Positions 1 to 36,953 of a stretch of DNA of 36,953 nt are shown piece after piece. Location of the stretch: positions 1 to 36,953 of the forward strand of contig JAILHI010000015.1 in NCBI GenBank assembly GCA_024695865.1, in the 5' to 3' direction. The stretch's first letter is position 1. Each line of letters opens with the position of its first letter. The translations under genes were made by a program, and so were the position numbers. The stretch is from Candidatus Gastranaerophilales bacterium (GTDB lineage: Bacteria > Cyanobacteriota > Vampirovibrionia > Gastranaerophilales > Gastranaerophilaceae). Under the pieces are notes generated by a model. That model made no database searches. It was not told the DNA's origin and saw only the letters and a program-made list of their open reading frames with translations.

Positions 1-50
1 GTTATTTATTGTCAAGATAGAAGATAGAAAAGATTAATAGGGAGAAAATT

Positions 51-299
51 ATGTCAATTGGAGCAAAAGACAAAATCGATCAATTGTTGGTACAGAAATA
101 TGCCATGGAAAAAGTGGATAATTCATCCTTGTCCACGTTGGTAGATTCCAACAAAATGCTGGAAACGATTTCAGATTATGCATCTATGCAAAGAAATATG
201 CTTGCACTGAACGCAAGACTACAAAATGTTTGTTCGGCTATTAATGCCAAATCAGCTATTTATATGAACAGAAAACGTGTATCTCAACCCAATAAATAG
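51..299 (+). CDS. Small helical protein of unknown function (82 aa)
   Basis: I do not recognise this protein. A good ribosome binding site (GGGAG, 7 nt before the ATG) and its position 6 nt upstream of maf support a real gene. The product has no signal peptide or membrane segment. It is rich in Ser, Asn, Ala, Met and Leu and looks mostly helical, with a basic tail. Its length and all-helical character resemble small type III export substrates or flagellar proteins such as needle or FliE-like subunits. An FlhB-family gene lies 1.2 kb downstream, but there is no diagnostic motif, so that link is only a guess. Confidence 0.7.
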   Translation: MSIGAKDKIDQLLVQKYAMEKVDNSSLSTLVDSNKMLETISDYASMQRNMLALNARLQNVCSAINAKSAIYMNRKRVSQPNK

Positions 300-305
300 T
301 CTGGT

Positions 306-875
306 ATGACCAAAATTATATTAGCTTCATCATCTCCACGAAGAAAAGAACTTTTATCTGAAACAGGACTTGTGTTTGAAGTAATGGCTCCGACTTTCGA
401 TGAAGCTGAATTTTCTCTAAAACCTTCTCAATCTTCTATTCAACAACTCTCTCTACAAAAAGCAAAATCAATTTCAGAAAATTTAACGGTATCCGCTCTT
501 GTTATAAGTGCGGATACCGTTGTTATTTGTGACGATACAATTATGGGCAAACCCCAAAATCGTGAGCATGCGTTTCACATGCTTAAACAATTGAGCGGCA
601 AAACCCACAAGGTTATAACGGGTATTGCGGTTGTTAACACCGCCGATAAAAAAGAATATACCGATTCCGATGTAACTTATGTTACCTTTAACAACCTGTC
701 AGAAAGTGATATTTATAATTATATCGATACCCGAAAACCTTTTGATAAAGCGGGTGCATACGGAATACAGGAATTGCCCGAAAATTTTGTAAATAAAATC
801 GAGGGTGAATTTGACAACGTCGTCGGACTTCCTATAAAAATCTTAATAAAATTATTAAAAACGATTAATTCATAG
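306..875 (+). CDS. maf: Maf-family nucleoside triphosphate pyrophosphatase
   Basis: Maf proteins hydrolyse non-canonical or pyrimidine nucleoside triphosphates to monophosphates in the cytoplasm and have been linked to septum formation and housecleaning. The 189-aa length is typical. Visible motifs are the N-terminal ASSSPRRKELL substrate loop (residues 7-17), the ADTVV catalytic segment with Asp70, GKP followed by A...ML..LSGKTHKVITG, and the C-terminal AGAYGIQE and GLP segments. The start is the first ATG after the previous stop, with 6 nt between them. There is no strong ribosome binding site, so translational coupling to the upstream 82-aa gene is likely. Family assignment is secure; dTTP/UTP versus other substrate preference cannot be read from sequence alone. 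Confidence 0.95.
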   Translation: MTKIILASSSPRRKELLSETGLVFEVMAPTFDEAEFSLKPSQSSIQQLSLQKAKSISENLTVSALVISADTVVICDDTIMGKPQNREHAFHMLKQLSGKTHKVITGIAVVNTADKKEYTDSDVTYVTFNNLSESDIYNYIDTRKPFDKAGAYGIQELPENFVNKIEGEFDNVVGLPIKILIKLLKTINS

Positions 876-935
876 TGTTTTCATGATATATTAATATTGT
901 TTGTTGCCATAGGGCATGTGAAAATTGGAGAAGAA

Positions 936-1472
936 ATGACGACTATTAATTCCGTAGAATTTGTTAAATCAAAAATTAGAGATATTCTTGATTTTCCTGT
1001 AAAAGGAATTGTTTTTAAAGATATAACTACTGTTTTAAGAGATAAAGAAGGTTACAGAGAAATAATCAAATTTTTGACAGAAAAATTTCAGGATAAAAAT
1101 ATTGATTATATTGCGGGTATAGAATCAAGAGGCTTTATCTTCGGGGCCGCACTTGCTTATGAATTGGGTGCGGGTTTTGTACCGCTGCGTAAGCCCGGAA
1201 AATTGCCCGGAGAAACTTTAAGTCAGGAATATCAACTTGAATACGGTACCGATACTTTACAAATACATAAAGATGCGATTGAAGCGGGAAAAAGAGTCGT
1301 AATTGTTGACGACCTGCTTGCAACAGGCGGAACGGCAGGTGCTGCTTGTAATTTAATTCGTCAGACGGGAGCAGAAGTCGTTGCCGCTGCCTTTGTTATC
1401 GAATTGCAGGATTTAAACGGTCGTGCCAAAATGCCCGAAAATGTTGAAACAGTTTCTATGATTGTTTACTAA
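936..1472 (+). CDS. apt: Adenine phosphoribosyltransferase
   Basis: Apt salvages adenine by transferring it to PRPP to form AMP. The 178-aa protein has the type I phosphoribosyltransferase PRPP motif VVIVDDLLATGGT (residues 121-133), plus the family segments FPVKGIVFKDIT and GIESRGFIFG. The reading frame is open from a TTG at 897, but the ATG at 936 is preferred. It has GGAG 5 nt upstream, and the protein then begins just before the conserved IRDILDFPVKG region. It follows maf with a 60-bp gap and may share its transcript, giving a nucleotide housekeeping pair. Confidence 0.95.
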   Translation: MTTINSVEFVKSKIRDILDFPVKGIVFKDITTVLRDKEGYREIIKFLTEKFQDKNIDYIAGIESRGFIFGAALAYELGAGFVPLRKPGKLPGETLSQEYQLEYGTDTLQIHKDAIEAGKRVVIVDDLLATGGTAGAACNLIRQTGAEVVAAAFVIELQDLNGRAKMPENVETVSMIVY

Positions 1473-1533
1473 CGCATAAAAATTCTTATAATTATCAATA
1501 AGATAATATTATTTTGTAAAAAGACGGTCTAAA

Positions 1534-2604
1534 ATGGGTGATGAGGACAAACAGTTTGAGGCATCTCAACAAAAGTTGGAGAAGGCAAGAAAAGAAGGTC
1601 AGGTTGTAAAGTCCAAAGACTTTTCTACCGCCCTTTCTCTGATGATTGTTTTTGTCTTTATCGTTAAAATTGCCCCTTTAATCTGGGATCAGATTACAAG
1701 GCTGTTTGTGCTCGTTTATCAGCAGATACCAACGGCTCACATAAGTGATATCGGATTGCCGTATCTGATGACGATTACTCTATTGCCCACGCTGGTTATC
1801 ATTTTGCCCATTTTGTTTTTTGCGGGTTTTATTGCCATTCTGGGTGATTTTATTCAGGTCGGCCCCCTTGTTACAACAACACCTTTGATGCCTAAACTCG
1901 ATAAGTTAAATCCGACTTCTTATTTTAAAAATCTTGTTTCCCCGAAAACTCTCTTTGAACTTGTCAAAAATATTGTCAAAGTTGTTTTGCTGGGCTTAAT
2001 AGGCTGGATGGTTTATAAAGCCCATCTGGAAACGATTTTATCCTTACTTGCGATAGACAATAATTTTGCCGTAATGATAGAATTCGGTTCTCTTGTAACA
2101 GAGTTCGTCATGAAAGCGGGTTTGGCTTTCATCATCATTGCCTGTGCGGATTATGGCGTTGTCAGATGGAAGTTTATGAATGACCAGAAGATGTCTTTCA
2201 AAGAAGTAAAAGATGAATATAAAAACCAGGAAGGCGACCCGAATGTTAAAGCGGCTCTCAGACAAAGACGTCAGCAAATGCTTCATAAAGGTATGATGGA
2301 CGCTGTTCCCGATGCCGATTTTGTGGTTACAAACCCGACACACGTTGCCTGTGCCCTGAAATATGAACAGGAATCTATGGACTCACCGAAACTCGTTGCA
2401 AAAGGTACCGAACTTATTGCAAAAAAAATTATTGAAATTGCAAGAGAACACGATGTTCCCGTTATTGAAAATCCGCCCGTTGCAAGAGCCTTGTTCAGAC
2501 TCGTTGAGCCAAACTCATACATTCCGCCCGATTTGTATAAGGCGGTTGCAGAAATTTTACTTTTCGTGTATAGTTTACGTAAGAAGAAAAATAATCAGCA
2601 ATAA
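1534..2604 (+). CDS. flhB: FlhB/YscU-family type III export switch protein
   Basis: FlhB sits in the inner-membrane export gate of the flagellar or injectisome type III secretion system and switches substrate class after autocleavage. The 356-aa protein has the usual architecture. A short basic N-terminus (FEASQQKLEKARKEGQV) is followed by four hydrophobic segments (about residues 28-48, 74-105, 140-160 and 192-208). The cytoplasmic domain carries the autocleavage motif NPTH (residues 267-270) inside VVTNPTHVACAL and ends with PVARALFRLVEPNSYIPPDLYKAVAEIL. The name flhB is preferred over YscU/EscU because a sigma-28-like gene follows immediately, but no other flagellar gene is in the window, so the system it serves is inferred. 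Confidence 0.92.
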   Translation: MGDEDKQFEASQQKLEKARKEGQVVKSKDFSTALSLMIVFVFIVKIAPLIWDQITRLFVLVYQQIPTAHISDIGLPYLMTITLLPTLVIILPILFFAGFIAILGDFIQVGPLVTTTPLMPKLDKLNPTSYFKNLVSPKTLFELVKNIVKVVLLGLIGWMVYKAHLETILSLLAIDNNFAVMIEFGSLVTEFVMKAGLAFIIIACADYGVVRWKFMNDQKMSFKEVKDEYKNQEGDPNVKAALRQRRQQMLHKGMMDAVPDADFVVTNPTHVACALKYEQESMDSPKLVAKGTELIAKKIIEIAREHDVPVIENPPVARALFRLVEPNSYIPPDLYKAVAEILLFVYSLRKKKNNQQ

Positions 2605-2631
2605 AAAATTTTTTGGTCGAGTGAAATTGCA

Positions 2632-3342
2632 ATGTGTGCGGTGGTAACAAATCAAGTGCAAGACAAGATACAAGAATACATAGAGTTAATTGAAAAAGTT
2701 GCGAAGGTTGAACAACGCAGAATTCCTTCTCATATGGTTGAGTATGAGGAACTTGTCAGCATTGGTATTATTGCCATACAAACAATGATTAAAGGAAAGA
2801 CCGAACAACAACTTGCAAGATATAACAACGCTTACATTTCCACCGCAGTGCGTTGGGCTATCAGAAACGAGTTGAGAAACAGGTACAAATGGTATTCATT
2901 AAAGAACGTTAAACAGGTCGATGAAACTTCCGAAGGTGAAGAAGGCGAAAGTACGGGTGAATACGGCGGCGGAAGTGATGACAGCGAAAAAATATCCCCG
3001 CATAAAGTCCGAGAGGCTATTTATACCACGATTTTGTCTATCGACAGTTTGCAGCAGGCAAATTCGGACAGCGATTCTCCTTTTGATTTCATTAAGGATA
3101 ATTCCGCACTTCCCGACGAAAAAGCCGAAATTTCAGAACTCGGTAAAGTTATAAGAGAAGCCATTGCAACACTTCCCCAAAAGGACAGAACTATTGTTGA
3201 ATATCGTTTTTACAGAAATATGCAGGTTAAAGAAATTGCCGCTCAAGTCGGTTTATCTTCTTCCAGAATTACGAGAATTGTTCAGTCAGCGCTGAATTAC
3301 GTTCGTGAATATCTGCAAAAACGTGAACATTACGGATATTAA
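2632..3342 (+). CDS. fliA: Sigma-70 family factor, FliA/sigma-28-like
   Basis: This 236-aa protein has a region 2 (about residues 20-95, ending in VRWAIRNELRNRYKWYSLK) and a C-terminal region 4 (about residues 165-230, ending in an HTH with VKEIAAQVGLSSSRITRI). The length is typical of FliA/sigma-28, which transcribes late flagellar and motility genes. It lies 27 bp after flhB on the same strand, which supports a flagellar or export role. The middle is unusual: residues about 100-125 form a Glu/Gly/Ser-rich acidic linker instead of a well-conserved region 3. No strong ribosome binding site precedes the chosen ATG. A near-perfect sigma-28 promoter is present at 31048-31074 in this window. Confidence 0.8.
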   Translation: MCAVVTNQVQDKIQEYIELIEKVAKVEQRRIPSHMVEYEELVSIGIIAIQTMIKGKTEQQLARYNNAYISTAVRWAIRNELRNRYKWYSLKNVKQVDETSEGEEGESTGEYGGGSDDSEKISPHKVREAIYTTILSIDSLQQANSDSDSPFDFIKDNSALPDEKAEISELGKVIREAIATLPQKDRTIVEYRFYRNMQVKEIAAQVGLSSSRITRIVQSALNYVREYLQKREHYGY

Positions 3343-3349
3343 TTTTTGC

Positions 3350-5824
3350 CTAAATTAAATCTATCGGATTTACGTCGATTTTGATTTTTAAATCTTTGGG
3401 CAGGTTTATGTTTCTGTAAAATCTTGCAATAAAAGCAAGACCTTGTTTTTGGGCAAAGTTCTTTACAAGAATTTCATATCTGTAATCGTTGTTGATTTTT
3501 TCTATTGCGCAAGATGAAGCGGGGCTGACTTCAAATTTGTTTTGATAATCCTTTTTCAGAAGAATCTTTTTTAAATGCTCTCTGATTTCGTCCATTGCCT
3601 GTTTGGCACGTTTTTCGTCCGTTCCCGAAACAATAAACCGTATTATTTGAGAAAAGGGCGGATATCGAAACTCTTTGCGTAATTTGATTTCTTCTTCGTA
3701 GAATTTTTTATAGTCCTGTTCTTTTGCCGTTCTGATTGGCGAAAAATCGGGATTGAAAGTCTGAAAAACCACTTCTCCGCCGAATTTGCCCCTGCCTGCT
3801 CTGCCTGCAACCTGTGTCAGAAGTTGAAAACCTCTTTCCATAGACCTGTAATCAGGAAAAACAAAAGAATTATCAGAATTGATTACACCGACAAGAGTAA
3901 CGTTTTCATTATCAAGACCTTTGGCGCTCAATTGCGTTCCTATCAAAATATCAATTTCACCGTTTTCAAAATCATTTAAAATCTTTGCGTGAGCATTTTT
4001 AAGTTTTAAATTTTCCGAGTCAAAACGGGCAATCTTCGCTTCGGGAAAGATTTTTTGCACAATATCTTCGGCTCTTTCCGTTCCCATTCCCGAAAATTTC
4101 AGGGTATCCGAGTTGCAGGACGGACATCTGTCTGTTGTTTTCATTTCAAAATCGCACCAGTGGCATTTGAAGGAATTTTGATTTTTGTGATATACCATTG
4201 GAACCGAACAATGAGGACAGGTTAATATCTCGCCACAGGATTGGCATTGTATTCTTGTCGAAAAACCTAACCTATTCATAAGTAAAATTGTCTGCTTTTT
4301 GTTTTGCAGATTATCTTCAATTTTTCGGATTAAATAATTTGATAACTTTTTCTGCCCCTTGTCCGATACTTCTTCTTTCATATCAACGATTGCAACGGGG
4401 GCAAGCGGAACGTTGTTAAATCTTTCTTTTAACTCTATCAGGTTCCTGCTCTCTTTTGCCCTGTAATAAGAGCAAATATCGGGTGTGGCGCTGCCTTTAA
4501 TTACGGTCGCATTGTTAATTATTGCAAGTTTTTCGGCAACTTCAACCGCATTATAGTACGGCGGCGGCATTGTCTGTTTGTAAGAATTTTCGTGTTCTTC
4601 ATCGATAACTATAAGTCCGATATCCTTTAACGGTGCAAAAACAGCCGAACGTGCGCCGACAAGAATTTTTATTTCATTTCTTTTTAATTTGCTTCTTATA
4701 TCGAATTTTTCCGTATCGGAAACCGAACTGTGCCAAATAGCAACGTTTTCAATGCCGAATCTTTGTGCCGTTTTTTTGACGAGCATTGATGCCAGCGCAA
4801 TTTCGGGGGCTAGAAACAGAACATTCTTCCCGCTTTCGATAACCTTTTTCATTAACGCAAAATACAATTCCGTTTTGCCCGATGCCGTAACACCGTGAAT
4901 TAAAATCGGCTCGCTTTGGTGCTTATCAATCTTATCGGCAATAATGCCGTATGCCGTTTTTTGTTCTTCCGAAAGTTCGGGAAAATCTGTTCGGGGTTGG
5001 TTATTGTAAATATTTAAAGGATTTCTGTCTATTTTTTTATCAAATATCTGAACCAAATTATCGTTATGCATTTTTTGCAGGGTTTGGGGTGTGGTTTTTG
5101 CAATTTTTGCAAATTCCGCAACGGATATTTCTTTATACTGCTCCAAAATTCCTGCAATATTTAAATATCTCTTATTGTCAGTATTTTTTGAAAGCAGTTT
5201 AATATATTTTTGGGTCTTTTCCGTAATTGTCTGTTCATCTGCAAGGTTTTCAACTTTGACAAAACCGTTTGTTTTTAATTTTCTCAAAATCCGTGAAAAT
5301 TTTTCTTTTGTAAATCCCGATTTCCGTTTTAAAGTTACATCAGAAGTATAAACCTTGTATTCAAGCAAAGATAAGATTTTTAACTCGTCAGCACTAATAG
5401 TGTCAGGTAAATTTTCGCATAATCTGATGATTTTAGTTTTATATTTTCCAAAAAGTTTTGAAGCGCAGGCGGTCTGAAGGACGGCATTTAAGTCGCAGAT
5501 GTAATATTTTGCAGTCCAGAGCAAAAGTTGCATGTATTCTGGTGTAAAAGCAACATCGTCATCAAGTACATCAAGGATTGGTTTTACGTTATAATTTCCG
5601 TCAATTGTATCCGAAAACCCTGTTACAAAGCCGTTAACGGCATTTTTAGTCCCAAAGGGTACTACGACGGGCGAGCCGTATTTGATTTTATCTTTCAAAT
5701 CCTCCGGTATTAAATAACTGAACGCCTTTGTTCCCATACCGTTTACATCTGCAACAACAAGGGCATATTTTTTTAATATGCCCTCATTTTCTTTGTTATC
5801 GGCTTTTTGAGCGTTTTCTGTCAT
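3350..5824 (-). CDS. priA: Primosomal replication restart helicase PriA
   Basis: PriA recognises stalled forks and recombination intermediates, unwinds DNA 3'-5' and loads the replicative helicase. The 824-aa protein has the N-terminal PriA DNA-binding domain, a Walker A motif GVTASGKT (about residue 310), a DEEH Walker B box (about residue 408) and the paired zinc-binding cysteines between about residues 528 and 585 (CQSCGEILTCPHC, CHWC, CPSC). The helicase motif GTQLSAKGLD and the QVAGRAGR motif follow. The ATG shares one base with the stop of the PC4-like gene (TAATG), so translation is probably coupled. The gene is complete and ends 7 bp from the convergent sigma-factor gene, with no obvious terminator between them. 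Confidence 0.97.
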   Translation of the reverse strand: MTENAQKADNKENEGILKKYALVVADVNGMGTKAFSYLIPEDLKDKIKYGSPVVVPFGTKNAVNGFVTGFSDTIDGNYNVKPILDVLDDDVAFTPEYMQLLLWTAKYYICDLNAVLQTACASKLFGKYKTKIIRLCENLPDTISADELKILSLLEYKVYTSDVTLKRKSGFTKEKFSRILRKLKTNGFVKVENLADEQTITEKTQKYIKLLSKNTDNKRYLNIAGILEQYKEISVAEFAKIAKTTPQTLQKMHNDNLVQIFDKKIDRNPLNIYNNQPRTDFPELSEEQKTAYGIIADKIDKHQSEPILIHGVTASGKTELYFALMKKVIESGKNVLFLAPEIALASMLVKKTAQRFGIENVAIWHSSVSDTEKFDIRSKLKRNEIKILVGARSAVFAPLKDIGLIVIDEEHENSYKQTMPPPYYNAVEVAEKLAIINNATVIKGSATPDICSYYRAKESRNLIELKERFNNVPLAPVAIVDMKEEVSDKGQKKLSNYLIRKIEDNLQNKKQTILLMNRLGFSTRIQCQSCGEILTCPHCSVPMVYHKNQNSFKCHWCDFEMKTTDRCPSCNSDTLKFSGMGTERAEDIVQKIFPEAKIARFDSENLKLKNAHAKILNDFENGEIDILIGTQLSAKGLDNENVTLVGVINSDNSFVFPDYRSMERGFQLLTQVAGRAGRGKFGGEVVFQTFNPDFSPIRTAKEQDYKKFYEEEIKLRKEFRYPPFSQIIRFIVSGTDEKRAKQAMDEIREHLKKILLKKDYQNKFEVSPASSCAIEKINNDYRYEILVKNFAQKQGLAFIARFYRNINLPKDLKIKIDVNPIDLI

Positions 5825-6072
5825 TAAACGTCATTTTCCTCTGTGGTTTGGAGTTCTTTCATTGCTTCTTCTACGGCATCTTTTAATGTCGTCAAATCTT
5901 TCGGTGAAACAGTTACACCTTTTTTTGTAGGAAGCCATGTCTGACCGTCATCTGTTGTATAGAAAATTCTCAAATCGAGATAACTTTTACCTTTGTAACT
6001 TTTGATTGCTATTTGAAGTTGTTCTGTTGCACTTCTTGCTATCGTTCCAAGTATTGTTCCTTCATCTGCCAT
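5824..6072 (-). CDS. PC4/p15-like single-stranded DNA-binding protein
   Basis: The 82-aa product matches the transcriptional coactivator PC4/p15 (YdbC-like) fold. The core LQIAIKSYKGKSYLDLRIFY forms the first strands, followed by DDGQTWLPTKKGVTVSP and a C-terminal helix (LTTLKDAVEEAMKEL). Bacterial PC4-like proteins bind single-stranded DNA or RNA, usually as dimers. The start has a strong ribosome binding site (AAGGAG, 7 nt spacing) placed 11 bp after the phosphohexomutase stop. Its stop overlaps the priA ATG by one base. The pairing with PriA suggests a role at ssDNA during replication restart, which is inference from context. Confidence 0.88.
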   Translation of the reverse strand: MADEGTILGTIARSATEQLQIAIKSYKGKSYLDLRIFYTTDDGQTWLPTKKGVTVSPKDLTTLKDAVEEAMKELQTTEENDV

Positions 6073-6083
6073 TTTATTTCTCC

Positions 6084-8366
6084 TTATAAGCCTATTGTCT
6101 TTGCATAATCAGGAATTACAAACGGAACATTATTTGCGTCTTTGTCGGTAAATTCCTGATAAATTACTGCTGATTTTGCTTTTGCATTATCGTAGTATTC
6201 TTTATTGATGTATTTCAGATAAGTGTCGTTTAAATCACCCGAATAGTTTCCGAGAGTTTTTGCGAATTTCAGGATATTTTCCTTATCCGAGCCTGCGCCG
6301 TAGGCTTTTGTTTTTGCATCGGTGCCTGACGGTCTGATTTCGATATATTTATCATCGAAAAGCAGATATGTGCCGTCACCGACGAACAATACATCTTTGA
6401 GATTGTCAAAGTTTAATTCGCTGCCGAAAGTTGCTTTTAAAATTTCTCTTGCGTTATCAACCGTGATTTTGCCTTCACGTTTTGCCATAGCAATTGCAAG
6501 ATAGAAAACGTCGTTCTTTGTACGTTTTGCTTCGCCGTCTTTCTTTGCTGCCGTAAGTTTTGCAATATCGGGTTCCGATTCGTTGTAGTAGGCAATATCT
6601 TCTCTGACGTCATATTTGCCGATAATTTTGTTATCATCAAACAATTTTACAAGTGCTTCAGACAGTGTTAAATTTTCTTTGTTGAGGTAACTTACAAGAG
6701 CCGAACCTATAACGATTGCTTCTGTTGCGCTCTTTTCACGCATTGCAATAGCCATTCTGCCTGCTTTTGATACAACGGGCTGTTCTGCGCCGATAATCAT
6801 ACCGCCTGATTCTTCGCCTGCAAATACAACTGCGGGGTTGCCGCCGAGATTTACGTCATATCCGAAGACATCGGTAATAACAACATCTTGTCCCTTTTTT
6901 TCTGAAATCTGTTTTTCGACTTTTTTCATTATGTTTGCAATTTCTTTAAAGCCGACGGGAACGTTAACGACCTTGATGCCGTTGTGTTCAGCCCATTCGT
7001 CCCATGATTTTGCAGAAGCGGTTGTTTTAATGATAAATCTTGTGTGGTTATCCCAAAGACCTGCCTGTTTCAGTTGTTTTGCCCAGAAGTCCATAATCAG
7101 CAAGAAGGATTGGTTTGCCGTTAATACGGATAAAATTCTTCCTTCATCGAGTGCAACGTAGTCAATACCCGTTTTTTTGAGTTTGTCTGCCTTTGCTGCG
7201 CTTTCAATCTGGCAGACTGTGAATCTGTCGTGGTCGGGGTCGGTAATAAATACTGCCGTTCCGACAGGGTATTTAGCAAGTTTTTCTTTGTAATTTAAGG
7301 TTTCAATTACGGGGAAGAAAGGCTTGCCGTCTTTGTCTTTTGCAACAACGGTTGTATCGAGCGAATAATCGTAGAAACATTTATTGCCCTTACTGTCGTG
7401 GTCATATTTGCCTATTCCGTGGAAGAACGGGTCTTCTTCGGTGTTAAACCACTCATAGTGTTTTTCGATTTTAAGGTCTTTTAAAACTCTTGAAAGGGTT
7501 CTGTAGGCAGAACCGCCGACGTTTTCAATTACGATTTTATCTTTTAATTCGTCAATTAATTTAATGTTATTGTCGTTTGCAACACCGCTTTTGAGGTATT
7601 CAACGTACAAATCAACACCGTCATTGTATTTTTTAAGAAAATCGCCGTTTATTAATTTGTCGTTATTTGCGGCAATTTGTATGTCATAATAGCCTTTTTC
7701 TTCAACTTCTTTGAAGATTGCTTTGATTTGATTTACAAAAGCCATTGATTCTTCGGGGAGATATTGGCTTCCCTGTGAATTTAAGTCCTTTGTTGCGTTT
7801 TTAACGCTGATACCGTGGCTTGATGTGATGTATTCGCCGCCGAGCAAATCGAGTTTGAAGGCAAGGAAAGATGCAAGCCAAATCGGCATTGACTGTCTGT
7901 CTTTTGTCGTAAGTGTTTCAATTCCCTGTGCTGCCTGTACTCTTGCAATCATATCAAGGAAAAGTTCAGAATTGTAACGAACTTCTCTGCCGACAAGTTT
8001 TAAAAGTTTTTTGTTTTCGTAATTCTTTTTTGCAACAAGTGCTTTGGCATGTGTTGCGAGAATAATACCTATAACGTTAATCGGAAATCTTGCATCGTGC
8101 GGGTATAATACGTTTTGAGGGCCTCTGATGCCTGCTGTTGAAACTGCCGCTTCTTTTGCGTAGTTTGCAAGCCAGTTGTTCAAATTCAAACCTTCGGGGT
8201 TTGTCTTTTCATCATAAGGAGCAAGATGTTCCTTTTTTATTCTGAGAACGAATGCATCTTTGTTGTGAAAATCAGGTAACGTCGTATTCTTTACGTAATC
8301 CGGCGTGTTTTTTTCTACCGATGCAAATAATTCTTTTTCAATGTCGCTGTGTGCTTGTTTTGTCAT
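6084..8366 (-). CDS. Alpha-D-phosphohexomutase family protein (phosphoglucomutase/phosphomannomutase-like)
   Basis: Phosphohexomutases interconvert sugar 1- and 6-phosphates through a phosphoserine. In the 760-aa form chosen here the family landmarks occur in order: STAGIRG (residues 76-82), the phosphoserine loop TSSHG (181-185; usually TASHNP), the metal-binding loop DPDHDRF (usually DPDGDR), the sugar-binding loop GEESGG and the C-terminal phosphate-binding RPSGTD. Several of these are altered and the protein is longer than usual (450-580 aa), so substrate and activity are uncertain. The ATG at 8366 has GAGG 8 nt upstream. The frame stays open to a TTG at 8540 that also has a GAGG, adding 58 residues with a signal-peptide-like stretch. 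It is first in a probable operon with the PC4-like gene and priA. Confidence 0.85.
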   Translation of the reverse strand: MTKQAHSDIEKELFASVEKNTPDYVKNTTLPDFHNKDAFVLRIKKEHLAPYDEKTNPEGLNLNNWLANYAKEAAVSTAGIRGPQNVLYPHDARFPINVIGIILATHAKALVAKKNYENKKLLKLVGREVRYNSELFLDMIARVQAAQGIETLTTKDRQSMPIWLASFLAFKLDLLGGEYITSSHGISVKNATKDLNSQGSQYLPEESMAFVNQIKAIFKEVEEKGYYDIQIAANNDKLINGDFLKKYNDGVDLYVEYLKSGVANDNNIKLIDELKDKIVIENVGGSAYRTLSRVLKDLKIEKHYEWFNTEEDPFFHGIGKYDHDSKGNKCFYDYSLDTTVVAKDKDGKPFFPVIETLNYKEKLAKYPVGTAVFITDPDHDRFTVCQIESAAKADKLKKTGIDYVALDEGRILSVLTANQSFLLIMDFWAKQLKQAGLWDNHTRFIIKTTASAKSWDEWAEHNGIKVVNVPVGFKEIANIMKKVEKQISEKKGQDVVITDVFGYDVNLGGNPAVVFAGEESGGMIIGAEQPVVSKAGRMAIAMREKSATEAIVIGSALVSYLNKENLTLSEALVKLFDDNKIIGKYDVREDIAYYNESEPDIAKLTAAKKDGEAKRTKNDVFYLAIAMAKREGKITVDNAREILKATFGSELNFDNLKDVLFVGDGTYLLFDDKYIEIRPSGTDAKTKAYGAGSDKENILKFAKTLGNYSGDLNDTYLKYINKEYYDNAKAKSAVIYQEFTDKDANNVPFVIPDYAKTIGL

Positions 8367-8522
8367 TTTACAATCCTCATTTCCTTTGCGGTTATTATAA
8401 CATATCTTGTTCAAATCATAAACGGGATTTTGTTTATGATTAACATTTACATCATAAGAATATCCTGTCTGAGCCAAACAAACAATCATCAAAATTGCCG
8501 ATTTAACTATGTTTAAATTCTT

Positions 8523-8542
8523 TTTTGACAAATTTGTCAAAA
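8523..8542. promoter_or_regulatory. Perfect 20-bp palindrome, candidate operator
   Basis: The core TTGACAAATTTGTCAA reads identically on both strands, and the perfect symmetry extends over 20 bp (two more bases on each side). It lies about 160 bp upstream of the preferred phosphohexomutase ATG and contains a consensus -35 hexamer (TTGACA) on both strands. This fits a repressor operator overlapping a promoter. It also covers the alternative TTG start. Confidence 0.45.
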
Positions 8543-8637
8543 CGGATACCTCATGATGTTTGTATGGTTATTTTACCAGAAAAATCAATGTTTTCAAGTG
8601 TTTTGTTTTGATTAATTCTTTTTTGATAATTATTTTA

Positions 8638-8672
8638 AAGCCCGTCTTCCTGATTAGTCGGACGGGCTTTTT
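8638..8672. terminator. Hairpin terminator after the helicase gene
   Basis: The arms AAAGCCCGTC and GACGGGCTTT form a 10-bp stem with a 14-nt loop, starting 1 nt past the helicase stop codon. A clean T-run (TTTTT) follows on the plus strand, while on the minus strand the stem ends in TTT and then A/T-rich DNA. It may work in both directions, and its location fits the 3' end of the minus-strand helicase transcript. Confidence 0.7.
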
Positions 8673-8673
8673 G

Positions 8674-11600
8674 TTATACAATTCTGAAGCTTTTGCAATA
8701 TTGCTGGTAATTGCAATTATCGGGGCATTTTTTTGCAGGTATTTCAAAATCAAAATTTCTGATTTTTTTTACGGCTTCAATATATTCGTTTTTGATTTCT
8801 TCGGCATCGTCAATAACTATTTCGTTATTGATAAGATGGTCTTTCTTGTTGTTTTCTTCCTGAATTTCGGGATAGATAAAACAGGTTTTTGCCACATTTC
8901 TGCCGTTTTGTTCAAGCATATATTTGTATATAGCCATTTGATAATAATAAATGGCATGCTTTTTTGTCTTCTTTCTTTCTATTTCTTTTGGGTCAGTGCC
9001 CGTTTTGTAGTCATAAATGGTGCAAATTCCGCCTTCGGTGTCTGTTCTGTCAATTTTGCCGTAGAAGGTTATCTCGCCCGTTTCATCGGGGATTTTAATC
9101 TCGACATCTTTTTCCGTTGTAAAATCGGTAGTTTTCGGGTCTGCAAGTTCTTTGAATTTTTCATAATAATTTTCAAACAACTTGTATCCTCTTTCTTTTA
9201 TTTCATTTAGATGATTAAAGTTTTGTTTTTCAACTTCTTTGTCGAAGATATCAAAAACTTCCTGTAAAGTTTCGGGATATGAGTGGTGTTTACCTGCATA
9301 TTCGATTATTTTCCGAAACGTTTCATGAACTGCTGTTCCATAAGGTGAATTATCTCCGTAAACAGGGTTTTCTTCACTGTTTTTAATCCCCAGAATGTAG
9401 GAGTAAAAATACTGATGAGGGCATTTTATTATATATGTGTTTAACGCACTCGGTGAAAATTTTGTCGGAAGTTTTGCCTTCTCAAAATCTTTATAATTAT
9501 ATTTTGTTGGTATCGTAATGGGCTCTGTAACGGGGGGATTGCCGATGTTTTTGACTAATTCCGTGCCTTTAAGGCTTTCTTCCAACTTTTTCATAAACCA
9601 TGATTTACTATAGCCCCTATTCTTAATATTGGTAAAAATCAAACTGTGTTTTGCCCTCGTGATGCCGACATACAAAAGTTTGACCAAATCAAGAAAGTTA
9701 TCTGAATCGATTTTTGATTTTATGGTTGCATAGGTTTCATTTGGGCTAAAATCTAAGGGAATTCTTTGGGAAACCTGATGGATTTGTGAACTGTTTTTGT
9801 TTTCCCATTTTTTGGCGTATAACTCGGGCATAAAAACGTATTCAAATTCTCTGCCCTTTGCAGAGTGGTAAGAGGATAACTGTATTGCATTAGAGGGAGT
9901 TTCGTTCTTTTCTGTCATAATTTCAATATCTGAACCCATCAAATTGGTTATGTATTTTACAAAGTTTTCAATTGAATTTTTTCCCTTATGCATGTTGAAA
10001 AAGCAGGTTGCTTCGTTTTCAAGCTGGTTGAACCCGCGCATAATAATATCGCTGTCGTATTCCTGTGCAGCCGCCGATTTTTGAAGTCCCGTCGATATAA
10101 AAATATCTGTCAGGGCATTTTGGCAGTCATTTTTTTCTATATATTTTTCTTTCAGTTTTTTATAGGTTTTGATAAATTCTTCAAATTTTTCGGGTTCGTT
10201 CAGTATTTCTTTTTCTTCTGCAAGAATTTTTTCTATATCCTCAATAACCGTATTTTTTTTGCATTTTTCTTTCAGAGTTATGTAATCGTCGGGGTTAATG
10301 TTAAACGGTTCCATTAAAAAATATAAAAACATTTTGTTAAAATATTCTGACGGATTGTATAAAAACTGCATGTAATTAATAAGTGCGATGATAGTTTCAA
10401 TATTGAAAATATTTTTTCCTTTAACAAATTCTACCTTGATATTTTTTTGTTTAAAGTATTTTTCAAATTCGTATAAATCATCGTTTTTTGTAACTAAAAT
10501 TGCTATTTCTGAAAGTTTTTCGGGTGTTTTATATTCCGTATTTTCGGGGTTAATGATATCGGTAATAACATTAACAATTTTGTTAATTCCAGTTTTTCTA
10601 TCCGGAAATTCGTCCGAAAATTCACAGGGCTTGTTAAGAGGGGCAAGTTCTTTATTTGCAGCCCGAAGTTTTTTATCAATCTTTAAGTTTGTAAAATAAT
10701 CCTTGGAGCAAAGTCTTAATGGTAAGTCCGGAAATGTTTTATTTTCTGTTTTTGTGTCTGACCGATTTTTAAAAGTGGGAAATTTGTTCTGAAGATTTGC
10801 CATTGCCATCGCAACCTGTAGAATAGTATCGGTTGAACGGTAATTCTGCGTTAAACAACTTATATTCTCGGCTTTAAGGTCAAATTCTCTGATGAAATTT
10901 TCTATTGTGTCGATATGAGCACCCTGAAATCTGTATATAATCTGGTCATCATCGCCTACAACAAAGATGTTTTTGGCATATTTGGCAAGATTAAAGACAA
11001 GTTCGTTCTGGGAAAAATTTGTATCTTGATATTCATCTACAAGAATGTGGTCATAAGAGTTTGCAACCCTTTGCAGTAAATCACAATTTTTATCTTCAAA
11101 CTTTGTCAAAACCATATCTATCATATCGGAATAATCGATAAATCCGTTTTGTCTTTTCTTTTCCTCGTACAACTCGTATAAATCCCATAATTCAGGCATT
11201 TTTTGAAGGGATTTCTCGAGATAGTCATATTGCTTTTCATAATCTTCTTTTACTTTTTCGTCTTTTTCTTGTTCTATAAGTTTTTCAAGTTCTGCCAATC
11301 TGGGTTTCCAGAGAGGATTGTGTTCAAGATTATAAAAGAATTGCTCCTTTTTCATTCTGTGTCGTTCAATTTCTTCAATACCCGAACCTATTTCTTTGAT
11401 AAAATAGTAGGGATTATTGACGTCGTTGTTATAACCTGTCAGACGTTTTACTTCGTGAATTTCCTCAATACATTCATTGATGAAATTTCTTTTGTTATAA
11501 TCCTGAATTATCTGAACATTATCGAAGTTAAATTCAAAATCTTTGATATTGTTTTGGATTATATTCAAGCAAAAACTATGAAACGTAAAAACGTTAATCG

Positions 11601-11847
11601 GATAATTTTTACCCGCTTTGTCCCGCATTTCTCTTGCTCCCGTGTCCGAAAAGGTCAGACAAAGTATTCTCTCGGGATTTATTTTTTTCTGCTCGATAAG
11701 ATATTTGATTCTTTGAGATACTGTGTAGGTTTTACCTGTTCCGGGGCCTGCGATTACAAGAAATTTACTTTCGTTCGTTTCTATACATTTTTTTTGTTCT
11801 TCGTTTGGACCCTGTGCCGATTTTGTTTTTGCGTTTACAACTTCCAT
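8674..11847 (-). CDS. UvrD/AddA-type helicase fused to a RecB/Cas4-like nuclease
   Basis: This 1057-aa protein combines a superfamily 1A helicase with a C-terminal PD-(D/E)XK nuclease. The helicase part has Walker A GPGTGKT (residues 34-40), VDEYQDT (270-276), the motif III-like VGDDDQIIYRFQGA (297-310) and the late motif LLYVGITRAKHSL. The nuclease part (about 800-1057) has GTAVHETF, YGKIDRTD and the catalytic IYDYKTG. An early Cys (KCPHQYF) pairs with a terminal CX3CX5C (CPDNCNYQQYC), which together form the four-cysteine Fe-S signature of AddB- and Cas4-type nucleases. The likely role is double-strand-break end processing or defence against foreign DNA. A strong ribosome binding site (AAAGGAG) precedes the ATG. 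No partner subunit (AddA/AddB) lies beside it. Confidence 0.92.
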   Translation of the reverse strand: MEVVNAKTKSAQGPNEEQKKCIETNESKFLVIAGPGTGKTYTVSQRIKYLIEQKKINPERILCLTFSDTGAREMRDKAGKNYPINVFTFHSFCLNIIQNNIKDFEFNFDNVQIIQDYNKRNFINECIEEIHEVKRLTGYNNDVNNPYYFIKEIGSGIEEIERHRMKKEQFFYNLEHNPLWKPRLAELEKLIEQEKDEKVKEDYEKQYDYLEKSLQKMPELWDLYELYEEKKRQNGFIDYSDMIDMVLTKFEDKNCDLLQRVANSYDHILVDEYQDTNFSQNELVFNLAKYAKNIFVVGDDDQIIYRFQGAHIDTIENFIREFDLKAENISCLTQNYRSTDTILQVAMAMANLQNKFPTFKNRSDTKTENKTFPDLPLRLCSKDYFTNLKIDKKLRAANKELAPLNKPCEFSDEFPDRKTGINKIVNVITDIINPENTEYKTPEKLSEIAILVTKNDDLYEFEKYFKQKNIKVEFVKGKNIFNIETIIALINYMQFLYNPSEYFNKMFLYFLMEPFNINPDDYITLKEKCKKNTVIEDIEKILAEEKEILNEPEKFEEFIKTYKKLKEKYIEKNDCQNALTDIFISTGLQKSAAAQEYDSDIIMRGFNQLENEATCFFNMHKGKNSIENFVKYITNLMGSDIEIMTEKNETPSNAIQLSSYHSAKGREFEYVFMPELYAKKWENKNSSQIHQVSQRIPLDFSPNETYATIKSKIDSDNFLDLVKLLYVGITRAKHSLIFTNIKNRGYSKSWFMKKLEESLKGTELVKNIGNPPVTEPITIPTKYNYKDFEKAKLPTKFSPSALNTYIIKCPHQYFYSYILGIKNSEENPVYGDNSPYGTAVHETFRKIIEYAGKHHSYPETLQEVFDIFDKEVEKQNFNHLNEIKERGYKLFENYYEKFKELADPKTTDFTTEKDVEIKIPDETGEITFYGKIDRTDTEGGICTIYDYKTGTDPKEIERKKTKKHAIYYYQMAIYKYMLEQNGRNVAKTCFIYPEIQEENNKKDHLINNEIVIDDAEEIKNEYIEAVKKIRNFDFEIPAKKCPDNCNYQQYCKSFRIV

Positions 11848-11870
11848 GATTTCTCCTTTGTTATTATTTT

Positions 11871-11899
11871 AGTATAATATACTTTTTTGCTTTTGTCTT
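11871..11899 (-). promoter_or_regulatory. Candidate promoter for the helicase gene
   Basis: On the minus strand, AAGACA (11899-11894) and TATACT (11876-11871) are separated by 17 bp, ending 24 nt before the helicase ATG. The same short divergent gap holds plus-strand TATAAT-like boxes (11873-11878; TATAAG at 11914-11919) that may serve the DUF1653 gene. Confidence 0.4.
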
Positions 11900-11942
11900 A
11901 TTCTATTGTAAGATATAAGTATGTCAAAAGAGGATGTAGAAA

Positions 11943-12149
11943 ATGCAAAAAATTGAAATCGGAAAAATCTACCGACACTACAAAGGCAATTTATATAAAA
12001 TTATTTGTTTTGCAAAACATTCCGAAACCTGTGAGGATATGATAATTTATCAGTCGCAAAAAACGGGTGAATGCTGGGCAAGACCGTATCAGATGTGGAA
12101 TGAAACGGTTGACGATAAAGGTACGCTGCGTTTTCAACTTGTTGAATAA
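11943..12149 (+). CDS. DUF1653 family protein
   Basis: This 68-aa protein matches the DUF1653 family of small cytoplasmic proteins of unknown function. The core IGKIYRHYKGNLYKIICFAKHSET is followed by an acidic turn, IIYQS, CWARPYQMWNETV and a final RFQLVE. A GAGG ribosome binding site lies 9 nt upstream of the ATG. It is transcribed divergently from the helicase/nuclease gene, with only 95 bp between starts. The family is often found as a single-domain stand-alone protein; no function is proposed here. Confidence 0.9.
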   Translation: MQKIEIGKIYRHYKGNLYKIICFAKHSETCEDMIIYQSQKTGECWARPYQMWNETVDDKGTLRFQLVE

Positions 12150-12155
12150 AGGCTT

Positions 12156-12170
12156 AACACTAATAGTGTT
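12156..12170. repeat. Short inverted repeat AACACTAATAGTGTT
   Basis: Perfect seven-base arms flank a single central base, 7 bp downstream of the DUF1653 stop. It contains the ACTAATAGTG decamer that recurs elsewhere in the window, and could also act as a weak 3' hairpin. Confidence 0.5.
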
Positions 12171-12232
12171 ATGTTTTGCTGTTTTAATATCTGCTTTGAC
12201 AAGTTTGTTTGCTTAAAATATACAAAAATTAC

Positions 12233-12303
12233 GTCATTACGAGGCTTGTCCGAAGTAATCCCCGAAAAAGATTGCCACGCTCATTTCGTTTGCTCGCAAT
12301 GAC
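12233..12303. repeat. GTCATTGCGAG-type intergenic palindromic repeat, copy 1
   Basis: A roughly 71-bp imperfect palindrome starts with GTCATTACGAGG and ends with CTCGCAATGAC. Internal AGTAATCC and GATTGCCACG blocks match the widely seen bacterial intergenic repeat family with the core GTCATTGCGAG. It sits between the DUF1653 gene and the 3' end of the homocysteine methyltransferase/MTHFR gene. Copies 2 and 3 are at 21838-21902 and 28048-28124. Confidence 0.8.
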
Positions 12304-12346
12304 AATAGGTGTAAAGATTTTTTTACTAAATAAATGCGTGCAAAAA

Positions 12347-14188
12347 TTATTTAAAAACTTCAAGTGCAATATCCACTTTGCCAAATGGGGCGCTGACCTG
12401 ATAGCCGCCGACATAAGAACTGATTTTTTCTTTTATTTCATGCGCAATTTCAATGCCGTATTTTATGCCGTCCTCTTTTGTTGCCGCCTTTTCCATTTTT
12501 GTAATTATGCTGTCCGGAACGACAACCCCGGGGACTTCATTTTTGAGAAAAAGTGCGTTTTTCAGTGATACCAAAGGCCAGATGCCTGCCACTATCGGTA
12601 TTTTTATTCCTTTTTTGTCTGCTTTATCCATAAACGACAAAAGGGCATCTGCATCAAAAACAGGCTGGGTAATGGCGTATTCTGCACCTGCGTTGAATTT
12701 GTTCAAAAAATGGTTTAACTCTTTTTCAATATCTACGGCACAGGGATTAGCGCCAACACCTATTAAAATCGATGTGGGCGGGTTAATCACGTTTCCCGCA
12801 ATGTCCGATCCATGATTAAGGTTGTGAACCACCTTTGTAAGTCCGACCGCATCTATATCAAAAACTGCCGTTGCATTCGGGTAATCGCCAAGTTTCGGCG
12901 GGTCGCCCGTTACAATCAGATAGTTTTTAAGTCCTGCGGCAAAACCGCCCAGCAAATCGGACTGCATACCGATTAAGTTTCTGTCACGGCAGCAGTAGTG
13001 TAAAATTGTTTCAATTCCGACTTCTTTTTCAATGATAATCGCCGAAACAAGCGATGAAATTCTTGAACTTGCTCTCGGCCCATCGGGGATATTTATTGCA
13101 TCAATTCCCGCTTTTTTACATTCCCTAACTTTATCAAGTATTGAATCCAAAATAACGGAACGGGGCGGGGTTATTTCCATGGTTTTGACTTTTTCGCCCG
13201 AAAACAGTTTCTTTGCAAAATTACTCTTTAACTCTATTGGTGTTATTTTTATTTCTGTATCTTTTACTTCTTCGATTTTGTCGATTTTGAGGTGTTTTTT
13301 TACGCCCGTTAGAGCCTTAACGGTTTTCGCCGTTTCTTTTATGTGTTCGGGAGTTGTGCCGCAGCAGCCGCCGACACCCCTTACACCCAGACGTATATAA
13401 TTTTGGGCATAAGTAGCAAAATATTCGGGTGTGGACATATAAATCATTCTGCCGTCCACGTTTTGCGGATGACCTGCATTCGGCTCAACAATAAATGGTT
13501 TTGAAGTAAGGTTAATAACGTCCTCTGCAACGGACAACATTGCGTGAGGGCCGATAATACAATTAAGCCCGATTGCATCGATGTTTTTGTTCTTATCAAG
13601 TTTTTTGACGGCGGTTTTTATATCAAGACCGTTCAGGGTTTCTTTTTCTTTTCTGCAGGCAAGACAGGCAATTACAGGTAAATCATATTTTTTGGCAATT
13701 TCAGATGCAATGTTGATTTCTTCAAGATTGTTAAAGGTTTCAAAAATAATGCCGTCAACACCGCCGTCATAGAGGGCTTTTATCTGGTTTTCAAAACTTT
13801 CCGTCAGTTCGTTTTTGTTTTCAACGGTGATTGAGGAACCCTCGGAAAGACAAGTTCCTACGCAACCGAGAACATAGACATCATCATTAGCCGCTTCTTT
13901 TGCAATTTTTGCGCCCTCAAAATTTATTTCATAAACTTTGTTTGAAAGCCCGTATTTTTCAAGTTTAAACTTGTTAGCACCAAAAGTGTTTGTCAAAATA
14001 ACGTCGCAGCCCGCATTAACATAATCCTGATGGATAGATTTGATTAATTTTGGGTTTGTCATGTTTAACTCATCATAACAGGCATTAATAAATACTCCTT
14101 TTTCGTAGATAACCGTGCCCATTGCACCGTCAAAAACGAGAGGGGTTTCCGTCATTTTTTCAATTATGTTTAACAAGTTTTTGTTCAT
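12347..14188 (-). CDS. Bifunctional homocysteine S-methyltransferase / methylenetetrahydrofolate reductase
   Basis: The 613-aa protein is a two-domain fusion of the YitJ type. The N-terminal half (to about residue 300) is a zinc-dependent homocysteine methyltransferase, with [15 protein letters not shown], the ligand Cys in GLNCIIGP and the CC pair in [10 protein letters not shown]. The C-terminal half (from about residue 333, MEITPPR) is a FAD-dependent MTHFR domain, with [20 protein letters not shown] and [10 protein letters not shown]. It should reduce methylene-THF to methyl-THF and methylate homocysteine. Its start overlaps the metH end by 29 bp, with GGAAG upstream of the ATG; an alternative ATG at 14155 lies after the metH stop. 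Coupling with metH suggests it supplies methyl-THF to MetH. Confidence 0.93.
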
Positions 14189-16832
14189 ATTCTTCCACCA
14201 GTTTTTTTTGTTCTTCTTTTATTGATTTTATAAACTCAACATCATTGTTGATGATTCTCTGTGCAATCGGTGCGACTTCGGAAGCACCATTAGTGTGCAC
14301 GACGACACCGTGATATTTCGGGGCTATTTTGAGAGCGGTATGAAGTTTGCTTGTTGTAGCGCCGCCTATCATCAACCCCGGTAAATTTATATTTTCTTTT
14401 TCCATTTGTTCCGCAACAAAAATCATTTCATCAAGAGATGGCGTGATTAACCCTGATAGTGCAATCAGGTCTGCTTTTTGTTCCCGTGCGGCTTCAAGTA
14501 TGTCTTTGCAACTGACCATTACACCCAAATCGACGACTTCAAAATTGTTGCAGGTTAAAATCAGGGATAAAATATTTTTGCCGATATCGTGAACATCACC
14601 TTTTACGGTTGCAAGAACAATCTTTCCGATAGGCTTTTTCTCCGTATTCTTCGGCATATTCTTCTGAATGATATCAACAGCATGTTTCATTACTCTTGCA
14701 CTTTTTACGACCTGCGGCAGAAACATTTTGCCCTCGCCAAAAAGTTCGCCGATTTTATCCATACCGTTCATTAAAGGTTTTTCAATCAGTTCAACGGGCG
14801 GATATTTTTTGAGTGCTTCTGTGATATCTTTTTCAAGATATTCCGTTATCCCTTTGATTAAAGAATACTGTAAACGTTCTTCAACCGTGTTGTTTCGCCA
14901 TTCGTTTCTGTTTTCGTTTTCCGCCGACTTATCGTTGTTAATAGTGCTTCCGTATTCGAGAAGTTTTTCGCCCGCATCGTCGGATTTATTCAGTATAACG
15001 TTTTCGCAAAGAGTTTTAAGCGGTTCTTCAATATCGTCATAAACCTCTATCATTCCTGCATTTACAATACCCATTGACATTCCCGCATTAATTGCGTGGT
15101 AGAGAAAAACGCTGTGTAGTGCCTGACGTACTCTGTTTAACCCTCTGAACGAAAATGACAAATTGCTGACACCGCCTGAAATAAGAACTTTCGGGAATTT
15201 TGTTTTGATTATCCTTGTTGCATCAATAAATGAGATTGCGTTGATATTGTGCTCTTTCATACCCGTTGCAACGGGAAAAATATTGAGGTCGAAAATCATA
15301 TTTTCATCGGGAACACCAACAGTGTTTTTTAAGATGTTGTATGCTCTTTCGACTATTTCAATTCTGCGTTCGGTTGTTGCAGCCTGCCCGACTTCATCAA
15401 AAGCCATAACAATCATTGCGGCGCCAAGGTCGTTTATCTCTTTTGCTTTTTTGATAAAACTTTCTTCGCCCTCTTTTAAACTGATTGAGTTGACGATAGC
15501 CTTACCCTGAATACATTTCAGCCCTGCTGTTACAACCTCGAATTTTGACGAGTCAACCATAAACGGCACTTTTGCGATATCGGGTTCGGTTGCCGCATAA
15601 TTCAGAAAATCGACCATCATTTTTTTTGAATCGATAAGCCCCTTATCCATATTGATATCAATAATGTTGGCGCCGTTTTCGACTTGCTGCCTTGCAACTT
15701 CTATCGCTTCTTCAAGTTTGTTTTCCTCGATAAGACGGGCGAATTTGAGCGAGCCTGTTACGTTTGTTCGTTCGCCGACCATAATAAAATTGTTGTTTGA
15801 ATTATCAAACACAAATGGTTCTAATCCCGAAAAAGTACATTTTGACGGAATATCGGGCAATTTTCTCGGTGAAATATTTTTTAAGGCTTCTGCTATCGCA
15901 TGAATGTGTTCGGGGGTTGTACCGCAACAGCCGCCGCAGATGTTGACACAGCCTTTTTCCGCCAAATCAAGATAACCTTTTGCCATAATTTCGGGTGTGT
16001 CCGTATAATTACCGAAAGCATCGGGCAAGCCCGCATTTGCATACAGGCTAACATAACAAGGAACCAAATCGGATAATTCAATGATATGTGCTTTCATATC
16101 CGTAATACCAAGGGCACAGTTAATGCCGACGGAAAGCGGTTTTGCATATTCTATGCTGTACCAAAAGGCTTCCTTTTGCTGCCCCGAAAGAGTTCTTCCC
16201 GACCTGTCCGTCAGAGTTACGGAAATCATAATCGGGATATTCTTTTTCTTTTCTTTCAATACTTGCTTAACCGCATATATTGCGGCTTTTGCGTTCAGCG
16301 TGTCAAAAATCGTTTCAATTAAGAAAGCATCAACATCCTCGTCTGCAAGCACTTCAATCTGTTCCCGATAGGCTTTTGCCAAATCGTCAAAGGTAATGTT
16401 CCTTAAAGACGGGTTTTCAACGTCGGGCGAGATTGATGCCGTTTTGCCCGTGGGTCCGACTGAACCGACAACAAATCGTGGTTTATCGGGTGTTGAAAAC
16501 TCTTTCGCCGCCTCTTTTGCAATTCTGACAGATGCCCTGTTTAACTCTTTTACATAGTTTTCAAGTCTGTATTCGGTCTGCGAAATGCAGTTAGCACTAA
16601 AAGTGTTTGTTTCGATGATATCCGCACCTGCCTTTAAAAAATCCCTGTGGATATTTTTTATGACATCGGGGCGGGTGAGAGAGAGAATATCGTTGTTACC
16701 TTTTAAATCAACGGGGTGGTTTTTGAAGATTTCACCACGGAAATCCGTTTCGTCCAGATGGTATTTCTGAACGTTCGTTCCCATTGCTCCGTCAAGGATA
16801 AGTATTCTTTTTTTCAGAAAATCTTCTAACAT
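14160..16832 (-). CDS. metH: Cobalamin-dependent methionine synthase lacking the reactivation domain
   Basis: MetH transfers a methyl group from methyl-THF through cobalamin to homocysteine. At 890 aa it is about 340 residues shorter than the 1227-aa E. coli enzyme. Domains in order are homocysteine-binding with zinc Cys (GINCALG and [10 protein letters not shown], about residues 1-320), pterin-binding (from [13 protein letters not shown], about 347-620), the cap (about 640-735) and B12-binding with GDVHDIGKN (about 744-752, the DxHxxG ligand motif). It ends just after the B12 domain, so the SAM-binding reactivation domain is absent rather than frameshifted, as the next gene begins immediately. 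A GAGGG ribosome binding site and a TATAAT precede the ATG. Reactivation is probably supplied by a separate protein, as in Thermotoga. Confidence 0.95.
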
Positions 16833-16850
16833 TCTGCCCTCTGATATGAA

Positions 16851-16856
16851 ATTATA
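16851..16856 (-). promoter_or_regulatory. Candidate -10 box upstream of metH
   Basis: A consensus TATAAT on the minus strand lies 18 nt upstream of the metH ATG. No recognisable -35 sits at 16-18 bp. I see no cobalamin or SAM riboswitch in the short leader. Confidence 0.35.
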
Positions 16857-16906
16857 TCATAAATTCAGACTTTGGGCTTGATGAAATTTTCGTGCCTTTG
16901 TTTTTA

Positions 16907-16936
16907 CCCCTCACCCTTTCATACAAGGGGCGAGGG
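16907..16936. repeat. Inverted repeat CCCTCACCCTT / AAGGGGCGAGGG
   Basis: A strong GC-rich hairpin (about 11 bp with one A-C mismatch, loop about 6 nt) lies between the lipoprotein stop and metH. It resembles the common dispersed CCCTCNCCC intergenic hairpins. It lacks a T-run on either strand, so it is more likely a repeat element or mRNA-end stabiliser than an intrinsic terminator. Confidence 0.55.
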
Positions 16937-16955
16937 AAAATCCTGTTTTATCTTC

Positions 16956-18026
16956 TTATTGTTTCTTTTCGACAAGATATCTTTCGTCCTTGATTTTCAA
17001 AGCAAAATAAGGCACTTCGGCATTTTTTGAACGGATAAACAGTATAAACGGTTTATAAAAGGCATATTCTTTGTGGGGTATGTATCTGGAGCCGGCACCA
17101 ACACCTGCTAGTGCTTCGTTTCTAAGCTCTGCACCTTTTGCATTGAGTTTGAAATCAATAGCCTCTATTGCCTTTGAAATTACATATTCCGAATTTTTGA
17201 TTTCATGTCCGCTCAATTCGTTATATTGAAGCATTTGACTGTATTTTATTTCGGGAACTGCGAGCTTGTCTTCGCTTGTAAAAGCAATTTTTGTGCCGTT
17301 TTTCAAATATTCATTATATAATTTGTCCCAATAATCAAAAACGGGTTTATCATCATCAATTCTCTGCAAAATAATTTCATCACCCGATTTTGTATTCAGG
17401 ATAACGGCATAATCATTAAAATTGTTGTAATAAACAGGTGTTACTGATTTTGCAAGTTTGGCATCATATTTTTTTATCCCAAAATACTTATAGCATTTTT
17501 CCGAGTAGTTAAAGCGGTTTGCAAAAAGATTTTCAAATTCCTGCTCAAAGTATATGTTCTTTTTGAACATACAGTATAAGATTTTTGTAAAACCGTCGTC
17601 TTTTTTAAACCATCTGACAGAATCAAGAATTTTGCTTTTTTCGTTGAACTTTTCTTTTATCGTTTTTTCGATTTTTTTCTTTGTTTCAACTGTTTGAGGT
17701 GCGATTGTTTTGTAATAATCTTTCTCTGAAAGCATATTTTCGCTCAGACGTCTTTGATTCAGATTATCAGCAAACGGCGGGTTTCCGTCAACAAATTCAA
17801 TCTTGTGTTTAACGAGTTTGTCGGTAAAATCGTTCCAGATTAACTGAAAAGCAGGGGTGTAAAAGTCTTCAAAAGGTTTATATGGTTTTTGTGCTTGATT
17901 GTTTTCAACTGTCTGCTGTTGTTTGATAATCTCATTATTTGTATTTATTATATCCTGTTGTTCTTTTGTGCAACCAGAAACAAATACAATACCAATAGTG
18001 GCAACAATCAAAAGTAGTTTTTTCAT
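16956..18026 (-). CDS. Predicted lipoprotein of unknown function
   Basis: The 356-aa protein starts with a lipoprotein signal peptide (MKKLLLIVATIGIVFVSGC) whose lipobox Cys is residue 19. It should therefore be lipidated and membrane-anchored, facing the periplasm or surface. After a Gln/Asn-rich linker (about residues 20-50) the body is charged and soluble-looking, with no family I recognise. The ATG at 18026 (AAGGA 10 nt upstream) is preferred over the in-frame ATG at 18047, because it gives a normal signal peptide and avoids overlap. It begins 7 nt after the AsmA-like gene stop, so the two are almost certainly co-transcribed and may act together in the envelope. Confidence 0.85.
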   Translation of the reverse strand: MKKLLLIVATIGIVFVSGCTKEQQDIINTNNEIIKQQQTVENNQAQKPYKPFEDFYTPAFQLIWNDFTDKLVKHKIEFVDGNPPFADNLNQRRLSENMLSEKDYYKTIAPQTVETKKKIEKTIKEKFNEKSKILDSVRWFKKDDGFTKILYCMFKKNIYFEQEFENLFANRFNYSEKCYKYFGIKKYDAKLAKSVTPVYYNNFNDYAVILNTKSGDEIILQRIDDDKPVFDYWDKLYNEYLKNGTKIAFTSEDKLAVPEIKYSQMLQYNELSGHEIKNSEYVISKAIEAIDFKLNAKGAELRNEALAGVGAGSRYIPHKEYAFYKPFILFIRSKNAEVPYFALKIKDERYLVEKKQ

Positions 18027-18033
18027 TAGATTA

Positions 18034-21000
18034 TTATCCTTCCTCATTTTCTTTCTTTTGAAAAATGTGTTTTACCTTATACATTAAAGTCTTTTTCTCT
18101 TTTTCAAGTCGTTCCTGTTCTGCAAATGCTTCTTCAATCGTTTCCTCTGTATTATTGTCGACAGGATTTGGAATTGAAGCAACAAAATCTTTCGCCTTTT
18201 GAAAATCAACGGGAGTTGTAATCCACTTGAAAGATTTTATGAGTGTCAGCGGTTTTGCAACATCACCTTTTGCAACAAGCTGAAATCTGTTTGCGTTTGA
18301 AGTTGATTCAACGTAACTGTCGCTAAATGACGGTATTTTGTTTATTTCCTCCTCATCAAGTGTTTCACAAAACAGCGAAAAGGCTTTTGCCGTAACAACG
18401 TTTGTTCCTGCCGCACTGTTTACAAGTTTTATCGGGTTAATTGCGGAAATAGGCCCTAACATTTCGGATATCAACGAGGTCATTTTTGCTCTGACCTTCA
18501 TATCAATTGTGTTATTAAGCAAATCGAACTGCCCGAAAATGTGCATCATCAAAACACTTCCTCTTGATGTCATTTCCTCGATATTACAAATGCCGTTATC
18601 AAAACTGATTTTACCTGCAAGTCTCTCATAGTGCGTTGTATCAATAGTCGTCAGTTTTCCTATAATACCGCCCAAAGCTGATTGGAAAAATTCGGATTCC
18701 CTTATATTTTCCGCAATAATCAGGTTTTCAAGTTTGGCAAAAGGCCCGTACTGACCGTCTTGTGCTTCAAAAACAATACTTCCTTTCAGGCTTTTCATCT
18801 GTTGTTCGTAGGTAGAGCCGCCCATTGACAAGTTAACAGTAAAATCTGTCGTTCCGCTCAAGGTACCCTTTATTCCCGCAGCATCTGCCATCGCTTTTTC
18901 AACATTGATGTTATCTCCGTTTAATGCCATTTTTAAGTCGGAATTTAGCAAGTTGACATCAACATCACCGTTAACACTGCCTCTGAAAACCTGTGTATTA
19001 ATATCCTTGAAAGATAAAATATTGTCTTTAAGAAACATTTTTGAACTAATAGTGTCAGCCTGTATGTTTCCTGTTCGCAAACTGTCAATACTAATAGTGC
19101 AATCCTGTATTTCCAAAGGAATATCCGCTTGTTCGCTTGTTGTTTTTTTGCTGTTTGACGGCGGAAAATACTGTGCTGCCGCATCAGATACTTTCATTAT
19201 GTTATCAATGTCAATAATTTTTGAGTTAAGTGTAATCTTTTCAATAGCAAAAATACCGCTTTGTATGAATTTAAACATTGCCGTTAAATTGATGTCGGAA
19301 TTATTTAAAGTCAGTCTGTTTACATCAATTTCGGCTTTCTGTCCGCTAAATTTCAAATTAAGTTTGTTCATCGTTGTCAAAAGTTCGGGAATTGAAAGAT
19401 TTAAAACATTCAACGCACCGTTAATTCTGGGTTTTGCAGTTTTTCCGTAAACCAGAAGTCTGCTTCTTTCAAGCGTAAAATCAGATTTAGGAAACAGACA
19501 AAAATGTCCCTTGAGATGTTTCGGAATACTTATTTGAAGCAAATTAACCGTGTCGCCTGCAATAGTACCGTCTATGCCGATTATTTCTTTGTAATGTGTT
19601 TGCTCATTACCGTCATCATCAGTTGTGATAACCCTTTTAAACAAACCTGTTTTTTTGATTTTAAATCTGTTTGCCTTAAAGTCAATTACAGCCTTTAAAG
19701 CACTCTTTTCTTTTCTTAAACTGTCAAAATCAATCGGAGTAAGAAAATTATTTTCATCAGATAAAAACTCTGCCGAAAGTGTTTGTTTTGCGTGGTTTCC
19801 CGTTAAAGACAACACAAAAGGTATTTGTCCGTTTCTTTGGAAAAACTTCTCGTTTTCTTTTCCCAAAAGTTGTATTGCATCTTTTGTGTCAATATCGCCC
19901 GCAAGAGCCATCTGAATATCTTTTGGCTCTGTGATATCCGTAATATGTCCCGCATAAGTAAGTTTTGTATTGTTATTCAGCAAAATAGTGTTATTTCTGA
20001 TATCAATATTGTTATCGGCAAAATTAACTTCAAGTTTCGGAACGGAAATATTTGACTGCGTTTGGGGCAGAATAATTTTTAATCCGTCATTGATAAGACC
20101 TGCCGACATAGTCTTTTGACCTGCAAGCAATTTTGATTCGAGAAGGTCGTTTTCAATCTGAAAAGCACTATTGGTGTCTGCAAAAATCAGATTCTTTAAT
20201 GTGATTTCGATATTAGAAACGGCATCTTTAAGTTTGCCCCGTATAAAAATATTTGTTTTTAATTCGCCTGATTTTAAGGCATATTTATCTTTTATATCCT
20301 GCGGCGCAAAGGCATTAAAAATAAACGGAAGCGAAATCGGCTCCGCCTTAACCGAAATATCGGCATAAGAGGAATTGTCAATTGAACCGTCTATCGTAAC
20401 CTTTGAATTTTGTATGTTAAAACTTGAATTTTGGATATCTAAAATATCGTCATCAAGCATTAACTTGATATTAGCGTCGGAAATAATTTTTCCTGTATTG
20501 ATTTTTGATAATTCGCCGTTTTCGCAAACTATGCTGCCGTTTGATTTTAATTTCTTAAAATTGGTTTTGATATACGTATCGGCTTCAAAAGAGCCATCTG
20601 CCGTATATTTTCCGAGTTCGTTAGGTACACCCAGAGAGTTTAACAAAGCCTTTGCAAAATTAAGCAAATCCTGAAAATAAACTTTGCCCGTTTTGACGGT
20701 TATATCTGTTTTGGGGTTTTTGCCGTAAACTATACTGCCGAAAAGATTTATCTTCGCCTTTTCGGTAATATTCAGTTCGGATTCAAGTTGAACGTCCTGA
20801 CCGTTTGTAACTGCGTGAAGATAACTCGGGGGAAGCGTGATGTCCTCGACCTTAAGGCTCAAACCGTCTATGTTTAAAAAGCCCTGAGTGGTAATAACGT
20901 CTTTTTTGTTTTTAATCTTTAATTTTGTATTAAGAGCCGTTTGTAAATCGTATTTCTGATACAATTCAACAGGGTTAACAAAAGGAAACTCAACCCTCAT

Positions 21001-21726
21001 AGCCTCATCGTCTTCCTCGTCCATGCTCTTTTGAGACTGCGGTAAAAAGGTGTTTATATCAAAATTTGCAGTAACTTTTTCTTTTGTATCGCTGAGTATA
21101 TGCAAATCACCTTTAATCGTTGCTCTCTTGCCGTTAAAATAACCGACAGTAAGTTCATCACCGTTAATCTCAAGGTAATGTTTAGAGGATAAATCCCGTA
21201 TAAGTATCTTGTAGTCATAAAGTCTGAGTTTAGGAACAATTATCCTTATCAATGACATGTCAAAGTTTTTGTTCGGTTCTTCCTTTATTTTTCCGATTTG
21301 TTTCTGCTTGTTATCATTAATAATGTCTTCAATGAGTTTAACCACCTTAAAATAACGGTTATCCTTTATTTCAAGATTAAGAACAGGTCTTTCAACATCA
21401 AAATCGGAAACCTTTAAAGCCAAAATAATAGTATTCGGCATCGATACGTCTGTTTTGATTGAATCAGCCGAAAACAACAGCGAATTATCAGGTAACGTGA
21501 TTTTTAAATCATCAATCTTAATCCCGACTGCAAAAAATGGTGTAGTTACCAATTTTACATTGGAAAAATCAACGTTAAGGTTTGCCTCTCTCTTTGCCGC
21601 CGCAACAAGCGCAGGTTTATATTTGTTTAAATCGATTTTGTCCGGAAAAACAAACAAAAATTCAAAGTATAAACAAACAAACAATACTAAAAATAATATA
21701 CCTACAATTTTTAAAAATTTCTTCAT
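18034..21726 (-). CDS. AsmA-like envelope protein
   Basis: This 1230-aa protein has an N-terminal membrane anchor (about residues 5-28, LKIVGILFLVLFVCLYFEFL) followed by the AsmA N-terminal pattern, with a conserved Lys/Tyr-rich segment (LNKYKPALVAAAKREANLNV). A long beta-rich periplasmic region leads to a C-terminal AsmA_2-like part (LKGSIVFEAQDGQYGPFAKLENLI, VLMMHIFGQFDLLNNTIDMKV). AsmA/YhdP/TamB-type proteins form grooves that span the envelope and move or organise lipids to the outer membrane, so it implies a diderm cell. The ATG at 21726 is chosen because GAGG lies 7 nt upstream; the ATG at 21732 is too close to it. It precedes the lipoprotein gene by 7 nt. Confidence 0.88.
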   Translation of the reverse strand: MKKFLKIVGILFLVLFVCLYFEFLFVFPDKIDLNKYKPALVAAAKREANLNVDFSNVKLVTTPFFAVGIKIDDLKITLPDNSLLFSADSIKTDVSMPNTIILALKVSDFDVERPVLNLEIKDNRYFKVVKLIEDIINDNKQKQIGKIKEEPNKNFDMSLIRIIVPKLRLYDYKILIRDLSSKHYLEINGDELTVGYFNGKRATIKGDLHILSDTKEKVTANFDINTFLPQSQKSMDEEDDEAMRVEFPFVNPVELYQKYDLQTALNTKLKIKNKKDVITTQGFLNIDGLSLKVEDITLPPSYLHAVTNGQDVQLESELNITEKAKINLFGSIVYGKNPKTDITVKTGKVYFQDLLNFAKALLNSLGVPNELGKYTADGSFEADTYIKTNFKKLKSNGSIVCENGELSKINTGKIISDANIKLMLDDDILDIQNSSFNIQNSKVTIDGSIDNSSYADISVKAEPISLPFIFNAFAPQDIKDKYALKSGELKTNIFIRGKLKDAVSNIEITLKNLIFADTNSAFQIENDLLESKLLAGQKTMSAGLINDGLKIILPQTQSNISVPKLEVNFADNNIDIRNNTILLNNNTKLTYAGHITDITEPKDIQMALAGDIDTKDAIQLLGKENEKFFQRNGQIPFVLSLTGNHAKQTLSAEFLSDENNFLTPIDFDSLRKEKSALKAVIDFKANRFKIKKTGLFKRVITTDDDGNEQTHYKEIIGIDGTIAGDTVNLLQISIPKHLKGHFCLFPKSDFTLERSRLLVYGKTAKPRINGALNVLNLSIPELLTTMNKLNLKFSGQKAEIDVNRLTLNNSDINLTAMFKFIQSGIFAIEKITLNSKIIDIDNIMKVSDAAAQYFPPSNSKKTTSEQADIPLEIQDCTISIDSLRTGNIQADTISSKMFLKDNILSFKDINTQVFRGSVNGDVDVNLLNSDLKMALNGDNINVEKAMADAAGIKGTLSGTTDFTVNLSMGGSTYEQQMKSLKGSIVFEAQDGQYGPFAKLENLIIAENIRESEFFQSALGGIIGKLTTIDTTHYERLAGKISFDNGICNIEEMTSRGSVLMMHIFGQFDLLNNTIDMKVRAKMTSLISEMLGPISAINPIKLVNSAAGTNVVTAKAFSLFCETLDEEEINKIPSFSDSYVESTSNANRFQLVAKGDVAKPLTLIKSFKWITTPVDFQKAKDFVASIPNPVDNNTEETIEEAFAEQERLEKEKKTLMYKVKHIFQKKENEEG

Positions 21727-21837
21727 ATCCATTCCTCTAAATATAATTTATTCTATCATATTTTTTGAGGTTTGTATAAATATTTAAGGTAACTATATAT
21801 AATGTTACAGTAAAATTTCTTTACGGTTATCAAGACG

Positions 21838-21902
21838 GTAATGTCTTTAAATGCAAGAGAATGTTTATGGGATTACTTTGTCACTTCGTTCCTCGTAATG
21901 AC
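21838..21902. repeat. GTCATTGCGAG-type palindromic repeat, copy 2 (partly degraded)
   Basis: The right half (21869-21902, GGATTACTTTGTCACTTCG then CTCGTAATGAC) closely matches the right half of the copy at 28048-28124. The left half is degenerate. It lies between the AsmA-like gene and the rpsI terminator. Confidence 0.7.
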
Positions 21903-21928
21903 GTATTTGCTGTTTTGAGGGATAAATA

Positions 21929-21960
21929 AAAAAGCCCTTGTATAAAACAAAGGGCTTTTG
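21929..21960 (-). terminator. Terminator of the ribosomal protein operon
   Basis: On the minus strand the arms AAAAGCCCTTTG and CAAGGGCTTTTTT form a strong stem with a short A/T loop, followed by a T-run. It begins 6 bp after the rpsI stop. The A-rich opposite side could also let it act on the plus strand. Confidence 0.85.
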
Positions 21961-21966
21961 AAAAAA

Positions 21967-22362
21967 TTAACGTTTTGAGAACTGGAATCTTTTTCTTGCT
22001 CTCTTACGTCCGTATTTTTTACGTTCTTTTTCACGTGCATCACGTGTTAACAAGCCTTCTGCCTTCAATACGGGACGAAGTTCTTCGTTGTATTCAAGCA
22101 ATGCTCTTGAAATACCGTGTTTAATAGCACCTGATTGTGATGAAACACCACCGCCTACAACTTTAACTCTTACATCAAAGTTTGTCTGATTGTCAGTTAA
22201 AGCCAAAGGTCTGAAAATCATCATTTCTAATGCCGGTCTGTTACCGATATAAGCCGCGAGAGTTTTGCCGTTAACAAATACTCTGCCCTTACCTTTAACA
22301 AGTTTAACAACAGCTGTTGAAGTCTTTCTTCTACCTGTTGCAGTATAAATTTTATCAGCCAT
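21967..22362 (-). CDS. rpsI: 30S ribosomal protein S9
   Basis: This 131-aa protein has the S9 landmarks: an N-terminal ATGRRKTSTAVVKLVKGKG, then VNGKTL, GGGVSSQSGAIKHGISRAL, and the basic tail ending in the conserved SKR that reaches toward P-site tRNA. Its ATG overlaps the rplM stop by one base (TAATG), and its ribosome binding site (AAGGAGG) lies inside the end of rplM. It is the last gene of the operon, followed by a strong terminator. Confidence 0.98.
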   Translation of the reverse strand: MADKIYTATGRRKTSTAVVKLVKGKGRVFVNGKTLAAYIGNRPALEMMIFRPLALTDNQTNFDVRVKVVGGGVSSQSGAIKHGISRALLEYNEELRPVLKAEGLLTRDAREKERKKYGRKRARKRFQFSKR

Positions 22363-22802
22363 TATTTAACCTCCTTGTCGTCGAGTAAAATCGGGTTTTG
22401 AGCCTGATGCGGGTGATTGGGGCCTGCATAAACTTTAAGTTTGGTGAACTGTTCCTGTCCCAAAGTGTTGTGCGGTAACATACCTTTTACAGCTTTTTCA
22501 ACTGCAGCACAAGGATTCTTTGCCATCAAATCTTTAAAAGCGGTAGCCTTAAATCCTCCGGGATAACCGGTATGTGAATAATAAATTTTATCTGTTTCTT
22601 TTTTACCTGTAACAACTACTTTATCAGCGTTGATAACGATGATGAAATCACCTGTGTCAACGTGAGGAGTATATTGCGGTTTGTGCTTACCTCTTAACAT
22701 GTTTGCTGCAAGTACTGCCAATCTGCCGAGGGTCTTGCCTTCAGCGTCAATAACGTACCATTTTCTTTCAACTTCGAGAGGTTTCGCTGAGTATGTTTTC
22801 AT
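22362..22802 (-). CDS. rplM: 50S ribosomal protein L13
   Basis: The 146-aa protein has the L13 hallmarks: a start at [20 protein letters not shown], then [39 protein letters not shown] and [21 protein letters not shown]. The ATG is preceded by GGAG with 7 nt spacing, located inside the 3' end of truA, which it overlaps by 35 bp. The rplM-rpsI pairing is nearly universal in bacteria. Confidence 0.98.
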
Positions 22803-23568
22803 ATGCCATCTCCATGTTTGTATTTTTATCGTATATCACTTTCATTAGTGTAAGTCCGTCAGGACTTGCCGCCGGCCCTGCTTTTGCTCTGTTCCTGTTT
22901 TCAAGAATATCTTTTAGTGATTCGGGGCTTAAAGATTTTCTCTCAAGATACAAAATCGTTCCGACTATTGCTCGAACCATTCCGTATAAGAAACGGTTTG
23001 CCACTATATCTATCAAAATCTCATCGTTCTGCCGATGACATTTCGCCGTGTAAATAGTGCATATCTTTGCGGGATTGGCGGAACCCGATTTTTTAAAAGA
23101 TGAAAAATCATGTTCACCGATTAAAAAACCGAGAGCCTGATTGATATAGTCTATATCAATCTTTTCCCTTGTGTAAAAACAATTTCTGTCAAATGCCGAA
23201 CGCTGCTCCCTTGAAATAATTTTGTAGCGGTAAAACCTTGCCGTTGCACTCTTTTGTGCATGAAAAGTTTTCTCTGCCTTTTTTATCCAAGCGACACTCA
23301 TATCCTTCGGAAGTAATCCGTTGACTGAGTACAGGAATTTGCTTTCGGTTAAATCTGCTTCAACTTCTGTGTCAAAGTGAACAATCTGCCCTCTTGCGTG
23401 CACTCCTGCATCTGTTCTGCCTGAAAAAATTGTTCTTATATTCTGTTTTGTCAATGTACCAAGTGCTTTTTCAAGTTCGCCCTGAACTGTTCGGACTTTC
23501 GTCTTTTGCTTCTGGCTTCCTGAAAAATCTGTTCCCAAATATTCAAGACTGAGAACGTATCTTTGCAT
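22768..23568 (-). CDS. truA: tRNA pseudouridine(38-40) synthase TruA
   Basis: TruA converts uridines 38-40 of the tRNA anticodon arm to pseudouridine. The 266-aa protein carries the catalytic motif [12 protein letters not shown] (Asp53 nucleophile), the N-terminal [14 protein letters not shown], a middle ARFYRYKI segment and [12 protein letters not shown] near the C-terminus. The ATG shares one base with the rplQ stop (TAATG) and the gene overlaps rplM by 35 bp. Insertion of truA between rplQ and rplM is common in Firmicutes and Cyanobacteria. Confidence 0.97.
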
Positions 23569-23993
23569 TATACTAATTGAATTAATGCCATTTTTGTTGC
23601 ATCGCCTCTTCTCGGGGGAAGATTATAGATGCGTGTATATCCGCCGTTTCTGTCCTGATAATTTTTACCGATTTCGGTAAATAATTTTCTCAAAACAGTT
23701 TCGGGCATTTTCTTACATTCTGCATTTTCATCAACAACTTCTTTTGTTTCAACGTTCATATATCTGCCTGTTTCTCTGTCGTAGATATATCTCAAAGCTG
23801 TTCTGCGTGAATTTAAATCACCTTTCTTTGCAAGAGTGATAAGGCTTTCTGCATAAGGCTTCAAGGCTTTTGCTCTTGAAATAGTAGTTTTTATTTCACC
23901 GTGCATAAACAATTCTGTTGCTAATGCTCTGAGTAATGCTTTTCTTTGGTCTTGGGCTTTACCCAAATGGTGTCTGTTACATTGGTGTCTCAT
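23568..23993 (-). CDS. rplQ: 50S ribosomal protein L17
   Basis: The 141-aa protein starts MRHQCNRHHLGKAQDQRKALLRALATELFMHGEIKTTISRAK in clear L17 form. It ends with the conserved NGGYTRIYNLPPRRGDATKMALIQLV. It is somewhat longer than the usual 116-130 aa because of an insert around residues 75-105 (MNVETKEVVDENAECKKM). It lies 11 bp after rpoA and overlaps the truA start by one base. Confidence 0.97.
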   Translation of the reverse strand: MRHQCNRHHLGKAQDQRKALLRALATELFMHGEIKTTISRAKALKPYAESLITLAKKGDLNSRRTALRYIYDRETGRYMNVETKEVVDENAECKKMPETVLRKLFTEIGKNYQDRNGGYTRIYNLPPRRGDATKMALIQLV

Positions 23994-24004
23994 TGTTTGT
24001 TCCT

Positions 24005-24985
24005 TTATATCATTTCATCGGGGTCAAAACCTTCAGGATTAGGCTGTAAACTCAAGCCTGCCGCATGTAATTTTTCAATTACTTCATCTGAAGATTTTTT
24101 ACCAAAGTTTTTAATATTCAATAAATCATGTTCGGATTTTTTGAGTAATTCGGGTAATGAGTTTATGCTTGCTCTCTTTAAGCAGTTGTAAGCTCTAACC
24201 GATAATTCGAGGTCTTCAATAGTTATTGAAGGTTCAACAACTACATCTTCGGGTTCGTCAATGATAACAGGTGAACTGATTGTCATAGGCTGACCCGTAA
24301 TTGCTGCAATCTGCATAAAGTGTTCAATAAGAATGTTTGCAGCCTGACTTAATGCGTTTGTTACATCAATACTGCCGTTTGACCAAATTTCCAAAGTTAA
24401 TTTATCATAATCGATTACATCGCCGACACGAGTGTTTTCAACATTGTAACTTACTCTCTTTATCGGAATAAACGTTGCATCAATCGGTAACAAATCGATA
24501 GGCAATTCGCCCTGATTTCCTTTTAAAACGTCCTTTGCAATGTAACCTTTTCCTGTTTCAACAGTGATTTCTGCGTGAATACTGCCGCCGTCTGCAACCG
24601 TACAAATCTGCCAGTCAGGGTTAATGATTTTAACACCTGCGGGAAGTTGAATGTCGCTAGCCAGAACAGGGCCTACTGTATCTATGTCAAGTCTGAGTTT
24701 TTGCGGCTCTTTGTTTTCACATTTTACAGTTAAACCTTTGAGGTTTAACATAATATCAATAACATCTTCGGTAATACCGGGGATTGAAGTGTATTCGTGT
24801 GTGATACCTTCAATTCTCAAGGCCGTAACTGCTGCACCTTCCAATGAAGATAAAAGAACTCTGCGGAGTGCATTACCGAGTGTATTACCAAAACCTCTTT
24901 CAAGCGGGTCAATGGTGAATTTACCATATTGAGTACCGTCTGAACTTGTTGTGGTATTTACGCATTTAATTTTAATTGCTTCCAT
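24005..24985 (-). CDS. rpoA: RNA polymerase alpha subunit
   Basis: The 326-aa protein has the alpha N-terminal assembly domain (DPLERGFGNTLGNALRRVLLSSLEGAAVTALRI, then GITEDVIDIMLNLK). A linker of about 20 acidic residues joins the C-terminal DNA- and activator-binding domain (IEDLELSVRAYNCLKRASINSLPELL, NFGKKSSDEVIEKL). The ATG at 24985 is chosen, with GGAG 9 nt upstream; an in-frame TTG two codons earlier is less likely. Confidence 0.98.
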   Translation of the reverse strand: MEAIKIKCVNTTTSSDGTQYGKFTIDPLERGFGNTLGNALRRVLLSSLEGAAVTALRIEGITHEYTSIPGITEDVIDIMLNLKGLTVKCENKEPQKLRLDIDTVGPVLASDIQLPAGVKIINPDWQICTVADGGSIHAEITVETGKGYIAKDVLKGNQGELPIDLLPIDATFIPIKRVSYNVENTRVGDVIDYDKLTLEIWSNGSIDVTNALSQAANILIEHFMQIAAITGQPMTISSPVIIDEPEDVVVEPSITIEDLELSVRAYNCLKRASINSLPELLKKSEHDLLNIKNFGKKSSDEVIEKLHAAGLSLQPNPEGFDPDEMI

Positions 24986-25010
24986 CGTCAAATTCTCCTT
25001 TTTTCAATTA

Positions 25011-25613
25011 CTATTTTGAATAGTACTCAATTACGAGTTGTTCCTTAAATTCGGGATCGAGTTCTTCTCTTTCGGGAATTCTGTCAAAAGTAATTTTTTG
25101 TGCATCTTTATCAATCGTAATCCAAGCGGGGTTGATAGCCATATCAATCATACCTGAAACATTTTTGATAAATTCCGCACTTCTTTGTTTTACGGTAATA
25201 ACGTCCTGCGGTTTTACGAGGTATGACGGAACGTCAACCTTTTTGCCGTTTACAAGAACGTGACCGTGGTTAACGATTTGACGGGCTTGTTTTCTTGTGA
25301 TTGCAAATCCTGCTCTGAAAAGAATGTTATCAAGTCTTGATTCCAACATTTGAAGTAAGATGGTACCTGTAACACCTGTTTTTCTTGCAGCATTTTTATA
25401 ATATCTTGCAAATTGTTTTTCTGTAACCAAGTAAGTAAAACGAATTTTCTGTTTTTCATTTAAGTGAACAGCATAATCGGACAATTTTTTCTTTGCAGCG
25501 CCGTGCTGACCCGAATGAGTTTGTCTCATTGATGAAGTCAACTTTCTGTTTGAAACTTCTTTTACTCCGTAGTTACGAAATAACTTATTGCCTGGACCTG
25601 TATATCTTGCCAT
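25011..25613 (-). CDS. rpsD: 30S ribosomal protein S4, zinc-free form
   Basis: This 200-aa protein has the S4 RNA-binding fold (MLESRLDNILFRAGFAITRKQARQIVNHGHVLVNGKKVDVPSYLV) and the C-terminal INPAWITIDKD. The N-terminus (RYTGPGNKLFRNYGV) lacks the Cys residues of the zinc-binding form, so it is the C-minus paralogue type. A strong ribosome binding site (AAGGAG) lies upstream. Its placement between rpsK and rpoA matches Firmicutes and Proteobacteria more than typical Cyanobacteria. Confidence 0.97.
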   Translation of the reverse strand: MARYTGPGNKLFRNYGVKEVSNRKLTSSMRQTHSGQHGAAKKKLSDYAVHLNEKQKIRFTYLVTEKQFARYYKNAARKTGVTGTILLQMLESRLDNILFRAGFAITRKQARQIVNHGHVLVNGKKVDVPSYLVKPQDVITVKQRSAEFIKNVSGMIDMAINPAWITIDKDAQKITFDRIPEREELDPEFKEQLVIEYYSK

Positions 25614-25638
25614 TTTTTATGACTCCTTGTTATTTTTA

Positions 25639-26025
25639 CTATACTCTGCGCTTTTTAGGCGGACGGCAACCGTTGTGCGGTATCGGAGTAACATCTTTAA
25701 TCAAAGTGATTTCCAAGCCTGCTGCCTGAATTGCTCTGATAGCTGTTTCTCTGCCCGTTCCGGGCCCTTTAATGTAAACTTCGACCTTTTTCATACCTTG
25801 GTCGATTGATTTTTTGGCAACCATTTCTGCTGCCGATGATGCAGCAAAAGGAGTTCCTTTTCTTGCACCTTTAAATCCGCAACCGCCGGCTGATGCCCAT
25901 GCAATAGCATTACCTTGAGTATCTGTCGAAGTTACGATTGTATTGTTAAATGTTGACTGAATATGTACAACACCTTGTAATACATTCTTTTTTTCTTTCT
26001 TTTTAGTTTTGACAGGTTTTGCCAT
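25639..26025 (-). CDS. rpsK: 30S ribosomal protein S11
   Basis: The 128-aa protein has the S11 sequence [21 protein letters not shown], then [20 protein letters not shown], the middle [17 protein letters not shown] and the C-terminal [18 protein letters not shown]. It forms part of the platform of the small subunit. An AAGGAA ribosome binding site precedes the ATG. It follows rpsM with a 32-bp gap. Confidence 0.98.
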
Positions 26026-26057
26026 TATTAATTTCCTTTTTATTAATTGTTAATTAA

Positions 26058-26423
26058 CTATTTTTTCTTTGCAACAGGACCGGTTTTCTTTCCGCGTCTT
26101 GTTCTTGCGTTTGTTTTGGTTCTTTGTCCTCTTGCGGGAAGTTTACGTCTGTGACGCATTCCTCTGTAAGAACCGATTTCGCTCAATCTTTTGATTGCAA
26201 GTGATTCTTCTCTTCTTAAATCACCTTCGATGGTGTAATTAGCAAGTTCGTTTCTGAGTTTTTTAATATCTTCATCCGTTAAATCGTCCGATCTTAAATC
26301 TTCTGAAATACCGCATGCTGCCAATATTTTTGCAGAACGAGCAGGACCTATGCCGAAAATATAGGTCAATGCTATTACCATTCTTTTGTTACGAGGTAAA
26401 TCTACCCCGGCAAGTCTTGCCAT
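26058..26423 (-). CDS. rpsM: 30S ribosomal protein S13
   Basis: The 121-aa protein begins [26 protein letters not shown]. It continues with [34 protein letters not shown] near the tail, the tRNA-contacting region of S13. The ribosome binding site AAGGAG lies 6 nt before the ATG. The stop codon is TAG, showing that TAG also terminates here. Confidence 0.98.
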
Positions 26424-26468
26424 GTTTGTCTCCTTGTTTCTTTGTTTTTCTTACCGTACAAACAACGA

Positions 26469-26582
26469 CTAACCTTGTCTTTGTTTGTGTTTAGGGTTTT
26501 CGCAAATAACTGCTATTCTACCCTTTCTTTTAATAATTTTGCATTTTTCGCAAAGTTTTTTTACTGATGCTCTGACTTTCAT
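26469..26582 (-). CDS. rpmJ: 50S ribosomal protein L36, zinc-binding form
   Basis: This short gene encodes 37 residues starting [20 protein letters not shown] and ending HKQRQG. The four zinc ligands are present as CX2C, a Cys at residue 27 and a His at 32 (ICENPKHK). It is thus the zinc-containing L36, unlike the zinc-free S4 in the same cluster. GGA lies 7 nt before the ATG, and the gene sits 14 bp after infA and 45 bp before rpsM, in the standard order infA-rpmJ-rpsM. Confidence 0.96.
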
Positions 26583-26596
26583 AATTGATTCCTTTT

Positions 26597-26812
26597 TTAT
26601 TTAAGTCTGTATGTAATTCTTCCTCTGGTCAAGTCGTAAGGTGTCATTTCGACTTTAACTTTATCGCCGGGCAATATTCTGATGAAGTTTTTTCTGATTT
26701 TACCTGAAATATGTGCAAGTATTTCATGTCCGTTTTCAAGTTAGACACGAAACATTGCGTTGGGCATTGCTTCTAATATTGTTCCTTCAAATTCAATTAC
26801 GTCTTTTGACAT
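26597..26812 (-). pseudogene. infA: Translation initiation factor IF-1 gene with an in-frame stop at codon 24
   Basis: Read from the ATG at 26812, the frame gives MSKDVIEFEGTILEAMPNAM, then FRV, a TAA at 26743-26741, and [18 protein letters not shown], finishing [19 protein letters not shown] and [10 protein letters not shown] before a normal TAA. Ignoring the internal stop, it is a full-length 71-residue IF-1 with no frameshift. At the stop, IF-1 normally has a Glu, Gln or Lys (FRVELENGH in E. coli); GAA, CAA or AAA is one substitution from TAA. IF-1 closes the ribosomal A site during initiation and is essential in E. coli. A real mutation, readthrough, a second functional copy or a base-calling error are all possible. 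TAA ends many other genes here, so general recoding is unlikely. Confidence 0.9.
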
Positions 26813-26844
26813 CTTTTCTTTCCGTTGGTTTCGCACTTTTAGAT

Positions 26845-26863
26845 ACAAGAATACACTTCTTGT
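26845..26863 (-). promoter_or_regulatory. Hairpin in the infA leader
   Basis: The arms ACAAGAA and TTCTTGT pair perfectly around a 5-nt loop, 32 nt upstream of the infA ATG and just downstream of the candidate promoter. It would form at the very start of the ribosomal transcript and could be a regulatory or stabilising 5' hairpin. No T-run follows it. Confidence 0.4.
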
Positions 26864-26869
26864 TTCTTT

Positions 26870-26897
26870 ATCGTACATGCTTAAAATTCTAAATCAA
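26870..26897 (-). promoter_or_regulatory. Candidate promoter for the infA ribosomal operon
   Basis: TTGATT and TACGAT are separated by 16 bp on the minus strand, 57 nt upstream of the infA start. infA is the first gene here, with no secY, adk or map upstream, so a promoter is expected in this gap. Confidence 0.4.
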
Positions 26898-27163
26898 GCA
26901 TTTTTTCTTAAAAATCTTTGTTTTTGAACTAATTAATACAAAAATATTATAAATTGTTTATTTAAACTAAAAAAACAATCGATAATGATTGAGTAATCAA
27001 AATTACGTAATAATAGTAAAAACCGCCTTTTATATTAACTTTTGTAAAAAATCTATTATATTCTATGTTTAAAAAAACAATAAATATAGCGACTCCAAAA
27101 TTTAATATATGGCAAAATTCTCTAAAATACAATATAATAAATAATTATTATTCTAGGTGCTAT
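26898..27163. other. AT-rich divergent intergenic region
   Basis: With the infA leader, this makes a 351-bp gap (26813-27163) between the ribosomal operon and the divergent FkbM gene. It is very AT-rich and holds the two candidate promoters. I see no gene, tRNA or repeat in it. The frame upstream of 27164 is open but lacks a ribosome binding site. Confidence 0.5.
27035..27062 (+). promoter_or_regulatory. Candidate promoter for the FkbM methyltransferase gene
   Basis: TTAACT (27035-27040) and TATATT (27057-27062) are spaced by 16 bp, about 100 nt before the preferred ATG at 27164. The match is modest in an AT-rich background. Confidence 0.3.
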
Positions 27164-28021
27164 ATGAAAAAAACTTTATTGATTGTCTTTAGTCTTTTGT
27201 TTGTCGGAATAATCGCTGTTATAGGTCTTTTTAAGTCCGATCTTTTGCCGTACAAGTATAAACATTGTGTTGAACTTTTCAGGGCGAAATCTCTTTTAAA
27301 GGACGATTTGTCAAAGGCTGTTTTTGATTCGACAGTAGAGTTTAACAATCGTAAGCACAAACTGTTTCTTGCGGATTTTGATGAATATAATCATCCGATT
27401 GTGAAGATTCATGATGGCGACATTGTCATAGACGGCGGGGTTTCAAAGGACTTGTCGAGTACCGTTGATATCTTAAACCGTGCGGGAAAATCGGGCAAGG
27501 TAATCGGTTTTGAGCCTGATAAAACTATTTTGGACGAGATGTATTCCAAAGCCAAAAAGTATCCTAACTTAATAATTTATCCCTACGGGCTTTGGGATAA
27601 AAAAGAAACAAAGACTATGTTTTTGAACATTCTGCCTGACGGAAGTTACAACGGTTCGGCTTCTGTTGTGGTTGATTTACCGTTTATTCCCGAAGTAAAG
27701 AAGCAAAAAATTGACGTAGAACTTGTTAAGTTTGACGATTTTGCAAAGGAAAACAATATTAACAAAGTTGATTTTATCAAACTTGATATCGAGGGCGCAG
27801 AACTTCAGGCTTTGCAGGGTGCGGAAGAATGTTTAAAAACTAATAAGCCTAATTTGGCTGTTTCAATTTATCATCTTGATTCTGATTTATACTCGATAAT
27901 ATTGTATTTAGATTCACTGCATTTGGGTTATCAATATTGGGTAGTTCTGCATCCGCCCGCTGACGAACTTATAAGAAATGTTCTTTTGTATGCTACCGTT
28001 CGTGATAAACAGGCAGAATAG
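27164..28021 (+). CDS. Membrane-anchored FkbM-family methyltransferase
   Basis: The 285-aa protein has an N-terminal membrane segment (residues 2-22, KKTLLIVFSLLFVGIIAVIGL). A SAM-dependent methyltransferase domain of the FkbM type follows, with IGFEPD (about 114-119) and the hallmark DFIKLDIEGAELQALQGAE (about 202-220). Motif I is unusual: VIDGGVSKDLSS replaces the common VxDxGAxxGxxS and lacks its second glycine. FkbM enzymes O-methylate sugars or other small molecules. The anchor suggests action on an envelope or surface glycan, which is inference. The ATG at 27164 has AGGTG upstream and gives a clean N-terminus; the frame is open to 27065. Confidence 0.85.
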   Translation: MKKTLLIVFSLLFVGIIAVIGLFKSDLLPYKYKHCVELFRAKSLLKDDLSKAVFDSTVEFNNRKHKLFLADFDEYNHPIVKIHDGDIVIDGGVSKDLSSTVDILNRAGKSGKVIGFEPDKTILDEMYSKAKKYPNLIIYPYGLWDKKETKTMFLNILPDGSYNGSASVVVDLPFIPEVKKQKIDVELVKFDDFAKENNINKVDFIKLDIEGAELQALQGAEECLKTNKPNLAVSIYHLDSDLYSIILYLDSLHLGYQYWVVLHPPADELIRNVLLYATVRDKQAE

Positions 28022-28047
28022 ATATATTTTAAATTAATATGTCTATT

Positions 28048-28124
28048 GTCAATGCGAGGGCTTTGCCCGTGGCAATCCCTTTCTGTTGCGGGGATTACTT
28101 CGTCACTTCGATCCTTGTAATGAC
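28048..28124. repeat. GTCATTGCGAG-type palindromic repeat, copy 3
   Basis: A 77-bp imperfect palindrome opens with GTCAATGCGAGGG and GGCAATCCC. It closes with GGGGATTACTTCGTCACTTCG and CTTGTAATGAC. It begins 26 bp after the FkbM stop and resembles the copies at 12233-12303 and 21838-21902. The rest of this 322-bp gap (28022-28343) has only the hairpin at 28208-28244 and the AT-rich leader of clpB. Confidence 0.8.
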
Positions 28125-28207
28125 ATATCCTGTTTTGTGGTAACTTTTAGATAACGACTATTTATTAATATTATTTTTATATTTAATTAATATTTGTTCA
28201 AAACCTT

Positions 28208-28244
28208 AAAATGCGTATCTTCAAAGCGATATCCGCATTTTTTT
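28208..28244 (+). terminator. Hairpin terminator between the FkbM gene and clpB
   Basis: The arms AAAATGCG and CGCATTTT, extended by TATC/GATA with a small bulge, precede a T-run. It lies about 190 bp after the FkbM stop and about 100 bp before clpB, so it separates the two transcripts. Confidence 0.65.
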
Positions 28245-28343
28245 ATTTAAAAAGTTTCAAATAATTAATAAATAATAAATTTTCACGATTTTTTCAAAAA
28301 ACTCATTACAATAATAATATAAGTATTTAATAATGAGGGATTT

Positions 28344-30947
28344 ATGATTGATTTTAACAGATTAACGGATTACACGAAAGAAGTAATTTATTCTGCGCAG
28401 CAATTAATGTTTCAAAATCATAACACGCAGTTAGAACCGCTGCATATACTTGATGCAATGCGGGAAGACACTGATGGTGTTGCTAAGGATTATTTGAAGG
28501 CATTGAGGCTGGACGGTCAAAACTTCAAGACGGAACTTCATTCGGAGTTATCGAAACTTCCGAGAGTGGAAACGGTATCGGGCAGCGGTCAGTTGTTTTT
28601 GGCGCCCGCTACGGTCAAACTTTTTGATATTGCCAAAGATAAGGCGGATATGTTAAAGGACTCTTATATCGGGCTTGAACATATTCTGCTTGCAATGACG
28701 GAAGAAGCCAATTCAGCCGCTTTTTTGGGCAGATTTAATGTTACAAAGGATAAGGTGTTAAAGGCTATGAAAGACATCAGAGGAAATCAGAAATCAGACA
28801 GCGCAAATGCGGAAGATGCTTATAAGGCGCTTGAAAAGTATTCGACGGATTTGACAAAAGCCGCAAAAACGGGAAAACTTGACCCTGTGATTGGCCGTGA
28901 TGATGAAGTTCGTCGTATCATTCAGGTTCTTAACAGAAAAACCAAAAACAACCCTGTTTTAATCGGTGAACCCGGTATCGGTAAAACGGCTATTGTTGAG
29001 GGGCTTGCCCAGAGAATAATCCGTGGAGATGTTCCTGAAAGTCTGAAGCATACAAAACTTGTATCTTTGGATATCGGTGCTTTGATTGCGGGTGCAAAAT
29101 TCAGAGGTGAATTTGAAGAACGTTTAAAGGCTGTTTTAAAAGAGGTTGAGGCTTCAAACGGTGAGGTCATAATGTTTATCGATGAATTGCATACGGTTGT
29201 CGGAGCGGGTGCCGCAGAGGGTTCTACCGATGCCGGAAACCTGTTAAAGCCTATGCTTGCAAGAGGTGTTTTGCGTTGTATCGGCGCAACAACGGTCAAT
29301 GAATATCGTAAATACATTGAAAAAGACCCCGCTCTTGAAAGACGTTTTCAGCCCGTAATGGTTGATGAACCTACTGTTGATGACACTATCAGTATTTTGC
29401 GTGGTTTGAAAGAACGTTATGAGGTTCACCACGGTGTCAGAATTAAAGATTCTGCACTTATTGCCGCCGCAAAACTTTCTGACAGATATATTACAGACAG
29501 GTTTTTGCCCGATAAGGCGATTGACCTCATTGATGAAGCCGCTTCGTCTTTGCGTATCGAGATTGACTCTATGCCTGAGGAACTTGATAACATGGTTCGT
29601 CAGAAGATGCAACTCGAAATTGAAAAGACAGCGCTTCAAAGTGAACTTTCAGATGAAAACAAAGAAAAAATCGAACATATTGATAAACTGTTAAAGGATT
29701 TGAATTCTAAAATTGATATAATCAAAACCCAGTGGGAACTTGAAAAGAGTTCGATTAAAGGTGAGGCTGCAATCAAAGAAGAAATTGAAAAAGTCAAAAT
29801 CGAGATTGAAAAAGCCGAACGTGATGCGGACTTGCAAAAGGCTGCAGAATTGAAATACGGAAAACTTATCCAACTTCAGAAACAACTTGAAAAGGCAAAA
29901 AACACTGATGGCGGCGCAAAAGATTCAAGACTTTTAAAAGAAGAAATCGATGAGGACGATATTGCTCAAATAGTAAGCAAATGGACGGGTATTGCCGTTT
30001 CAAAACTTATGGAAAGTGAAGTTCAGAAACTTTTGAACATGGAAGATTTTCTTCATAAAAGAGTTGTCGGACAAGATGAAGCGGTTCAGATTGTTTCTGA
30101 TGCCATCAGGCGTGCTCGTTCGGGGTTGAAGAATCCGAACAGACCTATCGGAACGTTTATTTTCCTGGGCCCTACGGGTGTCGGTAAAACCGAACTCGCA
30201 AAGGCGCTTGCGGAATTTATGTTTAACGATGAAGATGCGTTAATAAGAATTGATATGTCTGAATATTCCGAAAAACATACGGTTGCAAGACTTGTCGGTG
30301 CGCCTCCGGGATATGTCGGATATGATGAGGGCGGTCAGTTGACCGAAGCCGTCAGAAGAAAGCCCTATTCTGTCATTCTTTTTGATGAAATCGAAAAGGC
30401 GCACCCCGAAATCTTTAACATCATGCTGCAGATTTTTGATGACGGCAGATTGACCGATTCAAAGGGTAAAACCGTAGATTTTAAAAATACTCTGATAATT
30501 CTGACAAGCAACATCGGCAGCGATATTATTCTTGAAAATACCGTAAAATCAATGTTGAGTGAGCAGGAATATAACAATTTGAAGGAGCAGATTGAAAACA
30601 TCATGAAAGTTCACTTCAAGCCCGAGTTTCTGAACAGAATTGATGAAACGGTATTTTTCAGAGCGTTATCAATGCAGGATTTGCAAAAGATTACATCTAT
30701 TCAGATTAAGTATCTTGAAAATCTGCTTAAAGAAAACGAAATATCTATGGATATGACGGACGATGCAAGAGAATTGATTGCAAGAGAGGGCTTTAATCCC
30801 CAATATGGCGCAAGACCGCTCAAGAGAACTATTATGCAGTTGATTGAAAATCCTCTTGCAAAATACATTTTATCGGGTGAAATCAAAAAGGGCGACACTG
30901 CTTTGATTGATGCAAAAGACGATGAAATAGTTATAAAAAGAAAATAA
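28344..30947 (+). CDS. clpB: ATP-dependent disaggregase ClpB
   Basis: ClpB is a hexameric Hsp100 that extracts polypeptides from aggregates together with DnaK. The 867-aa protein has the Clp N domain (about 1-145), a first AAA+ module with Walker A GEPGIGKT (208-215) and [14 protein letters not shown]. The long coiled-coil middle domain (about 410-535, rich in Glu and Lys) follows, then a second AAA+ module with GPTGVGKT (about 610-617) and [17 protein letters not shown]. The middle domain distinguishes it from ClpA and ClpC. GAGGG lies upstream of the ATG. I see no CIRCE element in the leader. A strong terminator follows. Confidence 0.98.
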
Positions 30948-30965
30948 AATCGTTAAAATTTTTTT

Positions 30966-30996
30966 GTGAAAGCCGAGTAAATCTCGGCTTTTTTGC
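30966..30996 (+). terminator. clpB terminator
   Basis: The arms AAAGCCGAG (30969-30977) and CTCGGCTTT (30983-30991) form a perfect 9-bp stem with a 5-nt loop followed by TTT. It starts 22 bp after the clpB stop. Confidence 0.92.
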
Positions 30997-31047
30997 TTTT
31001 GTATCAGGTGTTGTGTAAACAAATGTAACAAATTTTTTATTTATCTC

Positions 31048-31074
31048 TAAAGTTTTTTTCTTTTTTGCCGATAG
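31048..31074 (+). promoter_or_regulatory. Sigma-28 (FliA/SigD)-type promoter
   Basis: TAAAGTTT (31048-31055), exactly 11 bp, then GCCGATAG (31067-31074) match the sigma-28 consensus TAAAGTTT-N11-GCCGATAA at 15 of 16 positions with exact spacing. The -10 element ends 28 nt before the ATG of the 51-codon gene, an ideal leader length. The match is seen directly in the sequence; use by the sigma factor at 2632-3342 is inference. Confidence 0.8.
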
Positions 31075-31102
31075 GCATTATATAGAGAAAAAGGAAACAG
31101 TA

Positions 31103-31258
31103 ATGATAAAAAAACTTACGATTTCAAATACAAACATTTCAAGTTGTGTTGAGTTTTTGCTTCAGGGTGCTAAAAAAAGACGTGCCATGGCTGTTTCGAA
31201 TGCCAAATCGATGAGTTCTGAGATGGGCATTAAAACGAAATTAGTTGCATTAAATTAA
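31103..31258 (+). CDS. Small protein (51 aa) with a sigma-28-type promoter
   Basis: I do not recognise this protein. It starts MIKKLTISNTNISSCVEFLL and ends with a Lys, Ser, Met and Ala-rich stretch that reads as an amphipathic helix. It has no membrane segment. Support for a real gene comes from several independent signals: a textbook ribosome binding site (AAGGA, 7 nt spacing), a near-consensus sigma-28 promoter 28 nt upstream, and a perfect intrinsic terminator 49 bp after the stop. It is therefore monocistronic and expected to belong to a motility, export or late-stage regulon. A role as a secreted peptide, anti-sigma factor or export chaperone cannot be told from sequence. Confidence 0.75.
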   Translation: MIKKLTISNTNISSCVEFLLQGAKKRRAMAVSNAKSMSSEMGIKTKLVALN

Positions 31259-31306
31259 TCGGAATATATTAATTTATTTCAACAAATTGAGAGAGAGTTA
31301 ATTATA

Positions 31307-31335
31307 ATCAAGCACGAATGGCTTGATTTTTTTTT
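31307..31335 (+). terminator. Terminator of the 51-codon gene
   Basis: The arms ATCAAGC and GCTTGAT form a perfect stem with a 7-nt loop, followed by a run of eight or more T. It isolates the small gene from the surface-protein gene downstream. Confidence 0.92.
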
Positions 31336-31347
31336 GCTGTTTTTCTA

Positions 31348-31375
31348 TTGACATGCCTTTCAAAAATTGTATCTT
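31348..31375 (+). promoter_or_regulatory. Candidate distal promoter of the surface-protein gene
   Basis: A perfect TTGACA -35 and TATCTT are spaced by 16 bp, directly downstream of the small-gene terminator. Confidence 0.4.
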
Positions 31376-31471
31376 GCTTTTTGTGTTAAATAATGCTGCT
31401 TTTGTTGTCATAATGTATAAGCGGCCTGATTTTCGGGGTGAGTTTTTTTTTGTAAATTTTTGCGAATATTT

Positions 31472-31488
31472 AGTGTTATCTTAACACT
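31472..31488. promoter_or_regulatory. Inverted repeat AGTGTTA-TCT-TAACACT
   Basis: Perfect 7-bp arms flank a 3-bp centre between the two candidate promoters of the surface-protein gene. It could be an operator, or a leader hairpin if transcription starts upstream. Its arms resemble the repeat at 12156-12170. Confidence 0.4.
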
Positions 31489-31553
31489 TGTAATATTTTT
31501 AAAGACCCGTAAATGTGCGGTTTTGAACTGTTTTTTGCAGAAATAATTTTCCG

Positions 31554-31566
31554 TTTTTTTTTTTTT
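31554..31566 (+). repeat. 13-T homopolymer next to the proximal promoter
   Basis: An uninterrupted run of 13 T runs into the TTGTTG -35 candidate at 31565, about 100 bp before the start codon of a secreted repeat protein. Homopolymers of this length are prone to slippage. Confidence 0.75.
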
Positions 31567-31593
31567 GTTGTGTTTTGGTGTCGTTAGTACAAT
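31565..31593 (+). promoter_or_regulatory. Candidate proximal promoter of the surface-protein gene
   Basis: TTGTTG (31565-31570) and TACAAT (31588-31593) are spaced by exactly 17 bp, leaving a leader of about 70 nt to the ATG at 31668. Confidence 0.4.
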
Positions 31594-31667
31594 AATTATA
31601 TTGGTATTTTACCGATTTTATGTCTAATTGACGAATGGATAGATAACAGTTTTTTAAGGGTATGAAG

Positions 31668-34600
31668 ATGAATTCGTTTCGTAATAAAAATAAGTCTTTA
31701 TTGGCTGCGGTTTTTCTCGGAACAATGATTTCGGCGGCAGGTGTTGCCGATGCTTCGAGTTATTCGCTTACACCGACCGATGCACAGGGTTTGGATACCG
31801 TCACAGAGTATTCCTATAATTCATTAACGGGTGAATTTACCCCGCAATATTACAAGATGACCCTGAATAGTCCCTCAACAGTCGGCACCGATGCCAAATA
31901 CTTCAAGTGGGCGCAGGATTTACAGGGTAACAAAACCTTTATTTATGCGACAAATGAATCGGAAGCCAATCTGTCTTACAAATATACACTTAACAAAAAC
32001 CCTGATGCAAGTGTCAAAACTATCTTAAAAACTGCTATAACAAACTATTTGTCGGCTTCTCACGCAAAATATACCGTTACAAACTCAAAACAGACCGATA
32101 ACGACATGTCTTTGCGTGTCTTTAACGGTATAGGTACGGGTACAAAATATACTCAATACTACTTCACACCTGCTGAAGGCGAAGAAGATATTGCGGCGTT
32201 TCTTGCGGCAACCGGAAATCAGTATTTTCAGGAAGTCGGAAGCGGCGATGATTACATCTTTAAGATTGGCAGTAAATATTACACGATAGACACTTCGCTT
32301 ATACCCGACAGTTCTTATGTTGAAACTCCTGTTCCGTCAAAAACCCAATTAGGTATTTATTCAAAGTATTTTACCGAGGAAAATTTGGCTAACGGTCAAC
32401 TGACGGAAAGTTTAAGACGTACCGATTTGTCAAAAACCACTTATGGTGTTGGTGACACAAGTAAATACTACAAGTGGACAGAGGATATTGACCACAATAT
32501 TAAACTTACTGCAACGGCTAATCCCGAAGAAGCAAATATTACCGCTCTTTATCATAACTATTTAGATACTCAAGACGGTAATTCAAAGGTAGCAACCGTA
32601 ACTACAAACGGTACGGCTTCAAAGTATAAAACTGACGGCGGTGCGGCTTTAAGCAATCCTGACGGCACAACAACAAGTATTAATGAGGTACTCTACTCTA
32701 ACAATGAAACAACTGCTACGGTTTCCTCAAGCGGTAATTGCCGTGGCTGGCTCGGTGGTGCGGTTCACAATGCGGGAACACTCACAAGCGTTGTTGCCGA
32801 TTTTGTAAATAATACATTTGCTGCAGACAGAGCAACAACAACCGATTCATATTCCAAAAATCGTATTTACGGCGGCGGTGCGTTGGGTAATGCAGGCACA
32901 ATAAATTCACTGACAGGTACCTTTATCAACAACAGGCTGGCAGGCAGCGGTACAGGCCCCGACTATGGCGGCGGCGGCGCAATTATGAACCTCGTCGGCG
33001 GTACAATCTCAAGTGTTACGGGCGACTTTGTTGCTAACTATGTTGATATTTCTGCTATTGCTTCCGGTTCTCAGGCGGCAGATGCTCACTTTACGGGCGG
33101 CGGTGCTATCTACAATATTGCAAAAATGGACACCATCAAAGGTGATTTTATAGGCAACAATGTCAATGTTTCGGCAACTTCATCAGGCACTTTGAATGCC
33201 GCTGATAACACTTCGGGCGGCGGTGCAATTTACGTTTATTCGGGCCCCATCGGAAATATCGAAGGCGACTTTGTAAATAACTACGTCAATGTTTCGGCTT
33301 CTACTTCGAGTAATAAAAGAGCTGAAGCCTACGCTTCGGGCGGCGGCGCAATCTTTGTCAGAAACAATGAAGGTTCAACGGGCAATATCACGGGTGACTT
33401 TTTAGGTAACTATGTTCTTGTTTCGGCAACCACATCAGGTACTCAAATTGCAGATTCCCAGCAGTCAGGCGGCGGCGCCGTTTATAACAATGGCGGTGCA
33501 GTGGGTAACCTTACGGGTGACTTTATCGGAAACTATGCTGTTGTGAATGCGATAGCCGAATCAACCGCTACCGAAGCAAATGCTTTCTATTCAGGCGGTG
33601 GTGCCGTTATGAATAATGCCGGCTCAATGGGCAATATCACGGGTAACTTCCTCAGTAACTATATTATGGTGACAACAAATTCTGCGGGTTCGGGCAAAGC
33701 CGACGATAATTTATCGGGCGGTGGTGCAATCTACAATAATGCTGATTTGGGCTATGTTACAGGTGATTTTATAGGTAACCATTCTGATCTCTCGGCGACT
33801 GCAAGCGGTTCTGCCTCTGCAGATGCTACTGTATCGGGCGGCGGTGCAATTTACAATAATTGGGGCGATATTGCCAAAATCACAGGTGATTTTGTAGAAA
33901 ACTATACCAATGTTTCTGCTGTTTCAACAGGTTCGGGCAAATCTCAGTCCTCCGCATCAGGCGGTGCTGCTATTTACAATTATTACGGTTCAATAGGCGA
34001 TATTACGGGTGACTTTATAAATAACTATGCCAATGTATCCGCCATTGCAACAGGTGATAATCTGGCTAAAACTCTTACCTCGGGCGGTGGTGCTATTTAC
34101 AACGAAAGTGAAATAGCAAATATCACGGGTAAATTTATAGGTAACAGTATAAATATATCCGCAATTTCTACGGGCACCGAAGAAGCATGGGCATATGCAA
34201 CAGGCGGCGGTGCTATCTACAATGACAGTGATATGGGAGTAATTACAGGTGATTTTGTCGGCAACTCTTCCGTATCGACGATTACGGCAGGAGCAGGAGC
34301 CACCTTCGCAGATGCTACCATTTCTGGCGGCGGTGCAATTTTTAACTATCAAGGCACAACCGATGATGTTATAGGTAACTTTATCGCTAACCATGCCATT
34401 GTCTCTGCTTCCTCCGCAGGTTCTGAATATGCAGAAGATTATTATTCAGGCGGCGGTGCAATTTACAACTACGATACAATGGGTAATATCACAGGTAACT
34501 TTACAGGAAACTATGCCCTTGTATCAGCGGAAACCGAAACGGGTAGTGCTACATACGCAAAACCGCAGCAGTCAGGCGGCGGTGCCATTTACAACTACGG

Positions 34601-36953
34601 TACAATGGGTGATGTCACGGGCGATTTTATAACTAACTATACGCACGTAACAGCAATTTCTGCAGGTTCGGAAGAAGCAAAATCTATCCTTTCAGGCGGC
34701 GGTGCTATTTACAACACCGATACACTCGGTAATCTCTCCGGAGACTTTATAGGTAACTATGCTTATATATCGGCGGCATCAAGCGGCGATTCCTTTTCTG
34801 ACGCTTCAAGATCAGGCGGCGGCGCTATTTACAATTCGGTCGGAACAATTGATGATATTGACGGCGATTTTATAAATAACTATGCCGTTATATCAGCGGT
34901 TTCTACAAACACGGAAGATGCTAAAGCCTACTCATCGGGCGGCGGCGCAATCTACAATTATGCAGGTACACTTGGAAATATTACGGGTGATTTTATCGGT
35001 AACTATGCAGAGATATCAGCGGTTTCAGGTGATGCTGCAAAGGCAAATTCTGCTACCTCGGGCGGTGGTGCTATTTTCAACCTCTCTGACATAGGTGATA
35101 TTACAGGCGACTTCACGGGCAACTATGCACAAAATGCTAACGGAAATGTCTATGGCGGTGCAATTTTCGCTCAGGGCACAATAGGTGATGTTACGGGTGA
35201 TTTCACGGGCAACTACGTGGTCGGTGATGAGGGCTTTGGCGGTGCAATCTATAACGAGACAACACTTAACATCTATGACTCATCATTTATCGGTAACCAT
35301 GCGACAAACGGCGGTGCAATCTACAACGACGGCGGCACTTTATCCGTAACTGCAAACACAGAGGATATTGAATTTACAAATAACAACACAACAGGTACGC
35401 CTGAAGGTACGGGCTACGGAATTTACAACGCAAGCGGCACGGTCAGCCTTAATGCCGTAGGCGCAAACACTCTGACCGTCAACGATGCAATCTGTAACGA
35501 CGGCACTTTGAGTCTTAACGCCGCAGGTCAAACGGGAGATATAATCCTTGCAGATGTAGCAGGTACGGGTTCTTTGTCTGTCGCAGGCGGCAGTGTTATT
35601 GCAGACAGTATCAGCCAAAATATAGTATCGATTGCAGCGGGCAAGACTCTAAACGTCGGCACTCTCTCTGCAACAAGCGGTACTGCTAACGCAGGCACTC
35701 TGACAATTACAGAGTCAAATTCAACTGCGGTTACGGGTGCAGGTACAACAATTTTTGCAGGCAGCGATACAGTAAACACGGGCATAATTTCTCAGGCTGC
35801 CGAAATTGCAAGCGGCAAAAAACTTACTACTGTTATTAACAATTTAGACGGTACAATAACTAACGCAGGTACCTTAATAACAACAGGTTTGCTGGATAAA
35901 ACTATCAGCGGCGCAGGCATTACCAAAATAAATTCAACATTAGGTTTTGGAACTGCTGCGGCGATAAACGGAACGTTAGACTTCAATAACGGTACGTTAA
36001 CCTTATCCTCGGGTTCAATAGCAAACAACAATGTCGGCGCGGTAATCGGAAACGGTAATATGAATATCGATTTGCGAATTGGTGCGCAGACGGCCGATTC
36101 GCTGACTCTGTCGAATGTTTCAAGCGGTTTGATAACCCTTACGGGTGTCAACATTATCGATTCCTCGGCAACTCATATAGCAGATGATTACAGGGTGGAT
36201 ATATTAAACACCGTACCTCTCGGAAGTACGGTACAACTTGCACTCAGTGATGATGTTGCTGCAGCCTTTGATGCAAAAGAATATATCATGCAGGAAATAC
36301 CCGAGTCTGTGTCCTATGATGCGGTGCCTGAAAATACGAATTGGTTATACAATTTGTACAAAAAATATGTAACCTCGGAAATAACAGTTTTCGGTAAACT
36401 CGGTTTAACTGATGACAAATATGGAATACAGGTATCCGAATCTTCAAGAACGGGCGGGGAAACAACCGAATATCCCGTTGATACATTGGCATGTGTCAAT
36501 CAATCAACATCAATACCCGTAAAAGCGTTTACTGCTCAAACAGACGGCATTACATATACCGTAACGGAAACCCCGGGTACAACAACAGGAACAGTAATTG
36601 TTTCGGGTGTTGCAGGCGGCAGTGCCGAAACTATTGACCTTGCCGGTCATACGGGTTTTGTATTATCAACTCCGTCAGCAATTTTAACCTTGAATGATGT
36701 TACACTTACAGGCTCTAATGAAGCGGCTGTAACTTTGACTAACGGCACTTTGAATGTAAACAGTTCTACCTTGTCGGGTAATACGGCAGCAACTGCAGGC
36801 GGTGCCATAAATAATGCAGGCGGAACGGTCAATATTACTAATTCCGTATTTACAGGCAATACTGAAAACGGTCAGAATAACGATATTTATAACTCGGGTA
36901 CAATTAACCTCTCGGGCATGAATACTTTAAACGGCGGTATTACAGGTGCTTCG
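31668..36953 (+). CDS. Giant secreted protein with Pmp-like GGA[IV]/FxxN repeats (3' end outside window)
   Basis: The frame is open from this ATG to the window end, 1762 codons without a stop, so the C-terminus is missing. An AAGGG ribosome binding site lies 7 nt upstream; a second ATG at 31662 is less well spaced. A signal peptide ends at about residue 29 (GVADA, then SSY). Residues about 55-300 hold two similar modules built around KY[FY]KW. Residues about 430-1150 carry some 18 repeats with GGGAIYN and ITGDFIGNY, then a Thr/Gly/Asn-rich beta-helix-like region. GGA[IV] plus FxxN is the pattern of chlamydial polymorphic membrane proteins, which are autotransporter adhesins. A C-terminal barrel or anchor would be beyond the window, so autotransport is not shown. 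Confidence 0.9.
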   Translation, partial: MNSFRNKNKSLLAAVFLGTMISAAGVADASSYSLTPTDAQGLDTVTEYSYNSLTGEFTPQYYKMTLNSPSTVGTDAKYFKWAQDLQGNKTFIYATNESEANLSYKYTLNKNPDASVKTILKTAITNYLSASHAKYTVTNSKQTDNDMSLRVFNGIGTGTKYTQYYFTPAEGEEDIAAFLAATGNQYFQEVGSGDDYIFKIGSKYYTIDTSLIPDSSYVETPVPSKTQLGIYSKYFTEENLANGQLTESLRRTDLSKTTYGVGDTSKYYKWTEDIDHNIKLTATANPEEANITALYHNYLDTQDGNSKVATVTTNGTASKYKTDGGAALSNPDGTTTSINEVLYSNNETTATVSSSGNCRGWLGGAVHNAGTLTSVVADFVNNTFAADRATTTDSYSKNRIYGGGALGNAGTINSLTGTFINNRLAGSGTGPDYGGGGAIMNLVGGTISSVTGDFVANYVDISAIASGSQAADAHFTGGGAIYNIAKMDTIKGDFIGNNVNVSATSSGTLNAADNTSGGGAIYVYSGPIGNIEGDFVNNYVNVSASTSSNKRAEAYASGGGAIFVRNNEGSTGNITGDFLGNYVLVSATTSGTQIADSQQSGGGAVYNNGGAVGNLTGDFIGNYAVVNAIAESTATEANAFYSGGGAVMNNAGSMGNITGNFLSNYIMVTTNSAGSGKADDNLSGGGAIYNNADLGYVTGDFIGNHSDLSATASGSASADATVSGGGAIYNNWGDIAKITGDFVENYTNVSAVSTGSGKSQSSASGGAAIYNYYGSIGDITGDFINNYANVSAIATGDNLAKTLTSGGGAIYNESEIANITGKFIGNSINISAISTGTEEAWAYATGGGAIYNDSDMGVITGDFVGNSSVSTITAGAGATFADATISGGGAIFNYQGTTDDVIGNFIANHAIVSASSAGSEYAEDYYSGGGAIYNYDTMGNITGNFTGNYALVSAETETGSATYAKPQQSGGGAIYNYGTMGDVTGDFITNYTHVTAISAGSEEAKSILSGGGAIYNTDTLGNLSGDFIGNYAYISAASSGDSFSDASRSGGGAIYNSVGTIDDIDGDFINNYAVISAVSTNTEDAKAYSSGGGAIYNYAGTLGNITGDFIGNYAEISAVSGDAAKANSATSGGGAIFNLSDIGDITGDFTGNYAQNANGNVYGGAIFAQGTIGDVTGDFTGNYVVGDEGFGGAIYNETTLNIYDSSFIGNHATNGGAIYNDGGTLSVTANTEDIEFTNNNTTGTPEGTGYGIYNASGTVSLNAVGANTLTVNDAICNDGTLSLNAAGQTGDIILADVAGTGSLSVAGGSVIADSISQNIVSIAAGKTLNVGTLSATSGTANAGTLTITESNSTAVTGAGTTIFAGSDTVNTGIISQAAEIASGKKLTTVINNLDGTITNAGTLITTGLLDKTISGAGITKINSTLGFGTAAAINGTLDFNNGTLTLSSGSIANNNVGAVIGNGNMNIDLRIGAQTADSLTLSNVSSGLITLTGVNIIDSSATHIADDYRVDILNTVPLGSTVQLALSDDVAAAFDAKEYIMQEIPESVSYDAVPENTNWLYNLYKKYVTSEITVFGKLGLTDDKYGIQVSESSRTGGETTEYPVDTLACVNQSTSIPVKAFTAQTDGITYTVTETPGTTTGTVIVSGVAGGSAETIDLAGHTGFVLSTPSAILTLNDVTLTGSNEAAVTLTNGTLNVNSSTLSGNTAATAGGAINNAGGTVNITNSVFTGNTENGQNNDIYNSGTINLSGMNTLNGGITGAS
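32865..35120 (+). repeat. Tandem coding repeats of about 120-130 bp
   Basis: About 18 units recur with starts near 32968, 33100, 33220, 33340, 33469, 33595, 33718, 33838, 33961 and so on to about 35062. Each unit has a GGCGGYGGTGC block coding GGGA, followed by ATYTACAAY and, about 40 bp later, ACRGGTGAYTTT coding TGDF. Unit length varies from about 117 to 132 bp, always in multiples of three. A degenerate version continues to about 35340, and single GGAI/FTGN pairs reappear near 36800. Confidence 0.85.

Follow-up and report, generated by a model that had tools for sequence, protein, structure and literature searches.

Organization of the locus

The window analysed here is a 36,953-nucleotide stretch of DNA (contig JAILHI010000015.1, forward strand) from a Candidatus Gastranaerophilales bacterium (GCA_024695865.1). 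Near its 3' end lies a gene of 51 codons on the plus strand (31103-31258; ATG at 31103, stop codon at 31256-31258), the product of which is MIKKLTISNTNISSCVEFLLQGAKKRRAMAVSNAKSMSSEMGIKTKLVALN. The start codon is preceded by a Shine-Dalgarno sequence, AAGGAAA (31091-31097), read directly from the sequence, and the gene is followed by an intrinsic terminator on the same strand consisting of an 8-bp stem and a T9 tract (31306-31335; RNA fold -8.3 kcal/mol, z -2.3). The ribosome-binding site, start codon, reading frame, and terminator are all located where the first-pass annotation of this DNA had placed them. Because the upstream gene, clpB, ends in a strong terminator of its own (30970-30994, plus strand; RNA fold -15 kcal/mol, z -4.7), the small gene is flanked by terminators on both sides and forms its own transcription unit. 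In this non-photosynthetic relative of cyanobacteria, a conserved 51-aa protein is thus encoded by a transcription unit that stands alone. Further downstream, positions 31669-36953 probably represent the first part of a long ORF of repetitive, surface-protein-like character, which is cut off by the contig end.

At the other end of the window, an FlhB-family export component is encoded on the plus strand (1534-2604), an assignment made earlier from the sequence and now confirmed by a Pfam match (PF01312, E = 1.4e-112; TIGR00328, 345.6 bits against a cut-off of 349.25). We take FlhB to be a core part of the type III export apparatus. Directly behind flhB is a gene for a divergent sigma-70-family factor (2632-3342, plus strand), which the first-pass annotation had regarded as sigma-28-like. 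The gene is indeed a member of the sigma-70 family, but it was rejected as FliA, being only a weak FliA/WhiG relative (TIGR02479, 81-83 bits against a cut-off of 189.6). The bona fide sigma-28 factor of this genome is encoded on another contig (G000:C61:6574-7236) and scores 246 bits with the same model; FliA is present in 53 of the 59 near relatives.

Conservation of the 51-aa protein

Relatives of the 51-aa protein, usually in single copy, were identified in 50 of the 59 near relatives and in 276 of the 382 genomes of the class, counts that refer to metagenome-assembled genomes, some of them incomplete, and to related sequences that are not independent. The names of most of the contigs concerned point to metagenome-assembled genomes of Candidatus Gastranaerophilales or Melainabacteria. 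The frame, whose lack of conservation in related genomes had been listed in the first-pass annotation as grounds for refutation, is therefore conserved; it is retained across the order and also occurs in two additional families of the class (f9 and f15). The genus of this genome carries a second copy, a paralogue on contig C87 that is divergent from the start of an MGL gene (a family described below) and also has a sigma-28 promoter. No gene neighbourhood of the small gene is conserved across genera.

In most within-genus pairs, the dN/dS ratio of the small-protein gene is ~0.05-0.15. Residues N11, V16, G22, A23, K25, R26, R27, A30, and G42 are invariant or near-invariant in the family, the RR pair being invariant and K25 near-invariant, and the predicted pI is 10.4 for the protein itself and about 10.4-11 across the family. 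The product had been described as unrecognised, and profile searches of Pfam, NCBIfam, and PDB likewise found no known domain in the family. The best PDB match (E = 0.49) was to a ribosomal protein S7-like stretch and was judged to be due to chance, and the best PHROGs match (E = 0.0028) was to an unnamed family and was obtained with 4 of 27 members. These comparisons identify the small gene as a conserved and previously unnamed gene of the gut relatives of cyanobacteria. In five genomes (G245, G209, G226, G394, and G029; loci L179-L183), the small-protein copies are decayed and shortened, with the sigma-28 promoter still kept.

The sigma-28 promoter

In front of the gene, the plus strand carries a -35 element, TAAAGTTT (31048-31055), and a -10 element, GCCGATAG (31067-31074). 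The resulting sequence, TAAAGTTT-N11-GCCGATAG (31048-31074), agrees with TAAAGTTT-N11-GCCGATAA at 15 of 16 positions, confirming the near-perfect sigma-28 promoter with exact spacing reported in the first-pass annotation. A scan of the whole genome (2.16 Mb), which that annotation had proposed for defining the regulon, yielded seven occurrences of the exact pattern with spacers of 10-12 nt and none when the pattern was read backwards. In the genome and 58 relatives, 346 sites with no more than one mismatch were found, compared with 74 in the reversed control. At three mismatches, 295 sites were obtained versus 301 in the reversed control, i.e. there was no enrichment, and the genome-wide scans were therefore limited to sites with zero or one mismatch. 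All examined sites matching at 13 or more of 15 positions are intergenic, so that an equal density of matches in coding DNA, which would have spoken against the promoter, was not observed; an ORF is present downstream of nearly all of these sites.

The promoter is conserved together with the gene, as had been suggested for checking. A match at 13 or more of 15 positions is present upstream of the small gene in 74 of 101 distinct loci, whereas no such match occurs in any of 894 control windows taken from these loci. The TAAAG of the -35 element is almost invariant across the 101 loci, the -10 element is likewise conserved, and both are kept while the spacer sequence varies freely. The match persists in families f9 and f15 outside the order and in the decayed gene copies. 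This joint conservation of frame and promoter supports the earlier description of a small gene standing alone within a sigma-28 regulon, and the sequence comparisons make it almost certain that both the gene and its predicted promoter are real. Transcription of the gene would accordingly be carried out by RNA polymerase containing sigma-28 (FliA).

An HLR1-like box upstream of the promoter

When the upstream regions were aligned on the -35 element, TGTAA half-sites became apparent as a direct repeat with a spacing of about one helical turn. Read on the minus strand, this repeat matches HLR1, the RpaB-binding site of cyanobacteria, which consists of two (G/T)TTACA(T/A)(T/A) repeats separated by 2 nt (PMC9241938; PMC13421787), and it lies mostly on one strand across the loci. 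In the window, the box is GTTACATTTGTTTACACA (31012-31029, minus strand), composed of two direct repeats, located 18 bp upstream of the -35 element and matching KTTACAWW-N2-KTTACAWW at 15 of 16 positions. The presence of an HLR1-like box next to a sigma-28 promoter is new here and was missed by the first-pass annotation.

The HLR1 consensus was taken from the literature on cyanobacteria and was not fitted to the small-gene loci. A match at 15 or more of 16 positions was found in 72 of 100 family loci (16 of 16 positions in 52 of them), as compared with 2 of 896 windows drawn at random from these loci and 3 of 1000 composition-matched shuffles. These two sets served as the valid controls; a reversed-pattern control was dropped as not independent, since TTACATT, the half-site, is identical when reversed. 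The gap between the box and the -35 element is 17 bp in 69 loci, 18 bp in 8, and 16 bp in 4, with further gaps of 27-28 bp in 4 loci and 7-8 bp in 3. The clustering of gaps at 7-8, 17-18, and 27-28 bp indicates spacing by about one helical turn, and descent of unconstrained DNA would hardly account for a spacing fixed in this way in many genera. A clear box is absent from approximately one-quarter of the family loci and from several sigma-28 promoters of this genome. The box is degenerate in genomes beyond the order, where a related repeat often occurs at a gap of 28 bp.

With an assumed transcription start at 31081, the box is situated at about -69 to -52, slightly upstream of the published window for activation by RpaB (-66 to -45; PMC13421787). 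On the pattern of its conservation, we consider it highly probable that the box is a functional activator site, and the small gene would very likely be turned on jointly by the flagellar sigma factor and this upstream element. In several leaders of the regulon, including that of the small gene (31075-31102), a TGTAAG/TGTAATCAGA-like sequence recurs shortly 3' of the -10 element; it may represent a third half-site or a leader element.

RpaB as the candidate activator

Melainabacteria have been known since 2013 to hold homologues of RpaA, RpaB, and NblS without photosynthesis, for which another function is possible (PMC3787301). An RpaB equivalog was identified in a relative from the same family (L008; NF045944, 360.5 bits against a cut-off of 330), and RpaB-like genes are present in two further loci. 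In the 1.77 Mb searched (82% of this genome), the best response regulators scored 209 and 200 bits, below the same cut-off. We propose that an OmpR-type response regulator, most likely RpaB, would activate transcription by attaching to the HLR1 box, which lies 17-18 bp 5' of the -35 element; the identification of this activator as RpaB is reasonably likely. The resemblance to HLR1 might instead be coincidental, the element being simply an A+T-rich, UP-like region. The DNA upstream of the -35 element is in fact A+T-rich, and RpaB was not located in the 82% of this genome that was searched, but composition-matched shuffles and random windows almost never reach the match seen in most loci, and an A+T-rich region would hardly account for a box that is mostly on one strand, helically phased, and defined by a literature-derived consensus. 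We therefore regard a UP-like region as quite improbable.

The arrangement resembles the NblS-RpaB/HLR1 regulon of cyanobacteria in that the same 18-bp KTTACAWW-N2-KTTACAWW box lies just 5' of the core promoter and in that a family relative encodes an RpaB equivalog. It differs from it in its non-photosynthetic host, its sigma-28-type core promoter, its light-unrelated targets, and the location of the box (minus strand, with a gap of ~17-18 bp to the downstream -35 element). A literature search found no paper on type III secretion or on RpaB targets in Gastranaerophilales.

A predicted sigma-28 regulon and a flagellum-derived export apparatus

The combination of a sigma-28 promoter and a box is not confined to the small gene. 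In 1.77 Mb of this genome, an HLR1 box was found at 6 of 13 strong sigma-28 sites, whereas well under one would be expected from shuffles. The sigma-28 sites of this genome precede genes for proteins with an MGLxxSQAR motif (axial-like), calpain-like, HD-domain, and EF-hand proteins, and other small proteins. Both elements are present before MGLxxSQAR genes on contigs C36 (16/16, gap 18), C65 (15/16, gap 18), and C41 (16/16, gap 28) and before genes on C9, C54, C81, C80, and C28. Those at C54:40496, C81:18385, and C28:9774 precede genes for large EF-hand-like proteins and a 105-aa protein, and a 70-aa small protein (MSILSRYYYKKYMQRTL...) is encoded behind a sigma-28 site on the minus strand of contig C80 (G000:C80:527-739). 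The two-element promoter would thus drive further genes of an export-apparatus regulon.

The MGLxxSQAR family, with the extended motif MGLxxSQARxLxLTAR, is encoded on C36, C41, C65 (two genes), and C50/C87 and is predicted to be driven by sigma-28 in at least three cases. Its members share long, conserved helices at both termini with a variable region between them, without a Pfam match or a significant match in PDB. In a fold search with one co-regulated MGL protein, the terminal helices were predicted with confidence, and the best PDB match (E = 2.9) was not significant. On contig C41, a strong sigma-28 site (G000:C41:12121-12146; L046 1122-1147) is followed by a terminator within ~70 nt and by no ORF. 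A short RNA transcribed from it would carry the anti-Shine-Dalgarno-like sequence CCCUCCCC and is a candidate sigma-28-dependent sRNA; FlmR of Campylobacter is a known example of this type (PMC11187230).

Many Gastranaerophilales, including non-flagellated species, keep only a subset of the flagellar genes (PMC4040986). In agreement with this published finding, no match to flagellin and no canonical FliF were found in this genome or its genus, an absence that rests on four other genomes of the genus as well because this genome is 89.5% complete. With few exceptions, canonical FliF is seen only in flagellin-bearing relatives. Nearly all near relatives possess a second, divergent FliF, and genomes in which flagellin could not be detected still keep sigma-28 and the operon for divergent FliF, rod, and export proteins; the small gene is missing from some of the families that have the divergent FliF. 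In this genome, the operon (G000:C9; L145 8513-18831, minus strand) encodes the divergent FliF, FlgB-, FlgC-, and FlgF/G-like rod proteins, FliE, a transglycosylase, FliH, FlhA, and FliI, and it is without hook and flagellin genes; at the FliG position, no recognisable FliG domain was found. Since flagellin and canonical FliF are undetectable, the regulon probably serves an export apparatus rather than swimming. This flagellum-derived type III apparatus would comprise the divergent FliF, the rod-like proteins, and FliE/FliH/FliI/FlhA/FlhB, retained without detectable flagellin, and the regulon products, judged by their architecture, may be exported.

The regulon shares with the class III (late) flagellar genes controlled by FliA/SigD the promoter consensus and spacing, a bona fide sigma-28 factor, and intergenic, monocistronic genes of the late type. 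It differs in the lack of detectable flagellin or canonical FliF, in its targets (axial-like, EF-hand, calpain-like, and small proteins), and in the HLR1-like box added upstream. Lysobacter enzymogenes, which is non-flagellated but has a flagellar type III apparatus (PMC7277350), likewise keeps the export core without the flagellum, whereas the system described here is class-wide, has a sigma-28 regulon of its own, and comes with divergent FliF and rod proteins.

Possible roles of the 51-aa protein

In the AlphaFold2 model (mean pLDDT 83.5), residues 14-41 form a single helix, preceded by a flexible segment and followed by a conserved tail in an extended conformation; S, T, N, and P are abundant in the first 12 residues, for which flexibility is predicted. 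The helix carries a conserved seam with 4-3 spacing (V16-L20-A23-R27-A30-A34-I37-L41), as for packing against another helix. An amphipathic membrane helix was rejected, 48% of shuffled sequences reaching the same helical moment. The polypeptide is predicted to be basic and mostly single-helix and is probably cytoplasmic. The seam, the contrast between this basic protein and the acidic C-terminal helix of one co-regulated MGL protein (pI 4.6), and the location of the paralogue beside an MGL gene lead us to favour a partner-binding small chaperone or regulator of the export system, a role that is possible rather than probable. As a chaperone or escort, the protein would bind the acidic coiled-coil ends of the axial-like MGLxxSQAR proteins; alternatively, it would regulate either export or the regulon itself. 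FliS, FlgN, YscE/PscE, and CesA are small helical type III chaperones that are co-regulated with axial subunits. The 51-aa protein resembles them in being small, helical, and co-regulated, but it has only 51 residues and no sequence similarity to them, and its partner is putative.

Other roles must be weighed against this one. Late sigma-28 genes classically encode export substrates, other members of the regulon look exported, and the N terminus is flexible, all of which would suit an exported substrate or a small structural subunit of the type III apparatus. However, 51 aa is far below the length of known axial subunits, the protein resembles none of the needle or rod families, and a mostly single-copy, strongly conserved protein with an invariant RR and a near-invariant K25 is unlike surface-exposed subunits, which makes this role rather doubtful. 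It is also unlikely that the protein acts on sigma-28 as an anti-sigma factor or in feedback regulation, i.e. as a minimal functional replacement for FlgM. Although its association with sigma-28 promoters is strong and class-wide, FlgM was detected above the Pfam cut-off in none of the 59 genomes, flagellated ones included, and the protein is helical and small with a flexible N terminus, it is very basic, and divergent frames of 113-132 aa with weak FlgM-like matches in some relatives could encode the true FlgM. Identity with FlgM itself was rejected (no PF04316 match; hhalign probability 0.1 to Escherichia coli FlgM).

The remaining alternative is a small RNA- or DNA-binding regulator that acts post-transcriptionally on the regulon and is similar in kind to the arginine-rich DUF1127 proteins. 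The pI of 10.4-11 and the invariant RR patch fit such a function, and RNA binding has been reported for a Rhodobacter DUF1127 protein (PMC11707872). The 51-aa protein shares with DUF1127 proteins (YjiS, CcaF1) a length of ~50 aa and a richness in arginine and lysine but differs from them in having no Pfam or profile match. Identity with DUF1127/YjiS was rejected, as none of 49 members matched at E-values up to 1 and the hhalign probability was 0.2. Moreover, the RR patch sits within the seam that also looks protein-binding, and we judge there to be little likelihood of a nucleic acid-binding role.

Implications

Taken as a whole, the proposal of joint activation by sigma-28 and an RpaB-type regulator, a regulon devoted to export, and a partner-binding small protein is one that we moderately favour. 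A more specific form of it, in which the RpaB system that governs photosynthesis in cyanobacteria would here co-activate, together with sigma-28, the regulon of an export machine that has outlived the flagellum, with the 51-aa protein as a previously undescribed core component, is put forward tentatively, as nearly evenly balanced. Control of a sigma-28 regulon is a testable candidate role for the RpaB of non-photosynthetic relatives, and the finding of a literature-defined RpaB box fixed in helical phase beside sigma-28 promoters across an order offers a concrete answer, open to experiment, to the question of what RpaB does in Melainabacteria. A regulon under sigma-28 and RpaB-type control could explain the persistence of sigma-28 and a partial flagellar gene set in non-flagellated species, and a small protein family and a set of candidate exported proteins can now be named in common but poorly known gut bacteria. 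In this species, which lacks detectable flagellin, what was once a flagellar switch appears to have been turned over to a protein-export machine derived from the flagellum.
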